Source: Herpetosiphon aurantiacus DSM 785
Lineage (GTDB): Bacteria; Chloroflexota; Chloroflexia; Chloroflexales; Herpetosiphonaceae
Direction: 5' to 3'
Length of the DNA stretch: 64,000 nt
NCBI GenBank assembly: GCA_000018565.1
Contig: CP000875.1
Location: 5,657,199 to 5,721,198, forward strand
In this document: in pieces, positions 1 through 64,000 of the stretch
Numbering within the stretch: the stretch's first letter is position 1
How the letters are laid out: every line of letters starts with the position of its first letter
Translations under genes and position numbers: made by a program
Notes under the pieces: generated by a model
Databases searched by the model: none
The model's input: the letters and a program-made list of their open reading frames with translations, nothing else
Told to the model about the DNA's origin: nothing

Positions 1-236
1 TGGATATTACTGGTGTTCCAGTGATCGACACGGGCGTTGCCAATTATTTGTTGCAATCCGCTCGCGCCGCGCGTTTGCTTGGTTCAACCGTGGTACTGGT
101 CGGGATTGGCGCTGAAATTGCCCAAACGATTGTCCAATTAGGCATCGATCTTACGGGCATCGTCACCCGCGCCAACTTACAATCGGGCATCGAATACGCC
201 CTAGATTTACAAGGCTTGGCGATTCGCCCCCGTTAA
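1..236 (+). CDS. RsbR-type STAS protein, 3' end only
   Basis: Only the last ~78 codons are in the window; the gene starts to the left. The frame is open from base 3 and reads DITGVPVIDTGVANYLL, the second half of a STAS domain. It is nearly identical to the C-terminus of the next gene, so the two are tandem paralogues. In Bacillus RsbR-type stressosome proteins, two threonines of this domain are phosphorylated by RsbT; both are kept here (in VIDTG and in AQTIV). The role is inferred from family: a scaffold or sensor in partner-switching stress signalling. The N-terminal sensor part cannot be seen. Confidence 0.85.
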   Translation, partial: DITGVPVIDTGVANYLLQSARAARLLGSTVVLVGIGAEIAQTIVQLGIDLTGIVTRANLQSGIEYALDLQGLAIRPR

Positions 237-347
237 TTAGGCTCAACGCTGTTAAATCAGCATAGTTTTAGAGACTCGGCAGATCGCAGTAGGTTGGCAT
301 TTTTATCGCAATCAAAAAAACCTAAGGTTTTAGGAGGGCTCGCAACT

Positions 348-1163
348 ATGTCAGATTTAGCAGCTTTTTACACCAAACACTTTGATGAAATTATCGACAC
401 TACGATCGAATTAATTCAAGCCAATGTGGTTGAATATAGCAAAATGGCGCGTGATGAGCTTAAAAAGCGAGCTGTTGCCGCCATCGATGCATTAATTCGC
501 GATTTACGTGAGCCAGATATCCATGCCTACCAACAACATATGCGAGCGATAAGCTATGAGCGCTTCCGCCAAAATATTCCATTAAATAGCGTTCAACAAG
601 TCTTGCGCAGCATTAATCAAGCGACCTCCAATACATTTCGCAAATACTATGCTGAAGATCCCATCCTTTTGCTCGAAATGGTCGAACGCCTGCATGAGCT
701 AACCGAAGAAGGTATGATGGGCATGTTCAATGGCTATGAAGATGCCCAAATCGAAATTATCTCCAACCAAGAATCTGCCTTAGCCGAAGTTTCATCACCA
801 ATCGTGCCAGTTTATGGTGGAATTCTGGTGTTGCCACTGATTGGCTCAGTTGATTCGCGGCGAGCTGGCCAAATTATGGAAGCCCTGCTCGAAGCAATCA
901 ACACCTATAGCGCCGATGTCGTGATTTTGGATATTACGGGTGTTCCGGTGATCGATACTGGCGTTGCCAATTATCTCCTCCAAGCTGCTCGTGCTGCACG
1001 TTTGCTCGGCTCGACCGTGGTGCTGGTGGGGATTGGCGCTGAAATTGCCCAAACGATTGTTCAATTGGGCATCGATTTGACTGGGATTGTTACCCGCGCC
1101 AACCTGCAAGCCGGAGTTGAATATGCGCTCGAATTGCAAGGCCTAGCGATTCGCCCGCGCTAA
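348..1163 (+). CDS. RsbR-type stressosome protein, STAS domain
   Basis: 271 residues. Residues 1-145 form a helical N-terminal region of the globin-like RsbR sensor type; residues ~150-265 form a STAS domain. The Thr positions matching the two RsbT targets of Bacillus RsbR are T204 (VIDTG) and T236 (AQTIV). The longest frame begins with TTG at 294, but ATG 348 follows a strong GGAGGG at 333-338, so 348 is chosen. It lies about 110 bp behind its tandem paralogue. No RsbT, RsbS or RsbX gene is seen, so its partners are elsewhere. Family assignment is firm; the signal sensed is unknown. Confidence 0.9.
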   Translation: MSDLAAFYTKHFDEIIDTTIELIQANVVEYSKMARDELKKRAVAAIDALIRDLREPDIHAYQQHMRAISYERFRQNIPLNSVQQVLRSINQATSNTFRKYYAEDPILLLEMVERLHELTEEGMMGMFNGYEDAQIEIISNQESALAEVSSPIVPVYGGILVLPLIGSVDSRRAGQIMEALLEAINTYSADVVILDITGVPVIDTGVANYLLQAARAARLLGSTVVLVGIGAEIAQTIVQLGIDLTGIVTRANLQAGVEYALELQGLAIRPR

Positions 1164-1206
1164 ACATTAATTGCCTGAGCCACGTCATTTTTTGGTTTGG
1201 CGTGGC

Positions 1207-2685
1207 CTAGCCTTTGGCGATAATTTGGCCGACCGCAGCTTGCAGGGTTGCGGCGGTCGCGACATGCTGCAAATCAGCGCCCATTCCAACCAAGGCTTGA
1301 GCGACCTCAGGTCGTACCCCGATTAATGTTGTTTGAGCACCAAGCAAATAGGCGGCCCGCAACATTCGCTGCATGCCAATTGCACCTTCAGCATCGATCA
1401 ATTGAACTCCGGTCAAATCTATCAGCAAACGTTGAACTGGCTGCTGATTCAATGATTCCATCAAAACCCGTTGACATTCAATAATTCGCTGCTGATCAAG
1501 TACCCCGATCAGGGGTAGAACCAGCACGCCCGGCAAAACCGGAATCGTTGGAAATGAGAGCGCCTGAACTGCTTGAGTCAATTGATTACGTTGGATTTGT
1601 TCCTGCTCAAGTTGTTCTACCATTACGCTCAAGCGCCGCCGTTCCTGCTCCAACAAAGCCGTGTGCCGCTCCAACTCGGTAATATCCCGAATGAACAACA
1701 TCGTACCTTGGCTCTGTCCAGCGCTATCCAAAATTGGTGATACTGCATTTTCTAGCAAGCGCAAAGGGTTGCCCAAGGCCAGCGTTTGAGTAAAAGCTTG
1801 GATTTGCGGCTGCGCTAATGCTTTAGCCAAAGCCGCAACATCATCAACTGCAACTCCAATCGTTTGAAATGCCTGTTGAAGTGGTTGCTGAGTTTGCAAA
1901 CCAAGCTGGTGGGCCGCATTATTGAGATAAACAATCATTCCTTCGCGATCAACGACCACCATCGCTTCGCTCATGGTTTGCAAAGCCTGCTGCACCGCTA
2001 CTTGTTTGGTCTGAAACAAACTGCCACGCAAAACAATGTAGGTCAAACTTAAAACCAAGGGCAACGTTTGTAGCACACTTGCCAACTGGCCACTTGGCTC
2101 AAGCTTGACAATCCCCAATACCGAGTTGGTCAATGCTGAAAAGAGAATTGCAAAAGCCAACCAACTAATGGAGCGGCGGGTTGCTGGTTGTCTCCAAAAT
2201 GCCATGCCTAACAATCCAAGCTGCACCAACCACCCAAGGCTAAATAAAGCCAACATCAAACCCGCCGCTGGCCCAGCGATAGGCCGATAGCTGCCATTGG
2301 CTAATTCGATCCCAGTGGTAAACCAGCCAAATTGCCCAATCAAATCAAGTGCTAATAAGCCAATCGATAGGCCATAAACCAATGAAATCGAGCGAATTGG
2401 GCGTGAGCCTTCCCACCATTGTGGCATAAACAACGCTGCAAACAAAAGCAACATCAACCAACAAAGCAACCCCAGGCTCACCAGGGCAATCCCAACCAAC
2501 CCATACGAGGTAGCATGATCAGTTGTTAGATTACGGGCAAGCGCCGTGCTATTAATGACTATCAAGCATAGGGTTAACCCAAAAAAGATTCGGGCTGGGC
2601 GATAATGGCTAGATCGGGCCAAAATAAACGTGCCCAAAGCCGTTTCAAGCATCACAAATACCAAATTAATCCAATAAGCAAGCAT
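1207..2685 (-). CDS. Membrane-anchored PAS-STAS protein
   Basis: 492 residues, convergent with the RsbR-type genes. Residues 1-~225 hold seven or so hydrophobic helices resembling the 7TM sensor region of histidine kinases. A PAS domain follows at ~235-345 (MVVVDREGMIVYLNNAA), then a charged coiled coil at ~340-375 and a STAS domain at ~385-492. There is no kinase domain, so output must go through the STAS domain. The two RsbR-type phospho-threonine positions are alanine here: A432 (LIDAEG) and A464 (AQALV), with the same 32-residue spacing as T204/T236 of the neighbour. This suggests a membrane RsbR paralogue that cannot be phosphorylated at the usual sites. Confidence 0.85.
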   Translation of the reverse strand: MLAYWINLVFVMLETALGTFILARSSHYRPARIFFGLTLCLIVINSTALARNLTTDHATSYGLVGIALVSLGLLCWLMLLLFAALFMPQWWEGSRPIRSISLVYGLSIGLLALDLIGQFGWFTTGIELANGSYRPIAGPAAGLMLALFSLGWLVQLGLLGMAFWRQPATRRSISWLAFAILFSALTNSVLGIVKLEPSGQLASVLQTLPLVLSLTYIVLRGSLFQTKQVAVQQALQTMSEAMVVVDREGMIVYLNNAAHQLGLQTQQPLQQAFQTIGVAVDDVAALAKALAQPQIQAFTQTLALGNPLRLLENAVSPILDSAGQSQGTMLFIRDITELERHTALLEQERRRLSVMVEQLEQEQIQRNQLTQAVQALSFPTIPVLPGVLVLPLIGVLDQQRIIECQRVLMESLNQQPVQRLLIDLTGVQLIDAEGAIGMQRMLRAAYLLGAQTTLIGVRPEVAQALVGMGADLQHVATAATLQAAVGQIIAKG

Positions 2686-2840
2686 CTATTTTTGATCCTA
2701 GGTTGATTGGTGTAACAACTGTATGATAGCGGATCGTCTAGAGCTTGCCCATCCTTTGTAGCTGCCTATTGAGGTAGATTTTGCCAATTGTAATGCTTTG
2801 CTCATCCAGCCCATGTTCCGCCAACCGGAGAATAATCAGT

Positions 2841-2902
2841 GCATGCTAGATCTTGGTTGTCTAGAACGAACTATCTTAAAGCTGTTCAATCATCTAGCAT
2901 GC
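2841..2902. repeat. Inverted repeat, 11-bp perfect arms
   Basis: GCATGCTAGAT at 2841-2851 and its exact complement ATCTAGCATGC at 2892-2902 flank 40 bases. The element lies in the 233-bp gap 2686-2918, after the stop of the minus-strand gene at 2919 and upstream of the PAS-STAS gene. No T-run follows, so it is not a standard terminator. It could be an RNA stem or a processing site. Confidence 0.5.
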
Positions 2903-2918
2903 CTATGCGTTTATCAAT

Positions 2919-3335
2919 TTACCGATTGAACTTACGCCATGGCTTAGCCCGATACCAAACAACCAAGGTTATCGCCACCGAAAAGAGTATTACCACACTC
3001 CAACCGATTTGATCAGCATCACTAAAATCGACCCGCAAAAAAACCATGAGAAATATATTCAGCAATAGCAAGCTACTTCCAGTAATTGCTAAAGTTCCCA
3101 GCGCATACATCCTTTGCCAAATAAATGGACTCAGCAGTAGCAAACCGATCGGAAGCCAAATAAATGTTGCATAATCTAATTCATATCTTGGATCATCAAG
3201 CCACCAACGGACAATTTTTGAAGCACTAAAAATAGTTAGAAAGACCATCAGCGAATACAACCCAATATTGACGAGATACAGGGATTGTTGTAAACAACCA
3301 TACTGCCAGCGGCTGGTTTTTGGTACATGATACAT
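2919..3335 (-). CDS. Hypothetical four-helix membrane protein
   Basis: 138 residues with about four hydrophobic helices (roughly 25-45, 55-73, 78-100 and 110-128) and a basic C-terminus. I do not recognise the family. ATG 3335 directly follows the stop codon of the upstream gene at 3336, with GGAAGGAG 9 nt before it, so the two genes are almost certainly translated from one message. Both may form a small membrane unit; no function can be given. Confidence 0.65.
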   Translation of the reverse strand: MYHVPKTSRWQYGCLQQSLYLVNIGLYSLMVFLTIFSASKIVRWWLDDPRYELDYATFIWLPIGLLLLSPFIWQRMYALGTLAITGSSLLLLNIFLMVFLRVDFSDADQIGWSVVILFSVAITLVVWYRAKPWRKFNR

Positions 3336-3983
3336 TTAGAACTGCTCCTTCCTACAAACACCTCTGTATTGTTCTTCAGCCAATATAATTGTTTCTTTGG
3401 CTTTGACATCATTGACCATTCCACACCATCCCGCCAGCGCCTCATGGATTTTATCGATATCACCCTCTTGTAGCATTGATTCAGGTATTTGCTGGGCAAA
3501 TATTTTGATGTCATCGTGAAGTTGTTGGATTCGAGCACGATTGGCTGGACTAACTAAACTTTCCTCTTTAATAGAGCTATGAATTTGATTTATTTTGGAT
3601 GGATAATATATAAATAAATTCACAAATCCAACACCATTACCAGAAGAGGTGAGACTTAAATTCCACCAAGGTTTGATAGGCCAGTTTAAAGCAGAATCGT
3701 AGTTATAGATAAATTGCGTTGATAATTGACAATATAGTTCGGCATTTGAAAGGTATTCTAGCACATACGCCTGATTATTCTGATCAGCTGCACTCATAGC
3801 AAAGCTAAGTTCTTCAACACATTTATACCAACTAAACCACAATGATTCACCAGTTGTCGCAATTTGCCCATACTGACGAGCTTGTACCACTTGCAAGTTA
3901 TGATTGATTGTATAACTGTAAAAACTAAGCACCAAACAGCTCAGGGCTAAAGCGGCCATTAACCAACGTTGAATTGCGGTCAT
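3336..3983 (-). CDS. Hypothetical membrane-anchored protein
   Basis: 215 residues with one N-terminal hydrophobic segment (about 6-25), which is a signal anchor, and then a soluble, probably extracytoplasmic region with several cysteines. The longest frame starts at 4010, but ATG 3983 has AAAGGAG five bases upstream and gives a normal signal anchor. No family is recognised. It is followed without a gap by the membrane protein at 2919-3335. Codon use is AT-richer than in nearby metabolic genes. Confidence 0.65.
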   Translation of the reverse strand: MTAIQRWLMAALALSCLVLSFYSYTINHNLQVVQARQYGQIATTGESLWFSWYKCVEELSFAMSAADQNNQAYVLEYLSNAELYCQLSTQFIYNYDSALNWPIKPWWNLSLTSSGNGVGFVNLFIYYPSKINQIHSSIKEESLVSPANRARIQQLHDDIKIFAQQIPESMLQEGDIDKIHEALAGWCGMVNDVKAKETIILAEEQYRGVCRKEQF

Positions 3984-4056
3984 ATGAGCTCCTTTGTTGC
4001 ACCATAACAATAGCCTACTGTTTATCGCAGGCCACTGTTATAGCTATTCAAACTAC

Positions 4057-7000
4057 CTACTTATTACAAGGCCCACTCTTATAATCAATTAAGAATATTT
4101 TATTATATAAACCCTTATTTAGCTCTTTTTTGGTTACCTTATCATATAAGGGGATATGCCAGAATATCTTTAGTTGCATATCTTTATTGACGGTTTGTTT
4201 TTTACAAGTAACAGATACCAACACCATAAAATAATTTTTTCGATTAACTAATACAGATTGTTGAAATGGAACCCGTAAAACTTTCATTTTTGTATTGGGA
4301 TTATCATCCCAGTCGTTGAGGATCATACTATTTGATAAAGCTGGTTTATCATCCATAGCTGGTGTACCTTCTGGGAAAAGTTGAGATACATCACCGACTG
4401 AGATTGGGGTTGAGTAGAATTTTGAAACTAAGTCAATAGATGTAATTAAGTGACCCATAAATTGATCAAACCAAAGTGTATTGTTTTTAAATATAGCCGC
4501 CTCACCTCCAAATATTACATGACTCAGGTAATCACCTTGTGCTGAATTACCAGTTAAACCATTGCCCGAAGAGACAAACTTAACTGTTACCGGATCGTCC
4601 TTAGAGCCTAAGCTCACGCCTGCATTATCCTCATCATAGATATCACATGAATGGTCGGGCCAAGATTGGCCAGGGGTAACGTATCCATTCGTTACTGAGC
4701 CAAGAACTTCTAATTGGCTTCCAAAATTACCTTCATTTACGCCAATATCGTATGGCTTTGTAACCACAACCCCAAAAGTAAGTTGTTGGAATAACGAACA
4801 ATCTTCACCAATAGTTCTGCGAGTCCAAGTCCACTTCTTTTCATCTGGGTCGCCCAATGCCTCGAAGGTTGATTCAGGCTCCACAAGTTTGCCAAACCAA
4901 TAATCGCTGCCATACTCAGCAGGGCTAAGCGAACTAGCTTGGAATATTGGGTTTAGCAGCATATTGCTTGAGTCATTCAGCCCAAGATCGATCAGCGTGG
5001 CTTCGCGTGTTCCTTGGCGTTGCAGATATAACGATAGATTTTCGTTGATGATTGAAGGATTAGTTTGCGGACCAAATGGCTGTTGGCGGAACGCCAAATA
5101 CAAAGCATCAAAGGTTCGAGTAGTATCTTGAAGCTCAGCCACCACATCACCAGGTGTACCAAGGTTCGAATGATAGAGATCGCCAGTCAAGGCAAATGGG
5201 TAGCTCGTATTACCATAATATACTTCTCCCGCTAGATCGATATATTCATCATAGACAACGAGCGAGGTAATGGTCATGGTCGCAGTTGTCGTAGGACCAC
5301 CAAATTCAGTAAGTGGGACATTCAGGTAGGTTGTGCCAGTCGTTGCGATCGGATTTGTAAGGGTTGCACGTGGGCTGAGCAGCGCTACTTTATCAATCCG
5401 CACGATTGGAGCAGAAACCAAATCTGGCCCAACAAAGCGAATTTTGATCGTTTGGTTTTGGAATTGCTGAATTGGCAACTGCGCGATCTTCCAGCCATCG
5501 TTCAGGCTAGCGCGTAATTGATTCTGATCGATCCGGGTAACAGTTGTAAAATTTGCTCCAGATAACACTTCCATAGCTAAATAGTGTCGTGCATTCCCCT
5601 GATCTTTGTTGCCAACTTGGTAGACAAAGCGTAAAAATTGGCTATCGCTCGCCACTTCAACACTTGAACTGGTTAGTTGTTGAGCATTCTGGGTCATTTC
5701 AATAAATGAATAGTCAGGAGCCTGCTGGGTGACCTGCTTGCTCCGCTGTGGGCCTGCAATCAGTTGAAGCTGATCGAGCCATACAATTGCGTCGTTGCTG
5801 GTGTGGCTCTTGAATTGCAATTTAATCGTTTGGCCTTGGAATTGTGCCAGATCAAGTTGGGCTTGGAGCCAGCCATTATTCGCAGTGCCATAGACTAATT
5901 TGGCATCAATTGGGGTAATGACAGTAAAGTCATCAGTACTCAGCACATGCACTTTAATAAATGAGCGTGCATTTGGATCACTTAGCTGGGCTTTGTAGTT
6001 AAATTGGAGGGTTTGGGTATCGGTAGGAACCTGCCACGCATCACTGGTTATAGTTGCATTATTTCCAGTAAATCGAACCGCTTGGCCACTGGTTCCTGCA
6101 CTTTCTAAACTGATTGGTGTGTGTTCGCTGACCGACCAACCTGCCAAGATTTGACCAACCTGGAAATTATCGAGGCGTAAATAGGCTTTATTTTGGGCTT
6201 CTAGCTGAAACCGGACTTTAATCGTTTGGCCTTGGAAGCGCTGCAAATCAATTGCCAGCCGTTGCCAACCTTGATTGGTTGAGCCACTCAGATAATTTTT
6301 TGGTAGCAGTGTTGCAACTTCGAAATGATCGCCACTTAAGACACTGATGGCAACTGATTGGCGAGCAGCATTATCATGGCTATGGCCTGCTTGATAATCA
6401 AACCGTACCTGTTGGGCGGTCAGTGGCACAGTGAAACCAAATGAGGTGAGCTGTGTAGCATTGCCATGCACATAGACATGATTTGGATATTGCTCATGCG
6501 TATCAAAGCTAACCAATTGATGATTACTAACGTGCCAGCCGGGTACATCTTGCATAACCTGTAATTGCCTAATTTGGCTGCTAGGTTTGCCTAAACTTGC
6601 ATTAGTAAATTGAAGTTTAATAGTTTTACCCCGATAGCCTACCAGATCGATTTTCCCAAGTTGCCAACCTGCTTGCTGCGAGCTGATAAATTCATGGCCC
6701 TTTGGTAGTTCGCGGATCTCAAAGGCTTCGCCACTGAGAATTGCAACTTGAAGTGATCGGGTTGTGTTGGGATTATCAAGATCGCCAAGCATATATTCAA
6801 AATGAACACTGGTAGTCGCTGCTGGCACTAAGAAATCAATGCTTGTAGCTTTCGTTTTGATTCCCTGTAGGTTAATTGGCGTTTGTTCTAATACGGATAC
6901 TAGTTGTTTGGGTTGTTCAAAAGCGGCATTTTCAATCACATCAAAGCCAACAAAGCCTTGCTCGAAGTCAGTATTTAATGGATGTATATCAGCGTTAGAA

Positions 7001-8148
7001 GGTAGACTATGAGTACGTACAAAACTCGCGTTGGAGATATCCCATCCAGGCACGGCCCAATTCAGCATGAAACGATCAAGTGAAGTAACTTGTGGCTCGG
7101 TTGGCCACCAATCATTGACAATTTTAATTTTAATCATTTGACCGCGAAATGCTTGTACGTCTACTACCGCTTCACGCCAGCCATCGGTTAATCTTCCACC
7201 CAAGGTTCCTTGATCAATGCGGGTTACCGTGGTGAAGCTAGGGCCACTCAAAATATCAACAAACAGCGGTGCATGCCCATCATTGAGCCAACGTCCAGTT
7301 CGATAGTTGAAAGAAAGGCTCTGCGTCTGATAGGTAATATTGATCGGCATTGAGGTGAGATTGGCGTTTGCTCCCGTAATGACGGCATGTGCCCCAATCA
7401 GAGCGTCATTTTGAATCGCAAATTCGCCAACTGTTGATAGTTCCCAATCGGGGATCTCTTGGGTTAGCTGGATATTCCGTACTTGCGCCGAGGGTTGATC
7501 GGTCCACCACCAGTCGTTAATAAAGCGAAGTTTGATGGTTTGGCCCCGAAACGCTTGAATATTTAATGCGCCATTTTGCCAACCAAGCCGATATTGACTC
7601 TTAATGCGACTATTACTAATGTTGGTAACGGTAGCGAAGTTTGCCCCACTCAATACTTCGATATGCAGTGGTGTAATACTATCGGCAGTTTTACGGCCAA
7701 CCATATATTCAAAGCGCAACATTTGCGTAGTTTCGGGCACAGTTACGGAATCGGTCGTAAAAGATTGATTAGCATTTGTGATGCTGAATGATTCAGGATT
7801 GATCATTGCCAGAACCTCACGGTCACGGGCAAATTCGCAATTTAGCGGGTAATTTGTATGCGGTAAGGCTTGATTGGTATGCTTAACGCTGGCATTTTGT
7901 GGCTGGTTTGGCGTTGGCTCTAAATCTGGTAGTTCAAGGCTTGCGGCTGGTTCTGGGCATGGATCGGCTTCTACATTAAGCGTAGAGGATTCGCCATCAT
8001 CAGAATCAAGCAATAGATCATTTAATGGTGCTTGATTGGCGGTTGGGTGAGCCTTGGGCGCAGTTGATTGTGCTGGGGTTGAAGGGACGATACCAATCAT
8101 CATACTACTTACAATCAACATACTCATAACACGGCGTATTGGAATCAT
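4057..8148 (-). CDS. Large exported protein with six beta-type repeats
   Basis: 1363 residues. An N-terminal signal peptide (basic start, hydrophobic core, cleavage near TPAQS) is followed by a Ser/Pro/Glu linker. Six repeats of ~125 residues then cover about residues 130-920. Each carries a motif like VLSGxxFxxVT, then GW, then FRGQTIKLRF, resembling jelly-roll carbohydrate-binding or MAM-like modules; this is inferred from pattern only. The last ~440 residues are non-repetitive with several cysteines and are unrecognised. ATG 8148 has AAGGAAGG upstream and is preferred over TTG 8181. It is likely a surface or secreted binding protein. No LPXTG or S-layer anchor was seen. Confidence 0.75.
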   Translation of the reverse strand: MIPIRRVMSMLIVSSMMIGIVPSTPAQSTAPKAHPTANQAPLNDLLLDSDDGESSTLNVEADPCPEPAASLELPDLEPTPNQPQNASVKHTNQALPHTNYPLNCEFARDREVLAMINPESFSITNANQSFTTDSVTVPETTQMLRFEYMVGRKTADSITPLHIEVLSGANFATVTNISNSRIKSQYRLGWQNGALNIQAFRGQTIKLRFINDWWWTDQPSAQVRNIQLTQEIPDWELSTVGEFAIQNDALIGAHAVITGANANLTSMPINITYQTQSLSFNYRTGRWLNDGHAPLFVDILSGPSFTTVTRIDQGTLGGRLTDGWREAVVDVQAFRGQMIKIKIVNDWWPTEPQVTSLDRFMLNWAVPGWDISNASFVRTHSLPSNADIHPLNTDFEQGFVGFDVIENAAFEQPKQLVSVLEQTPINLQGIKTKATSIDFLVPAATTSVHFEYMLGDLDNPNTTRSLQVAILSGEAFEIRELPKGHEFISSQQAGWQLGKIDLVGYRGKTIKLQFTNASLGKPSSQIRQLQVMQDVPGWHVSNHQLVSFDTHEQYPNHVYVHGNATQLTSFGFTVPLTAQQVRFDYQAGHSHDNAARQSVAISVLSGDHFEVATLLPKNYLSGSTNQGWQRLAIDLQRFQGQTIKVRFQLEAQNKAYLRLDNFQVGQILAGWSVSEHTPISLESAGTSGQAVRFTGNNATITSDAWQVPTDTQTLQFNYKAQLSDPNARSFIKVHVLSTDDFTVITPIDAKLVYGTANNGWLQAQLDLAQFQGQTIKLQFKSHTSNDAIVWLDQLQLIAGPQRSKQVTQQAPDYSFIEMTQNAQQLTSSSVEVASDSQFLRFVYQVGNKDQGNARHYLAMEVLSGANFTTVTRIDQNQLRASLNDGWKIAQLPIQQFQNQTIKIRFVGPDLVSAPIVRIDKVALLSPRATLTNPIATTGTTYLNVPLTEFGGPTTTATMTITSLVVYDEYIDLAGEVYYGNTSYPFALTGDLYHSNLGTPGDVVAELQDTTRTFDALYLAFRQQPFGPQTNPSIINENLSLYLQRQGTREATLIDLGLNDSSNMLLNPIFQASSLSPAEYGSDYWFGKLVEPESTFEALGDPDEKKWTWTRRTIGEDCSLFQQLTFGVVVTKPYDIGVNEGNFGSQLEVLGSVTNGYVTPGQSWPDHSCDIYDEDNAGVSLGSKDDPVTVKFVSSGNGLTGNSAQGDYLSHVIFGGEAAIFKNNTLWFDQFMGHLITSIDLVSKFYSTPISVGDVSQLFPEGTPAMDDKPALSNSMILNDWDDNPNTKMKVLRVPFQQSVLVNRKNYFMVLVSVTCKKQTVNKDMQLKIFWHIPLYDKVTKKELNKGLYNKIFLIDYKSGPCNK

Positions 8149-8555
8149 CGGAGCCTTCCTTGTTTTGCTAGAAGCTGACAATCGTAGCGCTACCCCAACC
8201 CTAGATACACAAACCTAGTATTTTTGGCATGACACGATCAAATTGGCTCAAATTAGGTCAATTGGGCTAGTATGAGGAATCCATGTGGGATCTATATAGT
8301 AGGACTTTTAGCCATGTCGAAATAACCAACGACGAATATCTAGGTGCGACGTAAACCAACCAGCGGCTTTAAAACAAAGCAGTGTTGCGTGATAACCAAA
8401 GCTGTAGCTCGAATCTATGAATCATTACCATACGACAACCAATCAGAGAGTGCATGAGTAAAAAGGCTACTTTTTACTTGACACAGAACGCATGTTCTAC
8501 TATACTCACAGCCAGCATATTTGTTCTCAAATGGTTGACTCACAGGAGGTTCGCT
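8149..8555. other. Divergent intergenic region
   Basis: About 400 bases between the exported repeat protein (leftward) and the small membrane protein (rightward). The right end holds the promoter at 8478-8506. Around 8240-8275 there are short repeats of the type CAAATTGG and CAATTGGG. No convincing promoter was found for the leftward gene and no small ORF with a ribosome binding site was seen. Confidence 0.6.
8478..8506 (+). promoter_or_regulatory. Sigma70 promoter with LexA-box-like dyad
   Basis: TTGACA at 8478-8483, a 17-bp spacer, and TATACT at 8501-8506. Inside the spacer, 8485-8498 reads AGAAC-GCAT-GTTCT. Its GAAC-N4-GTTC core fits the Bacillus-type LexA (Cheo) box. A repressor bound there would cover both promoter elements. 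The start codon is at 8556, about 43 bases after the predicted transcription start. Confidence 0.65.
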
Positions 8556-9128
8556 ATGGCCATCACAAGTCGCGATCTACGTTCAGCGGAGGTTGTGCGC
8601 CGCACGAGACCTACCACCGTGATTACCTTACCGCAAACGCGGCAGCGGTATAGCAGTCGCTCAGTGGGCTTTGGTGTGCATAACAAATTTGCTTATGCCA
8701 TCTGTATTATTTTGGCGTTGTTCTTAGCTAATGCCATGTTCAGCCCAATTGTTTCGTGGTTCAAGGTTAAATACGATGATGTGAAATATGGCCGCCCACG
8801 CACGATGCAAACCACCGCCTTTGTCGGCCACGATGAAACCAATGGCTTGCCTTCACACTTTGTCGCAATGAATATGGAACGCCGAATTGTGATTGTTGAA
8901 ATGCCTGGTGGTGATCCAGCTAAAGCCCGAACGATTGTTGGCCCATATCTCTTTGGGGCCGGCGAAGATTTGACCCCTGTTAGCTTGCGCTTTGCCGATG
9001 TCAATGCTGACCAACGTTTGGATATGTTGGTGAGCGTCAAACAAGAAGAGATGGTCTATATCAATGATGCGAGCAGCAATCAATTTCGCATGATCACCAG
9101 CGAAGAGCTAGCCAAACTGCAACAATAG
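8556..9128 (+). CDS. Hypothetical single-pass membrane protein
   Basis: 190 residues. A basic N-terminus (1-45) is followed by one membrane helix (about 46-66), then an extracytoplasmic domain. Near the C-terminus, FADVNADQRLDMLVSV resembles a single FG-GAP/VCBS calcium-loop repeat. ATG 8556 follows AGGAGG with good spacing; the longer frame from 8454 overlaps the promoter and is rejected. No family name can be given. The promoter with a LexA-like dyad raises the possibility of damage control, which is inference only. A terminator follows at 9186. Confidence 0.75.
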   Translation: MAITSRDLRSAEVVRRTRPTTVITLPQTRQRYSSRSVGFGVHNKFAYAICIILALFLANAMFSPIVSWFKVKYDDVKYGRPRTMQTTAFVGHDETNGLPSHFVAMNMERRIVIVEMPGGDPAKARTIVGPYLFGAGEDLTPVSLRFADVNADQRLDMLVSVKQEEMVYINDASSNQFRMITSEELAKLQQ

Positions 9129-9185
9129 GTATCAACGATTTCAGGGTAACCGAGAGTCAACAGCAAATATGTGAGTATCTACACC

Positions 9186-9219
9186 AATTCAGAGTCGCAA
9201 CTGCGGCTCTGAATTTTTT
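9186..9219 (+). terminator. Rho-independent terminator
   Basis: AATTCAGAG at 9186-9194 pairs with CTCTGAATT at 9207-9215, with an inner CGC/GCG pair and a short loop, followed by a T-run. It ends the transcript of the small membrane protein gene. Confidence 0.85.
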
Positions 9220-9326
9220 ATAGTTTGGTAAGTACTATCGCTCTAGCCCGATTGAAGATCAATTAATCACCGCGAAAATTGCGCAGCGTGCTAGCTAAAC
9301 AAAGCATTAGAATCGCCTAAAAACGC

Positions 9327-9360
9327 TTGACATATCAATAGTTTGCACTATACTTCACAA
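9327..9360 (+). promoter_or_regulatory. rex promoter with possible Rex operator
   Basis: TTGACA at 9327-9332, a 16-bp spacer, and TATACT at 9349-9354. The 18 bases 9343-9360 read TTGCACTATACTTCACAA. The right half TTCACAA is a perfect Rex half-site and the left half keeps only TTG, giving 10 of 14 defined positions of the known Rex consensus (TTGTGAA-N4-TTCACAA). It overlaps the -10 box and would allow autorepression. The match is partial, so the operator call is tentative. The 335-bp gap 9129-9463 otherwise holds only the terminator at 9186. Confidence 0.55.
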
Positions 9361-9463
9361 TATCAATTAAGCTGCGCGACGGGGCGCGAGCCTCGGTTGG
9401 GCAGCCTCAAATTCGCTTGGCAAGAGCGGCTCGTTTTGTGGTGTTTCCAAAGGAGTGTGCGGG

Positions 9464-10123
9464 ATGGACATCTCCCCCAACGCAATTCCCGATGTTGTAG
9501 TGCGGCGATTGCCAATTTACGCACGTAGCCTGAGTTATTTGGCTGAAGAAGGTGTTCGTTCGGTTTCCTCACAGGAGTTAGGCGAACGAATTGGGGTTAC
9601 TGCCGCTCAAATTCGTAAAGATCTTTCTTATTTTGGTGAATTTGGCAAGCAAGGCATTGGCTATAACGTCGAGTATTTGCTGGGACATATTCGACGGATT
9701 TTGGGTTTGCACGAAGTTTGGCCCGTGGTGTTGGTTGGGGTCGGGCCACTTGGCCAGGCTATCGCCCGCTACGAGGGCTTTCGTACCCGTGGCATCGACA
9801 TTATTGGGGTTTTCGATAACGATACCTCGAAAATTGGTTTGCAACTAGGCCGCAACACCGTCCAGCCCGATTCCGATTTACCTAAAATTTTGCAAGAGCA
9901 TAATATTCGCTTGGCGATTGTGGCTGTGCCAGCGGTTCGCGCTCAAGAAGTCGTCGATGTATTGGTGCAAAACGGGGTTCAAGGCATTTTGAATTACGCG
10001 CCAATTGTGGTGCAAACCCCCGATAATGTTTGGGTGCGCCATATCGATCCAGTAGCATTGTTGCATAGCATGACCTATTATCTTTCGCGTGAAGATGAAC
10101 ACCACGCCATGAACGAGCATTGA
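9464..10123 (+). CDS. rex: Redox-sensing transcriptional repressor Rex
   Basis: 219 residues, normal for Rex. The N-terminal winged helix (about 5-80) contains [20 protein letters not shown] and the family-typical [15 protein letters not shown]. The Rossmann domain carries [11 protein letters not shown] for NADH binding and a C-terminal domain-swapped helix. Rex senses the NADH/NAD ratio and releases its operators when NADH rises, typically controlling fermentation and respiratory genes. ATG 9464 follows AAAGGAG; GTG 9455 overlaps that site and is rejected. It is monocistronic and convergent with the response regulator, eight bases away. Confidence 0.95.
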
Positions 10124-10131
10124 GCTAGCGA

Positions 10132-10935
10132 TCAACCCTGGCTCAGCAAAATGGCTAGTTGTTGCAAAAGTTGCTCAATCTGCCCCTCAAGTTTACGTCG
10201 CCCAAGCCCCAAACGGCCAGCGATGGTTTGTTGGGCAACCCCATGCAGCAAAAGCCCTAGCAAACGGGCTTGCTCGCTTTCCAATAATGGCAAACATGCC
10301 CGTAATGCAACATGAGCGGCGGTTGACCCGCCAAATTCATGTTGTAAATTTAACCCTGCTTGTCGCCCTTGCTCACCCACATGAAACCCCGCTGTGAGCA
10401 CCGCCAATAGATTGCGTACATCCTCAATCTGCCAAACTCGTCGCGGCGGGCGTTGTTGTAGTTCCAATAAATTTAGCACATCGAGCTGGCCTTGGCGAAA
10501 CGCGACTGCGCTAATTTCGTCGCTGAGGGTGGGCATTGGCTGGGTGATTAATTCGGCAAGCCATTGGGCTTTGAGTGGGGTTAGTGGTTTGCTCAGCACG
10601 GCGCTACAACCAGTAGCCAGCGCCGCCCATTCACGTTGTGGCGTTAATTCGCTGCTGATCGCCACCAAATGCACCGGAGCATGCCGTCCTTGGGCGACGG
10701 CATCGCTAATTGCTGCCGCCAAAACTGTGCTTTCCAAGCGTGGCAAGGTTGGGTCGGGCAACTTAATATCCAACAAGCCTAACATGGGTTGCTTGGTTTG
10801 ATCGTGTTCGAACCAATGCCATGCTTGGCGAATTGAACGCCAAATTGTTACTTCGAAGCCTGCTTCTTGCAACAACAGCTCAGCTAAAGTGGCATGAACT
10901 TCACTATCTTCGACCACAAATGCACGATAGCTCAC
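10132..10935 (-). CDS. Response regulator, receiver plus HTH-like end
   Basis: 267 residues. An N-terminal receiver domain starts at FVVEDSEVHATL; LGLLDIKLPDP provides the phosphoacceptor Asp and LSKPLTP the conserved Lys. It is followed by a helical region and a C-terminal helix-turn-helix-like part (VAQQTIAGRLGLGRRKLEGQ). The longer frame to 11028 overlaps the kinase gene; GTG 10935 is chosen because AGGAGG sits six bases before it. That start lies 19 bases after the histidine kinase stop, so the two form a two-component pair. The target genes are unknown, and the HTH assignment rests on pattern only. Confidence 0.8.
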   Translation of the reverse strand: MSYRAFVVEDSEVHATLAELLLQEAGFEVTIWRSIRQAWHWFEHDQTKQPMLGLLDIKLPDPTLPRLESTVLAAAISDAVAQGRHAPVHLVAISSELTPQREWAALATGCSAVLSKPLTPLKAQWLAELITQPMPTLSDEISAVAFRQGQLDVLNLLELQQRPPRRVWQIEDVRNLLAVLTAGFHVGEQGRQAGLNLQHEFGGSTAAHVALRACLPLLESEQARLLGLLLHGVAQQTIAGRLGLGRRKLEGQIEQLLQQLAILLSQG

Positions 10936-10954
10936 CGATAATCCTCCTGAAAAG

Positions 10955-12541
10955 CTAGGCTGATAGGCGGGGCAATTGAATACAAGCCCAAGCACCTTGG
11001 CGATTTTCGAGCTGAAGTCTGGCTCCAATCAGGCTGAGATTGGCCAAAACGCCGCGTAAACCAAAGCCATAGCCACGCCCATCGCTGCTGCTTGGGGCTA
11101 AATCGAGCACATGCTGGGGAAAGCCAGCCCCATTGTCGTGAATAATCAGGTTAATCTGCTCAGCATGTGGCTCAACAATTAAGCGAATCTGCTGGCCGCC
11201 ATGATCAAGGCTATTTTTCAAGAGATTATAAATCGCCCGACCAAGCAAGCGTTGGTTGGTGTCCACTTGCAGATTTTGAATATTAAGTTGAATTTGCGGT
11301 TTGTTGGCTTTTTGGGCAAAGGCGGCGCTGGCCTCTAAACGAGCAGTTTCAGCGCAACATAGTTCGGCTAAATCAACCGGAGTTTGTTGCAGCATGGCCC
11401 TGGTTTGTGCTCGGGCAATATCCAACAGATCGTGCATTTGCTGGCCGATATCTTCAATTTGTACCCGCAGCAAGTTCCATAATTGTGGGCGTTGTGGCTG
11501 TGATTCCAACACACTGATCAGGCCTGTGGCTCCATCGATCGGCGAACGCAGATCATGAATTGAGGAGCGCAACAGTTCGCGGAGAAATTCGGCTTCATCG
11601 CGGGCGTGGGTGGCCTCGCGTCGCGCTTGTTCGAGCCGTAGCGAAAGTTGTTGAGCTTCGCTCATCTCAACACTGATTCGTAGCAAAAATAATGGCAGTA
11701 GCAGCAGGGCAAAATTCAACTCGCCAGTGGCAATTGTGAAAGCTAAGCCACCAAGCAAAATCACATAGGGAATGCTGCGTTTGGCAAAGGTATCGATCGT
11801 TAGTTGATCGCTGCGAGGGCTGCTAGCGTTGGGGTGAATCGCCGCAGCGTGGGCTAAAATCAGCCAAGCCACGCAATATAATGCGCCAATCGGCAAGACA
11901 ACCAGCTTGCTTCGGTCGAAAATCCAAGCCAAATCGACCAAGCTCAAGGCCAAAATGCCGCTGCTCAGTTGGCGAAATAGTTGTTGCCAGCGTTGAGGCT
12001 GTTGCTGACGAATCAGATCAAGTGCATACAGTAACGAAAGATCAGCGCCAACAAACAGGCCATCATACCAAGCGACATTTGGCACAACTTGGCGAATCGC
12101 GATGGTCGTGATAATCATCAAGCCAACGCTGAGGGCAAACCAATCGAGCACAATGCTACTACGGCGGCGTTGGCTAAACGGCAAACTGACAAAAAATGCC
12201 CCAGCCATCACCACGGTTGGCACATAAATAATGATTGGTAGCATAACTTGGCTCAAGCCTTTGATGCTAGTTAGCGAGCCACCTAAACCACGATAAAAGG
12301 CCAGCATGCCCCATTGCACCGCTAAAATCCGCCAGCCTTTAGCCAAGGCTGAATGCGGGCGTTGAATTGCAGGCAACCAAAAACGCCCGACACACACCAG
12401 CAAAATAATCACCTCAACCAGGCGGCTGATTGGGGCCGAACGTTTGCCGAGTGCGGGCCAAAGCAGGGCAGCTGCCAAATACAGCAAGGCGGCAGCATAC
12501 CACCAACGACTATACAACAAGCGATTCCAGCGTTCGTGCAT
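10955..12541 (-). CDS. Membrane sensor histidine kinase
   Basis: 528 residues from ATG 12541. About eight to ten N-terminal hydrophobic helices are followed by a coiled linker. A HisKA-type box SSIHDLRSPIDG gives the phospho-His, and the ATPase domain has an N box (YNLLKNSLDHG), G1 (HDNGAGF) and a GFGLRG motif. It passes phosphate to the downstream response regulator. The frame is open to 12619 (TTG), but 12541 puts the first helix at the usual distance; neither start has a strong ribosome binding site. The sensed signal cannot be told from sequence. Confidence 0.85.
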   Translation of the reverse strand: MHERWNRLLYSRWWYAAALLYLAAALLWPALGKRSAPISRLVEVIILLVCVGRFWLPAIQRPHSALAKGWRILAVQWGMLAFYRGLGGSLTSIKGLSQVMLPIIIYVPTVVMAGAFFVSLPFSQRRRSSIVLDWFALSVGLMIITTIAIRQVVPNVAWYDGLFVGADLSLLYALDLIRQQQPQRWQQLFRQLSSGILALSLVDLAWIFDRSKLVVLPIGALYCVAWLILAHAAAIHPNASSPRSDQLTIDTFAKRSIPYVILLGGLAFTIATGELNFALLLLPLFLLRISVEMSEAQQLSLRLEQARREATHARDEAEFLRELLRSSIHDLRSPIDGATGLISVLESQPQRPQLWNLLRVQIEDIGQQMHDLLDIARAQTRAMLQQTPVDLAELCCAETARLEASAAFAQKANKPQIQLNIQNLQVDTNQRLLGRAIYNLLKNSLDHGGQQIRLIVEPHAEQINLIIHDNGAGFPQHVLDLAPSSSDGRGYGFGLRGVLANLSLIGARLQLENRQGAWACIQLPRLSA

Positions 12542-12587
12542 ATGGCGATTGTACGCGAGGCTGCCCTTTGAGGCAATCGGGCCTAGC

Positions 12588-12613
12588 GTGAGCAAAGACG
12601 GCTTTTTGCTCAC
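12588..12613. repeat. Stem-loop upstream of the kinase gene
   Basis: GTGAGCAAA at 12588-12596 and TTTGCTCAC at 12605-12613 form a perfect 9-bp stem with an 8-base loop, about 50 bases upstream of the kinase start. No T-run follows on either strand. It could be an mRNA 5' stem or an operator. Confidence 0.45.
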
Positions 12614-12724
12614 GCCCAAACGAGCATCAGTGATTGATGCCGATAATCGAGCGGCCAGCGCTCGGATTTAATAGAGAATTTGGGGTTGTTGGGCAGAATG
12701 TGGTTTGGTGCAAGCCAGCACGAT

Positions 12725-13045
12725 TCAAGAAAGATAGCCACCACTCAATGGCGCTTGATCAATTAACCCTTGGCTCACGGCCCAATCGAAAAAGCTATGT
12801 AAGGCGGCCTTGGCAACTTCACGTTGTGCCAAACTGAGACTGCTCAAATAGGCTTGCACCCAGTAGGTTGAAATGCTATCGAGTTCGTTGGGATAGCCAC
12901 TATCGATCCAGCGTTGGGCAAAATCGTCGAGATATTCGTTGTAATCGGCGGCCAGTTGCGGGCGGGTGCGCACCAACGTTCCAGCAAAACTATCCAAAGC
13001 GCCCAACAACGTGCGCTCGTGAACCAAAAGTTCTTGCATAGTCAT
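12725..13045 (-). CDS. Isolated integrase core-binding-like protein
   Basis: 106 residues. The body (about 15-100) looks like the N-terminal SAM-like core-binding domain of tyrosine recombinases: a helix with YLDDFAQRWIDSG, then YWVQAYLSSLSLAQREVAKAALHSFFDWAVSQGLI. The catalytic domain with its Arg-His-Arg-Tyr set is absent, and the flanks show no remnant of it. ATG 13045 has TTGGAG before it and is chosen over 13060. It may be a recombinase remnant or a small DNA-binding protein of its own; the second is favoured by the intact start signal and clean stop. The domain call is by pattern only. Confidence 0.6.
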   Translation of the reverse strand: MTMQELLVHERTLLGALDSFAGTLVRTRPQLAADYNEYLDDFAQRWIDSGYPNELDSISTYWVQAYLSSLSLAQREVAKAALHSFFDWAVSQGLIDQAPLSGGYLS

Positions 13046-13063
13046 CGTAACTCCAAACAATTC

Positions 13064-13100
13064 AAAATAAAGGCGCAGCCCACATCATTGGAGGCTGCGC
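13064..13100 (-). terminator. Terminator of the phoX-like gene
   Basis: On the minus strand GCGCAGCC (13100-13093) pairs with GGCTGCGC (13080-13073), followed by CTTTATTTT. It lies directly after the PhoX-type stop and separates that gene from the one at 12725. Confidence 0.8.
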
Positions 13101-13119
13101 TATAACTGCGGTCTAAATT

Positions 13120-14883
13120 CTAGCGCTTGAACCCGGTAATTGCGACAACCCCTGAGCGCGGCACTTCGTTACCACCAATTGGCCAGTGGCTGCTCAGTTC
13201 GGTCAAGCTCTTGGATTCTTCACCTGGGTGTTGAATCGCCAAGAACAGGGTTCGGCCATCAGGCGACCAGCATGGCCCAGTCATTTCGCTTTCCACTGGC
13301 CCGGAGGCAAATTGGAAGGCGATCCCAGCATCAGGGCCGCTGGTGCGGAAGAAGAAGAGACCGTTGTTGCCTTGGAATTTGTAGATCCCTTTGTTGGTGC
13401 GTGATGATGAGATGTCGGTTACCATCCACAAGTTGCCTTCGCCATCGAACACCAAATTGTCGGGCGATGAGAAGCCGCTTTGCGAGCCACCAACCGCGAA
13501 GATGCTCCATTCGAAGCTGGTTGCAGCTGGATTATTGTCGGTTTCGGCCATGCGCACGATTTGGCCGTGGAAGTTGCCGTGGCCAGTATTATTGGTCAAG
13601 GCAACATAGACACTGCCATCGAGTGGGTGAATTTCAATATCTTCTGGGCGATCAACGGGCGTGGCTTTGAGCGCCATGGCAGCGGCTTGGGTATCGGCCA
13701 AAACATCGGCTTGCGAGCTAAATAGCAAATTGCCTTTGCTATCTTTGGCACTTTGCAAGGCGCTTTGGCTATTGTAATCGAGCAAAATCCACTTGCCATT
13801 GGCAAAGTCGGCGGCATAGAGTTGGCCGCTTTCGAGAATTTGCATATTGCCTGGGCGATCTGCCAAGTTGGTCAATTTGCGGTCAGCCACAAACTTATAG
13901 ACGCATGAATCGGCTTTGTCATCGCCCATATAGGCTACAACCGTGCCGTCGCTGCCAACTCGTACCGCTACATTTTCGTGGCGGAAGCGACCCATGGCGG
14001 TATGTTTGCGTGGCATGCTGTTTTTATCGAATGGATCAACTTCGACGACCCAACCGTAGTGGCGCTTGCCGTAGATTTCTGGTTCCCAGCCATAGCCAGT
14101 TGGTGCTGGATTTGGATAATCTTGGAAGTTTTCTTCGCAGCTCAGTGCTGTGCCCCAAGGTGTTACACCACCGGAACAATTGCCAAGTGAGCCAATTGCC
14201 ATCGGGCCACCATCAAGTTGCGCGGCTGGGCCAGTTAAGGTGATTGGAGTAGTTGCATCGATGCGGCGGTTGTGAGCGGTATCAGTTTGGTCGAAATACC
14301 AACGGCCATCGCTATTGCGCTTAACCCGAATCACGCTCATGCCAACCATATGCTTTTCGGCGTTAATTTGATCGCCAGATTTTGCGCCTGAGCCAGTGTA
14401 GCCCGAGATAAACATAGGGTTGATATATTCGTGGTTGACCAGCAACAAACCATCAGTGCTGGATAAATCGCTGCGGGTAAAGCCAAATTGTGGGCGATTT
14501 TGGTCGAGGCCTTTTTGGAGCATATCGATTGGGAAGAACGCCAGGAAATCGGCATTTTCGCCAAACAAACTGCCATCGCCCATATCATGGCCGCGGTGGG
14601 CCAACAAATCGTAGCGGAAGCCTTCGGGCAAAATCAAATCGTCGGCGGTGCTGGGGCTGATTGGTTTGAAGGGCAATGAACCTTGAGCTTGGCGTTGAGC
14701 CAAGGCTGGGGCTGACAATGGAGCATGATAGTGCGCCGCTTCAGCAGTTTGCAGATCTAAGGGCAAGGCCGCGACCGCAGCAGCGGCAGCACCACTGGCA
14801 ACAAGGGTCCGGCGATTGATCCGACGTTCTAATAAATCGTGCCAAATACTTTTGCGCTCTGCACGCTGATCGTGGCTGGTCAT
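13120..14883 (-). CDS. PhoX-type Tat-exported phosphatase (DUF839)
   Basis: 587 residues. The N-terminus has a twin-arginine signal (NRRTLVASG followed by an alanine-rich core), so it is exported folded. The rest matches the PhoX/DUF839 beta-propeller family, whose studied members are Ca- and Fe-dependent alkaline phosphatases. Typical stretches are LLVNHEYINP, NCSGGVTPWGTALSCEENF, GRFRHENVAV and FSSPDNLVFDGEGNLWMVTD. GGAGGGATTTCA precedes ATG 14883. It is likely used to obtain phosphate from organic esters outside the cell. No convincing Pho box was found upstream. The family is firm; the substrate is not proven. Confidence 0.88.
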   Translation of the reverse strand: MTSHDQRAERKSIWHDLLERRINRRTLVASGAAAAAVAALPLDLQTAEAAHYHAPLSAPALAQRQAQGSLPFKPISPSTADDLILPEGFRYDLLAHRGHDMGDGSLFGENADFLAFFPIDMLQKGLDQNRPQFGFTRSDLSSTDGLLLVNHEYINPMFISGYTGSGAKSGDQINAEKHMVGMSVIRVKRNSDGRWYFDQTDTAHNRRIDATTPITLTGPAAQLDGGPMAIGSLGNCSGGVTPWGTALSCEENFQDYPNPAPTGYGWEPEIYGKRHYGWVVEVDPFDKNSMPRKHTAMGRFRHENVAVRVGSDGTVVAYMGDDKADSCVYKFVADRKLTNLADRPGNMQILESGQLYAADFANGKWILLDYNSQSALQSAKDSKGNLLFSSQADVLADTQAAAMALKATPVDRPEDIEIHPLDGSVYVALTNNTGHGNFHGQIVRMAETDNNPAATSFEWSIFAVGGSQSGFSSPDNLVFDGEGNLWMVTDISSSRTNKGIYKFQGNNGLFFFRTSGPDAGIAFQFASGPVESEMTGPCWSPDGRTLFLAIQHPGEESKSLTELSSHWPIGGNEVPRSGVVAITGFKR

Positions 14884-15001
14884 TGAAATCCCTCCAAAGT
14901 TGGCAACACACCATTCATTTCAACTGGACACAGCCAAAGCATACGTAAGCCATGTCAAGCCCAACTCATCAGTATGTAAAGATCAGATTAAGAAATGAGG
15001 G

Positions 15002-15010
15002 TGCTATAAT
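15002..15010 (+). promoter_or_regulatory. Extended -10 promoter of def
   Basis: TGCTATAAT is an extended -10 element (TG-n-TATAAT). No good -35 was found. The transcript would start near 15017, about 25 bases before the chosen start of def. Confidence 0.5.
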
Positions 15011-15041
15011 GAACGCTAGCAATAATCAAGGAGGTTTCCCC

Positions 15042-15677
15042 ATGGCAGTACGTCGGGTATTGCAAATAGAAGATCCAACTGATGCAGTGGTATTACGGGC
15101 CAAGGCCAAACGCATCACCAGTTTTGATCAAAGTTTGGCTGGTTTAGTTGATGATATGATTGAAACCATGCGCGAAGCTCGGGGTGTTGGCATTGCCGCG
15201 CCGCAAGTTGGGGTTTCACGGCGCGTAGTGGTGATTGAAGAGCCAGCCCAATACGAAGAACATGAAGATGGTACGCAGACCCAAATTGCTCCCGCCGTGC
15301 TGTATGTGATGGTCAACCCAGAGATTATCAAAGCCAGCGAAGAAACCCATATGCTGCAAGAAGGCTGTTTGAGCCTGCCTGGCCGCTATACCAAAGTGCC
15401 GCGCAATAAATGGGTAACGATCAAATATTACGATTTGAAGGGTCGCGAACAGCGCTTGCGCCATATTCCTGCTGAAGATTACAAAGTTGGGCACATTGCT
15501 CAGCACGAGTTGGATCACCTTGATGGGATTATGTTTACCGACCGCATGACCGAAGAAAGCAAATTGGTCGATTATCGCAAAGAAAGTGAAAGCGCACGCC
15601 TCAAACGGCGCGGTTTGTTGGCGCGTAAAAAACGCCCCGATGCTGAACTCGAATCAGAATCGACAACCAATGAATAA
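15042..15677 (+). CDS. def: Peptide deformylase
   Basis: 211 residues. It removes the formyl group from the N-terminal methionine of new proteins. All three motifs are present: GVGIAAPQVGV (48-58), EGCLSLPG with metal-binding Cys109, and HELDH with metal ligands His155 and His159 and catalytic Glu156. A 15-residue polar insert lies after motif 1 (about 69-83), and a charged tail of ~40 residues follows motif 3. ATG 15042 sits behind AAGGAGG; the longer frame from 14952 runs through the promoter and is rejected. An intergenic repeat follows its stop. Confidence 0.95.
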   Translation: MAVRRVLQIEDPTDAVVLRAKAKRITSFDQSLAGLVDDMIETMREARGVGIAAPQVGVSRRVVVIEEPAQYEEHEDGTQTQIAPAVLYVMVNPEIIKASEETHMLQEGCLSLPGRYTKVPRNKWVTIKYYDLKGREQRLRHIPAEDYKVGHIAQHELDHLDGIMFTDRMTEESKLVDYRKESESARLKRRGLLARKKRPDAELESESTTNE

Positions 15678-15700
15678 ATGTAATGGTTAATCGATGACAG

Positions 15701-15803
15701 CCCCTCACCCCCTAGCCCCCTAGCCCGCAGGCGAGGCGAGGGGGAACCGAGTTACAAGTGCTCCCCTCTCCCGCCGCAGTGGGAGAGGGGCTGGGGTGAG
15801 GGA
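15701..15803. repeat. Palindromic intergenic repeat, copy 1
   Basis: Begins CCCCTCACCCCCTAGCCCCC and ends GGGGCTGGGGTGAGGG, so the ends pair. Inner hairpins include CCCCTCTCCC / GGGAGAGGGG. It lies between def and the decarboxylase-like gene. This is one of six copies in the window. Confidence 0.85.
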
Positions 15804-15938
15804 ATGAACGTCATCCATCATTACAATAAGCAGCTGCTTCGTCGAAGCAACGCTTAGCGATAATTAATTTTCAGCCAAGCAATCTGCGTTTAGAATAGGG
15901 CGACTTCTGCGCCGATATTCTGTTTGAAGGAGTTCACG

Positions 15939-16895
15939 ATGCGCGTGTTGATCACGGGAGCAGCAGGGTTTTTAGGCTCGCACTTGTGTGAGCGGTTTCT
16001 GTCCGAAGGTCACTCGGTTGTTGGGATGGATAATTTCATCACTGGCAACCCCGAAAATATTGCCCATTTAGTTGGCCGCGAAGGCTTTCAATTCATTCGC
16101 CACGATGTGACCAACTATATTTTCTTGCCTGGCCCGCTCGATGCAGTCTTGCACTTTGCCTCGCCAGCCTCGCCAATCGATTATCTTGAACTGCCGATTC
16201 AAACGCTCAAGGTTGGGGCTTTGGGAACCCACAATGCCCTCGGTTTGGCCAAAGCCAAAGGTGCCCGCTTCTTGATCGCCTCAACCTCAGAGGTTTATGG
16301 CGATCCGCAAGTTCACCCTCAACCCGAAACCTATTGGGGCCACGTCAACCCAATCGGGCCACGCGGGGTTTACGATGAAGCCAAACGCTTTGCCGAAGCC
16401 ATGACCATGGCCTACCACACCTACCACGGCGTGCAAACGCGGATTGTGCGGATTTTCAACACCTATGGTCCACGTATGCGCTTGGCTGATGGTCGGGTTG
16501 TGCCTAACTTTATTCAACAAGCGCTGCGCGGCGAGGCATTAACGCTCTACGGCGATGGCTTGCAAACCCGCTCGTTCCAATTCGTTGGCGATTTGGTCGA
16601 AGGCGTGTATCGTTTGTTGCTCTCCGATGAGGTTGAGCCGGTTAATATTGGCAATCCCCACGAGTTCACGATGCGTGAGTTTGCCGAAATCGTCAATGCC
16701 ATGACTGGCAATCCCGCTGGTACGGTGATTAAGCCCGAACTACGCATCAAAGACGACCCCCAAAATCGCCAGCCTGATATTAGCAAAGCCAAACGGGTAT
16801 TGAATTGGGAGCCACAAGTCACTTTGCAAGCAGGCTTGGAACAAACGATTCCATGGTTTGCTGAGCAATTGCGCCAACGTGGCGAAATTAAATAA
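15939..16895 (+). CDS. UDP-glucuronate decarboxylase-like SDR
   Basis: 318 residues, extended short-chain dehydrogenase. The N-terminal Rossmann motif is GAAGFLG, the Ser of the catalytic set is in STSEVYGD, and the Tyr-x3-Lys is YDEAK. The pattern HFASPASP and NTYGPRM with [11 protein letters not shown] is typical of UDP-glucuronate decarboxylases, which make UDP-xylose for polysaccharides; a dTDP-glucose dehydratase is less likely. ATG 15939 has AAGGAG upstream. It opens the polysaccharide cluster ending at 22451. Confidence 0.85.
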
Positions 16896-17000
16896 GTCCA
16901 ACGTAGGCTATTCCAAGCTCCTGAGCATCGGCGTGGATGGCTCGGGCTTTTGGTATGCGATCGATTTGCCGCATTTGCAACGAAGAAGCCGAGGAAGGTC

Positions 17001-18425
17001 ATGCAGCGTCACGCATTAACTTGGCGCTCCGTGCAGCCATTGGATTGGTTGCTAGCTAGCTTGGGGCTGGCAGGAGTGGCAATTATTACTCTGCTGCCCT
17101 TCACGCAGGCAGCAACCTTGATTATTTGTGGCATGCTGCTAGTTTGCATGCTGATTCAGCCTGCCGTAGGTTTGAGCCTGACGGTTGCCACGGTCATGCT
17201 TCAAGAGTTATTGAGCTTTCCGCTGGGCCTGACCGCCACCCATGTGATTGGGATTATGGCGCTGGGGGCGTGGTTGCTGTATGGCATGGCGCAGCGCAAA
17301 ATCATCATCGACACAACTTTGCTGGTGCCATGGAGCCTGTTTTTGATGGCCTTGCTGCTCTCGGCGGGACTGACCGAATATAACGCGGTTGATGCCTTGA
17401 AGCAGGTGGTGCGTTGGTTTATGGCCTTGCTGGCCTTTGTGGTGACGGTTGCCACAATTACCACGCCCAAACGCGCGATTGGCCTGATTGCGGTGATGTT
17501 CACGGTTGGGGTCATCGAGGCACTGATCGGTATTCAGCAATATCGCGTGGGTGCTGGGCCATTTGCCATTGGCGAAACTGTGCGGGCTTATGGCACAATC
17601 GGTAAGCCCAACACCTTTGCCGGCTTTTTGGAGTTGATGTGGCCCATGACTTTGAGTGTAGCCTTGGGCTTGCTCTGGTTTTGGTGGCAGCAGCGCCAAC
17701 GCTGGCACTATTTAATTGGCTCGGCCTTGAGTGCTGGCGCAAGCCTGATCATTTTGGCGGCAGTTGGGGTTAGTTTTTCGCGCGGCGCTTGGATTGGCAT
17801 TATGGGTGCGGTGGTGGTGATGCTGCTGGCGGTTGATCGGCGGCGAGCCTTGCCATTAATCGCGCTTGGTGGAATCTTGCTGTTGGCGATTATCAGCCAA
17901 CCTGAGCTTTTCCCCCCAGTGATTACCGAGCGAATTAGCAGTCTAACCAACAATTTACGGATTTTTGATGCTGGGCGGGTGACGGTTACCGATGAAAATT
18001 TTGCGGTTGTCGAACGCATGGCCCATTGGCAAGCGGGGGCAAATATGTTTTTGGCTCATCCGCTGCTCGGAGTTGGCCCCGACAACTTCAATCGAGCCTA
18101 TCCCGAATTTTTTGTCGGGCGCTGGTCGGAATCGCAAGGCCACTCGCACAACTACTACATTCATATTGCGGCAGAAGCTGGCATTTTAGGCTTTGTTGCT
18201 TATCTCGTGCTGATTGCAGCGGTCTATCGTCAAGCCTATTTGGCAATTCAGGCGACGCGCGGCACGGTTTGGCAGATGGTAGCAATTGGCTGCTGTGGTA
18301 TCATAACCGCCATTCAATTGCATAATGTTTTCGATAATCTCCATGTGTTGAATTTTGGAATTCATTTGAGCGCAGTGTGGGCCTTATGTGTGGTTCTGAC
18401 ACAGCGCCAAGGGTGGCGTGCATGA
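17001..18425 (+). CDS. O-antigen ligase/polymerase-like membrane protein
   Basis: 474 residues with about eleven hydrophobic helices. A large external loop near residues 300-390 carries LAHPLLGVGPDNFNRAYPEF and SHNYYIHIAAEAG, the signature region of the Wzy_C/WaaL family, which joins or polymerises lipid-linked glycans at the outer face of the membrane. ATG 17001 is close behind AGGAAGG; the longest frame starts at 16950. Its stop overlaps the start of the next gene (ATGA), which indicates translational coupling with the epimerase. Ligase versus polymerase cannot be told. Confidence 0.85.
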   Translation: MQRHALTWRSVQPLDWLLASLGLAGVAIITLLPFTQAATLIICGMLLVCMLIQPAVGLSLTVATVMLQELLSFPLGLTATHVIGIMALGAWLLYGMAQRKIIIDTTLLVPWSLFLMALLLSAGLTEYNAVDALKQVVRWFMALLAFVVTVATITTPKRAIGLIAVMFTVGVIEALIGIQQYRVGAGPFAIGETVRAYGTIGKPNTFAGFLELMWPMTLSVALGLLWFWWQQRQRWHYLIGSALSAGASLIILAAVGVSFSRGAWIGIMGAVVVMLLAVDRRRALPLIALGGILLLAIISQPELFPPVITERISSLTNNLRIFDAGRVTVTDENFAVVERMAHWQAGANMFLAHPLLGVGPDNFNRAYPEFFVGRWSESQGHSHNYYIHIAAEAGILGFVAYLVLIAAVYRQAYLAIQATRGTVWQMVAIGCCGIITAIQLHNVFDNLHVLNFGIHLSAVWALCVVLTQRQGWRA

Positions 18426-19375
18426 CATATTTAGTAACGGGTGGTGCGGGTTTTATTGGCTCGCATTTGTGCGAAACACTGTTGCAGCGTGGCGAACGTG
18501 TCATTGCATTCGATAATTTCAACGATTATTACAGCCCTGAACGCAAACGCCGTAACGTAGCAGGTTTGCTTGATCATCTCAATTTTGTGCTGTGGGAAGG
18601 CGATTTGCGCGATCCGGCCAGTTTATTGGCCTTGTTTGAGCAACATCGGCCAAGCCATGTAGCGCATTTGGCAGGCATGGCCAACCCGCGCTATTCGTTG
18701 CAATACCCCGCTTTGTATAGCGCCGTCAATGTTGAAGGCTCGGTCAATGTCTGGCAAGCGGCGATTCAATATGGCATTCAGGCCTTTGTTCAAGCCTCAA
18801 CATCGTCGGTGTATGGGCTTGCACCAACCCCATGGCACGAAGAATTAGCCACCGATCGACCATTATCGCCCTATGCTGCTACCAAAAAAGCCTCAGAACT
18901 GCTGGCCTATACCTTCCACTACCAAACCCAAATTCCGACCCGCGTGGTGCGCTTTTTCACGGTCTATGGCCCCAAAGGCCGCCCCGATATGACCCCAACA
19001 ATTTTTGTTGAGGCCATGCGCAAGCAAGAGCCAATTGTGCTTTACAATGGCGGGGTTGATGTTTACCGCGATTGGACCTACGTTGATGATATTGTTTCAG
19101 GGGTGATTGCGGTCCTCGATAGCGATCGCGCCTTTGATATTTTCAATTTAGGCAACTCAACTCCGGTGATGCTACGCAGTTTTATTGATACGCTGCAAGC
19201 AATTACTGGCTTGAATGCAATTATTGAAGCCAAGCCTTTATCATCTGCCGACCCGCCAATTACCTTTGCCGACACCTCCAAGGCGCAACAATTGCTGGGT
19301 TGGAAGCCAACCATCGATATCGAGGATGGCCTAGAGCGCTATTGGCATTGGTATAAAACCGAGTACGATTGCTAG
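18422..19375 (+). CDS. NAD-dependent nucleotide-sugar epimerase
   Basis: 317 residues, extended SDR. The Rossmann motif is TGGAGFIGSH, the catalytic Ser is in STSSVYG, and YAATKKASE holds the Tyr-x3-Lys. RFFTVYGPKGRPDM and VYRDWTYVDDIVSGV resemble UDP-glucuronate 4-epimerases, with UDP-glucose 4-epimerase as the alternative. It likely supplies a sugar for the glycan built by this cluster. The start overlaps the previous stop by four bases, so the upstream in-frame start at 18377 is rejected. Confidence 0.85.
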   Translation: MTYLVTGGAGFIGSHLCETLLQRGERVIAFDNFNDYYSPERKRRNVAGLLDHLNFVLWEGDLRDPASLLALFEQHRPSHVAHLAGMANPRYSLQYPALYSAVNVEGSVNVWQAAIQYGIQAFVQASTSSVYGLAPTPWHEELATDRPLSPYAATKKASELLAYTFHYQTQIPTRVVRFFTVYGPKGRPDMTPTIFVEAMRKQEPIVLYNGGVDVYRDWTYVDDIVSGVIAVLDSDRAFDIFNLGNSTPVMLRSFIDTLQAITGLNAIIEAKPLSSADPPITFADTSKAQQLLGWKPTIDIEDGLERYWHWYKTEYDC

Positions 19376-19408
19376 ATCGGCATCGTGTTAGAAACAAACT
19401 GGATCATT

Positions 19409-20569
19409 ATGAAATCGCAAACGCAAGCAAATCCTGCTAGTTTACGCCCTGAGCAAACCAACCAAGGCTTGCCGCGTCCGGCTGAAACCGAATCGCTCGA
19501 ACAATTGGTTGAACAGGCCGCCGAAGCTGCACCGTTACCTGCCGATGCACTGCCCGACGATTTAGCCGAGGTGCGTTCGAGCGGCTTTTCGCTACGTGAT
19601 AAATTTCTGAATGTTAAATCCTTGGCATCGTTTGGCATTGCTTTTGCGATTCTGGGCTTAGCATTTTGGCGAGCCGATATTAACCTCGCTGAGATGTGGC
19701 AGCAGATTCTTCAGACCAATCTTTGGCTGTATAGCGCTGGTTTTATTGTTTTCTATGGTCTTTTTCCAATTCGCGCCTGGCGCTGGCGGATTATCTTGCG
19801 TAGCGCTGGCTTTGAGGTTGATAGCCCGCAATCACGTAAAAATTGGTCGGGGATTGCGGCATTAAGCGAGTTTATTGGGCTTTCGTGGTTTGCCAACTGC
19901 GTCGTGCCTGCCAAACTGGGCGATGCCTATCGGGGTTATTTGGTTAAGAAAAACGGCAACGCCTCATTCTCGCGCACCTTGGGTACAATTTTCGCCGAAC
20001 GCATTGTCGATATGATTGTGCTGTTTGGCATGTTGGTAGTTTCGGGCTTATTGGTCTTTCAAGGCCATCTCAATAGCTGGACCGAAAAATTATTTATCAT
20101 CGGGATTGTCTTTACAATTTTGCTGGTGATTGGTTTGATGTCGATGCGCTATCTGAGTCCGTTGATTCGCCGCGCCTTGCCCCAACGTTTCCACGATTTT
20201 TATGCTCGCTTCGAGGAAGGCACGCTTTCATCATTTCGACCTTCACGCCTGCCAATTTTGCTGATTTTGACAATCATTGTTTGGCTGGGCGAGTCGATGC
20301 GCTTGTTTTTCGTAATTGAGGCCATGGGTGGTTTAGGCTTATCGTTATCAGCGATTATTTTTGTGGCCTTAGCTAGCTCATTGTTGACCGCCGTGCCAGC
20401 CTTGCCTGGTGGCTTGGGCTTGGTCGAGGTCGGGATTGCTGGTGTGATGATGTTGTTTAGTGTCGGCCAAACCACTAGCACTGCCGTGGCGTTTCTTGAT
20501 CGGATCATCAATTATTGGAGCATCGTGATTTTGGGGTTGGTTTTGTATCTGTTTAGCAAACGAAAGTGA
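19409..20569 (+). CDS. LPG-synthase-type TM protein (UPF0104)
   Basis: 386 residues. A polar, Glu/Pro-rich N-terminus of ~65 residues precedes about eight membrane helices of the lysylphosphatidylglycerol-synthase TM family (AglD/MprF flippase-like half). Family-typical stretches are FPIRAWRWRIILRSAG, NCVVPAKLGDAYRGYLVKK and PALPGGLGLVEVGI. No aminoacyl-transferase domain is attached, so lipid or glycan-lipid transport is more likely than lipid lysylation. GTG 19385 is an alternative start; ATG 19409 has a weak GGA before it. It sits inside the polysaccharide cluster. Confidence 0.82.
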   Translation: MKSQTQANPASLRPEQTNQGLPRPAETESLEQLVEQAAEAAPLPADALPDDLAEVRSSGFSLRDKFLNVKSLASFGIAFAILGLAFWRADINLAEMWQQILQTNLWLYSAGFIVFYGLFPIRAWRWRIILRSAGFEVDSPQSRKNWSGIAALSEFIGLSWFANCVVPAKLGDAYRGYLVKKNGNASFSRTLGTIFAERIVDMIVLFGMLVVSGLLVFQGHLNSWTEKLFIIGIVFTILLVIGLMSMRYLSPLIRRALPQRFHDFYARFEEGTLSSFRPSRLPILLILTIIVWLGESMRLFFVIEAMGGLGLSLSAIIFVALASSLLTAVPALPGGLGLVEVGIAGVMMLFSVGQTTSTAVAFLDRIINYWSIVILGLVLYLFSKRK

Positions 20570-20576
20570 GCCAGCC

Positions 20577-21050
20577 ATGTTAACTGCTAGCGAACGCGAT
20601 GCACTTGTAGCGACCATTTTACACTTGCCTGCTCAACTACATGCCTTGGTTGATCGTTTGGATCTTGAGCAATTGAACACGGCCTATATATCGAATGAAT
20701 GGACAATCGCCCAAAATATCCATCATCTTGCTGATACACAGATGACTCTGTTTATTCGCATAAAACTCTTGTTGTTGGAAGATTACCCAACGCTCAAGCC
20801 GTTTGATCAGGATACATGGGTCACAACTGTTGATAGCGTTGGCCCAATCGAAACCTCCTTGACGATTTTACAAGGCTTGCAAGAACGGGCAGCAACCTTG
20901 GTAAATTCACTTGATTTGGCCAGTTTTGAACGGACTGGTTGGCATCCCGAAAATGGCGAAACGACGCTTGAGCAAGTGGTGCGGTACTATGCCCGTCACG
21001 GCGAGCTGCATCTTGAGCAAATTGGTCAGGTGCTAGCAGCAGCCAAATGA
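20577..21050 (+). CDS. DinB-family protein
   Basis: 157 residues, the length of a DinB/YfiT-like four-helix bundle. The likely metal-binding histidines are in NIHHLADTQ (about 48-49) and in RHGELHLEQIG near the C-terminus. Members include thiol-dependent transferases and metal-dependent hydrolases; the substrate is not predictable. It begins seven bases after the previous stop, so it is probably cotranscribed with the polysaccharide genes although its role there is unclear. Confidence 0.8.
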   Translation: MLTASERDALVATILHLPAQLHALVDRLDLEQLNTAYISNEWTIAQNIHHLADTQMTLFIRIKLLLLEDYPTLKPFDQDTWVTTVDSVGPIETSLTILQGLQERAATLVNSLDLASFERTGWHPENGETTLEQVVRYYARHGELHLEQIGQVLAAAK

Positions 21051-21106
21051 TCCACGAAGAACACGAAGGGCACGCAGAATCGAAACCGCGAAGAACGCGA
21101 AGGAGT
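21051..21106. repeat. CACGAAG-type repeat
   Basis: A run of CACGAAG/CGCGAAG units (TCCACGAAGAACACGAAGGG and onward) starts right after the DinB-like stop codon. Related copies are at 29124, 52392 and 63030. It does not code. Confidence 0.7.
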
Positions 21107-21173
21107 GGGGGGATGCGACTTACAAGGGTAGGTTTTTAACAATGCTTGGGTGGGATGGACTGTCGATTGGCAT

Positions 21174-21280
21174 GCCCTAGCCCCCTCCCCCGCAGGCGAG
21201 GCGAGGGGGAATCATCACACCAGGATTATTCGATCGCCCCTCGCCCGCCGCAGTGGGCGAGGGGTTGGGGGTGAGGGGAC
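21174..21280. repeat. Palindromic intergenic repeat, copy 2
   Basis: Starts GCCCTAGCCCCCTCCCCCGC and ends GGGGTTGGGGGTGAGGGG. An inner hairpin pairs CGCCCCTCGCCC with GGGCGAGGGG. It lies between the DinB-like gene and the glycosyltransferase; the outer left arm is shorter than in other copies. Confidence 0.8.
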
Positions 21281-21305
21281 GCAATATGTTCTATGCTCTT
21301 AACTT

Positions 21306-22451
21306 ATGCACATAGCAATTGATTACAATGCAGCGGTACGTCAGGGCGGCGGAATTGGCCGCTTTGTTCGCGAAATAACTCAGGTCGCCGCGCAGGCAGC
21401 GCCTCAGCATCGCTTCTCGCTGTGGTATGCTGCGCGTGGGCTTGACCCAAAAAGTGCTCAGATGCAGGCCTTGCATGAGCTTCAACGGCGTTTGCCCAAT
21501 ATCAAGCCGCGCCCAATTCCAATTAATGAGCGCTTGTTGACGATTCTTTGGCAACGCTTGCGCATGCCCTTGCCTGTCGAGACGATTGTTGGGGCGGTTG
21601 ATGTGGTGCATGGCACTGATTTTGTGTTGCCGCCGACCAAGGCTAAAACGCTGCTCTCGATTCACGATTTTGCCTATATTATTCACCCTGAAACTGCGCC
21701 ACCCGAGTTGCGGCGTTATTTGGGTGGGGTTGTACCGCGCAATGTGCGCCGCGCCGACCATATTCACGTTAATTCGCGGGCAACCAAAGCCGATATGGAG
21801 CGCTTGCTGGGCACAGCACCCTCTAAATCGACAATCGTTTATTCGGGTAGTGGCAGCGATTTTTATCCTCGGCCTGCGGCGGAAATTGCCGAAATGCGCC
21901 AACGCTTGGGCTTGCCCGAACGCTACCTTTTAAATGTAGGCACGGTGCAGCCGCGCAAAAATGTTGAGCGTTTGATCGAAGCCTTTGGTCAATTGCCCGC
22001 TGAGTTGCGCAGCCAGCCCTTGGTGATCGGCGGCAAACGGGGTTGGTTGGCCGAGCCAATTTATGCAGCGGTACAACGCCATGGCCTTGAGCAAGCAGTC
22101 ATCTTCTTGGATTTTGTCAGCGACAGCGATTTGCCCAAGCTCTATAGCGGCGCGACCGCCATGGTTTATCCCTCGTTGTATGAAGGATTTGGCGTGCCGA
22201 TTGTTGAAGCTCAAGCATGTGGCACACCCGTGATTACCTCAACCATCTCCAGTTTGCCCGAAATTGCTGGCAACGCGGCCTTGCTGGTCGATCCACATGA
22301 TACAGCGGCACTAACAGCGGCTTTACAAAAAATTTTAACTGAGCCTGATGTTTGCCAAAGCTTGGCTGAAGCAGGCCCACGCCAAGCCGCTAAATTTACG
22401 TGGGAAGGCACTGGTTTGGGCGTTTTGGGGTTATACGAATTGCTGGGGTAA
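21306..22451 (+). CDS. Glycosyltransferase family 4
   Basis: 381 residues, GT-B fold. The N-terminal acceptor half starts MHIAIDYNAA with GGGIGRFVRE. The C-terminal half has NVGTVQPRKN and the retaining-enzyme E-x7-E motif in YEGFGVPIVEAQACGTPV. It resembles mannosyl- or rhamnosyl-transferases of the GT4 family; the donor and acceptor are not predictable. No clear ribosome binding site is seen. It closes the polysaccharide cluster and is convergent with leuB. Confidence 0.87.
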   Translation: MHIAIDYNAAVRQGGGIGRFVREITQVAAQAAPQHRFSLWYAARGLDPKSAQMQALHELQRRLPNIKPRPIPINERLLTILWQRLRMPLPVETIVGAVDVVHGTDFVLPPTKAKTLLSIHDFAYIIHPETAPPELRRYLGGVVPRNVRRADHIHVNSRATKADMERLLGTAPSKSTIVYSGSGSDFYPRPAAEIAEMRQRLGLPERYLLNVGTVQPRKNVERLIEAFGQLPAELRSQPLVIGGKRGWLAEPIYAAVQRHGLEQAVIFLDFVSDSDLPKLYSGATAMVYPSLYEGFGVPIVEAQACGTPVITSTISSLPEIAGNAALLVDPHDTAALTAALQKILTEPDVCQSLAEAGPRQAAKFTWEGTGLGVLGLYELLG

Positions 22452-22467
22452 CAAGCCTAAAATGCCA

Positions 22468-22499
22468 ACGCCCCTAGCTCGCCATTGAACCAGGGGCGT
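22468..22499. terminator. Stem-loop ending leuB (and GT4) transcripts
   Basis: ACGCCCCT (22468-22475) pairs with AGGGGCGT (22492-22499) around a 16-base loop. On the minus strand it is followed by TGGCATTTT, so it most likely ends the branched-chain operon. On the plus strand no T-run follows. Confidence 0.6.
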
Positions 22500-22508
22500 A
22501 ATTGATGC

Positions 22509-23582
22509 TTAGCCCAAACGTTCCAACACCGCTGCCCCAACTTCTTTGGTTGAGCGGCCTTGGCCTGCAGGCGCTAAATCGCCAGTTAAAATGCCTGCAT
22601 CGATCGTTGCATATACGGCTTTTTCGACTGCCTCAGCCTCGGTATCTAAGCCCAAGGAATAGCGCAACAGCAAGGCTACGCTCAAAATTGTCGCCAGTGG
22701 ATTGGCCACGCCTTTGCCAGCAATATCGGGAGCGCTGCCGTGAATTGGCTCGTACAAACCAGCTTTGCCCGCACCAAGCGAGGCCGATGGCAACAAGCCC
22801 AACGAGCCAGCCAACATCGACGCTTCGTCGGTCAGAATATCGCCAAACATATTTTCAGTCACAATCACATCGAAGTCGGCAGGGCGGCGCAACAAGTGCA
22901 TCGCACAGGCATCGACCAAAATATGCTCAAGCTGAATATCAGGGAATTCTTCGGCAACCACTCGGCTGGCGACGCGCCGCCATAAGCGTGAGGTTTCCAA
23001 GACATTGGCTTTATCGACCGAGGTAACTTTGCCACGGCGAGTCCGTGCCAATTCACAAGCCCGCCGCACCACGCGCTCGATTTCGCTGGTGGTATAGACA
23101 CAGGTATCGACAGCTTGTTCTTCGTCGGGGCGAATGTAGACACAGGTTTTATCGCCGAAGTAAATCCCGCCAGTTAATTCGCGCACTACCAACAAATCGA
23201 CCCCTTCGACCAAATCGGGGCGCAATGGTGAGCGGCTAGCTAAGGCGGGCGTGACGGTCACAGGCCGCAAATTGGCATACAAGCCCAAGGTTTTGCGAAT
23301 GCCCAACAAGCCTTGTTCTGGTCGAACTTTGGCCTTGGGATCATCCCACTTGGGGCCGCCAACCGCGCCCAGCAGCACGGCATCGGCGGCTCGGCAGATT
23401 TCGATTGTGGCTTCGGGCAACGCTGTGCCGTGGGCATCGATTGCACAACCACCGATTAAGCCTTCGCTGAAACTAAAACTATGGCCGTAGCGTTCACCGA
23501 CGGCCTTGAGCACCTCAACCCCCTCAGCGACAACTTCGGGGCCGATGCCATCGCCTGGTAATAAAGCAATTGTTGCCTGCAT
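22509..23582 (-). CDS. leuB: 3-isopropylmalate dehydrogenase
   Basis: 357 residues. It oxidises and decarboxylates 3-isopropylmalate in leucine synthesis with NAD; with citramalate-derived methylmalate it also serves isoleucine. The family motifs are [11 protein letters not shown] at the start, [25 protein letters not shown] with substrate-binding residues, and [16 protein letters not shown] for the metal site. ATG 23582 sits behind AAGGAG; the longest frame begins at 23630 and lacks a binding site. It is the last gene of the cluster, separated from leuD by a palindromic repeat. Confidence 0.97.
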
Positions 23583-23621
23583 CAAAACACTCCTTGCTAA
23601 TTTAACCAACAAGCGGTGGCG

Positions 23622-23727
23622 TTCCCTCACCCCCTAGCCCCCTCTCCCGCCTGCGAGCGAGGGGGGAACCACAAAGCCAAAGCTCCCTTCTCTCACGCAT
23701 GGGAGAAGGGTTGGGGATGAGGGAACG
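23622..23727. repeat. Palindromic intergenic repeat, copy 3
   Basis: The ends GTTCCCTCACC and GATGAGGGAAC pair almost perfectly. An inner arm pairs CTCCCTTCTC with GGGAGAAGGG. It sits between leuD and leuB within one operon, so it may act as an RNA stem in the message rather than a terminator. Confidence 0.85.
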
Positions 23728-23745
23728 TCACTCTACCAAGCCTTA

Positions 23746-24336
23746 TTATGCTCCAACCGTATTGACGCGGGCGGCATGGCTAGCTTCATAGGCTTGGATT
23801 GCAGTTTCTTGGGCTTGAATATAGCCTAATTGATCGACTCCATGCAATAAGCAATGTTTGGAGAAGGCATCAATTGGGAAGCTGATGGTTTCGCCTGCCA
23901 CATGCACTTGTTGGTTTTCAAGGTCAACGCTGACATCGATGGTTTGGTTAGCTAGGCATTGCTCGGTCAAACGAGCCAAGGTTGGTGCATCGACCACGAT
24001 TGGCAAAAGGCCATTTTTCAAAGCATTGCCTTTGAAAATATCAGCAAAATAGGTGCTGATCACTGCTTGGAAGCCAAAGCCTTGCAAGGCCCACGGTGCA
24101 TGTTCACGCGAAGATCCACAGCCAAAGTTATGGCCTGCAATTAGCACGCCAGCGCCTTGAGCATAGGGTTGGTTCAACACAAAATCTGGCTCACCGCGCC
24201 AGTCGGTAAACAATGCTTCACCCAAGCCATTTTTATCGGTAACCTTTAAATAGCGGGCCGGAATGATCTGATCGGTGTCGATATTTTCAATTGGTAAGGC
24301 CACTGCTTTGGCCTGAAAAGTATTAATTGGTTGCAT
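23746..24336 (-). CDS. leuD: 3-isopropylmalate dehydratase small subunit
   Basis: 196 residues, normal for LeuD. It forms the isomerase with LeuC. The signature stretches [15 protein letters not shown] and [17 protein letters not shown] are present. ATG 24336 is chosen because homologues begin with a similar short lead before the IDTDQI motif; the in-frame start at 24363 lies in a repeat. A segment of AAAGTCAAAAG-type repeats separates it from leuC. Confidence 0.96.
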
Positions 24337-24354
24337 TTTTAAAAACCCCATATG

Positions 24355-24460
24355 TAAAGTCAAAAGTCAAAGTTCAAAAGGCAAAATAAACAGTATCAAA
24401 GGCAAAAGTCAAAACCACAGATTATTTTGATTTTTGCCTTCTGCCTTTTGACTTTACAAG
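24355..24460. repeat. Imperfect inverted repeat between leuC and leuD
   Basis: The left arm has units of GTAAAGTCAAAAGTCAAAG; the right arm reads CTTCTGCCTTTTGACTTTAC. The arms pair imperfectly over about 25 bases and the units GGCAAAA / AGTCAAA recur. It lies in the leuC-leuD gap, where an RNA stem could change the relative expression of the two subunits. The right end touches the last codons of leuC. Confidence 0.6.
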
Positions 24461-25869
24461 ATTTCGCGTACATCGACGATATGGCCGTTGATTGCGGTAG
24501 CGGCAGCGGTCAGCGGGCTGGCGAGGAAGGTGCGCCCGCCCTTGCCTTGGCGGCCTTCAAAGTTGCGGTTGCTGGTGCTAACTGCATATTGGCCTGGTTG
24601 CAGTTGATCGCCGTTCATGGCAATACACATCGAGCAGCCAGCTTCACGCCATTCAGCGCCTGCCGCGCGGAAAATTTGGTCTAAGCCTTCAGCTTCGGCT
24701 TGGCGCTTGACTTGTTGTGAGCCAGGCACGACCAACATGCGTAGGCCGTCGGCAACTTTTTTGCCTTCGATCACTTTGGCCGCCGCCCGTAAATCCGAAA
24801 TCCGCGAGTTGGTGCAGGAGCCAAGGAACACTACATCGACTTTTTGGCCGATCAGCGATTGGTTTGGTTGCAAGCCCATGTAATTCAAGGCTTTATCCAA
24901 GGCCATGCGTTGGCTATCATCGGCCAAATCGCTGGGTGCTGGCACATTGCCAGTGACCGGAATGCCCATGCCGGGATTCGTGCCATAGGTGATCATCGGA
25001 GCCAATTCGTCAGCATTCAAGACAACTTGCAAATCGTAGGTTGCGCCTTCGTCGCTGGGCAACGTGCGCCAATATTCGACCGCAGCATCCCATGCTTCAC
25101 CCTTGGGCGTATGTGGCCGATCTTTCAGCCAAGCAAAGGTGGTTTCATCAGGCGCGATCAAGCCAGCCCGTGCTCCACCTTCGATCGACATATTACAAAT
25201 CGTCATGCGTTCTTCCATGGTCAGGGCGCGAATCGCCGAGCCAGTGTATTCAAGTACATAGCCCGTGCCGCCGCCAACCCCAATTTTGGCAATAATCGCC
25301 AAGATGATGTCTTTGGCGGTCACACCTGGACGCAGCGTGCCATCGATGCGAATTTCGGCGGTTTGAGGTTTTTGCTGCAACAAACATTGAGTTGCCAACA
25401 CGTGACCAACTTCGCTGGTGCCAATGCCGAAGGCCAAGGCTCCGAATGCGCCGTGGGTGCTGGTGTGCGAATCGCCACACACAATCGTCATACCTGGTTG
25501 GGTGTAGCCTTGTTCTGGCCCGATTACGTGCACAATGCCTTGGTTTTCAGTGCCCAAGTTGTACAATGGTATGCCAAAATCGCTACAATTTTTGATCAAT
25601 TGATCAAGCTGTTTGCGAGCAATTGCATCGGTCACTGGAATAATCCCATCAGCGCCGCGTGGCGTGGTTGGGGTGCTATGGTCCATGGTGGCGAGGGTTT
25701 GGGCTGGGCGACGCACGGTCAAACCACGTTCGCGCAACATCGTAAAGGCTTGCGGCGAGGTTACTTCGTGTACCAAGTGCAAATCGATATATAAAGTTGC
25801 TGGCGATTCAGCGTCAGCAGCTTGAACAACATGGGCATCCCAGATTTTCTCAAATAATGTCTTGGCCAT
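24454..25869 (-). CDS. leuC: 3-isopropylmalate dehydratase large subunit
   Basis: 471 residues of the aconitase family. Iron-sulfur ligands are in [14 protein letters not shown] and in [12 protein letters not shown]. Other family stretches are [28 protein letters not shown] and [20 protein letters not shown]. It isomerises 2- to 3-isopropylmalate, and the citramalate series in the isoleucine route. ATG 25869 is preceded by GGAGAACCCA and is preferred over 25881. A 265-bp gap with a palindromic repeat lies upstream. Confidence 0.97.
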
Positions 25870-25965
25870 TGGGTTCTCCAAATTTGATTGCGAGGTTATA
25901 GGCTGATGGCTATTGGCTATCGGACGGTTTGTAATGTCTGCACGGCTATAGCTATTTGGTCAACG

Positions 25966-26080
25966 TTCTCTCACCCCCAGCCCCTCTCCCACTGCGGCGG
26001 GCGAGGGGCGATCGATGATCATGATGGGATGATTCCCCCTCGCCTCGCGGGCGGGAGAGGGGGCTAGGGGGGTGAGGGAT
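25966..26080. repeat. Palindromic intergenic repeat, copy 4
   Basis: Starts CTCTCACCCCCAGCCCCTCT and ends GAGGGGGCTAGGGGGGTGAGGG. Compared with copy 1 the two halves are swapped, so this copy is inverted. A palindromic centre GATCGATGATCATGATGG lies between the halves. It occupies most of the gap between the GNAT gene and leuC. Confidence 0.85.
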
Positions 26081-26134
26081 GATCATCAATGCTAACCCAA
26101 TAAACTATTTCAAATAGACAACAGCCAATAGCCA

Positions 26135-26539
26135 TTAATGTGTCCGTTTAATTTGCCAACCGCGTTCGATCCATTCAAAGCCGACTTTGGCGTAATAATC
26201 GGCGGCGGCGGGCGCTGCTAATAAGACTAATGAACATTGATCGCCAAGTTTTTCGCGCGTAGCCTCAATTAACTGACGACCAATGCCCTGTTTTTGATAG
26301 GTTTGGTCAACCGCCAAATCGGAAAGATAGGCGGCATAGCACCAATCGGTGATTGTGCGAGCAACCCCGACGAGCTTTTCGCCATCCCACGCTGTCACGA
26401 TTAAATCGGCGTTAGCAAGCATGGTTTGTATGCGAGCCAAATCATCAACAGGGCGGCGTTCGCCAAGCGTTGAGGCATTCAGCACCGCCACGAATTGCTC
26501 GGCGCTAATCACAACGTCGGTGCTATAACGAATGCTCAT
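26135..26539 (-). CDS. GNAT-family N-acetyltransferase
   Basis: 134 residues. The acetyl-CoA-binding motif A is in YLSDLAVDQTYQKQGIGRQLIEATREK, ending in the Q-x-x-G-I-G loop, and YYAKVGFEWIERGW is the usual C-terminal strand. ATG 26539 overlaps the ilvE stop by four bases (ATGA), so translation is coupled to ilvE and the longer frame from 26563 is rejected. The substrate is unknown; the coupling within the amino-acid operon hints at an amine or amino-acid derivative, which is inference. Confidence 0.85.
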   Translation of the reverse strand: MSIRYSTDVVISAEQFVAVLNASTLGERRPVDDLARIQTMLANADLIVTAWDGEKLVGVARTITDWCYAAYLSDLAVDQTYQKQGIGRQLIEATREKLGDQCSLVLLAAPAAADYYAKVGFEWIERGWQIKRTH

Positions 26540-27459
26540 CGCAGATACTCCAGCCAATTCCATTTATCTTCGGTTTTGCCGTTGAACAAGCCGAAGAAGG
26601 CTTCTTGTAGAACGGTGGTGATTGGCCCGCGCTTGCCTTCGCCAACTTGCACGCCATCGACTGAGCGAATTGGCGAAACTTCGGCGGCAGTGCCTGTGAA
26701 GAACATTTCATCAGCCAGATACAGAATTTCGCGTGGTAAGGCTTGTTCGCGCACTTCATAGCCATATTCTTTGGCCAAGGTCAGCACGCTATCACGGGTA
26801 ATGCCAGGCAAAATTGCAGCGGTTACCGGCGTGGTATAAATCACGCCATCCCGAATGATGAACAGATTTTCGCCGCTGCCTTCGCTCAAAACGCCATTGA
26901 CATCAAGCGCGATGCCTTCAGCATAGCCATTGAGCGTTGCTTCCATTACGATCAATTGTGATGAAAGATAGTTGCCGCCAGCTTTGGCCATGGTTGGGAT
27001 GGTATTTGGCGCTGTGCGATTCCACGACGAAACGCAAACATCAACGCCCAATTCTAGGGCTTCGGGGCCAAGATAGGCTCCCCATTCCAAGGCTGCGATC
27101 ATCACATCAACTGGTGCTGCGAGTGGGTTGACCCCTAGCACACCATAACCACGCCAAGCCAAAGGTCGCAGATAAGCCGAATTTAAGCCATTTTCACGAA
27201 CCGCCGCATGACAGGCATCAGCCAATTGCGCTTGATCAAAAGGAATCGGCATGCGATAAATTTTGGCCGAATCGTATAAACGGCGCAGGTGGGGCTGCAA
27301 ACGGAAAAAAGCTGGGCCGTTGGGCGTGTTGTAGGCGCGAATGCCTTCAAACACCGATGAACCGTAGTGCAAGGCATGGCTCATCACATGCACCGTGGCT
27401 TTCTCCCATTCCACTAATTCGCCGTTCATCCAAATAAATTTGGTCGGTTTGATTGACAT
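26536..27459 (-). CDS. ilvE: Branched-chain amino acid aminotransferase
   Basis: 307 residues, PLP fold type IV. It makes the last transamination to Val, Leu and Ile. The PLP lysine is K159 (PTMAKAGGNYL); other class motifs are HYGSSVFEGIRAY, YLRPLAWRGYG and LSEGSGENLFIIRDG. AAGGAACACTGC precedes ATG 27459. It is coupled to the GNAT gene by a four-base overlap and follows cimA by 40 bases. Confidence 0.96.
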   Translation of the reverse strand: MSIKPTKFIWMNGELVEWEKATVHVMSHALHYGSSVFEGIRAYNTPNGPAFFRLQPHLRRLYDSAKIYRMPIPFDQAQLADACHAAVRENGLNSAYLRPLAWRGYGVLGVNPLAAPVDVMIAALEWGAYLGPEALELGVDVCVSSWNRTAPNTIPTMAKAGGNYLSSQLIVMEATLNGYAEGIALDVNGVLSEGSGENLFIIRDGVIYTTPVTAAILPGITRDSVLTLAKEYGYEVREQALPREILYLADEMFFTGTAAEVSPIRSVDGVQVGEGKRGPITTVLQEAFFGLFNGKTEDKWNWLEYLR

Positions 27460-27499
27460 GCAGTGTTCCTTTTATAGCAAGACTGAATGATGCTTGGCC

Positions 27500-29095
27500 T
27501 TAGGCGGCCACAGTTGCGGCGTGTTTGAGTAGCACTGGCTGGTTGCTGCGAGCACGAACCAAGGGCAATTCCAGCGAATCAACCAAGGCTTGCCAACTGG
27601 CTTCGATAATATTTTCGGAGCAGCCGACGGTTGTCCAACGTTCGTCGCCCATGGCTGCTTCAATCAACACCCGGGTGGTCGCTCCGGTCGCCGATTCTGA
27701 ATCGAGAATCCGCACTTTGTAATCGACCAAATGGACTTCGGCCAATTCGGGGTAGCGTGAGAGCAAGGCTTTGCGCATGGCTTGGTCGAGTGCGTTAACT
27801 GGGCCATTGCCCGAAGCTGCTGTATGATAAATTTCCTCGCCAATTTGTAGCTTAACTGTCGCCTCGGCCTGCATCTCGACCCCCCGTCGTTGCTCAACAA
27901 TCGTGACAACATCGAGCAATTTGAAGGGCGCTGCATAATCGGCAGCGGCGCGGCGCACCAAAAGTTCAAATGAACCTTCGGCAGCTTCAAACTGAAAGCC
28001 CTTGCTTTCAAGCAGTTTGACGCGTTCGAGCACGCCGCGTTCGAGACCTGTGCTTTCCACGCCCAATTCTTCGGCTCGCATTTTGATGTTACCACGGCCT
28101 GAAAGCTCGCTGATCACTACCCGTTTGCGATTGCCCACTTGAACTGGCTCGATATGTTGGTATGAATGCTCGACTTTTGCCACAGCTGCGACATGAATCC
28201 CGCCTTTATGGGCAAACGCGCTGTTGCCAACATAGGCGGCATGCTCGTCGGGGTTCAAATTGGCAATTTCGCTGACGGTGCGTGAAAGCTCGGTCAAACG
28301 TTGTAATTGATCAGGCAGCACACAGAACATGCCCATTTTCAGTTGCAAATTGGGAATGATCGAGATTAAGTTGGCGTTACCGCAGCGCTCGCCATAGCCG
28401 TTAATCGTGCCCTGAACTTGGCGGCAACCACCAACAATCGCGGCCAAGGAATTTGCTACCGCCAACTCGCTATCGTTGTGGGTGTGAATGCCCAATTGAG
28501 TGTTGATTTTACCCTTGACCCGCTGCACCACGGCGCTAATCCAATCGGGCAACGAGCCGCCGTTGGTATCGCATAGCACAATCCAATCTGCGCCAGCTTC
28601 GGCGGCAGCCTTGATTGTGGCTAGGGCATAGTCGTTATCAGCGCGGTAGCCATCAAAAAAGTGTTCAGCATCGTAAATCACTTCTTTGCCATGGGCTTTC
28701 ATCAGCGCCACGCTATCGCGAATCATGGCCAAATTTTCTTCGAGCGTCGTTTCCAACACCTCAGTTACGTGCAATGTCCACGATTTGCCAACCAAGGTTA
28801 CCACAGGTGTGTTCGCATCGAGCAAAGCCTTGAGATTGGCATCGGTTTCAGGTTTGCTGTTGGCACGGCGGGTTGAACCAAAAGCGGCAATTTTGGCGTG
28901 CTTCCATTCCATTTTGGCAGCTTCGGCGAAAAATGCTGCATCCTTGGGGTTCGAGCCAGGCCAACCGCCTTCGATATAGTGCATGCCAAAGCGATCAAGT
29001 TCGCGAGCGATTTTCAATTTATCAGCTAAAGATAACGAAAGCCCTTCGCGTTGAGTGCCGTCCCGCAGCGTTGTATCATATAAAAATATTTGCAT
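27500..29095 (-). CDS. cimA: Citramalate synthase
   Basis: 531 residues of the DRE-TIM metallolyase family. The start has YDTTLRDGTQREGLSLS; the metal site includes [19 protein letters not shown]; a LeuA-type C-terminal regulatory domain follows (about 395-520). The GTQREG and WPGSNPKD pattern is that of CimA rather than LeuA: acetyl-CoA plus pyruvate gives citramalate, the first step of the threonine-independent isoleucine route. LeuCDB from the same cluster carry out the next steps. No ilvA is present in the window, in line with this route. Confidence 0.92.
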   Translation of the reverse strand: MQIFLYDTTLRDGTQREGLSLSLADKLKIARELDRFGMHYIEGGWPGSNPKDAAFFAEAAKMEWKHAKIAAFGSTRRANSKPETDANLKALLDANTPVVTLVGKSWTLHVTEVLETTLEENLAMIRDSVALMKAHGKEVIYDAEHFFDGYRADNDYALATIKAAAEAGADWIVLCDTNGGSLPDWISAVVQRVKGKINTQLGIHTHNDSELAVANSLAAIVGGCRQVQGTINGYGERCGNANLISIIPNLQLKMGMFCVLPDQLQRLTELSRTVSEIANLNPDEHAAYVGNSAFAHKGGIHVAAVAKVEHSYQHIEPVQVGNRKRVVISELSGRGNIKMRAEELGVESTGLERGVLERVKLLESKGFQFEAAEGSFELLVRRAAADYAAPFKLLDVVTIVEQRRGVEMQAEATVKLQIGEEIYHTAASGNGPVNALDQAMRKALLSRYPELAEVHLVDYKVRILDSESATGATTRVLIEAAMGDERWTTVGCSENIIEASWQALVDSLELPLVRARSNQPVLLKHAATVAA

Positions 29096-29123
29096 GTCTT
29101 AATCCTCGCACGAAGTTTCGATT

Positions 29124-29195
29124 GATCCACGAAGGGCACAAAGAGCACGAAGGTTAGTACGTTGAAGCTTAGTGTCCTTCGTGTTCTTCGTGGAT
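29124..29195. repeat. CACGAAG-type repeat in inverted pair
   Basis: GATCCACGAAGGGCAC at the left and GTGTTCTTCGTGGATC at the right face each other around about 20 bases, forming a long imperfect hairpin between pheA and cimA. The same CACGAAG unit recurs at 21051, 52392 and 63030. Confidence 0.7.
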
Positions 29196-29216
29196 CGGCC
29201 TTCGCGTTTTTGCGGT

Positions 29217-30041
29217 TTATCCGCGAAACTTTGGATAGCTACCAAAAATCTTGACTGTGCCAGCGATCTGTGCCAGCTTTTGTAGGGCTTCGGCAACAAC
29301 TGGTTCATGGCGATGGCCATCGATATCAACCAGAAAGACATAATCGCCAAGCTCGGCTTTGGCTGGCCGCGATTCAATTTTGCTCAAATTGATCCCAGCT
29401 TGGGCGAAAATTGCCAAGGCTTCGTATAACGCTCCTGCGCGATTAACTTTGGCAGTGAACATCAGCGAAGTCTTGTCGTCACCCGTTGGTGCGGCATCCT
29501 CAGGAGCCAACACCACAAAGCGCGTGCGATTATTGTTGTTATCCTGAACATCGTAGGCCAAGATATTGGCTTGGGCGCGTTCGGCAGCATGCAAGGTGGT
29601 CAATGCGGCGGCGCGGCGCTCATCGGCGAGCGCTTCGACCAATGCAGCAGCAGTGCTTAACGCGGCCACGGTTGGCACATTCGGCAAGCAACGTTCGATA
29701 AAACGGCGCGATTGAGCTAGCGGTTGTTGATGGGTGTAGAGCACTTCGACCGTATCGAGTTGCACATCGGGCTTGGCCACCACCATATGCCGAATCGGAA
29801 TCACGATTTCGCGGCAAATCCGCAGACGCGTTTCGTGAATCAGCACATCAAGCGTAACGCTGACCGCCCCTTCGAGCGAGTTTTCAATTGGCAAAATGCC
29901 TAAATCAACCGCACGAGTTTCAACAGCCGTAATCACAGCGGGCATACTTGCCATTGGCAAATAGGTGGATTGTTGGTCGCCCGTTTCCAACGCTGCTTTT
30001 TCGCTGAATGTACCAGCCGGGCCAAGATAAGCAATTTTCAT
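29217..30041 (-). CDS. pheA: Prephenate dehydratase
   Basis: 274 residues, stand-alone form without chorismate mutase. The catalytic domain starts YLGPAGTFSEKAA, includes ILPIENSLEGAV and the TRF motif in NNNRTRFVVLA. A C-terminal ACT domain carries LSKIESRPAK, the phenylalanine-binding ESRP motif, so feedback by phenylalanine is likely. It converts prephenate to phenylpyruvate. Its place between leuA and cimA in a branched-chain cluster is notable, although IlvE-type transaminases can act on phenylpyruvate. Confidence 0.95.
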   Translation of the reverse strand: MKIAYLGPAGTFSEKAALETGDQQSTYLPMASMPAVITAVETRAVDLGILPIENSLEGAVSVTLDVLIHETRLRICREIVIPIRHMVVAKPDVQLDTVEVLYTHQQPLAQSRRFIERCLPNVPTVAALSTAAALVEALADERRAAALTTLHAAERAQANILAYDVQDNNNNRTRFVVLAPEDAAPTGDDKTSLMFTAKVNRAGALYEALAIFAQAGINLSKIESRPAKAELGDYVFLVDIDGHRHEPVVAEALQKLAQIAGTVKIFGSYPKFRG

Positions 30042-30058
30042 AAGTTCTTTGGGCTAGC

Positions 30059-30080
30059 GAGGTTGATTTGACCCAACCTC
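30059..30080. repeat. Short stem-loop between leuA and pheA
   Basis: GAGGTTG (30059-30065) and CAACCTC (30074-30080) form a perfect 7-bp stem just after the leuA stop. No T-run follows on the minus strand, so read-through into pheA is expected. Confidence 0.45.
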
Positions 30081-30085
30081 AGCAA

Positions 30086-31753
30086 TTATTCATACCGTCC
30101 AAGGGTCGAGCCACCGAACAAATCCACGCCTGGCGCAGCGCTGGCAACTTCCATGCGGGCGGTGGTTTCTTGCTTGAGCCGTTCTTGGCGAGCTTTCAGC
30201 AATTTGTTCAAGGCGCTAACATAGGCTTCGGCAGCCGCAACGATGATATCAACATTGACTCCATTGCCGCGCCAAACTTTGGCATCTGTTGCTTTGTCGG
30301 TTAAAACTCCACGCACATGTTTATGCTTGCCTTCGACGACTTTCACGCTAACTTCGCCAACCGCATCGATACCTTCGGTGATCGCATTGACCGCAAATTC
30401 GAGCAACGTAACCGGAGTTAGCACAACTTTGTTGATCGCCGAATAGACTGCATCCACTGGGCCTGTGCCTTGGGCTGATTCGATTTTGACTTCGCCGTTG
30501 GGGCCGCGCATGCGCACGGTTGCGGTTGGGATGGCGTTCACGCCTGAGGCAAATTGCACATGCTCCAATTCATAAACTGGGCTTGGGCGGCCTGCTTCAT
30601 CGCTAATCAAGGCCTCAACATCGCGATCATCAACATATTTCTTGCGATCAGCTACATCTTTGAAGCGGGCAAACAAGTGGTTGATCGTAGCTTCATCGAA
30701 GCTATAGCCCAATTCTTGCACCCGATGGCGGAAGGCATGGCGGCCTGAGTGTTTGCCCAAAACCAAGGCATTGCCATCTTGACCCACCGATTCGGCGCTC
30801 ATAATTTCGTAGGTCATACGGTGTTTCAACACGCCATCTTGGTGAATGCCCGATTCGTGAGCAAAGGCATTCGCGCCAACAATTGCCTTGTTGGGTGGCA
30901 CTTGGGTGTTGGTGCAGGCACTCAACAAGCGTGAGCTAGGCGTTAGTTGGGTTGTGTCGATATTGGTGCTCAGGCCGTAAAATTGCTTGCGCGTTTCCAA
31001 AGCCATCACCACTTCTTCCAACGAAGCATTGCCAGCTCGCTCGCCGATGCCATTGATTGTGCATTCAATTTGGCGTGCGCCAGCTCGAACGCCAGCCAAC
31101 GAATTCGCCACCGCCAAGCCCAAATCGTCGTGGCAATGGGTTGAGATAATCACATCAGCAGCACCAGGTACGTTTTCGATAATCCCCCGAAGCAACGCTG
31201 CATATTCCTCAGGCGTGGAATAGCCCACGGTATCAGGAATATTCAAGGTTGTTGCGCCTTCTTCAATCGCTATCGCCAGCATCTGATACATAAATTCGAT
31301 GTCGGAACGGGTCGCATCCATCGGCGAGAATTCAACATCGTCGCAAAGCGAGCTAGCCAAGCGCACCATCTCACGGGTTTTCGTCAGCACTTCCTCGCGG
31401 GTTGAGCGCAATTGATACTCGATATGAATATCTGAGCTTGAAAGGAAAGTGTGAATACGCTTTTTGGCGGCAGGTGCAATCGCTGTGGCACAGGCTTCGA
31501 TATCGCTTTTGACTGCTCGTGCTAAGCCACAGATCACTGGACCATCGGCAGTGCCAACGCTCTTGGCAATTTGGTTAACTGCTTCCCAATCGCCAGGTGA
31601 GGCCGCCGGAAAGCCCGCTTCGATAATATCCACGCCCATTCGCGCCAATTGCTTGGCAACTTCCAATTTTTCGTGCAGATGCATGGTACAGCCTGGTGAT
31701 TGCTCACCGTCGCGCAGGGTTGTATCGAAAATGCGTACATAATCGCTGGTCAT
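30086..31753 (-). CDS. leuA: 2-isopropylmalate synthase
   Basis: 555 residues. It condenses acetyl-CoA with 2-oxoisovalerate, the committed step of leucine synthesis. Motifs are [35 protein letters not shown] for metal and base, and [16 protein letters not shown]. The C-terminal regulatory domain (about 390-520) suggests leucine feedback. GGAGAACTTT precedes ATG 31753. The tail past residue 520 is longer than in many homologues and Arg/Gln-rich. Confidence 0.96.
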
Positions 31754-31782
31754 AAAGTTCTCCGTAATGAGGGCTAGCTTTA

Positions 31783-31887
31783 TTCCCTCACCCCCAGCCC
31801 CTCTCCCATTGCGTGGGAGAGGGGAGTTAGCCTAAGCAATTCCCCCTCGCCTCGCTGGGCGGGAGAGGGGGCTAGGGGGTGAGGGAA
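31783..31887. repeat. Palindromic intergenic repeat, copy 5
   Basis: The ends TTCCCTCACCCCCAGCCCC and GGGGGCTAGGGGGTGAGGGAA pair. Inner hairpin CCCCTCTCCC-ATTGCGT-GGGAGAGGGG. It lies between ilvC and leuA within the operon and is the only clear feature in that gap. Confidence 0.87.
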
Positions 31888-31915
31888 CATAAGACACCAA
31901 GCCCTCGTTCCCTAA

Positions 31916-32941
<1,026 letters not shown>

Positions 32942-32986
32942 TCAATATAACTAATGGGCTGAACGATGAACAATTGCTACCCGTGT

Positions 32987-33103
32987 TTATTCCATGGTCT
33001 CGCCGTAATCGCCCCACCATGTATCCCAATTGACATCTTCGTCGCTATAGTGGGCTTTATCAGCGGTCGCGGTGGTTTCTTCTTCAAACATTGGTTGCAG
33101 CAT
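32987..33103 (-). CDS. 38-residue acidic ORF between ilvN and ilvC
   Basis: Frame ATG 33103 to TAA 32987 with AAAGGATCACGACC before the start. The product begins MLQPMFEEETTATADKAHYS and ends DTWWGDYGETME. It is strongly acidic and has three tryptophans in its second half. It lacks the runs of Ile, Leu or Val codons of an attenuation leader and no terminator follows. It fills most of the ilvN-ilvC gap of the operon. It may be a small subunit or regulator of an Ilv enzyme, or a fortuitous frame; conservation is the deciding test. Confidence 0.5.
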   Translation of the reverse strand: MLQPMFEEETTATADKAHYSDEDVNWDTWWGDYGETME

Positions 33104-33151
33104 GGTCGTGATCCTTTATTAATGAAGAGGCAGTTGCCTCGTTGAATTCAA

Positions 33152-33673
33152 TTAAGCAGCGCGAAATTCTTGGTTTTGATATGGCCCGCTGACCGTCGAT
33201 GCACCACGGGTCATCGCGACACATCCGGTGCGAACCAGTTCGCGAATGCCAAACGGGCGAATCAGGTCAACAAAGCGGTCGAGTTGTTCAGGGCTGCCGC
33301 TGAGTTCGATCATCATGGCATCGGGCACAACATCGACAATTTTGGCTCCGAAAATATCGGCCAATTGCATCAATTCGCTGCGTTTGGCTGGTGGTGCATA
33401 CACCTTGACCAACAGCAAATCGCGGGTGACATTCGGGTCTTGGCTAACATCACTGACCTTCAGCACATCAATCAATTTATACAGTTGTTTGATTACTTGT
33501 TCGACGCTGGTGGTATCGCCATCGACCACCAAGGTCATGCGTGAGATACCAGGCGTTTCGGTATGGCCAACGGTCAAGCTTTCGATATTGAAACCACGGC
33601 GGCGAAACAGGCTCACTGAGCGGTTCAGCACCCCAGGTTGGTCACGTAATAAAGCAACTAAGGTATGTTTCAT
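33152..33673 (-). CDS. ilvN: Acetolactate synthase small subunit
   Basis: 173 residues, the regulatory subunit (named ilvH or ilvN). The N-terminal ACT domain starts TLVALLRDQPGVLNRSVSLF with RRGFNIESLTVG; a second domain follows from about residue 80. It binds valine and sets feedback inhibition of IlvB. CAGGAGATTTTTGCA precedes the ATG. It lies 20 bases after ilvB, so the two are made together. Confidence 0.96.
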   Translation of the reverse strand: MKHTLVALLRDQPGVLNRSVSLFRRRGFNIESLTVGHTETPGISRMTLVVDGDTTSVEQVIKQLYKLIDVLKVSDVSQDPNVTRDLLLVKVYAPPAKRSELMQLADIFGAKIVDVVPDAMMIELSGSPEQLDRFVDLIRPFGIRELVRTGCVAMTRGASTVSGPYQNQEFRAA

Positions 33674-33693
33674 TGCAAAAATCTCCTGTGAGC

Positions 33694-35406
33694 CTATTTC
33701 ACTGCCACAACGTCTTCGATTTCGACTTCGTTGGGATCTTCGAACATATCGCTGATGCTCGCGCCTGGAGCCACCATCGGATAGACGTTGACTTCGCGTT
33801 CAACCACAAATTCAATCAGGAATGGGCCATTGGTTGAGCGGGCTTGCTGAATTGCCTCGGCCACATCTTCGGCGCGTTCGACCCGCACCCCAGGAATGCC
33901 ATAAGCATCAGCCAACTTGATAAAATCGGGACTCCACATTGGCGTTGCCGAATAGCGGCGTTCGTGGAAAAGCTCTTGCCATTGGCGCACCATGCCCAAG
34001 TAGCCGTTGTTGATGATACAAATCTTCAAGGGCAGGCTTTCTTGCACCACCGTGGCTAGCTCTTGCAAATTCATCTGGAAGCCGCCGTCGCCAGCAATTG
34101 CCCAAACTTCTTCGTTGGGGCAAGCGACTTGTACGCCCATCGCCGCTGGCAAGGCAAAACCCATGGTTCCCAAACCGCCAGAGGTGATGTGGGTATGGGG
34201 CTTCATATATTCGATCAACTGAGCCGCCCACATTTGGTGCTGGCCCACGTCAGTGCAAACCCGAAACTCGCCTTGCATAATGCGGGTGAATTCGGCATAA
34301 ACATGGTGTGGCGTGAACATGCCACTTTCTGGGTCGCGTTGGCGCTTGGAGCGCGTGGCCTGAATATCACGAATATGGTTGAGCCATTCGCTATGCTCGT
34401 TGGCGTTGACAATTTCGGTCAAGTTTTCTAGCACACGCTTGGCATCGCCGACAATTGGCACAGCAGTAATCACATTTTTGCCAACTTCAGCCGGATCAAT
34501 ATCAACATGAATGATTTTGGCGTTGCGGGCAAAGGTATCTAATTTGCCAGTTACACGGTCGTCGAAGCGTGCGCCGATGGTAAATAACACATCGCATTCT
34601 TGGATGGCGCGATTGACATGAACCCAACCGTGCATGCCAGGCATGCCCAACGATAACGGATGATCTTCGGGAATACAGCTAATGCCCAACAATGTGGTGA
34701 TCACCGGAATACCAGTTTTTTCGGCAAATTCGCGTAATTCGACGCTCGCGTGACCCAGCAAAATGCCATGGCCTGCCATAATCAAGGGCTTTTTGGCTTG
34801 ATTCAGCAAATTGGCAGCTTCTTTGATTTGGCGGCGATTGCCATCGTAGTTGGGCTTGTAGCCTGGTAAATCGACCGATTCTGGATATTCGAATACGCCC
34901 CGAGCGTTTTGGGTATCTTTGGCAACGTCGATCAAGACTGGGCCGGGGCGGCCAGTTCGGGCAATATGAAACGCTTCTTTGAACACACGGGGCAAATCGC
35001 GCACATCGGTCACCAAATAATTGTGCTTGGTGATAGGCTGGGTGATGCCCGTCACATCGGTTTCTTGAAAGCCATCTTTGCCGATTAACGAGGTGACAAC
35101 TTGCCCAGTGATCGCTACGATCGGGATTGAATCCATCATGGCATCGGCAATTGCCGTGACCAAGTTGGTTGCGCCCGGGCCGCTGGTGGCGACACAAACC
35201 CCAACTTTGCCGCTGGTACGGGCGTAGCCTTCGGCGGCATGGCCAGCCGCTTGTTCGTGGCGCACCAAAATATGGCGCAATTGGGGATATTCGGGCAGCG
35301 CATGGTAGAACGGCATAATCGCCCCACCTGGATAGCCAAACATCACATCAACGCCTTCGGCTATCAACGCTTCACACATCATTTGAGCACCAGTTAGCGT
35401 TTTCAT
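33694..35406 (-). CDS. ilvB: Acetolactate synthase large subunit
   Basis: 570 residues, ThDP-dependent. The N-terminal domain has VDVMFGYPGGAIMPFYHAL with the catalytic Glu in VRHEQAAGHAAEGYAR. The ThDP/Mg motif runs from GDGGFQMNLQELATV to NNGYLGMVRQW. It makes acetolactate from two pyruvates, or acetohydroxybutyrate. ATG 35406 is chosen by homology, since the family begins shortly before GAQMMCEALIAEGV; the frame open to 35550 overlaps ilvD. Confidence 0.97.
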   Translation of the reverse strand: MKTLTGAQMMCEALIAEGVDVMFGYPGGAIMPFYHALPEYPQLRHILVRHEQAAGHAAEGYARTSGKVGVCVATSGPGATNLVTAIADAMMDSIPIVAITGQVVTSLIGKDGFQETDVTGITQPITKHNYLVTDVRDLPRVFKEAFHIARTGRPGPVLIDVAKDTQNARGVFEYPESVDLPGYKPNYDGNRRQIKEAANLLNQAKKPLIMAGHGILLGHASVELREFAEKTGIPVITTLLGISCIPEDHPLSLGMPGMHGWVHVNRAIQECDVLFTIGARFDDRVTGKLDTFARNAKIIHVDIDPAEVGKNVITAVPIVGDAKRVLENLTEIVNANEHSEWLNHIRDIQATRSKRQRDPESGMFTPHHVYAEFTRIMQGEFRVCTDVGQHQMWAAQLIEYMKPHTHITSGGLGTMGFALPAAMGVQVACPNEEVWAIAGDGGFQMNLQELATVVQESLPLKICIINNGYLGMVRQWQELFHERRYSATPMWSPDFIKLADAYGIPGVRVERAEDVAEAIQQARSTNGPFLIEFVVEREVNVYPMVAPGASISDMFEDPNEVEIEDVVAVK

Positions 35407-35453
35407 CGGTATACCTCGCCTTGCGTAAGGTTTAATGTCAATAAGTTGCAGAT

Positions 35454-37139
35454 CTATGCTTCCAACACCGCGCCATTGCTGGCGTTCGTCACCAAACGGG
35501 TGTAGCGTGCCAACCAGCCGCGTTGATGTTTGCGTTCTGGGGCTTGCCACGCAGCGCGGCGTTCGGCAAATTGCGTTTCGCTGAGGTCAACTGCCAACAG
35601 GCGATTTGCTAAATCGATGTGAATGATGTCGCCATTTTCGATCAGGCCAATTGGGCCACCCTCGGCGGCTTCGGGGGAGATATGGCCAATACACAGGCCG
35701 CGTGTGCCGCCGCTGAAGCGACCATCGGTCAATAAGGCCACTTGCTCGCCCAAGGGCATGCCTTTGAGCAACGAGGTTAAGGCCAGCATTTCGCGCATAC
35801 CTGGGCCACCGCGTGGGCCTTCGTAGCGCACTACCACCACATCGCCAGCTTGAATTTCGCCAGCGCGGGCGGCGTAGGTGGCGGCTTCTTCGCTGGGGAA
35901 ACAACGGGCCGGGCCGCTAAATGTCATTTGATGTTGATCAACTGCACCAATTTTGATCACCGAGCCTTCAGGAGCCAAGTTGCCAAACAAAATACACAAA
36001 CCGCCTTGGGCTGAATGGGGATGTTCGATTGGGCGGATGCATTCAGGGTTTTCGTTGGCGATGCCTTGCAATTGTTCACCCAAGGTTTGGCCTGTCACGG
36101 TTGGCACATTCAAGTGTAGGGCATCGGGCTTTTTGGCCAATTCGGCCATAATTGCTGGTACGCCACCAGCGCGATGCACATCTTCCATATGCCATTGGCG
36201 AGTGCCATCCCAGGCTGGGCTAACTTTGGCCAAGTGTGGTACGCGAGCTGCAACCTCGTTAAAGCGGCTGATTGGGTAATCCAAGCCTGCTTCACGCGCC
36301 AAGGCCAAAACGTGCAAGATGGTGTTGGTCGAGCCGCCCATGGCTACGTCGAGCGCCATCGCGTTATCAATTGATTCGGGAGTGACAATATCGCTGAAGG
36401 AAATATTCTGGCGGAGCAATTCGAGGACTTTGGTGGCGGCGGTGCGGGCTAGCTCGTGGCGGGCAGGGTCGGTGGCCAGTAATGAACCGTTGTATGGCAG
36501 GGCGATTCCCAGTGCTTCACACAGACAATTCATCGAATTGGCGGTGAACATGCCGGAGCAGGAGCCGCAGGTCGGGCAGCCGTTGCGCTCCAGATCCAGC
36601 AGCCGTTCATCACTGATGCGGCCAGAAGCATGTTGACCAACGCCCTCGAACACGCTGATCAAGTCAACTTTATTGCCATCTTTATCGCGGCCAGCCTGCA
36701 TTGGCCCGCCCGATACGAAAACGGTGGGGATGTTGACGCGGGCAGCGCCCATCAGCATGCCAGGCACGATTTTATCGCAGTTGGGGATACAGATCATCGC
36801 ATCGAAACAGTGGGCTGCTGCCACCGTTTCAACACAATCGGCGATCAACTCGCGCGATGGCAAGGAATAGCGCATACCTTCGTGGCCCATCACGATGCCA
36901 TCATCAACCCCAATCGTGTTGAATTCAAAGGGAATGCCGCCTGCTGCCCGTACTGCATCTTTGACGATTTTGGCAAACTCATGCAAGTGAACGTGGCCAG
37001 GAATAATATCGATATACGAATTACAGATCGCGACGAACGGCTTTTGAAAGTCGCTATCATCTTGAATTTGGCCCGTCGCACGTAGGAGTGAACGATGTGG
37101 AGCGCGTGCAAAGCCCCGCTTGATCGTATCTGAACGCAT
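35454..37139 (-). CDS. ilvD: Dihydroxyacid dehydratase
   Basis: 561 residues. Cysteines for the Fe-S cluster lie in [16 protein letters not shown] and in [19 protein letters not shown], plus one in [11 protein letters not shown]. The C-terminal part has [18 protein letters not shown]. It makes the 2-keto acids that precede Val, Ile and Leu. ATG 37139 has GGGGAG upstream and gives the usual start (MRSDTIKRG). The frame extends to 37286 without any binding site. It is the first enzyme gene after the attenuator leader. Confidence 0.97.
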
Positions 37140-37321
37140 AGATGCTCCCCGCATAGAGAACTGATGGCTGGACAGGCCATCGTTGAAAGGCGATTGAGCC
37201 AATGCTCCAGTGGGATTGGCCGCAGATCGCAAGATTTTGGCAATAGGAAAGCAAGCCTTGTCAGTCCCGATGCTGAACACAGGCAAGATGGGCGAACATA
37301 CTCAACAATGAGCTGAACGAA

Positions 37322-37379
37322 AGAGCGACACTGCTCCGGGGTTTGTTGCAATCATCGCAACGGTTCGGGTTATCGCTCT
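37322..37379 (-). promoter_or_regulatory. Stem-loop overlapping the leader 2 stop
   Basis: On the minus strand AGAGCGA (37379-37373) pairs with TCGCTCT (37328-37322), with an inner stem GTTGC / GCAAC. TTTCGTT follows, a poor T-run. The 5' arm begins inside the stop codon of leader 2, as in the first unit. It may be a weak second terminator or a pause site. Confidence 0.45.
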
Positions 37380-37488
37380 AGCGCAGACGACGGCCTACGC
37401 GACACGACCAAATGGGAATGGGTTGAAGGATAATAAACTGCGGACGAGGAGTGATCATGGTGACGAGAGTTGTCAACAAGTTCCGCAT
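37378..37488 (-). CDS. Leader peptide 2 candidate, 36 residues
   Basis: ATG 37488 to TAG 37378, behind a strong TGGAGGATAAACAC. It reads MRNLLTTLVTMITPRP, then QFIILQPIPIWS and an Arg-rich end. The first part is rich in Leu, Val, Ile and Thr codons, the amino acids tied to this pathway. It starts 37 bases after the attenuator terminator, so it is translated only when the first unit reads through. Its stop codon enters a stem-loop. It may be a second control unit or a ribosome-loading frame; less certain than leader 1. Confidence 0.6.
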   Translation of the reverse strand: MRNLLTTLVTMITPRPQFIILQPIPIWSCRVGRRLR

Positions 37489-37524
37489 GTGTTTATCCTC
37501 CAGAAGCTAACTTAATCACAAATC

Positions 37525-37552
37525 AAAAGCCCCTCCCGATTGGGAGGGGCTT
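37525..37552 (-). terminator. Attenuator terminator of the ilv operon
   Basis: Minus strand: AAGCCCCTCCC, loop AATC, GGGAGGGGC, then TTTT. The 5' arm (AGCCCCTCCCA, 37551-37541) is also exactly complementary over 11 bases to TGGGAGGGGCT at 37594-37584 in the leader 1 coding end. The two pairings exclude each other. Confidence 0.88.
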
Positions 37553-37581
37553 GAGTTCTTTTGAACTACCCGCGAGGCTTG

Positions 37582-37674
37582 TTAGCCCCTCCCACACAAA
37601 AGTGACCGCGTAATGACGACGATTACGAGGCTAAGGAGGTTGCTAATAATAATAAACGCGGGACGATTATTCAT
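37582..37674 (-). CDS. ilv leader peptide 1, 30 residues
   Basis: ATG 37674 to TAA 37582. It begins MNNRPAF and then reads IIISNLLSLVIVVI, with 12 of those 14 codons for Ile, Leu or Val. It ends SLLCGRG. The last five codons and the stop cover the antiterminator half at 37594-37584. A ribosome that finishes the peptide hides that half, so the terminator forms; one that stalls at the Ile/Leu/Val run leaves it free to pair. This is the design of the enteric ilvL leader, reached here by sequence alone. The binding site is weak (TAGGAA). Confidence 0.85.
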   Translation of the reverse strand: MNNRPAFIIISNLLSLVIVVITRSLLCGRG

Positions 37675-37706
37675 TTGGTAGTTTCCTACAAAAGTTATTT
37701 GTGCAG

Positions 37707-37735
37707 AGTATACACATCCAGCTAGAGTCTGTCAA
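37707..37735 (-). promoter_or_regulatory. Consensus promoter of the ilv-leu cluster
   Basis: Minus strand TTGACA (37735-37730), a 17-bp spacer, then TATACT (37712-37707). It lies about 33 bases upstream of leader peptide 1. No operator-like dyad was noticed, in line with control after initiation. Confidence 0.85.
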
Positions 37736-37822
37736 GTTGGATTTTTGAGTAATTTACTTAACTTCAGCCAACACTTCCCAAGGTGTAACATGAAGCTTCT
37801 CGGCGTATGTTGTGATCGTGGC

Positions 37823-38374
37823 TTAATCATCTTCTAATACAATATTCTGGCCAATTAGCTCAAAGATGTTTTTACTTTCCTCATTTTGGTTGCTCTCGCT
37901 GATCTTTTGAACATCTAATTCGCGATCATATTTTGTGATTAATCTGCTAGTAACAAATGTATCAGTTGTTTGTTGGTTATGGTTACGAATACTGCTCATC
38001 AAATCTGAAATATCAATTAATTGTTCACTCAATAGAGTGGAATTTTTATTGAATGTTTTATCAAAAACTACGATTGTATCGCCATTTTCAGGATTTACGG
38101 CTAAAAAATCGATCTTGACCGGAGCATTGGTAATTTTTGTTAAAGTTTCGTAGGTTCCACTATAAGTCTTGGTAAAATCAAGATTGGCACTCGCCAAATT
38201 TGGGTTCAAGACGATATATTCTGGAGGCAATGAAACGATTAACGTATCTTGGTGAATCGTTTGCCAGCCTGCTGGTGGAATAGGGCGTGGTTCTGATTGA
38301 TTCAGCCAAAAATAACCCCCAAGCATTGCAGTAATAACCATAAATCCAATAATGATCCAACATACCATTTGCAT
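37823..38374 (-). CDS. Hypothetical membrane-anchored protein
   Basis: 183 residues. One N-terminal hydrophobic helix (about 4-24) anchors a soluble, probably extracytoplasmic domain with no motif I know. GAGTGAGAG precedes the ATG. It forms a short minus-strand pair with the 82-residue membrane protein before it. The frame stays open for 22 more codons after its TAA, which may be chance. Base composition is AT-richer than the adjacent ilv genes. Confidence 0.6.
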   Translation of the reverse strand: MQMVCWIIIGFMVITAMLGGYFWLNQSEPRPIPPAGWQTIHQDTLIVSLPPEYIVLNPNLASANLDFTKTYSGTYETLTKITNAPVKIDFLAVNPENGDTIVVFDKTFNKNSTLLSEQLIDISDLMSSIRNHNQQTTDTFVTSRLITKYDRELDVQKISESNQNEESKNIFELIGQNIVLEDD

Positions 38375-38395
38375 CTCTCACTCTCTTTCTTCTAA

Positions 38396-38644
38396 TTAAC
38401 TGAGCAAACCAATTAAATAAATAACTAAACAGAGCATTCCAACGATCAATATAATTGACTTGGCAAGAGGATTTATTTTTTTATCCAGTAAGCTATCTAA
38501 GCCCCATAAACCAAAGCCCAAGCCACCCCAAAGATTTGGCCAGAGCTGATCGCTTGAAATCGCTTGGTAAGCGATGACCAAACCAAGGAACGTTCCCAAA
38601 AATCCACTGAGCAAGCTGAGGAGATTGACAGATTTCTGATTCAT
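38396..38644 (-). CDS. Small hypothetical membrane protein
   Basis: 82 residues with two or three hydrophobic helices and a short polar middle (LLDKKINPLAKS). GGAGTGGTT precedes ATG 38644, which is preferred over 38659. No family is recognised. It lies 21 bases before the next minus-strand gene, so the two are probably cotranscribed. Confidence 0.6.
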   Translation of the reverse strand: MNQKSVNLLSLLSGFLGTFLGLVIAYQAISSDQLWPNLWGGLGFGLWGLDSLLDKKINPLAKSIILIVGMLCLVIYLIGLLS

Positions 38645-38681
38645 AACCACTCCATTCAATTCAATTTGAAACTCGTTTATG

Positions 38682-39623
38682 CTACGTTAAAGTGCTGTCA
38701 GGGTTGCCAACCGCCAAATTTTGGAGGCGGTTAAGCGATTTGCGAGCTGCGGTTGCAACCACGGCACGGGTGTGCGTTTGTGCTTGATCATTCAATAATG
38801 CAATCAAGGCCGGAATCGCCCGTGAATCGTGGAACATGCCGAGCGCTAAGGCGGCCCAATAGCGCAGATTGGGATCAGGATCATTTAAAAAAGCCAAGGT
38901 TGGCTCAAATGCTTGGTCGCCAAATAAGGCTAATGCATGGGCAACTTGGCTGGGCTTGATTGCGGTTTCAAGGCGAATGTAGGCCCAGATTGGCTTGAAG
39001 GCACTAAAATCGCCCAACTTACAGAGCGCTAAGCCAGCCTTTTCGCGCACTTCGGCTACGGAATCTTGCAGCGCGGCGATCAAGGTTTGGTTGGTGGGAA
39101 GGTCGAATGCGAGCTGACTCAATGCCTCAATACAGGTTGTGCGGACAATCGATGCTTGGCACGGATCGGCTAGAATGGTCAAGAGCCACGGGCGAGCTTT
39201 TTCGGCTTTGAGCATACCCAAGGCTGTTGCCGCGCATAAGCGTGAACGAGGTTGATTGATCAGCTGGCTTAAACACCAGTCAATTGATAACTGATCGCCA
39301 ATTTCACCAAGGCTAATTAACCCGTGATCAAGTAGCATCTGCTCGTGTGATTGTTGAACTAGCGCTAATAGAGCCTGAGTTGCTGGCTGCATCAGGCTGG
39401 GCGAATTGCGCCGTGCACCCCACAAACCAATCGAACGAATTGCGTTAATTTGCACTGCTTGATCTGGATCATTTAATAAGTCAATCAAGATTGCCAGGGT
39501 TAAGGGGTTGGTCGAGAAACGCAGATCGTAAGCGATGGTTTGGCGTTGCTCAACCTCAGGGTGCTGTGCCAGCGCCTGCATTTCGGCGGAGCTGTAGGTT
39601 TCGGTTTGTTCAATTGGCTGCAT
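38682..39623 (-). CDS. HEAT-repeat protein
   Basis: 313 residues made almost wholly of HEAT/PBS-lyase-like helical repeats of about 30-35 residues, e.g. LLNDPDQAVQINAIRSIGLWG, LQDSVAEVREKAGLALCKLG and LNDPDPNLRYWAALALGMF. Such proteins act as binding scaffolds; no partner can be named. The frame is open to 39725, but that part crosses the terminator at 39665-39705, so the start is placed at ATG 39623. Confidence 0.8.
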   Translation of the reverse strand: MQPIEQTETYSSAEMQALAQHPEVEQRQTIAYDLRFSTNPLTLAILIDLLNDPDQAVQINAIRSIGLWGARRNSPSLMQPATQALLALVQQSHEQMLLDHGLISLGEIGDQLSIDWCLSQLINQPRSRLCAATALGMLKAEKARPWLLTILADPCQASIVRTTCIEALSQLAFDLPTNQTLIAALQDSVAEVREKAGLALCKLGDFSAFKPIWAYIRLETAIKPSQVAHALALFGDQAFEPTLAFLNDPDPNLRYWAALALGMFHDSRAIPALIALLNDQAQTHTRAVVATAARKSLNRLQNLAVGNPDSTLT

Positions 39624-39664
39624 TTGTACATCTCTCAGTGGCAAAATAGCTGGTCTAAGCATAG

Positions 39665-39705
39665 CAAAAAGCCTCGGTTGCTGGCTCCTACCAAAGTCCG
39701 AGGCT
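39665..39705 (-). terminator. Terminator after the B1 gene
   Basis: Minus strand AGCCTCGG (39705-39698) and CCGAGGCT (39677-39670) enclose a 20-base loop and are followed by TTTTT. It ends the four-gene transcript 42112-39726. Confidence 0.8.
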
Positions 39706-39725
39706 AACCGAGGGGCGATCCACAT

Positions 39726-40454
39726 TTAGTTGTTGCTGGTAGCAAGATTTGGCATATGAAGTTTGGTATTCATTAATGATGGTTCATAGGCAATCAAGCA
39801 AAATGGGTAAACGTTCGGCGCTGGGGTATCATCATTGATCCCGTTGTAGATCGAAATCTGTGGAATCAAGTATTCGGCAGCAGCAAGGCTTTTGAGTAAC
39901 CCAAATTGATTTGGCCGACAATCCACAGGCGCGTCATGTTGAATCAATCGTTGATGCTCTGATTCGCAGACCCATGAGTGAATACTGCTATAATTGAACC
40001 AGCCTAACTCAACCCCAAGCCACTGACCCTGTTGAATTGGCAATTGCTTAGGCTGCTGAAGCATGGTTAAAAATCCTTCTGGTTGCTCACTTGGTCGTTT
40101 TGCAGTTTGTTCAGCCATAAATTGCTCGTGATACGCTGCTGCTAAGCCAATTCTAACAATCTGTAATTCTTCAGGCCAATTTGATAATTTTTGGGCAAAT
40201 TCTTGAGCTAATTCAATCGTAGTAAATAGATTGGGCAGCAATAATCCAGCTTCGTTTTTTGTATACCAGTCAGCCAATTCTTTCGCCAGCAGATTGCTTG
40301 GATCGGCGCTAAAATAACGCCACCAGTGCTCAGGCAGCGCATTAAAACTACAATCGCGCAACGCATACATGGTTTCTGGAAAAAGTAGCGGATCAAGATC
40401 TGATGGTCGCTGAATGCGTGTCATAACCAGATACCCACAATCGTACCACTGCAT
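39726..40454 (-). CDS. Hypothetical protein, family B copy 1
   Basis: 242 residues, soluble and acidic, no signal peptide. It is a distant paralogue of the gene at 41453: both have a central FTTIELAQEFAQKL or FTTFELALEFVERF stretch followed by a strand with IVRIGLA or IIGIALP and a Trp-containing C-terminal half. I do not recognise the family. GAGGAG precedes the ATG. It is the last of four minus-strand genes in the order B2, A2, A1, B1. An immunity-protein or sensing role is possible but unproven. Confidence 0.65.
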   Translation of the reverse strand: MQWYDCGYLVMTRIQRPSDLDPLLFPETMYALRDCSFNALPEHWWRYFSADPSNLLAKELADWYTKNEAGLLLPNLFTTIELAQEFAQKLSNWPEELQIVRIGLAAAYHEQFMAEQTAKRPSEQPEGFLTMLQQPKQLPIQQGQWLGVELGWFNYSSIHSWVCESEHQRLIQHDAPVDCRPNQFGLLKSLAAAEYLIPQISIYNGINDDTPAPNVYPFCLIAYEPSLMNTKLHMPNLATSNN

Positions 40455-40474
40455 TTTGTAAATCTCCTCTTATT

Positions 40475-40957
40475 CTATGAATTCTCGGTTGAATCGTCGT
40501 CATCATGTGCTTCAACGATAAAATGCTCGTCGGTATCATTATCGATCAAGCGCCAATATTCGTTATTAGTTGAACTAATCAATAATTCTAAGCAATAACC
40601 TTGGCTCAAATGCAATTGAACATCGCCGATAGAATTAAGTTGAATGCTGCGGATAAACAAGGATTGTGGCCAAAATGTGTGTAAAAAACGATGTAAGGCT
40701 GAAGGCTCAACTCCCGCCGGATCAGGCTGCGCCCAATCGCCATCGGCAATAATGAGCTGTTGGTGCTGCCAGAAGCGCCATACGCCACTAATGTGCAAAC
40801 TATAACGCCCAATCTCAACTTCTTGCTGCTTGCGGTTGGTAATCAGGCGCTTTTCGCCAATCCGTAAGCATAAAATGCCTGCAACCTCAAAGCCATCCCA
40901 CAGCACTTGGCCAAGCAAGGCTGCCAGTTTTTGTTGAATGGTCGAAATTTCGTGCAT
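40475..40957 (-). CDS. Hypothetical protein, family A copy 1
   Basis: 160 residues, soluble. It shares with the next gene the pattern LW..., then a strand pair YSLHISGVWRFW with IIADGDW, and a C-terminal GDVQLHLSQGYCLELLI strand. Similar stand-alone proteins with an I/V-x-x-x-WR strand occur widely and some sit beside toxins; this is from memory. A very acidic tail of Asp follows. AGGGGTTT precedes the ATG, six bases after the stop of the paralogue, so translation is probably coupled. Confidence 0.65.
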   Translation of the reverse strand: MHEISTIQQKLAALLGQVLWDGFEVAGILCLRIGEKRLITNRKQQEVEIGRYSLHISGVWRFWQHQQLIIADGDWAQPDPAGVEPSALHRFLHTFWPQSLFIRSIQLNSIGDVQLHLSQGYCLELLISSTNNEYWRLIDNDTDEHFIVEAHDDDDSTENS

Positions 40958-40963
40958 AAACCC

Positions 40964-41431
40964 CTAGCTGCGATAACGCCAAATTTCGAGTCCATCGCGG
41001 TGCAAAACCCAATGTTGACCGGCTGCGGCATTGATCAGAATGTCGAGTTTATAATCATAATTGATCGAAAAGCAGAGATCGCCACTCTGCGGTTTTACTT
41101 CAATCGACCAAATAATTAAACTGGCGGGATCGTGCTTGGCCCAAAATTTCGCAACGCTTGGTTCAAATTCGATATTATTATCGTCGTCATACAGCCAATC
41201 TTCGCTACTGAGTAAGATTTGTTGCTGCTGACGCAAACGCCAAGCACAGTTGATGGTTAATTGATAATATTGAATTTCTCGCGTGCGCGGCTCGCCAACG
41301 CGAATAACGAAGCTTTCGAGATCACAGCTTGGGCCGTGAAACCACAAAGCTCCGCCGATTAATTGGCGAAGGGTTGCTTGCATGGCATTGGTTTGGCTCA
41401 AAAATGCAGCTCCATCGAGAAGTTGGCCCAC
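40964..41431 (-). CDS. Hypothetical protein, family A copy 2
   Basis: 155 residues from GTG 41431; ATG 41383 inside the frame is an alternative start and neither has a strong binding site. It matches copy 1 in LIGGALWFHG, YYQLTINCAWRLRQQ, ILLSSEDW and GDLCFSINYDYKLDILI. No membrane segment. Adjacent tandem duplication is the simplest origin of the A pair. Function unknown. Confidence 0.6.
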   Translation of the reverse strand: MGQLLDGAAFLSQTNAMQATLRQLIGGALWFHGPSCDLESFVIRVGEPRTREIQYYQLTINCAWRLRQQQQILLSSEDWLYDDDNNIEFEPSVAKFWAKHDPASLIIWSIEVKPQSGDLCFSINYDYKLDILINAAAGQHWVLHRDGLEIWRYRS

Positions 41432-41452
41432 ATTAGTTAGAATAGATAGATT

Positions 41453-42112
41453 TTATTTTACAACCAACGACTGAATTAAACATGGAACCCAATTGCCAAG
41501 TGAGATTGGATGACCATCCCAACTAATCTCTCGATTGATGATTCGACGCGTAAGCCGTACCGCTTCGGAGTAGTCTTCGATGAGCTGATGCTGATTTAAA
41601 TCAAGCAAGATTGGTTTTTGCGGCAAGACGTTGCGATACAGATATGATTCCCAACAAAAAATGTCAAACGAGAGGATATCAAAGCCAAGAGGCTGCATGG
41701 CTGGGTGTGGCGCTTGTTGGGCTTGCAGCATAGCATACAAGGCTGGCTTGGGCTGGGTATATAATGCTTCAACCGCCGCCAAAGAGCTTGCAACAAACTG
41801 TTTCGGCAGGGCAATCCCTATAATTTGCCATTGATAGCGTTTGCTACAAAAACGTTCAACAAATTCCAACGCTAGCTCAAACGTGGTAAATACATATGGA
41901 AACTCAAATCCTGCGTCGAGCTTTTGGCCGAGCAAATCGGTTGCTGCCCCAACATTGCTGATTTTATCAAGACAAATCGGATCAAGCACTAATGGCTGTT
42001 GTTCATCTTGGGTAAAGAAAAATTCAGGGGTTGTGATATTGTTGTGATCACAAGACGACCCTTCGTGTGAAAGATAATACCCAAGGTTGATATATGTTTG
42101 TTGGTGGGTCAT
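41453..42112 (-). CDS. Hypothetical protein, family B copy 2
   Basis: 219 residues. It is the first gene of the B-A-A-B group. ATG 42112 follows GAGAGGAATTCG and is preferred over 42154. It shares the FTTFELALEFVERF segment and overall layout with the 39726 gene but little else, so the duplication is old. It has no known motif, signal peptide or helix long enough for a membrane. Confidence 0.65.
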   Translation of the reverse strand: MTHQQTYINLGYYLSHEGSSCDHNNITTPEFFFTQDEQQPLVLDPICLDKISNVGAATDLLGQKLDAGFEFPYVFTTFELALEFVERFCSKRYQWQIIGIALPKQFVASSLAAVEALYTQPKPALYAMLQAQQAPHPAMQPLGFDILSFDIFCWESYLYRNVLPQKPILLDLNQHQLIEDYSEAVRLTRRIINREISWDGHPISLGNWVPCLIQSLVVK

Positions 42113-42283
42113 CGAATTCCTCTCAAGCCTAAACTTGGTGAGCCGTGCAGCCAAATTATGCTGGATGCAGCGGCATTTAATCTACAACCAACGAATGAAT
42201 TAAAGGCTGCGTTCAGTCCTTTAATCCGACAACGTGATTAAAGCTTATTCGAGCATCCTGATCCCTAGCCCCTTGAAAAACGT

Positions 42284-42312
42284 TTGACGCATGATGTCAT
42301 GCGTGCTAAACT
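42284..42312 (+). promoter_or_regulatory. Promoter with 18-bp operator-like palindrome
   Basis: TTGACG (42284-42289), a 17-bp spacer, then TAAACT (42307-42312). The dyad ACGCATGA-TG-TCATGCGT (42287-42304) has perfect 8-bp arms and fills the spacer, so a bound repressor would block the polymerase. The gene start is at 42378. The regulator is not known; TetR- and GntR-type proteins often use such dyads. Confidence 0.65.
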
Positions 42313-42377
42313 CGGCGTATCCTCTTTTGTAATACAATAGACCCACACCGTGTTCACCAGTTCGATGAGGAACGCCT

Positions 42378-44636
42378 ATGCACGAGATTCTATTTAACAG
42401 CCAAGTTATCGCCGTTCGCGAGATTTACTGGAACTTACCGCATGCGGTTGAGTATGTGTTGTACTTGTTTGCCATCGCCTCAATTGGCACGATGTTCTAC
42501 AAGATGTATCAAGACATTCTGTTGTGGCGACGCGGCCATGCAACAGTGCGCTCGACCAATTTTGCCAGTCGCTTGTGGTTAACGACGACCGAGGTTTTTG
42601 GGCAGAAGCGCGTTTTGCGTGACCGTACCCCGGGCATCATGCACACCTTTATCTTCTACGGCTTTTTGGCGCTGTTTATCGGCACCGATATCATCGCCGC
42701 TGAAGCCGACTTCACCATTCCAATTGCTGGTGAAGAGCAAGGCAAGATTTTAACTGGTGGCTTTTATCAATATTATGAACTGATTCTCGATGTAATGGGG
42801 ATGGTTTTTCTCGCTGGTTTGCTCTGGGCGTTGTGGCGACGCTACAAAACCAAACCAACCCGCTTGGATAATCGTCGAACCGATGCTTGGGTGCTTTGGT
42901 CGATGATTTTCATTGTGGTTGGTGGCTACTTTATTGAAATTTTACGCTTGGCCAACCAAACCATGACCGTTGGCGAGGGTGCAGATGCCGTCACCGCGAT
43001 CGTCTATGAGCAAGGTTGGGCCAAATGGGCGATCTTTGGTTATCCTGGGGCTAGCGTAGCCCGAGCAATTGGCCTCGGTGTCGAACGCGCCACTGATGGC
43101 ACAATTGTGCATAGCCAAGTGGCTTTGTGGATTCACCGCGTGCTCTGGTTGAGCCATATGGCGGTGGTTTTTGCCTTTGTTGGCTCAATTCCCTTCACCA
43201 AATTCCGCCACATTTTCTATACCCCGCTCAACACCTTGTTCCGCGATCGCGACCCCAAAGGTGCGCTCGATCGAATTCCAAATATGGAAGAGGAACTAGA
43301 AAAAGATGAGCCAAAATTGGGGATTACCACGCTGAGCGACTTCTCATGGAAGCGCCGCATGGATTTTGATGCCTGTATGCGCTGTGGGCGTTGTCAGGAT
43401 AATTGTCCGGCGTTTGCCTCTGGCTCCGAGCTTTCGCCCAAATGGCTAATCACCAAGATGAGCGATTTGATGCATGGTGGTCCAGTGATGAAGCGCGATG
43501 GCACAGTGGTGATGGTTCAGCCTGCTGGCGCAACCGCAACTGCCCCAACCACCAGCAATGGCGTAAAAATCGAATTGCTGGAAGGCACGCCCGAAACCTT
43601 GCCATTGTATGAACATGGCATTGTCACCGAAAACGAACTTTGGGCTTGTACCACCTGTCGCGCGTGTATGACCGAGTGTCCCGCAACGATTGAACATGTC
43701 GATGACATTATCGATTTCCGCCGCAACTTGACCATGGTGATGGGCGAAATTCCATCGGGGGTCAAAACGGTATTGCAAGGGATCGAGCGCAACGGCAACC
43801 CATGGAAGTTGCCACAACGCCAGCGTACCGCTTGGGCCGATGGCCTCGAAGTGCCAACCTTGGCCGAAAAAGAAGAAGCCGAGGTATTGTACTGGGTTGG
43901 TTGTGCGCCATCGTATGATGATCGCTCGAAGAAAACCGCCCGTGCTATGGTTCAACTGATGCAAAAAGCTGGGGTCGATTTCGCCATTCTTGGCGATGAA
44001 GAAACCTGTACTGGCGACCCAGCTCGGCGCATGGGCGAGGAATTGTTGTACGAACAGCAAGCCAATACCAACATCGAAACCATGGGCCAATACAAATTCA
44101 AGAAGATCGTCACCACCTGTGCCCACTGCTATAACACCGTCAAAAATGAGTATCCGCAGTTTGGCGGCAAAGCTGGCGTGGATTATGAGGTAGTGCATCA
44201 TACCGAATTCTTGAACGATTTGGTTGAAGCTGGCAAGCTCAACCCAACCGTGCCAGTCAACGAAAAGGTTGTGTACCACGACCCCTGTTACATTGGCCGC
44301 TACAACGATATTTACGAAGAGCCTCGCAATGTGCTAAATAGCATCCCTGGCTTGGAGTTGGTCGAAGCTGGCCCGCGCAATCGTGAAAAAGCCATGTGCT
44401 GTGGTGGTGGTGGTGGTAACGCTTGGCTCGAAGGCTTTGGCGATAAACATGTCAATGTGATTCGGCTTGAGCAACTGCAAACCGAAAAGCCCGATACTGT
44501 GGCGATGGGCTGCCCCTTCTGTATGGTGATGTTCGAGGATGCCGCCAAGAACACCAATCAATCAGAAACCTTGGGCCGCAAAGATGTGGCTGAAATTCTG
44601 CTGCAATCGGTTGGTGAGCAACCACCCGCCGCCTAA
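42378..44636 (+). CDS. Fe-S oxidoreductase, ETF:menaquinone type
   Basis: 752 residues. The N-terminal ~290 residues form a membrane cytochrome-like part with about six helices, similar to the nitrate reductase gamma subunit. Two 4Fe-4S motifs follow (CMRCGRCQDNCP and CTTCRACMTECP), then two cysteine-rich CCG domains: CAHCYNTVKNEYP, HDPCYIGRYNDIYEEPR, MCCGGGGGNAW and MGCPFCMVMFEDA. This is the layout of the HdrD-like membrane oxidoreductases that pass electrons from electron-transfer flavoprotein to menaquinone in fatty-acid oxidation. Monocistronic, with its own promoter and terminator. Confidence 0.87.
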   Translation: MHEILFNSQVIAVREIYWNLPHAVEYVLYLFAIASIGTMFYKMYQDILLWRRGHATVRSTNFASRLWLTTTEVFGQKRVLRDRTPGIMHTFIFYGFLALFIGTDIIAAEADFTIPIAGEEQGKILTGGFYQYYELILDVMGMVFLAGLLWALWRRYKTKPTRLDNRRTDAWVLWSMIFIVVGGYFIEILRLANQTMTVGEGADAVTAIVYEQGWAKWAIFGYPGASVARAIGLGVERATDGTIVHSQVALWIHRVLWLSHMAVVFAFVGSIPFTKFRHIFYTPLNTLFRDRDPKGALDRIPNMEEELEKDEPKLGITTLSDFSWKRRMDFDACMRCGRCQDNCPAFASGSELSPKWLITKMSDLMHGGPVMKRDGTVVMVQPAGATATAPTTSNGVKIELLEGTPETLPLYEHGIVTENELWACTTCRACMTECPATIEHVDDIIDFRRNLTMVMGEIPSGVKTVLQGIERNGNPWKLPQRQRTAWADGLEVPTLAEKEEAEVLYWVGCAPSYDDRSKKTARAMVQLMQKAGVDFAILGDEETCTGDPARRMGEELLYEQQANTNIETMGQYKFKKIVTTCAHCYNTVKNEYPQFGGKAGVDYEVVHHTEFLNDLVEAGKLNPTVPVNEKVVYHDPCYIGRYNDIYEEPRNVLNSIPGLELVEAGPRNREKAMCCGGGGGNAWLEGFGDKHVNVIRLEQLQTEKPDTVAMGCPFCMVMFEDAAKNTNQSETLGRKDVAEILLQSVGEQPPAA

Positions 44637-44655
44637 ACTACGTGCGACTTAAACA

Positions 44656-44694
44656 AAAACAGCGCTTTCCAAATTGATGGAAAGCGCTGTTTTA
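44656..44694. terminator. Bidirectional terminator
   Basis: AAAACAGCGCTTTCC (44656-44670) and GGAAAGCGCTGTTTT (44679-44693) form a 15-bp stem with an 8-base loop. A and T runs on both sides serve the oxidoreductase gene and the convergent lipoprotein gene. Confidence 0.92.
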
Positions 44695-45330
44695 TTACTC
44701 AAAGATTAGATAATCATTGGGATTTAAGTTTGCGCCAAGCAAAAAAGTGCGAGCTTGTTCAAGATCATGATCGGTAAATTCGATAATCTCGGTGGCAGTT
44801 TCGCGATCAGGATTATCGGTCAAGATCCAAATCGCCAGTTGCTTGGCCATAAATTCTTCGGATTCTTGCTTGGCTAGATAATCGATCAGCCCTTGTAATT
44901 CAGCGTCAACAAAGCCATCGAAGCTATATTCGTCGTCTTCATTCCCTTGTTCAGCATACAATTCAAGGCTATAAGCTTCGATAACGCCATAGCGAGGGCT
45001 GGCTTGTTTGGTAACCAAGGGCAAATCTGATGCAAACACCTCCGCATCAAGCCTATCAACCAGACCCCGATAGCCCATCAACACCATATCTTCATGGTCT
45101 GTGGTTTGGTTATCCAAAATTTGCCCAGCAGGAATGGTTAATTGAATCGAGCGATCAGTCTTGCCTGTCGCAATCATCAAGATTACGTCGCCTGAGGTGC
45201 CAGAGCTTTTAAACTCTAAATCAATCAGACCTTGATCAACAGCTTCTTGGATAGGCATTGGTTCGGCTTTGAGTGAACAACCAACGAGCATCATCAATAA
45301 CAGCCCAAGCCCGATTTTGCGGAGTAGCAT
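44695..45330 (-). CDS. Hypothetical lipoprotein
   Basis: 211 residues. A basic start and hydrophobic core end in the lipobox LVGC (Cys18), so it is a lipid-anchored surface protein. The mature part is acidic, with no cysteine-rich or enzymatic motif I can identify. It ends at the shared bidirectional terminator. Function unknown. Confidence 0.75.
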   Translation of the reverse strand: MLLRKIGLGLLLMMLVGCSLKAEPMPIQEAVDQGLIDLEFKSSGTSGDVILMIATGKTDRSIQLTIPAGQILDNQTTDHEDMVLMGYRGLVDRLDAEVFASDLPLVTKQASPRYGVIEAYSLELYAEQGNEDDEYSFDGFVDAELQGLIDYLAKQESEEFMAKQLAIWILTDNPDRETATEIIEFTDHDLEQARTFLLGANLNPNDYLIFE

Positions 45331-45419
45331 ATTCGTCTTCCCTCAATTGCAGCATTAAACCAAGCATAATCGGTAGTTTAGGCACATACTACCGACCAAA
45401 GACCGATATTCCAGCGCTG

Positions 45420-46781
45420 CTATAGCTCGCGCAGCCCGATATCGTTACGATAAACCGCTGAAGCGATCCGGAGCCGTTTGAGGTTGTTATAGGCTTTTTC
45501 GTGGGCTGCTGCCAAACTTGAAGCTTGGGCGGTGACAGTAACGATTCGCCCTGCTTGGCTTGATAGACGGGTTGGACCCATTGAGCGGACCAGAATTGCA
45601 TCACTCAGGGCATCGCTGACCCCGCTGAATAGGCCACGTTTTTCAGGCATATGCATTTCGTCGGAAACATAACGCAAGCCATTGGGATTGGCAGTTTCGT
45701 TTTGAAATGCAACAACCCCCGGCTCCAGCTCCGGCATCCCATCGATGGCCATCCCAGTGCTAAAACTATGCGGGTAGCCGTTGGCGACCATGGTTACGCC
45801 AACGCTCGCCTCATTGCGCCAACGCAAAGCTGGTACATTGAGTAAACTGCGATTGTTGGCCGCTACCAAAAAGGGAAATAAATCGTCTTCGAGCAAGGGT
45901 AATAAGACTTGGGCCTCAGGGTCACTCAAGGTTGTGCGAATGCGCAGCACTTGTGGCCCGCTGGCGGTAATCGAACAATCGACCCCTAAAATGCCCCACC
46001 AAGGCATTTTGTCGCGCAAGAGAGCAGCACGAATTGGCTCAAGAATGGCAGCGCTGAGATAATCGCCAAGTTGTTTGAGAATTCCGCTAGGCGTGGTATG
46101 CGCCCCCATGCCTTCAGCCGCCCAGCCCTGATCATTATCCTCAAGTCGATCATACATTCGAACTGCTTGCATTGGAATCAGGGTTGTGCCATCGGTAATT
46201 GCTGAAAGCGCCACGGTTGGGCCAAGTGCTGGCTGCTCAATCACCACGCCACGATAATGGCCTTCGCGCGGCGGCAAGGCAAAAATGCCCGCCAAGGCAG
46301 CTAAGGCTTCGGCGCGGTCGGTATAGGCTCCATCATATTCTGAAGGATAATCGCCCCATAATACCAAGGGCATAGGTTGCGAGGCCACATAGCGTTCTGC
46401 CGTGGCTAAATCGCCCAAGGCACGGCCAGTTGAGGTCGGAATTTGGTGGCGATTGAGAAATTCTTTGAGCCAAAGCCGCGAACGCTCCAGCACCGCCGAA
46501 TTTTTGGGCGGCCCACAAACCGGAATTTTATAGGCAGCGGCGGCATCAGCCAAACCCGCACTGAGATAGCTGCCTTCGGCTGGAATAATTACTTGGAAGT
46601 GTTCGTCGTAGGCCCATTTGGCCAGTTCGTTAATTTTTTCAATGTGCTCAGCATTGGGCACAAGCAAACTTGTACCACCATTGCCTGGCATGGTTGCTAA
46701 ACTATCGATCCGTTGGCTATTGAACAACTTCCAAACATAGGCATGGGCTGCGCCATTTTTGCCAAGCACAAGTACTTTCAT
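45420..46781 (-). CDS. Divergent PurD-like ATP-grasp protein
   Basis: 453 residues, close to PurD (GAR synthetase, ~420-430). The fold markers remain: VLVLGKNGAAHAYVWKL at the start (PurD usually has GSGGREHALAWK), IPAEGSYLSAGLAD, EGMGAHTTPSG and SDPEAQVLLPLL. But the glycine-rich loop (GKGV type) reads LWGDYPSEYDGAYTD, and NTGGMGAYSP has become AAEGMGAHTT. It could be an unusual PurD or a paralogue with another substrate. It lies 77 bases after a GH57 enzyme and no other purine gene is near. Confidence 0.7.
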   Translation of the reverse strand: MKVLVLGKNGAAHAYVWKLFNSQRIDSLATMPGNGGTSLLVPNAEHIEKINELAKWAYDEHFQVIIPAEGSYLSAGLADAAAAYKIPVCGPPKNSAVLERSRLWLKEFLNRHQIPTSTGRALGDLATAERYVASQPMPLVLWGDYPSEYDGAYTDRAEALAALAGIFALPPREGHYRGVVIEQPALGPTVALSAITDGTTLIPMQAVRMYDRLEDNDQGWAAEGMGAHTTPSGILKQLGDYLSAAILEPIRAALLRDKMPWWGILGVDCSITASGPQVLRIRTTLSDPEAQVLLPLLEDDLFPFLVAANNRSLLNVPALRWRNEASVGVTMVANGYPHSFSTGMAIDGMPELEPGVVAFQNETANPNGLRYVSDEMHMPEKRGLFSGVSDALSDAILVRSMGPTRLSSQAGRIVTVTAQASSLAAAHEKAYNNLKRLRIASAVYRNDIGLREL

Positions 46782-46858
46782 AGGCCTGAGGTGCTAGCGC
46801 GATTGCTGCTATTTGGGTTAACAGCAATCGCGTAATAATTAATTTACTCGGTTTTAGG

Positions 46859-48808
46859 TTAGGCTGCTGAGCCTTCGCGAGCGGCAAAGACATGATAATC
46901 AATCGTGGGGAATGGATTATCAAGCTCGTTGAAACTGGCTGTTAGTTCAGCCATCAAGCCAACATCATTGGCCTCAATTGCATCAGCCAATTGATTGTAG
47001 CGATCGACATGCTCGTTGAAACGCTTGGTGGCGTAATCTTGGGCTTGCCCAGTCGTGACCAAGAACGGCCAATCGCTGGATTGCAGCAAGAGCAACTCAC
47101 GCGCAGTTTGAGCCAAGGCTTCGGCTAAAGCGCCATCTGCCTGTGGATAGCTGGCGACCAAGCCTTCCATGCGCTTTTCGGCGGCATGAATAATTGGCCA
47201 CATCCACTCGGTTTCAGGGTTGAGCCAGGTTTGGTGTGTACCATTGGAACCCCACGAACTTTCGGGCAGGTTCAACGATTCACGCGGTGGGTTGCTGGCG
47301 ATATATTCCGAGGCCGTGGTGAGATCAATGTCGGGATTTGTCGCCAAGCGCCGTAGCACTTCGCGCATCCAATCGACCCCTTCAAACCACCAGTGACCAA
47401 ATAATTCGGTATCGTAGTTTGATGAAATCAGGCCATAGCGCCCAGTTTGGCCGCGATATTCGCTGATAACCTGCTGTACCAAGCCCGTGAAGTGCTCGGC
47501 GTGAGCATTAACTTTATCGTTGACCCAATCGGGATGATAGTAATCTTTATAACCAAGGTCAACTTTTGGCCCAGTGATCCGCCAATATTGCATGCCGCTT
47601 TCGCTATCTTTGCGGTGGAACTCGCGGTAGTTAGCCTCGCCTGGATAGCCCCATTCAGCCGACCACACCTGTAAGCCAGTTTTGTGATGGCGGCCAATTG
47701 CCGCAACTTTATCGCTCAAACCAACTAAGTAGGGTTGGAGTGTGCTATTGCCAGTTGGCGGAATTTCGCGGCTGACTGGCACGACATAGCGGCGCAACGT
47801 ATCGCCATATGGCCCAAGAATCTTGCCTTCAGCCTTATCCATGGGTGCGCCACCCTCGATGGTGGTGGTTTCGACGAAGAAGCACTCGATGCCTTGGGCT
47901 TCAAGAAATTCTTCGATGCCAGGCTTGCGCTCGGTTTCGCTGGGGTTTTCAGGATAATAGGCTGGGCGATAGGCGCACTCGGGCAGCCAAATCGCCTTTG
48001 GCTTGCGGCCATAATGACGTTCGTAGCTTTGGACAGCGACGGCAATTTGGGCATAAATTGTTGAATCGCGGCTGACCAAGGGCAAGTAGCCGTGGGTCGC
48101 GCCACAGGTGATAATTTCGATATAGCCAGCATCTTGCAATTGGCGGAAAGCTCCGACAATATCGCGGTTGTAGCGCTCGATAAACGAACGCTTGATCATG
48201 CTGTACCAATCGCGATACCACATGGCCAAATAGGCTTTATGTGGATCAGGCTGCTCGATCGGAGCAGGTTCTTCAACTGCTGCTTCCTCGGTTTCTTCAG
48301 ATTCCGCTTCATCATCTGCTTCGGCTTCGGTGCTGGCAGCAGCAGTGGCGCTCAGCAAACCAGCGTGAAGTGGGGCCGGAGCATCACCAGCAGTTGAAGA
48401 AAGCAGCGCATCGCTTTTGCTGATCAAGCTTTCCAACTCTTCGCTGGAGAGCAGGGGAGTTGGCTCGGTTTCAGGTTCGGCAACTTGGGCAGCATCCCAA
48501 ACTGCCTGAACGTCGGCCAGTCGATCCATATCAGCTTGCGCCGCAGTGATCTTCTCGTCAAGATATTCTTCAAAATTGTGCAAAATGGTGGGGTCAGCAA
48601 GCTGCTCGGTTAGAATTGGCGTAATCCCAATCGTTAAGCGTGGTGTAACCCCATCGTTGATCAGATCGTTGAGCGCATTGAGTAGTGGAATATACGTCTC
48701 GGAAGCGGCCTCGTGAATCCATTCTTCACCGTGAGGCCAGCGGCCAGCCTTGCGACAATAGGGCAAGTGGCTATGTAAGACAAACGTGAACGCACCTTGT
48801 TTTGGCAT
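46859..48808 (-). CDS. GH57 glycogen branching enzyme-like
   Basis: 649 residues. The start has FVLHSHLPYCR, the His motif of GH57. The nucleophile Glu is in WLPECAYRPAY and the second catalytic Asp in SSNYDTELFGHWWFEG. The C-terminal half matches the DUF1957 helical domain of 1,4-alpha-glucan branching enzymes. It probably inserts alpha-1,6 branches in glycogen. A low-complexity Ala/Glu insert of ~80 residues (about 107-190) interrupts the domain and explains the length above the usual ~530-570. ATG 48808 follows AAGGAG; 48880 is upstream of the promoter and rejected. Confidence 0.87.
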   Translation of the reverse strand: MPKQGAFTFVLHSHLPYCRKAGRWPHGEEWIHEAASETYIPLLNALNDLINDGVTPRLTIGITPILTEQLADPTILHNFEEYLDEKITAAQADMDRLADVQAVWDAAQVAEPETEPTPLLSSEELESLISKSDALLSSTAGDAPAPLHAGLLSATAAASTEAEADDEAESEETEEAAVEEPAPIEQPDPHKAYLAMWYRDWYSMIKRSFIERYNRDIVGAFRQLQDAGYIEIITCGATHGYLPLVSRDSTIYAQIAVAVQSYERHYGRKPKAIWLPECAYRPAYYPENPSETERKPGIEEFLEAQGIECFFVETTTIEGGAPMDKAEGKILGPYGDTLRRYVVPVSREIPPTGNSTLQPYLVGLSDKVAAIGRHHKTGLQVWSAEWGYPGEANYREFHRKDSESGMQYWRITGPKVDLGYKDYYHPDWVNDKVNAHAEHFTGLVQQVISEYRGQTGRYGLISSNYDTELFGHWWFEGVDWMREVLRRLATNPDIDLTTASEYIASNPPRESLNLPESSWGSNGTHQTWLNPETEWMWPIIHAAEKRMEGLVASYPQADGALAEALAQTARELLLLQSSDWPFLVTTGQAQDYATKRFNEHVDRYNQLADAIEANDVGLMAELTASFNELDNPFPTIDYHVFAAREGSAA

Positions 48809-48827
48809 AGATGCTCCTTCTTTGCGG

Positions 48828-48869
48828 AACATGCGGGACATGTTGCAGAGGTCGATTCCCATTATAGCA
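48828..48869 (-). promoter_or_regulatory. GH57 promoter and downstream palindrome
   Basis: Minus strand extended -10 TGCTATAAT (48869-48861), no good -35. Downstream, AACATG-N5-CATGTT (48828-48844) lies between the transcription start and the start codon and could be an operator. A direct repeat of CAGGTG spaced by eight bases flanks the -35 area. Confidence 0.5.
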
Positions 48870-48976
48870 GGTGTTCGCAAACAGGTGCTTGAGCCAGAAC
48901 TGTGTCGAGGAGCTTGATAGAGCGGGTTGTGAGGGGTATGCCTGAGCTTATACCCAGCCCACGAGTTTAATTAATA

Positions 48977-49088
48977 TCCCTCACCCCGACCCCTCGCCCA
49001 CTGCGGCGGGCGAGGGGTGAGCCAAATTTCATCGATGGCAGGTTTCCCCCTCGCCTCGCGTGCGGGAGAGGGGGCTAGGGGGTGAGGG
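48977..49088. repeat. Palindromic intergenic repeat, copy 6
   Basis: Starts TCCCTCACCCCGACCCCTCG and ends GAGGGGGCTAGGGGGTGAGGG. Orientation as in copies 4 and 5. A partial extra arm follows at 49105-49163 (CACCCCTCCC / GGGGGTGAGGG). With it the element fills most of the 48870-49164 gap after the aldo/keto reductase gene. Confidence 0.82.
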
Positions 49089-49164
49089 CATGCTAATCGA
49101 CGTGCACCCCTCCCAACTCATGGTTAAAAACCTAGCTTGGAAGAGGAGATGGGGGTGAGGGCAT

Positions 49165-50118
49165 CTAGTAGCGTGTGCCAACCGCGACATTAATTGGCAG
49201 CACTGCGTTAATTGCTGCCAGTTCAGCATCACTGAAACTCACGTTGAGCGCAGCCATGTTTTCTTCGAGATAGCGCCGCCGCTTGGTGCCTGGAATTGGT
49301 ACAATATCAGCGCCTTGATTCAAGACCCAGGCTAAGGCCAATTGCGCAGGCGTGATGCCCTTTTGGCTGGCCAGTTGCTCGATATGTTCAACCAAAGCCA
49401 AGTTTTTGCCAAAATTTTCACCTTGGAAGCGTGGCGAGTAGCGGCGATAATCATCGGCGGCAAAATCATCGACACTCCGAAATTGACCAGTTAAGAAGCC
49501 CCGCCCAAGCGGGCTATAGGCCACAAAACCAATGCCTAATTCGCGAGTTGTCGCCAAAATATCAATTTCTGGCTCGCGCGACCAGAGCGAATATTCAGTT
49601 TGCAAGGCGCTAATTGGGTGTACCTGATGTGCGCGGCGAATCGTTTCCGAATTGGCTTCGGATAAGCCGATAAACCGCACCTTGCCTGCCTGAACCAATT
49701 CGGCCATTGCGCCAACGGTTTCCTCGATTGGCACATTGGAATCGACCCGATGCTGATAATACAGATCAATATAATCGACCCCTAAGCGTTGCAGCGAAGC
49801 GTCGCAGGCAGCCTTAACATATTCAGGGCGGCCATTGATCGAGCGTTGATTATTGGCTTCGCGTTGAATGCCAAATTTCGTCGCAAGGATGATCTGATCG
49901 CGGCGGCCTTTGAAGGCTTTGCCAACCAATTGCTCGTTGGTAAAAGGCCCATACATATCAGCAGTATCGAAGAAATTGACCCCAAGCTCCAAGGCGCGAT
50001 CGATCGTTGCTAATGATTCGGCCTCATCAGTTGGGCCATAAAACTCCGACATGCCCATACAACCCAAGCCAAGCGGGTTAACTGTGAGGCCTTGTGTGCC
50101 AAGTGACCGTTGTTCCAT
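49165..50118 (-). CDS. Aldo/keto reductase
   Basis: 317 residues, TIM-barrel NADPH oxidoreductase of the AKR13/YajO-like type. The catalytic set is visible: Asp in FFDTADMYG with Tyr four residues later, Lys in ILATKFG, and His in YYQHRVD. The C-terminal NADP-binding loop is [18 protein letters not shown] 50118 follows GGAGGTTGGA. Its promoter has a 19-bp spacer and a central dyad, the layout activated by MerR-family regulators, so induction by an oxidant or reactive aldehyde is plausible. Confidence 0.9.
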
Positions 50119-50155
50119 TCCAACCTCCAAGTGAGTACACCAAACCGATATTGGC

Positions 50156-50186
50156 AGTCTACACCTTTGAGCGTGCTCAAAGTCAA
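50156..50186 (-). promoter_or_regulatory. MerR-type promoter of the reductase gene
   Basis: Minus strand TTGACT (50186-50181), a 19-bp spacer, then TAGACT (50161-50156). The dyad CTTTGAGC-AC-GCTCAAAG (50182-50165) has perfect 8-bp arms and sits in the spacer. The overlong spacer with a dyad is the hallmark of MerR, SoxR and CueR targets. No merR-like gene is adjacent. Confidence 0.65.
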
Positions 50187-50201
50187 GGGGTTTACGACAG
50201 C

Positions 50202-50230
50202 TTGTCAGTAATGCCTGAGCATGGTATACT
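50202..50230 (+). promoter_or_regulatory. Promoter of the solute-binding protein gene
   Basis: TTGTCA (50202-50207), a 17-bp spacer, TATACT (50225-50230). It fires away from the reductase promoter and gives a leader of about 67 bases. Confidence 0.65.
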
Positions 50231-50303
50231 TTTGGTGATTCGTTGGCGTTTTATGCCTTTATAATCAGATAAAACGCAATTAACGAAAGAACGGGATATA
50301 CCC

Positions 50304-51539
50304 ATGAGGGCAGTATGGCGGTATTTTAGCCTTTTTATGATTGGGATTCTCATTGTTGCTGGTTGTAGCACGACAAGCTATGATAACACTTTGTTAACCC
50401 CAGGGGCTACCGCTAATCCTCCCGCACGCACGCAACTGGTCATTTGGCATGGAGCCGATGCCCAACGGAGTGAACTTTTCACCCGATTGCTGTTAGAATA
50501 TCAACGTGAGCATCCAAACGTTGTCATTCAAATCGTCAATCGTGGGGCAAACCTGCTACACGATTATCGTGCGGCCCTGCTTGAAGGCACACCACCAGAC
50601 CTGATCTGGCTCAACGAAAATCGTTGGGTAGGGGAACTGGCAGATCAACAGCTTATCATCGATCTGACAGAACGACTAAGCGACGAGAACCTTGAGTCAA
50701 TTGCGCCAGCTGCGCTTGATGGTGCCCGCTATGGCGAGAAATTATATGGCTTGCCATTGACGCTAGATCTACCTGTGCTGTACTATAATCGTGCAAACTT
50801 TGTGAGCACACCGCCGCAAAGCACTGCTGAATGGCTTGAGATCGCTCGCGGGTTTAGCGATGATCAAGGACAGTACGGATTAGCGTATAATTTATCGCTA
50901 TACTTTACCCAACCCTACCTCCCAGCCTTCGGAGGCGCAATCTTCGATACTACTGGCGAGGTCGTGCTGGGAACCCAAAGCTATACCCCAACATTACAGT
51001 GGTTGACGTGGGTTGACGAATTAGCCCAAGACCCACGCTTGTTAGCCCGTGATGATCATCGACTGGTAGCTCGCAGCGTGAGCCAAAACAGTGCGATCAT
51101 GACGATTGACTGGGCAGATCAAATCGGAACCTATCGTCAATTGTGGGGGGAGAACGTTGGCGTGCAACCATTGCCACGCCTGAGCCAAACCGGCCAAGAA
51201 CCGCAACCCTTTGTTCGGAGCAGCGTGCTTGTGATCAGCCCACGCAGCACTGAACAACAGCAAAACGCCGCGCTTGACGTGATGCGGTTTCTTGTGGAGA
51301 TGAAAGCGCAAACGGCTTTTCAAGCCGCTGATATACCAAGCGTCCGAATCGACTTAGCCAGTGTCGATCCACTTTACACTCAAATTCAACTGGCGGTTAG
51401 TCGAGCCAGCGCTTGGCCCACCACCCTTCGTTTCAACAACGGATGGGATATCCTGATCGCTTTGGTGCGTAATAGCTTAAACGGCGCACCCTTGGAAGAA
51501 AGTATCGCGAATGCCGATCGCCTGCTACGGAGCGAGTAG
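50304..51539 (+). CDS. Extracellular solute-binding lipoprotein
   Basis: 411 residues. The signal peptide ends in the lipobox IVAGC (Cys21). The mature part is a family 1 (sugar-type) substrate-binding protein: VIWHGADAQRSELFTRLLLEYQREHPNVVIQ near the start (given in part by family pattern), PDLIWLNENRW and GLPLTLDLPVLYYNRANF. It normally delivers a sugar to an ABC importer, but no permease or ATPase gene is next to it. Its own promoter lies at 50202. An orphan binding protein may serve transport or signalling. Confidence 0.87.
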   Translation: MRAVWRYFSLFMIGILIVAGCSTTSYDNTLLTPGATANPPARTQLVIWHGADAQRSELFTRLLLEYQREHPNVVIQIVNRGANLLHDYRAALLEGTPPDLIWLNENRWVGELADQQLIIDLTERLSDENLESIAPAALDGARYGEKLYGLPLTLDLPVLYYNRANFVSTPPQSTAEWLEIARGFSDDQGQYGLAYNLSLYFTQPYLPAFGGAIFDTTGEVVLGTQSYTPTLQWLTWVDELAQDPRLLARDDHRLVARSVSQNSAIMTIDWADQIGTYRQLWGENVGVQPLPRLSQTGQEPQPFVRSSVLVISPRSTEQQQNAALDVMRFLVEMKAQTAFQAADIPSVRIDLASVDPLYTQIQLAVSRASAWPTTLRFNNGWDILIALVRNSLNGAPLEESIANADRLLRSE

Positions 51540-51610
51540 CCAACCCAGCATATTACAGTAACCGCTTGACAAGCAAGGGCTAAATTAGCCCGTTGTGGTG
51601 CGATCTGTAG

Positions 51611-51639
51611 TTGATATTTGGCAAAAGATGTAGTAGAAT
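51611..51639 (+). promoter_or_regulatory. Promoter of the roadblock gene
   Basis: TTGATA (51611-51616), a 17-bp spacer, TAGAAT (51634-51639). The gene starts at 51732, leaving a leader of about 85 bases. Confidence 0.6.
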
Positions 51640-51731
51640 GGCGCAGACGGCCAACCCGCTGAAGGCTGATCGTTCCAAGCAAGTCATTCATTATAGATTC
51701 CACGCCGGCCTACGGCCTAAGGAGGAGTTGC

Positions 51732-52100
51732 ATGGCAACCAGAACCGAAGAGATGGTGCGGCATCTCAAGGCACTGCAGATGAATACGCCTGACATCGAA
51801 GCCTCGGCGGTCGTCAGCGTTGATGGTCTCATCATGGCCTCGAATCTTCCGAACGATGTGGAAGAAGATCGTGTGTCTGCTATGAGTGCCGCGATGTTGT
51901 CTCTGGGCGAACGAATCGCTGGCGAGCTTCGGCGGGGCGCTCTTAACCTCGTCTTTGTGCAAGGCGAAGAAGGCTACGTTATTCTGATTTCGATTGGTGA
52001 AGATGCAGTGCTAACCGCCTTGGCGCAAAGCCGGGCAAAGCTTGGGCTGATCTTCTTGGACATGAAACGTACCGCTAACGAGTTAGCCCATCTCGTATAA
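51732..52100 (+). CDS. Roadblock/LC7 domain protein
   Basis: 122 residues forming a single roadblock/LC7 domain: ASAVVSVDGLIMASNLP, then a central helix (SAMSAAMLSLGERIAGEL) and the strand GYVILISIGEDAVLTAL. Bacterial members such as MglB act on small Ras-like GTPases in polarity and gliding. No GTPase gene is beside it, so the partner is unknown. TAAGGAGGAG precedes the ATG. Gliding is known in Herpetosiphon, which makes a polarity role attractive but not shown. Confidence 0.9.
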   Translation: MATRTEEMVRHLKALQMNTPDIEASAVVSVDGLIMASNLPNDVEEDRVSAMSAAMLSLGERIAGELRRGALNLVFVQGEEGYVILISIGEDAVLTALAQSRAKLGLIFLDMKRTANELAHLV

Positions 52101-52128
52101 GGCTGCCGACCTCCGAACGACCGTTCGC

Positions 52129-52158
52129 GGGCCAGAATCGGTTCTGGCCCCATTTTTT
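52129..52158 (+). terminator. Terminator of the roadblock gene
   Basis: GGGCCAGAA (52129-52137) and TTCTGGCCC (52142-52150) with loop TCGG, followed by CATTTTTT. The dyad CGAAC-GACC-GTTCG at 52114-52127 lies just before it. Confidence 0.9.
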
Positions 52159-52391
52159 GCTATAGGGTAACGCTAGCGTGCCATGTGCAGGTGGCCTGCT
52201 GGCGCTTTTTTTATTTAAGCGGGCTTTTGCTCGGTTACAATTTTGCAATAATTGGCCTCTGAGCTTGTCGGGCTAGGATAGTTTATGCTAGGCTAGAAGA
52301 ACATAGAACATAGAACATAGAGCGTAGGAAGTATCGTTATAGGCTAGCGGAAATTAGTTGGAAACTAAAAATCAATCGCCAATAGCCTCAT

Positions 52392-52421
52392 ACTTCGTGC
52401 TCTTCGTGCCCTTCGTGGATC
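52392..52421. repeat. CACGAAG-type repeat
   Basis: ACTTCGTGCTCTTCGTGCCC and onward to CTTCGTGGATC: three CTTCGTG units at nine-base steps, the complement of the unit at 21051. Confidence 0.7.
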
Positions 52422-52436
52422 AAAAAAAGGATCACC

Positions 52437-52466
52437 CGATCCCCAACAACCGATCCCCGATCCCCA
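52437..52466. repeat. CCGATCCCC repeat unit
   Basis: CCGATCCCCAACAACCGATC and then CCCGATCCCC. The same unit occurs at 54331-54356, directly before the DUF11 gene end. Confidence 0.6.
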
Positions 52467-52486
52467 GTTATAAAAGGTAGCTTGGT

Positions 52487-53926
52487 ATGTTTGCAACGTT
52501 TGATCAGCGGCGGCGGCGTGAATTTGGCTTGATTGTTGGCGGCACATTAGTTGGCATGGGCTTAGGCGCTGCTGCCGCGTTTGTGCCGAGCTTTTTGGTC
52601 GTCGCTGGTTTGGTGGCGTTGTTGGTCGGGGCATGGTTTGCCCGTTCGATCCACTCGATGCTGACGGCCACCGTGTTGGTGGCAACGCTCTTACCATTTG
52701 GCACCTTGCCTTTCAAAGTTGGGCTAACTCCAGCCTTGCTCGAACTAGCATTATTGGCGCTGTATGCCATGTTGGTGGTGCGCAGCTTGGCCGACCCTGA
52801 GCGTACTTGGCGTTGGGGCAGCCTAGCCCCATGGGTGATTTTGCTGCTAGCTAGTTCGTTTTTCTCCTTCATCATTGGCTCGAATGGCTCGCCCGATAGT
52901 TTGCTGCTGCATAATTATTTCAAATTGCTGCTAGGGATTTGCTTGTTTTTGGGGGTGCAAAATGCGCTTGATTCACTAGAACAGGCGCGTTGGTGGCTGC
53001 GCTTGCTGATTTTGGCTGGCTGGGCGGCGGCATTGTTAGGCATTGGTTTGCGCTTTGCCCCCGACGCTATGGCTTTGCGCTTTTTGACCGCACTTGCTCC
53101 GCTGGGTTATCCGGCGAGTGGTCGGGTGTTACGCTATGTTGAAGATGACCCCAGCGGCTTTGAGCGAGCAATTGGTACTTCGGTTGATCCCAATGGCTTT
53201 GGTGGGATGATGGCCTTGCTAGGAGCGATTGCGCTTGGTCAAGCCTTGGCCCAGCGCCCAGTCTTAGGCCGTAAATGGCTATGGCTGATCACCGCTAGTT
53301 TTGCTTTGGCTGTATTTTTGACATCCTCACGGGCTGCCTTGGGTGGCTTTATGATCGCCGGCTTATTTTTGGCAACCGTGCGCTATCGCCAATTGTGGTG
53401 GCTGATTGGCGCTGGCGGTCTTGCTGGCGCAATCGCGATTGTGGGCTTGGGCAAGGGTGGCGATTTTGTCGAGCGGATCGTCGAAGGCATTCAATTCAAA
53501 GATCAAGCCAACCAAATGCGCTTGGCTGAGTTTCGCAATGCAATCGCGATTATACGCGAGTATCCGGTGTTTGGGGTGGGTTTTGGTCGCGCACCCAACA
53601 TTGATCTCACAACTGGTGTGAGTAGTGTCTATTTGGCGCTTGGCTCGCGTATGGGTTTGGTTGGCTTAGGCCTCTATATTTTAACTGCACTGGCCTTTTT
53701 GGTGCTTACCACTCAGGCTGCACGCCGCTGTGAACGCTCGGTAAGCGATGCAATTATTGGTTTGCAGGCAGCAATTTTGGCGGCGCTAGCAGTTGGTTTG
53801 CTCGATCATTATTTCTTCAATATTGAGTTTCCGCATATGGGGACGCTATTTTGGGGGGTGGTTGGCTTGGCGATGGTGTTTATGCGCGAGGTAAAGAATG
53901 ATCAGCTAACTTCATCATTGAAATAA
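52487..53926 (+). CDS. O-antigen ligase-like membrane protein 2
   Basis: 479 residues with about eleven to twelve helices. The family region is IREYPVFGVGFGRAPNIDLTT with SSVYLALGSRMGLVGLGLYIL, weaker than the copy at 17001 because the SHNYY segment is absent. AAAAGGTAG precedes the ATG. It is alone, not within the polysaccharide cluster, so its glycan cannot be named. Confidence 0.8.
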   Translation: MFATFDQRRRREFGLIVGGTLVGMGLGAAAAFVPSFLVVAGLVALLVGAWFARSIHSMLTATVLVATLLPFGTLPFKVGLTPALLELALLALYAMLVVRSLADPERTWRWGSLAPWVILLLASSFFSFIIGSNGSPDSLLLHNYFKLLLGICLFLGVQNALDSLEQARWWLRLLILAGWAAALLGIGLRFAPDAMALRFLTALAPLGYPASGRVLRYVEDDPSGFERAIGTSVDPNGFGGMMALLGAIALGQALAQRPVLGRKWLWLITASFALAVFLTSSRAALGGFMIAGLFLATVRYRQLWWLIGAGGLAGAIAIVGLGKGGDFVERIVEGIQFKDQANQMRLAEFRNAIAIIREYPVFGVGFGRAPNIDLTTGVSSVYLALGSRMGLVGLGLYILTALAFLVLTTQAARRCERSVSDAIIGLQAAILAALAVGLLDHYFFNIEFPHMGTLFWGVVGLAMVFMREVKNDQLTSSLK

Positions 53927-53988
53927 AGCAGCAGAAATTTATTATTTGCGCAGACCCATGGTTCGCCATTCTTTCTGTGTTATCTGAA

Positions 53989-54331
53989 CCCTGAAAGCTG
54001 AACCCTTGTTCACCACCCTTCCGTCCCGTCTTGAGGCGGGAGACGCAGGGGTTTTCATCCCCTGCACCCCTAAAGGACGATTGTGAGCAATCAGGCGGTT
54101 TCCGATGAACTTGGCAAGCTGTGGATCTGATGTTTTGCCCGGTCGCTGGGTAGTTGACCCCTGAAAGCTGAACCCTTGTTCACCACCCTTCCGTCCCGCC
54201 TCAAGGCGGGAGACGCAGGGGGTTTTCATCCCCTGCACCCCTAAAGGACGATTGTGAGCAATCAGGCGGTTTCCGATGAAATTAGCGAGCTGTGGATCTG
54301 ATGTTTTGCCCGGTCGCTGGGTAGTTGACCC
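53989..54331. repeat. 170-bp tandem repeat, two copies
   Basis: Copy 1 is 53989-54158 and copy 2 is 54159-54331, near identical. Each begins CCCTGAAAGCTGAACCCTTG, contains an inverted repeat around GGCGGG, then GTTTTCATCCCCTGCACCCC and ends GGTCGCTGGGTAGTTGACCC. A diverged piece lies at 63123-63190. The 431-bp gap 53927-54357 holds nothing else apart from a CCGATCCCC unit. The open minus-strand frame through it is repeat-derived. Confidence 0.87.
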
Positions 54332-54356
54332 CCGATCCCCAACAACCGATCCCCAA
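54331..54356. repeat. CCGATCCCC repeat unit
   Basis: CCCGATCCCCAACAACCGAT and CCCC, the same unit as at 52437, placed right after the tandem repeat and before the DUF11 gene stop. Confidence 0.6.
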
Positions 54357-54357
54357 A

Positions 54358-55596
54358 TTATTGATCAAAATCTGGATTGTAAATATGCTCAGTGGTATTG
54401 CTCCACTGTTGGCCAGTTTCGTTGCTGGCAAAGCTAGCATTATTGATAATTTGGGTATAGGTGCCGCGAATCGATTCTTTGACGATCACATGGAAGGTGG
54501 CATCGATGCGCTGGTTGGGCTGCAAGACGGGAATTTGCCAGCCAATCGGGCCGGAACCATCGGGGCTTGGCTGAATTTGGGGTGCTGGTAGGCTTAATCC
54601 CGCAAAACTGGTCGCATTCGAGAAGGGATCGACGATTTGCACATTGGTCAGGGGCATGTTGCCAGTATTTTGAATGGCAAGGGTGTAGGAAATTGTATCG
54701 CCTGGCCGGACAAATCCATCGAAATTGGTTAGCCCATCACCACGATTCGCATCCCAAATAACCAATGAATTGAGCACGATTCGCGCCCGATAGACTGGCA
54801 CTGGGGTGGGGGTTGGCGATGGCGTGGGAGTTGGCAGCGGGGTGCTAGCAACTTTAAATTGAATCGTTTTGCTATCGCAGCGCACGCCTGGGTTGGCAAT
54901 ATAGGTGGCTTTCATGGTGTAATCGCCAATTGGTACGTCGCTTAAATTCCAGGTATTGCCTGTGAACAAATAGGGATCAATTTGCTCGATGTGAGTCATG
55001 GTCATCGGGCCAGTCAGGCGAAACTCAACTTGCCATGGCGGTGCACCTGTGATTTTCATGCCGATGCGAGCTGAGCTTTGCAAAATTGCATTCGAGCTGA
55101 CCCCGACCCAACCTAGCAATTGACCCGAGTCACAACTGCGCAAACAATAATTCGTGCCACCAAAATGATTGGCTGCCAACAGGCGCTCGTTGTAGCGTTG
55201 GTTCATTAAACTTGGCAGCACCGGCCCGAAGAAGGCGCTCATTTGGCCGGCACAAGGGTTTAAGGTTTGGCGATAGGTGCGTTGGGTATTGGGGGGCAGT
55301 TGATCAGTTTGCGAGGCGAAAAGCACCTGATGATCGGTCACGGCATCGAATTTTTTATAGACAGCCGTGCCAACCTCGTAGGTACAAACGCTCGAACGAT
55401 TGATGATAACAACTTCGTTTTCAGCGGTGAACCAAGCACCGAGATCACCCAAGCCAGGGCAATCAGGTGGTGAACCTTCGCTATCTTGAGCGAAGCTAGC
55501 GTGCGGTTGACTGAACATAAACGCGGCAAAACCAGCGATCATGAACGTCAATAGAGCAGGAATGCAGAGCGAACGTAGCCGCATGCTCCATTGCAT
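54358..55596 (-). CDS. Exported DUF11-domain protein
   Basis: 412 residues. A signal peptide (hydrophobic 8-31, cleavage near ASFAQ) leads to a Cys-containing N-terminal domain. A Pro/Thr-rich linker (PTPTPSPTPTPVPV) follows at about 263-276. The C-terminal domain is of the DUF11 type: VRPGDTISYTLAIQNTGNMPLTNVQIVDP is its core pattern. Such proteins are cell-surface adhesin-like structures. No anchor motif is visible. The function of the N-terminal part is unknown. Confidence 0.82.
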   Translation of the reverse strand: MQWSMRLRSLCIPALLTFMIAGFAAFMFSQPHASFAQDSEGSPPDCPGLGDLGAWFTAENEVVIINRSSVCTYEVGTAVYKKFDAVTDHQVLFASQTDQLPPNTQRTYRQTLNPCAGQMSAFFGPVLPSLMNQRYNERLLAANHFGGTNYCLRSCDSGQLLGWVGVSSNAILQSSARIGMKITGAPPWQVEFRLTGPMTMTHIEQIDPYLFTGNTWNLSDVPIGDYTMKATYIANPGVRCDSKTIQFKVASTPLPTPTPSPTPTPVPVYRARIVLNSLVIWDANRGDGLTNFDGFVRPGDTISYTLAIQNTGNMPLTNVQIVDPFSNATSFAGLSLPAPQIQPSPDGSGPIGWQIPVLQPNQRIDATFHVIVKESIRGTYTQIINNASFASNETGQQWSNTTEHIYNPDFDQ

Positions 55597-56100
55597 AAAA
55601 CACCATCCTGCGATGATTGGTTGGTATGTCGGTAGGACTATTATGACTCAGGCCTTAAGTCATGTCAATGACTAGCTAGCTATTCAATCAATCTGCTGAT
55701 CAAATCGCTAGCAAGGATTAATCCTAGCCTAAACTCAATCGTGGAATATATCTTGATACAGGCGTACCAACCAGCCAAGCGCAATCCAACTGGCAACAAG
55801 CCAGCAAAGAATCCAAAAAGAATACTTGTTAGTATAGCAACACTTGTCGTCGTTGTGCAGTCTCATTAACAAGCGTGAGTCCCATTCGTTGAGACGACTT
55901 GGTACTCACCCCTAGAGGTGAGGATTTGGCTAGATGCTTGCCTAAGGATTTAGCCTATTAGGATGGGGTAAACGCTGGTTGTGAAAGGAGTAGTTGTTGT
56001 CAAATAGATAACGCAAGGCTATAATAGCCAAGGTTTTGAGGCTTGCTATCGACGATTGTTGGCATGCGCCAACGCTACCTATAGATAATAAGGGATGCTT
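55597..56100. other. Intergenic region with a small ORF candidate
   Basis: About 500 bases between the DUF11 gene and mltG. It contains the minus-strand 43-codon frame at 55735-55866 and the hairpin CTCACC-CCTAGA-GGTGAG at 55905-55922. No repeat of the other families and no consensus promoter was seen. Confidence 0.5.
55735..55866 (-). CDS. 43-residue membrane peptide candidate
   Basis: ATG 55866 to TGA 55735. A charged start (MRLHNDDK) and two cysteines precede one Trp-rich hydrophobic helix (FWILCWLVASWIALGWLV) and a polar tail RLYQDIFHD. The positive-outside/inside pattern fits a small single-pass membrane protein. No clear ribosome binding site is present, which lowers confidence. A random open frame of this length is not rare. 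Confidence 0.35.
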   Translation of the reverse strand: MRLHNDDKCCYTNKYSFWILCWLVASWIALGWLVRLYQDIFHD

Positions 56101-57174
56101 GTGAGACGTTTAATTCGAGCTTTGTTGATTGTTGCCACCATCGGCGCACTAGTTGTCGCGTGTGTTGCAACCCTGTTTCTGCGTGAGTTAACCCAGCCTG
56201 CTGGCGAGAGCAATATTGCCCAAGATTTTACCATCGCTCCCAGCGAAAGTTTGGCGGTGATCAGCAGCAATCTGGAATCTGAAGGTTTGGTGCGGCGGGC
56301 AATTGTTTTCCGCGTATTCGCCGATTTACGTAATGCCGAGACCGATTTGTATCCTGGCACCTACAAAATTAGCCCAAATATGACGATCAATCAGATTTTA
56401 GAGATGTTTCGGGTTGCCCCAGAAGTTCAAACTGCGGTGCGCTTTACCGTGCCTGAAGGCTTGCGGATTGAAGAAATCGCGGCGGTGATTGAATCGACTG
56501 GCGTAGTTAGTGCCGATGATTTCTTGGCTGTGGCCCGCGATGGCTCGCAATTTAAGGCCGATTATAGCTTTTTATCCAGCTTGCCAGATAGCGCAACCTT
56601 GGAAGGCTATCTCTTCCCTGATACCTATGAAATCTTTTCTGATGCAACCAGCGAAGAGATTATTCGCAAAATGCTCGATACCTTTGCAATTCGCTGGGCT
56701 GATTCGCCGCTGAGCAGCGCCACGACCGGGCGTTCTGTCCATGAAGTGGTGACTTTAGCCTCGATTGTGCAGCGTGAAGCCAGCAATAACGAAGAAATGC
56801 CACGGATTGCTGCCGCCTTCTGGAATCGCCTGAAACCAGAATTTGCTGGCAATCAGCTGGGAGCCGATCCGACAATTCAATATATTTTAGGCGAATCAGG
56901 CAATTGGTGGCCAAAGCTTGATCAGCTAACGGTTGAACAAATTAATAGTGCTGCTGGCCCTTATAACACACGGGTCAACCCCGGCTTGCCACCTGGGCCA
57001 ATTAGTGCGCCTGGTTTGTTTGCCTTGCAAGCCGCTGCCTCGCCTGCCGCCGAAGATGTGACCTATTTTGTGACCAAGTGTGTGGCTGCTGGCGAACGCC
57101 CAACCCACAACTTTACCAACGACTATAGCGAATTTTTGCAATTTCAAGAAGAGTTTTTGGCGTGTCCCAAATAG
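56101..57174 (+). CDS. mltG: Endolytic murein transglycosylase
   Basis: 357 residues of the YceG/MltG family, which cuts nascent glycan strands and sets their length. One N-terminal helix (about 4-28) anchors it; a LysM-like part follows. Family motifs are TVPEGLRIEEIA, EGYLFPDTYEI, SIVQREASNNEEM with the catalytic Glu, and LGADPTIQYILG, then YNTRVNPGLPPGPI. GTG 56101 lies six bases after AAGGG, whereas ATG 56095 touches it, so GTG is chosen. The end overlaps aroE by 13 bases. Confidence 0.92.
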   Translation: MRRLIRALLIVATIGALVVACVATLFLRELTQPAGESNIAQDFTIAPSESLAVISSNLESEGLVRRAIVFRVFADLRNAETDLYPGTYKISPNMTINQILEMFRVAPEVQTAVRFTVPEGLRIEEIAAVIESTGVVSADDFLAVARDGSQFKADYSFLSSLPDSATLEGYLFPDTYEIFSDATSEEIIRKMLDTFAIRWADSPLSSATTGRSVHEVVTLASIVQREASNNEEMPRIAAAFWNRLKPEFAGNQLGADPTIQYILGESGNWWPKLDQLTVEQINSAAGPYNTRVNPGLPPGPISAPGLFALQAAASPAAEDVTYFVTKCVAAGERPTHNFTNDYSEFLQFQEEFLACPK

Positions 57175-57983
57175 CTGCGCTTGGTATCATTGGCGATCCA
57201 GTCGCCCATAGTCTTTCGCCTGCAATGCACAATGCTGCTTTGCAGGCGCTTGGCATTAATCAGCAGTATGATCGCTGGCATACTCCCGCCGCTGATCTGC
57301 CAGCCCGCGTTCAAAGTTTACGCTCCAAGGGTATGTTGGGAGCCAATGTAACCTTGCCGCATAAAGTGGCGATTGCTGGTTTGCTTGATCGCACGGTGGC
57401 AATCGCCCAAGAACTTGGTGCGGTTAACACGGTTGTGCGTGAAGCTGATGGAAGTTTGACTGGCCACAACACCGATGCTCCTGCTCTGCAAGCCTCACTG
57501 CAAGCCTACGGAGCAGATTTAGCCAAGCAACGGGCAGTGATTCTCGGCGCAGGTGGGGCGGCTCGGGCGGCACTTTGGGCTTTACGCAATGCAGGTTGCC
57601 AACAGATTAGCCTGATCAACCGCACGCTCAGCAGTGCTCAAGCCTTAGTTTTGCCACATGAATTGGCCTTAGCCGCTGATGATCCGCGAGTGGCCGCACA
57701 CCTTGCCGCTGCAACCTTGTTGATCAACGTCACGTCGTTGGGCTGGAAAGATACTGATCCTGCGCCGCTGGATTTGGCTCTGTTGCATGCAGGCTTGATG
57801 GTATACGATACGGTTTATCGCCGAACGCCATTGCTGCGAGCGGCGGCGGCTTGTGGGGCGGCCCACTACGATGGCCTTGATATGTTGGTGCGTCAGGCCG
57901 GTTTGGCGTTTAGTTTGTGGTTTAAGCAGCCTGCACCGCTTGAAATAATGCGAGCAGCAGCCCTAGCGGCTCTACAAGGATAA
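57162..57983 (+). CDS. aroE: Shikimate dehydrogenase
   Basis: 273 residues. It reduces 3-dehydroshikimate with NADPH. Motifs: GDPVAHSLSPAMHNAAL for shikimate binding, NVTLPHKVA with the catalytic Lys, GHNTDAPAL with the Asp, and GAGGAARAALWAL for the cofactor. GTG 57162 is used since the family starts immediately before the LGIIGDP strand. It overlaps mltG, and this mltG-aroE-peptidase order suggests one transcript. Confidence 0.95.
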   Translation: MSQIAALGIIGDPVAHSLSPAMHNAALQALGINQQYDRWHTPAADLPARVQSLRSKGMLGANVTLPHKVAIAGLLDRTVAIAQELGAVNTVVREADGSLTGHNTDAPALQASLQAYGADLAKQRAVILGAGGAARAALWALRNAGCQQISLINRTLSSAQALVLPHELALAADDPRVAAHLAAATLLINVTSLGWKDTDPAPLDLALLHAGLMVYDTVYRRTPLLRAAAACGAAHYDGLDMLVRQAGLAFSLWFKQPAPLEIMRAAALAALQG

Positions 57984-57990
57984 TCAGCCT

Positions 57991-58662
57991 ATGTTGCCAG
58001 CAATTCTGCTTGTGGTTGGAATCGCAATTGGTTTTGGCCTCAACCCATGGATCACCCAGCTCGCCACTGATCCCAAAGCGGCTAACCCCTTGCCAATACC
58101 ACGACACCCCTTGCTTGGCGGCCCGACCTGGGTGGGGTTGTTGGTTGCAGCAGCAAGTGGGCTGATGGCCTGGGTTTGCTATCGTGATTATGGGGTTTCG
58201 CTGCGGGGTTTGTATTGGTATCTGATCAGCGTGGTGTATATCGTCATTGCAACGGTTGATTGGAAGGTACGACTGATTGATGTGTTGCTGGTGATGGCGG
58301 CAACTTTAACGGCATTACTTGGCTCGGCCTTTTTAACCATTGGCATCAAAGCCTCGCTGATTGGTTCGTTGATTGCTGGATTATTGTTTTTGCTCTTTTT
58401 TGCAGGCTCGTTTTTGCTCTTTCCAAATGCCGATACCCCATTTGGTTTAGGCGATGTCTATTTGGCATTCTTAATTGGGGCAACGCTCGGTTGGCAACAT
58501 CTTGGGGTGGCCTTGATGTATGGCATGGGCTTAGCCGGAATTGCTTCTATCGGGATTTTGGCTGTGCGTCAATTCAAAGGCGAAGGCACATTATATATCG
58601 CCTATGGCACCTTTTTATGCCTTGGGGTGTTGCTCTACCTGATTCGCTTTGGGCCACTTTAA
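57991..58662 (+). CDS. Prepilin peptidase-like, A24 family
   Basis: 223 residues with about seven helices. The two aspartates of type IV prepilin peptidases are present: D90 in ATVDWKVRLID and D155 in the FGLGD motif. The usual N-terminal cysteine-rich methyltransferase domain is missing, so it may process without methylating. It would cleave leader peptides of pilin-like proteins, needed for type IV pili or related machinery. It begins seven bases after aroE. Confidence 0.85.
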   Translation: MLPAILLVVGIAIGFGLNPWITQLATDPKAANPLPIPRHPLLGGPTWVGLLVAAASGLMAWVCYRDYGVSLRGLYWYLISVVYIVIATVDWKVRLIDVLLVMAATLTALLGSAFLTIGIKASLIGSLIAGLLFLLFFAGSFLLFPNADTPFGLGDVYLAFLIGATLGWQHLGVALMYGMGLAGIASIGILAVRQFKGEGTLYIAYGTFLCLGVLLYLIRFGPL

Positions 58663-58750
58663 GCAACCATGGATCGGAATCGAGCGACTGCACGTATGCT
58701 TAGATGTGGTACGATCAGCATGAACTTGATTCAACACCAAGGAGGTCGTT

Positions 58751-59383
58751 ATGACCCTATTACAGGTGCCAATCACCGAATTTTTGGATCAGCTTGCAAC
58801 CAAGGAGCCAGTGCCAGGTGGCGGTAGTGTTGCAGCCGTGTCTGGGGCGATGGCCGCAGGCTTGATTTCAATGGTTTGTTCGTTGACCCTTGGCAAAAAG
58901 AAGTATGCCGAGGTCGAGGATGAAATTCGTGGTTTGATGGATCGCTCTGAGTCGTTGCGCCGTGAATTGCAAGAGCTAGCCGATGCTGATGTTGAGGCAT
59001 TTCGCCGTTTGAGCGCCGCCTATAAATTGCCGCGTGAAACTACTGCCGATATTGCGATTCGCCGCGATGCCATTCAAAAAGCCACGCGGATTGCGACTGA
59101 TGTGCCGTTGCGGGCGGCTCAAGCGGCAGCGGCAATTTTGCCATTGTGTAGTCCAGCCGCTCAAAAAGGTAATTCAGCGGCAGTGAGCGATGTGGGCGTG
59201 GCGGTGCTCTTGGCTCAGGCGGCGGTACGCAGCGCCTTGCTCAACGTTGAAATTAATCTTAACACGCTCGAAGATCAATTTTATGTGCGCGAAACTCGTG
59301 CCGAGGTTGCCAAACTAACTGCAACCCTGCACGACGATACTGAGGCCGTGATGGCCTTAGTCAATCAACAGCTTCAGGGCTAA
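58751..59383 (+). CDS. fchA: Cyclodeaminase-type folate enzyme
   Basis: 210 residues, matching the C-terminal domain of formiminotransferase-cyclodeaminase and the stand-alone FchA. The start VPITEFLDQLATKEPVPGGGSVAAV with AMAAGLISMVCSLTLGKKKY is the signature. It likely makes or opens methenyl-tetrahydrofolate. It is followed directly by folD, which shares the same one-carbon step, although a terminator-like hairpin lies between. AAGGAGG precedes the ATG. Confidence 0.87.
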   Translation: MTLLQVPITEFLDQLATKEPVPGGGSVAAVSGAMAAGLISMVCSLTLGKKKYAEVEDEIRGLMDRSESLRRELQELADADVEAFRRLSAAYKLPRETTADIAIRRDAIQKATRIATDVPLRAAQAAAAILPLCSPAAQKGNSAAVSDVGVAVLLAQAAVRSALLNVEINLNTLEDQFYVRETRAEVAKLTATLHDDTEAVMALVNQQLQG

Positions 59384-59399
59384 ATGGTTTTCCAACGAT

Positions 59400-59423
59400 G
59401 GCGGAGCGCAGGCTCCGCCTTTT
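59400..59423 (+). terminator. Terminator-like hairpin before folD
   Basis: GGCGGAG (59400-59406) and CTCCGCC (59413-59419) with loop CGCAGG, then TTTTATTT. It lies between fchA and the folD start at 59440. It could end fchA, or act as a partial attenuator for folD. Confidence 0.72.
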
Positions 59424-59439
59424 ATTTGTAAAGGATGTT

Positions 59440-60300
59440 ATGACAGCGCTTTTGCTTGATGGTCGCGGGTTGGCCAAGGAATTGAAGGCTCAAATTAGCC
59501 AGCAAGGAGCTGAATTCAAGGCTCGCACTGGCTATGCTCCCCAATTGGTGGTGATTCAAGTGGCGGGCAATGCTGCTTCCGATTGGTATGTGCGTTCAAT
59601 TCGGCGTTCATGCGAAGGGGTTGGCTTTGGCTTTGCCCTGCAACGCTTGCCAGAAACCAGCGATCAAGCGACTTTAGAAGCGGCCATTCAACAAGCCAGC
59701 AACGATCCCGCGATTCATGGCATTATTATTCAAATGCCGTTGCCCAGCCAGCTCTCGGCTGATGGCGCGGTAGCCGCGCTCAATCCCCAAAAAGATGTTG
59801 ATGGGTTGCACCCAACCAATGCAGGCCGTTTGGCCCAAGGTTTGACCGCGCTTGTGCCCAATACGCCTGCTGGTGGTATGGCCTTGCTTGATCGCTATCA
59901 GATTAATCTGGCTGGCAAGCATGCGGTGGTGGTTGGTCGCTCGAATGTGGTTGGCAAGCCGCTGGCTCAATTGTTGCTGGCGCGGCATGCCACCGTCACA
60001 ATTTGCCATTCGCGCACTGCCAATTTGGCCGAGGTTATTCGCCAAGGCGATATTGTCGCGGCAGCGGTCGGCAAGGCTGGCTTGGTCACTGGCGAGATGC
60101 TCAAACCTGGCGCGGTGGTGCTCGATTTTGGTATCAATGAGGTGGCTGAAGGCCAAGTAGTTGGCGATGTTGATTGGGAAAGTGCCAGCAAGGTGGCGAG
60201 CGCAATTACCCCGGTACCAGGCGGCACTGGCCCGGTTACCAATATGATGTTGCTGCAAAACACCTTACAAGCAGCTCAATCGCTGGCCGAACAAGCCTAA
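59440..60300 (+). CDS. folD: Methylene-THF dehydrogenase/cyclohydrolase
   Basis: 286 residues. The bifunctional enzyme interconverts methylene-, methenyl- and formyl-tetrahydrofolate. Motifs: GNAASDWYVRSIRRSC with the catalytic Lys region altered to Arg-rich, HGIIIQMPLP, DVDGLHPTNAGRL, VVVGRSNVVGKPLAQLLL for NADP and TPVPGGTGPVTNMMLL. The usual YVxxK lysine reads YVRSI here, a point to check. ATG 59440 follows AAAGGATGTT; the frame from 59398 begins in the terminator stem and is rejected. Confidence 0.93.
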   Translation: MTALLLDGRGLAKELKAQISQQGAEFKARTGYAPQLVVIQVAGNAASDWYVRSIRRSCEGVGFGFALQRLPETSDQATLEAAIQQASNDPAIHGIIIQMPLPSQLSADGAVAALNPQKDVDGLHPTNAGRLAQGLTALVPNTPAGGMALLDRYQINLAGKHAVVVGRSNVVGKPLAQLLLARHATVTICHSRTANLAEVIRQGDIVAAAVGKAGLVTGEMLKPGAVVLDFGINEVAEGQVVGDVDWESASKVASAITPVPGGTGPVTNMMLLQNTLQAAQSLAEQA

Positions 60301-60890
60301 CCCGCAGCTAGGCTGAGGTTTTCTTGGCTGGCAATAATTAAATCGTTTAGTTGTTGCCAGCGCTCAGCCATTTCGTGGGCGGGCAAGGCTGGTTTCTGCC
60401 AATCGGCAATACAGGCTTGGCGATAGGTTAATCCTGCTTGCTCAATCACCCACTGCTCGTAGGCGGCAATCCATGTGCAGCAATGACCGAGCAAGCTAGT
60501 CATGCGCAGCCATTCAGCCCAATTATGTGGCGCTCGCACGGCTGGAATTTGGCTTAGCGACCAAACATCACACAGCGGCGCTGCCCGCTCGATCAAGCCA
60601 ACTTGCAGTTTATCGCGGCGCAGAAATAGGCTTGGCGCATAGCCATCGCCATACCACAAGCCCCAACCCCACAAACCCATCCTCGCTCCACAGTTCAATT
60701 GAAAATGATAATTGCTGCTGCCCCGTTGTTCGGCTGGCACACGGCTGCGCGTTGCCCCATATTCCAGCAGCAAATTGCCTGCGCAACGGCGCACATCGTG
60801 GCCCCAACACCAACATTGTTGCTCGAATAGTGGCCGGCCCGCTTGATGCACAGCCTTGGGTAATTGATAATTTGGACTATTTTGCTTCAT
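60297..60890 (-). CDS. Hypothetical protein, Trp/Cys-rich
   Basis: 197 residues from ATG 60890; the frame open to 61004 would translate through the operator region. It has many Trp, Cys and His residues, e.g. FEQQCWCWGHDVRRCAG, GLWGWGLWYGDGY and LLGHCCTWIAAYEQW. No signal peptide or membrane helix. I do not recognise the family. Cys/His clustering suggests metal or heme contact, which is speculation. Its stop overlaps the folD stop region in convergent orientation by four bases. Twin operator-like palindromes precede it. Confidence 0.65.
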   Translation of the reverse strand: MKQNSPNYQLPKAVHQAGRPLFEQQCWCWGHDVRRCAGNLLLEYGATRSRVPAEQRGSSNYHFQLNCGARMGLWGWGLWYGDGYAPSLFLRRDKLQVGLIERAAPLCDVWSLSQIPAVRAPHNWAEWLRMTSLLGHCCTWIAAYEQWVIEQAGLTYRQACIADWQKPALPAHEMAERWQQLNDLIIASQENLSLAAG

Positions 60891-60892
60891 AT

Positions 60893-60969
60893 TGATACTA
60901 TATATCATTATAAAATTGCCAAAAAATTGGCCGCGCTTTGCACGACCATAATATTGATATAATGTATCA
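60893..60969 (-). promoter_or_regulatory. Twin palindromes around a promoter
   Basis: Two 15-bp sites of the form TGATA-N5-TATCA lie at 60893-60907 and 60955-60969, centres 62 bp apart. The flanks match too (ATATTGATA and TATCATTAT). Between them is a minus-strand TATAAT (near 60908-60913). The site resembles a Fur-family 7-1-7 box at 10 to 11 of 14 positions. The downstream gene starts at 60890. Confidence 0.6.
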
Positions 60970-60985
60970 TTATTAGAATGGATTG

Positions 60986-62878
60986 TCAATCGGCAGGCAG
61001 CCAAACGGTTGTGCCAACCCAGATCCCTTGGTCGGCCATGCTGGTTTCGTTGCTTAGCTCGACCTTGGCCGGTTTGCTAGGGTCGAAGGTGTAGGTGCCA
61101 AGATCAGCCCATTCGTTGGCATACACAAACTGATTGACTACCACATCGCTGCGACCTTCGGCGTGTTCAATCACATAATGGGCGGCAACAGCATCATCGT
61201 GGCCGTTGTAGTAGTAGGGAATATACGTTAGCACACGATAACGCCCAGCGCTGGGAATGCTGGTTTGCCAGGTAGCGGTGCTTGGTGGTTGGCTTGGCGT
61301 TGGTTGAGGCGTGGCAACGCCTGCCAAATCCGACATTGTGTCGGTTAGGGTTTCAGTGGTTGTTATGGGAATTTGCGAGGTAATCCAAAGGGTTTCGCCA
61401 CCAGCACCGATTGGGGCATTTTGCCAATTGCCTTCGCTGCGACTAAATCCTTGATCGCTTGGCCGCACTGCGATGGTTTGCCCAAGATCGCAAGGATTCG
61501 GGCGATCGGCCCAAAGCCAGCGCGAAGCTGTGCCAACTGGATAGCTGCTCCATGGGTCGGGTTCGCTTGAGCACCAACCATACGGATCGGTGTTGCGGCC
61601 AAGGTATTGGGTTTGAAAGTGCAAGTGTGGGCCGATCGCACAGCCAGTTGAGCCAACGATGCCCAATTGTTCGCCGCCTTTGATCGATTGGCCAAGCTCG
61701 ACCGAAATTTCGCTCAGATGCCAATAGAGCGTGCGATAGCCATTGCCATGATCAAGCACCACGCCTTTGGCTGGCACACCACAACCATCATCAGAATTGC
61801 TGGCCCAAACCACCGTGCCATCAGCGGCGGCAACCACTGCTTCGGGCGGTCGTGCGCCATAATCCCAGCCATCGTGACCATCATAGGAAAGCTCGGTTTC
61901 ACGTCGCCCCCACCAACTCACCAAGGATTGATTGGGCGTTAGAAAGGGATATTCGTGATCAAAAAACGAAGTGATATAGGTGACATTGCGTAGCGGCCAA
62001 CGTAAAAATGGCGTTGCTGGCGCTGGTACTTGGCCCAACGTTTGACGGGGATCTTCGAAAAACTTGCTGTAGGTTGCGACAAAACTGCCATCGCTGAGCA
62101 CTTTCGCCAATTCTTCGGGAGTCATGGTTTGAGCCAGCACCCGTATCACTGCATACGAGCTTGGGTTTAAACCAGCTGGAATTGGGCCTTTGACATCTTT
62201 ATCGCGATATTGCAACTCGGTAACATAGGCGAAATCACGCACACCCCGCCGCAATTCACGGGCGGCCCAACGAATTTGGCCATGCAAGCCGCGCCATTTT
62301 TCATCCTCGCCCTGATATTTCATGGCCCAATCGAGTTGATCAGGGTTGGGGGTTGGGTTGGTCAGCAGGCCTTGTTGAAATTCGAGCAAGGCCAGCAGCA
62401 ATTTGGGATTAAGACTATACAAATAGGCTTGGCCAACCACCACCTCGGCCAGCGATAAATTGCGATCGCCAACTGTTACCAAGGCGGCTTTGAGCGTGCC
62501 AGGCTGTGCATCTAACAACGTTTGAATATTGGCGACAGTCAGATTTTGCTCGGATGTAAAGCGAATATCATCGATGATTGTTGGCGCTTCGGCAGAACGG
62601 GGCAAGATCGCGCTTGCATCAACCAGATTTTGCGGTTCGATCGCTGGGGGCAGTGTTGGTGGTGGTTGTTCGGCTTGGGTGCGGTCGTCCTCCGTCACCG
62701 AATCAACAGGCCGAAAAATCAAGCGCCCAGTTTCAGTGGCAGGTGGGGCAATCCGTAGCACCAGCGTCGTTAACAACAAACTGATGATTAAAGTGCTGAA
62801 CAAAGCCCAGAGGCGCTGTTGATCGCTTTGCAGCCGATTGCGTAAATCGAAATAGCGTTTGGGGTTAAAACGTTGCAT
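60986..62878 (-). CDS. M23 peptidase with C-terminal golvesin-like domain
   Basis: 630 residues. A basic start and one helix (about 25-46) anchor it, with a Pro/Glu-rich linker next. The M23 LytM domain (about 345-470) has HDGWDYGA with the first His and Asp, and HLHFQTQY with the second His pair, the zinc site of D,D-endopeptidases. The last ~125 residues (GRYRVLTYIPYYYNGHDDAV, WADLGTYTFDP) match a golvesin-type beta domain by pattern. It probably remodels peptidoglycan outside the membrane. TGAGGATT precedes ATG 62878. Confidence 0.87.
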   Translation of the reverse strand: MQRFNPKRYFDLRNRLQSDQQRLWALFSTLIISLLLTTLVLRIAPPATETGRLIFRPVDSVTEDDRTQAEQPPPTLPPAIEPQNLVDASAILPRSAEAPTIIDDIRFTSEQNLTVANIQTLLDAQPGTLKAALVTVGDRNLSLAEVVVGQAYLYSLNPKLLLALLEFQQGLLTNPTPNPDQLDWAMKYQGEDEKWRGLHGQIRWAARELRRGVRDFAYVTELQYRDKDVKGPIPAGLNPSSYAVIRVLAQTMTPEELAKVLSDGSFVATYSKFFEDPRQTLGQVPAPATPFLRWPLRNVTYITSFFDHEYPFLTPNQSLVSWWGRRETELSYDGHDGWDYGARPPEAVVAAADGTVVWASNSDDGCGVPAKGVVLDHGNGYRTLYWHLSEISVELGQSIKGGEQLGIVGSTGCAIGPHLHFQTQYLGRNTDPYGWCSSEPDPWSSYPVGTASRWLWADRPNPCDLGQTIAVRPSDQGFSRSEGNWQNAPIGAGGETLWITSQIPITTTETLTDTMSDLAGVATPQPTPSQPPSTATWQTSIPSAGRYRVLTYIPYYYNGHDDAVAAHYVIEHAEGRSDVVVNQFVYANEWADLGTYTFDPSKPAKVELSNETSMADQGIWVGTTVWLPAD

Positions 62879-63029
62879 AATCCTCACCAAGCATTCGCCT
62901 TGCCAGTATAGCAGATGTCGAATGTTTGGCGTACAGCATGGATCACTCTACCCCTAAAGTGCAATGTGCGATCGGCATGCATTCCTTGATGAGCTTATAA
63001 ATTAGTACTTAATCCTTGGTATGTTTCAG

Positions 63030-63059
63030 CTTCGTGTTCTTCGTGCTCTTCGTGGTTCC
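63030..63059. repeat. CACGAAG-type repeat
   Basis: CTTCGTGTTCTTCGTGCTC and CTTCGTGGTTCC: three CTTCGTG units at nine-base steps, as in the copy at 52392. Confidence 0.7.
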
Positions 63060-63122
63060 GTTATGCTCATCCCTTTGAGTAGTAGGATAATGGTTTATGG
63101 ATTTTTGATCGTAGCGTGTTTC

Positions 63123-63190
63123 TCCTCCCTTCCGTCCCTCCGCTGGAGGGAAACGTAGGGTGTTTTCATCCCCCTGCACCCCCTAAAGTT
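63123..63190. repeat. Fragment of the 170-bp repeat family
   Basis: CTCCCTTCCGTCCCTCC, the stem CCCTCC-GCT-GGAGGG, then GTTTTCATCCCCCTGCACCC. It matches the middle of the tandem repeat at 53989-54331 with changes in the stem that keep it paired. Confidence 0.7.
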
Positions 63191-63302
63191 CAATTTGAGG
63201 ATTATAGATGTGTAATAGATCAGGCAACAATGTGCTTAATTATTGAGAATACAAAAATATCTACCATTCAATCATGATATTGGGCTATGACTAATATTCA
63301 GA

Positions 63303-64000
63303 TTAATGTTGAAGCATGTTACGAACTTCATCAATCGTATATGGTTCTTTGCGCATATGAATCACAGCATGACAATTCGGACATACAGGGCGCAAATCAT
63401 CAATGGGATTAACTTCGTAGTTTTCGCCAATAGTAGCTAGTGGCTTAAGATGATGGACATGAATAAATCCTTTTGCTAACTCTCCATAAACTTTGGCAAA
63501 ATCGAAATGGCAAATAACACAAGTTGATCCATAGTGCTCAATACAACGTTGACGGGCTTCGGGATTTCGCTCATAACGAGTTACTAATGATTGATATTCT
63601 GCCCCCTCAATGAAAATCTCAGGGCTTGCTATTGGTTGGTGAGGTTGTGTTGATGGTAAGTCAAACAAATTTGCTTGGATTGCAGCTGACCAATCTTCTT
63701 CGACAGTAGATACATTTTGTATAGATTGTTTTCGTAGATCTAGGATAAGGCGTTCAGGATTTGATTGTATCCAAGGGTCAATAATCGAATTAAATTCTTC
63801 AATCCATTCATTAGAATTGAAACCATATCTCATTTCATATGTTGACGTAATTTCATCACTTTGAATAATTTTCAGATTATCTGGTAAATCAGGAGTATCC
63901 CAGTCTTTTACAATTACTGCTGTACTATTATCATCTATGAATCTTTCTTTTTTATAGCCTTTTTCTTTATATGCGATAACTAGATAGTTTCTTACTTTTG
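63303..64000 (-). CDS. HNH endonuclease, 5' end beyond window
   Basis: The frame is open from the stop at 63303 to the right edge, at least 232 codons, so ATG 63833 is internal and the true start lies outside. The C-terminus has an HNH domain: CVICHFDF and CPNCHAVIH are the zinc knuckles and HVHHLKPLATIG the catalytic His segment. This resembles McrA/5-methylcytosine-type or stand-alone HNH nucleases. The N-terminal part visible here is AT-rich and unrecognised. It may be a restriction or defence nuclease; context to the right is needed. Confidence 0.8.
   Translation of the reverse strand, partial: KVRNYLVIAYKEKGYKKERFIDDNSTAVIVKDWDTPDLPDNLKIIQSDEITSTYEMRYGFNSNEWIEEFNSIIDPWIQSNPERLILDLRKQSIQNVSTVEEDWSAAIQANLFDLPSTQPHQPIASPEIFIEGAEYQSLVTRYERNPEARQRCIEHYGSTCVICHFDFAKVYGELAKGFIHVHHLKPLATIGENYEVNPIDDLRPVCPNCHAVIHMRKEPYTIDEVRNMLQH

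Follow-up and report, generated by a model that had tools for sequence, protein, structure and literature searches.

The gene at the center of this analysis, which encodes a 197-aa protein of an undescribed Chloroflexota family, is predicted to be a zinc-starvation gene under Zur control (probability about 0.88), and the twin palindromes ahead of it in Herpetosiphon aurantiacus are best read, from their sequence and from the genes that share them, as Zur boxes. The twin sites are real, conserved and above chance. Throughout, the window is the whole 64,000-nt stretch of DNA that was analyzed, and coordinates refer to it unless the host genome or another locus is named. The features on which the argument turns are listed here in order of position.

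59398-60300: folD, convergent with the family gene, the two ends overlapping by 4 bases
60297..60890, minus strand: family gene, encoding the 197-aa protein; it converges on folD and is preceded by the M23 gene
60893..60907, no strand: predicted downstream Zur-type box, TGATACTATATATCA, ending 2 bp short of the ATG at 60890; arms perfect in all six Herpetosiphon genomes
60921..60948, minus strand: intrinsic-terminator-like hairpin (9 pairs, loop of 3; stem 60948-60928) with a T run, between the boxes
60955..60969, no strand: predicted upstream Zur-type box, TGATATAATGTATCA (minus strand TGATACATTATATCA), holding the -10 element
60961..60966, minus strand: -10 element TACATT with TG before it, inside the upstream box, from a consensus scan
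60984..60989, minus strand: -35 element TTGACA, overlapping the M23 stop codon and invariant in six Herpetosiphon genomes
60986..62890, minus strand: M23 peptidase gene with a Golvesin_C domain, an upstream neighbor outside the regulated unit, placed the same way in a sister genus

Elsewhere in the window, an FchA-type cyclodeaminase gene adjoins folD to form a folate pair (58751-60300), and an HNH endonuclease gene lies at 63303-63833 (Pfam HNH, E 1.2e-5).

The stretch that separates the M23 gene from the start codon of the family gene contains both palindromes. Their starts are 62 bp apart, and each has TATT leading into its first arm and TTAT past its second. The arms of the upstream box are perfect in five of the six Herpetosiphon genomes and carry one mismatch in the sixth. 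When TTGATA-N5-TATCA was searched for with at most one mismatch in the 64-kb window, 8 matches were found at 5 places (3 of them read on both strands) vs. 0.79 expected, and the only exact matches were the twin sites. The sequence and these counts confirm the two near-identical 15-bp palindromes with matching flanks, 62 bp apart, that a first-pass annotation had described. Its comparison with Fur-type boxes is also upheld, since both sites have the appearance of operators for a regulator of the Fur superfamily.

The palindrome is not confined to this promoter. In the 6,785,430-bp host genome, the exact loose pattern TTGATA-N5-TATCA gave 11 + 11 matches (16 places) vs. 1 + 2 in a reversed control. 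A refined palindrome, TGATAYWAWRTATCA, picked after that scan and derived, like the weight matrix used below, from the very boxes under study, occurs exactly at 10 sites in the host genome vs. 0 in the reversed control; with up to one mismatch allowed the counts are 26 and 2, and across six Herpetosiphon genomes there are 33 exact sites vs. 1. The sites thus do not occur only here, the scan finding 10 of them genome-wide. Eight of the 16 loose-pattern places were set aside as not fitting TGATAYWAWRTATCA: six fall within open reading frames (L017, L018-L022) and two are intergenic (L015, L016), the latter carrying TGATATCAAGTATCA or its complement next to genes with no visible zinc function. 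The ten exact boxes lie at nine promoters, listed here by host-genome position with genes named by Pfam; each box is an exact TGATAYWAWRTATCA site.

737912: promoter of a COG0523 gene
1521673: promoter of a GNAT gene
2573211: promoter of a second COG0523 gene
2575612: promoter of znuA-znuC-znuB
2583510: promoter of a Zn-ribbon, COG0523 and Fur operon
2584036: promoter of a Pyr_redox_3 and FeoB-like GTPase operon
2653409: promoter of a Crp-like regulator gene, with an adjoining FecCD transporter gene
2941077: promoter of a cold-shock protein gene
60893-60907 and 60955-60969 of the window: promoter of the family gene, with two boxes

Judged from these domain assignments, the gene content of the box set is that of a zinc regulon. 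Among the genes behind a box are znuABC and three COG0523 genes; a fourth COG0523-type gene (5356028) adjoins none of the ten boxes. Among the matches listed (20 of 989 records), plasmid-encoded proteins annotated as ZigA, which in those records denotes a zinc metallochaperone, share 61-63% identity with the COG0523 protein at 737252. One of the nine promoters drives a FeoB-like GTPase of unspecified metal, and Pfam names no iron gene among the other eight; the GNAT, Crp-like and cold-shock promoters serve genes that themselves have no zinc function. It is because of the other genes carrying the box that zinc, and hence Zur, is the most likely answer. The first-pass annotation had proposed a link to a metal from clustered Cys and His residues in the product; the link itself stands, most likely to zinc, and its proper basis is the box set rather than the clusters. 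The Pyr_redox_3 gene and its FeoB_N/Gate GTPase partner (G000:C1:2584036-2586885; L030:3361-6386) may in their own right be a candidate zinc-responsive transport pair, and pairs resembling them by eye occur in L071 and L072.

Three Fur-family genes in the host genome are candidates for the regulator. The one at 2581770, within the box-controlled operon, has as its best PDB match 2o03, the zinc uptake regulation protein FurB of M. tuberculosis. For the gene at G000:C1:5816127, 2o03 is the third-best PDB match, behind two ferric uptake regulator entries, and the remaining gene is closest to a peroxide regulator (PerR). The kinship of these last two would suit boxes belonging to an iron (Fur), manganese or peroxide (PerR) regulator instead of Zur, as would the general resemblance of Fur-family boxes to one another, the FecCD-type transporter gene upstream of one box-controlled gene and the FeoB-like GTPase under box control. 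We nevertheless regard such a regulator as very unlikely, given the box ahead of znuABC and the three COG0523 genes, the position of the FecCD gene upstream and not downstream of its box, and the pairing of the family gene in relatives with genes for zinc-free L28, L33 and S18. In other phyla, linkage to zinc-free L28, L33 and S18 is a pattern associated with Zur, according to passages of two earlier papers (PMC3087516, PMC6103462).

Zur being the preferred regulator, its gene can be narrowed down from the relatives. Eight loci outside Herpetosiphon carry a Fur gene close to the family gene, and each of them has one or more Fur genes with 5816127 as best match (32-39% identity); at L075 and L120 there are additional Fur genes for which another paralogue is the best or an about equally good match. 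Because the family-linked Fur genes best match 5816127, that gene is likely to be Zur and 2581770 a second, box-controlled relative; the case for 2581770 as the family's Zur is weakened by the same comparison.

A consensus scan places a sigma-70-like promoter, TTGACA-17-TACATT, at 60989-60984 and 60966-60961 with 17 nt between. The best promoter match falls at the same -10 offset in 6 of the 10 boxes, which alone is weak evidence since TGnTA is built into the box consensus; the -35 element is the independent part, and an exact TTGACA stands 19-20 bp ahead of four of the ten boxes, the upstream window box included. Of the earlier statement that the palindromes lie around the promoter, the half that concerns the upstream box holds, as the -10 element is inside it; the downstream box instead abuts the start codon, and it is also overlapped by an in-frame ATG farther upstream, at 60908. 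A possible second promoter spanning the downstream box (TTGGCA-16-TAGTAT) was considered and dropped, as it is not conserved: its -10 reads CAGTAT in two of six genomes.

The spacing of 62 bp, about six helical turns in the window, had been taken to allow the two boxes to cooperate by DNA looping. Across the six Herpetosiphon genomes, however, the box starts are 61, 61, 62, 62, 62 and 65 bp apart, and 65 bp is about 0.3-0.4 turn off from 61 or 62, so that the helical phase is not strictly preserved; where other genera have tandem boxes, these lie anywhere from 22 to 171 bp apart. Phased looping is therefore disfavored, and we think it hardly credible here. For double Zur boxes elsewhere, passages of PMC6103462 call the role unclear and independent action most likely.

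Between the two boxes, the hairpin and its T run are kept in six Herpetosiphon genomes. The 67-nt leader folds with z = -2.6, and an Rfam search of the region between the boxes gave no match. The hairpin probably marks the end of the M23 transcript. If the upstream-box promoter is used, it would also lie in the leader of the family gene, and the transcript would then have to pass it; attenuation is possible for a hairpin so placed between promoter and start codon. A terminator-like hairpin just past the proposed promoter is not accounted for by simple repression.

Under the Zur reading, we infer the following course of regulation. When zinc is sufficient, a zinc-loaded repressor of the Fur family (Zur) would sit on the upstream box, cover the -10 element and block RNA polymerase. 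Covering the -10 element is an ordinary mode of action for a repressor. Stringency might be added by another repressor at the downstream box, which adjoins the start codon, serving either as an independent site or as a roadblock. In zinc shortage the repressor would depart and the family gene would be expressed.

The protein under this control is rich in tryptophan (6.1% Trp) and contains 8 Cys. As the first-pass annotation had stated, it falls into no known family: the window protein has no match in Pfam or NCBIfam, searches of 27 family members against the same two libraries gave one-member matches only (best E 0.068 and 0.094), and the family profile, run against PDB sequences with an E cutoff of 10, gave none. 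PHROGs returned six one-member matches only, with a best E of 0.0052. An alignment of 27 members, from which L086, L088 and L093 were excluded as short or near-duplicate, shows Q25, W27, G30, D32, N39, L41, G45, Y61, W74, G77, R92, Y144, E145, R157 and W178 to be invariant and W140 to be nearly so. The mean net charge is only +3, a point against an RNA or ribosome role. The structure prediction proposed earlier was run with AlphaFold2 on four closely related sequences and returned a mean pLDDT of 38.7, without a confident fold.

In the same alignment, no Cys or His stands at an invariant or nearly invariant column. The Trp, Cys and His richness noticed at first therefore has a conserved part, the tryptophans (W27, W74 and W178 invariant, W140 nearly), and a part that is not conserved, the Cys and His residues, from whose clustering a metal-linked role had been drawn. 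A direct zinc-binding role, as a store or metallochaperone that uses a Cys/His cluster, could be imagined: C26, C28, H31 and more Cys are present in the window protein, and C occupies at least one of positions 26, 28 and 31 in many relatives. In many members, however, C26 is replaced by F, M, G or L and C28 by L, Y, A or F, and position 31 may be H, C, Y, Q, R, A or W. With no Cys/His column kept across the 27 members, direct metal binding is unsupported, and a zinc store or metallochaperone appears improbable.

When genome contigs were scanned with the window protein alone, which detects close relatives only, three loci were found, in three Herpetosiphon species. A profile of four Herpetosiphon sequences extended the family to 33 of 158 genomes of the class, of which G083 was a marginal match and was not kept; searched against 400 genomes of the phylum, the 27-member profile gave matches in 23, seven of them not in the class. 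The family profile searches were confined to Chloroflexota, and the family may spread beyond it; no relatives were found in plasmids, phages or viral contigs.

The gene context of the family was computed at 33 loci outside Herpetosiphon (317 kb), comprising 26 of the 27 class loci and the 7 new ones from the phylum-wide search; these loci are not independent, with several per genus and two near-duplicate pairs. By home-made profiles, 28 of the 33 have a zinc-response gene within 5 kb of the family gene. Neighbors at that distance include COG0523 (16 loci), Fur (8), cold-shock domain (8), L28 (7), ZnuA (5), S18 (2) and L33 (1) genes, and a zf_Tbcl-type protein at 9 loci that overlaps the cold-shock matches. 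The COG0523 and Fur profiles, seeded solely from the host genome, suffice for 21 of the 33, and the remaining context profiles were partly seeded from the 33 loci and match those by construction. Twelve control loci from the host genome gave matches only at the two chosen for their Fur genes. Pfam confirms L28, L33, S18, CSD, zf_Tbcl and ZnuA in examples, and the ribosomal proteins checked near the family gene (four L28, one S18, one L33) have no CxxC and at most one Cys, which is the zinc-free kind.

Boxes accompany the family gene in these relatives as well. A weight matrix built from the ten host boxes gave 54 matches above 12 bits in the 317 kb vs. 0.2 in shuffles and placed a box within 3.2 kb upstream of the family gene at 20 of the 33 loci; a relaxed palindrome gave 38 matches vs. 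0.4 and added L076, L081, L120 (where the box is 4.5 kb upstream) and L121. By both searches taken together, a Zur-type box lies upstream at 24 of the 33 loci, and 30 have a box or a zinc neighbor. Several boxes are 1-3 kb off, ahead of the first gene of what is presumed to be an operon. Among the nine loci without a box, L079, L083 and L122 have less than 700 bp of upstream sequence, L078 and L080 have a variant box by eye (at L078 its sole zinc sign), and none is seen at L074, L090, L091 and L123. L074 and L123 have zinc neighbors; L090 and L091, from the same genus, have neither box nor zinc neighbor.

Some further features of these loci deserve mention. A variant box, about TGRTAGNNNCTATCA, occurs in L076, L078, L080, L081 and L087 and suggests drift of the motif. 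The COG0523 genes near the family gene at L067, L119, L120 and L123 are adjoined by a gene for an apparent propeller protein of the WD40 type. A CxxC protein of about 80 aa heads several zinc operons (L074:5623-5853, L081, L087:7845-8093, L088), and the two examples examined had no Pfam match.

As for what the product does, the neighbors offer the main lead. In the sister genus (L066), the place downstream of the M23 ortholog (66% identity) is taken up by two boxes together with a cold-shock gene and the family gene, and the cold-shock protein is 41% identical to the host protein that has its own box at 2941077; in Herpetosiphon the cold-shock gene is absent from the position between the M23 and family genes. 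A cold-shock gene also directly precedes the family gene in L084 and L085, which represent two genera of one other family. It is mainly because of this pairing that we lean toward the RNA side, and the neighbors alone lead us to infer, tentatively and at somewhat less than even odds, that the product is a zinc-independent factor aiding RNA or ribosome function in zinc starvation. The host genome has a single L28 gene and no zinc-free L28 paralogue under box control, which weakens the ribosome reading for Herpetosiphon.

A different role would be that of a zinc-free replacement for a known zinc enzyme, comparable with FolE2 or HemB2 in other Zur regulons. Such replacements are described in passages of PMC2770081 as members of Zur regulons, and the invariant polar residues Q25, D32, N39, R92, E145 and R157 could be catalytic. 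The known replacements, however, are paralogues of the enzymes they replace or belong to known families, and the present protein has no similarity in Pfam, NCBIfam or the PDB; nor do its neighbors share a common metabolic pathway that we could see. A replacement enzyme is on balance unlikely, and an RNA- or ribosome-directed factor is our preferred, if tentative, suggestion for the role.

For Herpetosiphon and its relatives in the Chloroflexota, the analysis defines an operator that probably responds to zinc, and it supplies a testable condition, zinc shortage, for a conserved family on which the searched libraries are silent. Should the family turn out to act on ribosomes or RNA, it would contribute to the picture of how bacteria remodel translation under zinc shortage. 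RegPrecise 3.0, according to a passage of its description, includes a Chloroflexi collection (PMC3840689), and this collection may already list these Zur boxes. Among the papers listed on zinc and Zur in Herpetosiphon and Chloroflexi, the family gene is named in no title or abstract opening.

The arrangement can be set beside several known systems. Promoters with two or more Zur boxes, one of them over the -10 element, are described in passages of PMC6103462 for yciC of Bacillus subtilis and znuA of Streptomyces coelicolor, and two-box promoters there serve COG0523 and znu targets. In contrast, the box here is TGATA-N5-TATCA, its target encodes a protein of an undescribed family, and the second box of the window is not over the -35 element, lying instead about 60 bp downstream, past the hairpin and at the start codon. 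The Zur-linked COG0523 clusters treated in PMC2770081 are similar in that COG0523 genes lie downstream of Zur sites with replacement proteins nearby; the main text of that paper does not contain 'Chloroflex-' and names Herpetosiphon once, for a histidine motif. Closest in gene content is the mycobacterial C-minus ribosomal operon under Zur with MRF, in which zinc-starvation genes accompany L28, L33, S18 and COG0523 genes (passages of PMC7174638 and PMC13418864), and where, as the latter paper reports, zinc starvation leads to ribosome remodeling and hibernation. MRF (Mpy recruitment factor) is itself a CobW/COG0523 protein, MSMEG_6069, and for that reason we rejected it as a homologue; the window family adjoins COG0523 genes and lacks that domain, no CobW/P47K GTPase match being found by Pfam in the 27 members. 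It is conceivable, if rather doubtful, that the new Chloroflexota family keeps or parks translation under zinc scarcity together with cold-shock-domain proteins and zinc-free (C-minus) ribosomal proteins, as a counterpart in role to the mycobacterial MRF/Mpy pair built from unrelated parts. The operator is probably of the Zur-type kind already known, and the protein family is the less familiar part.
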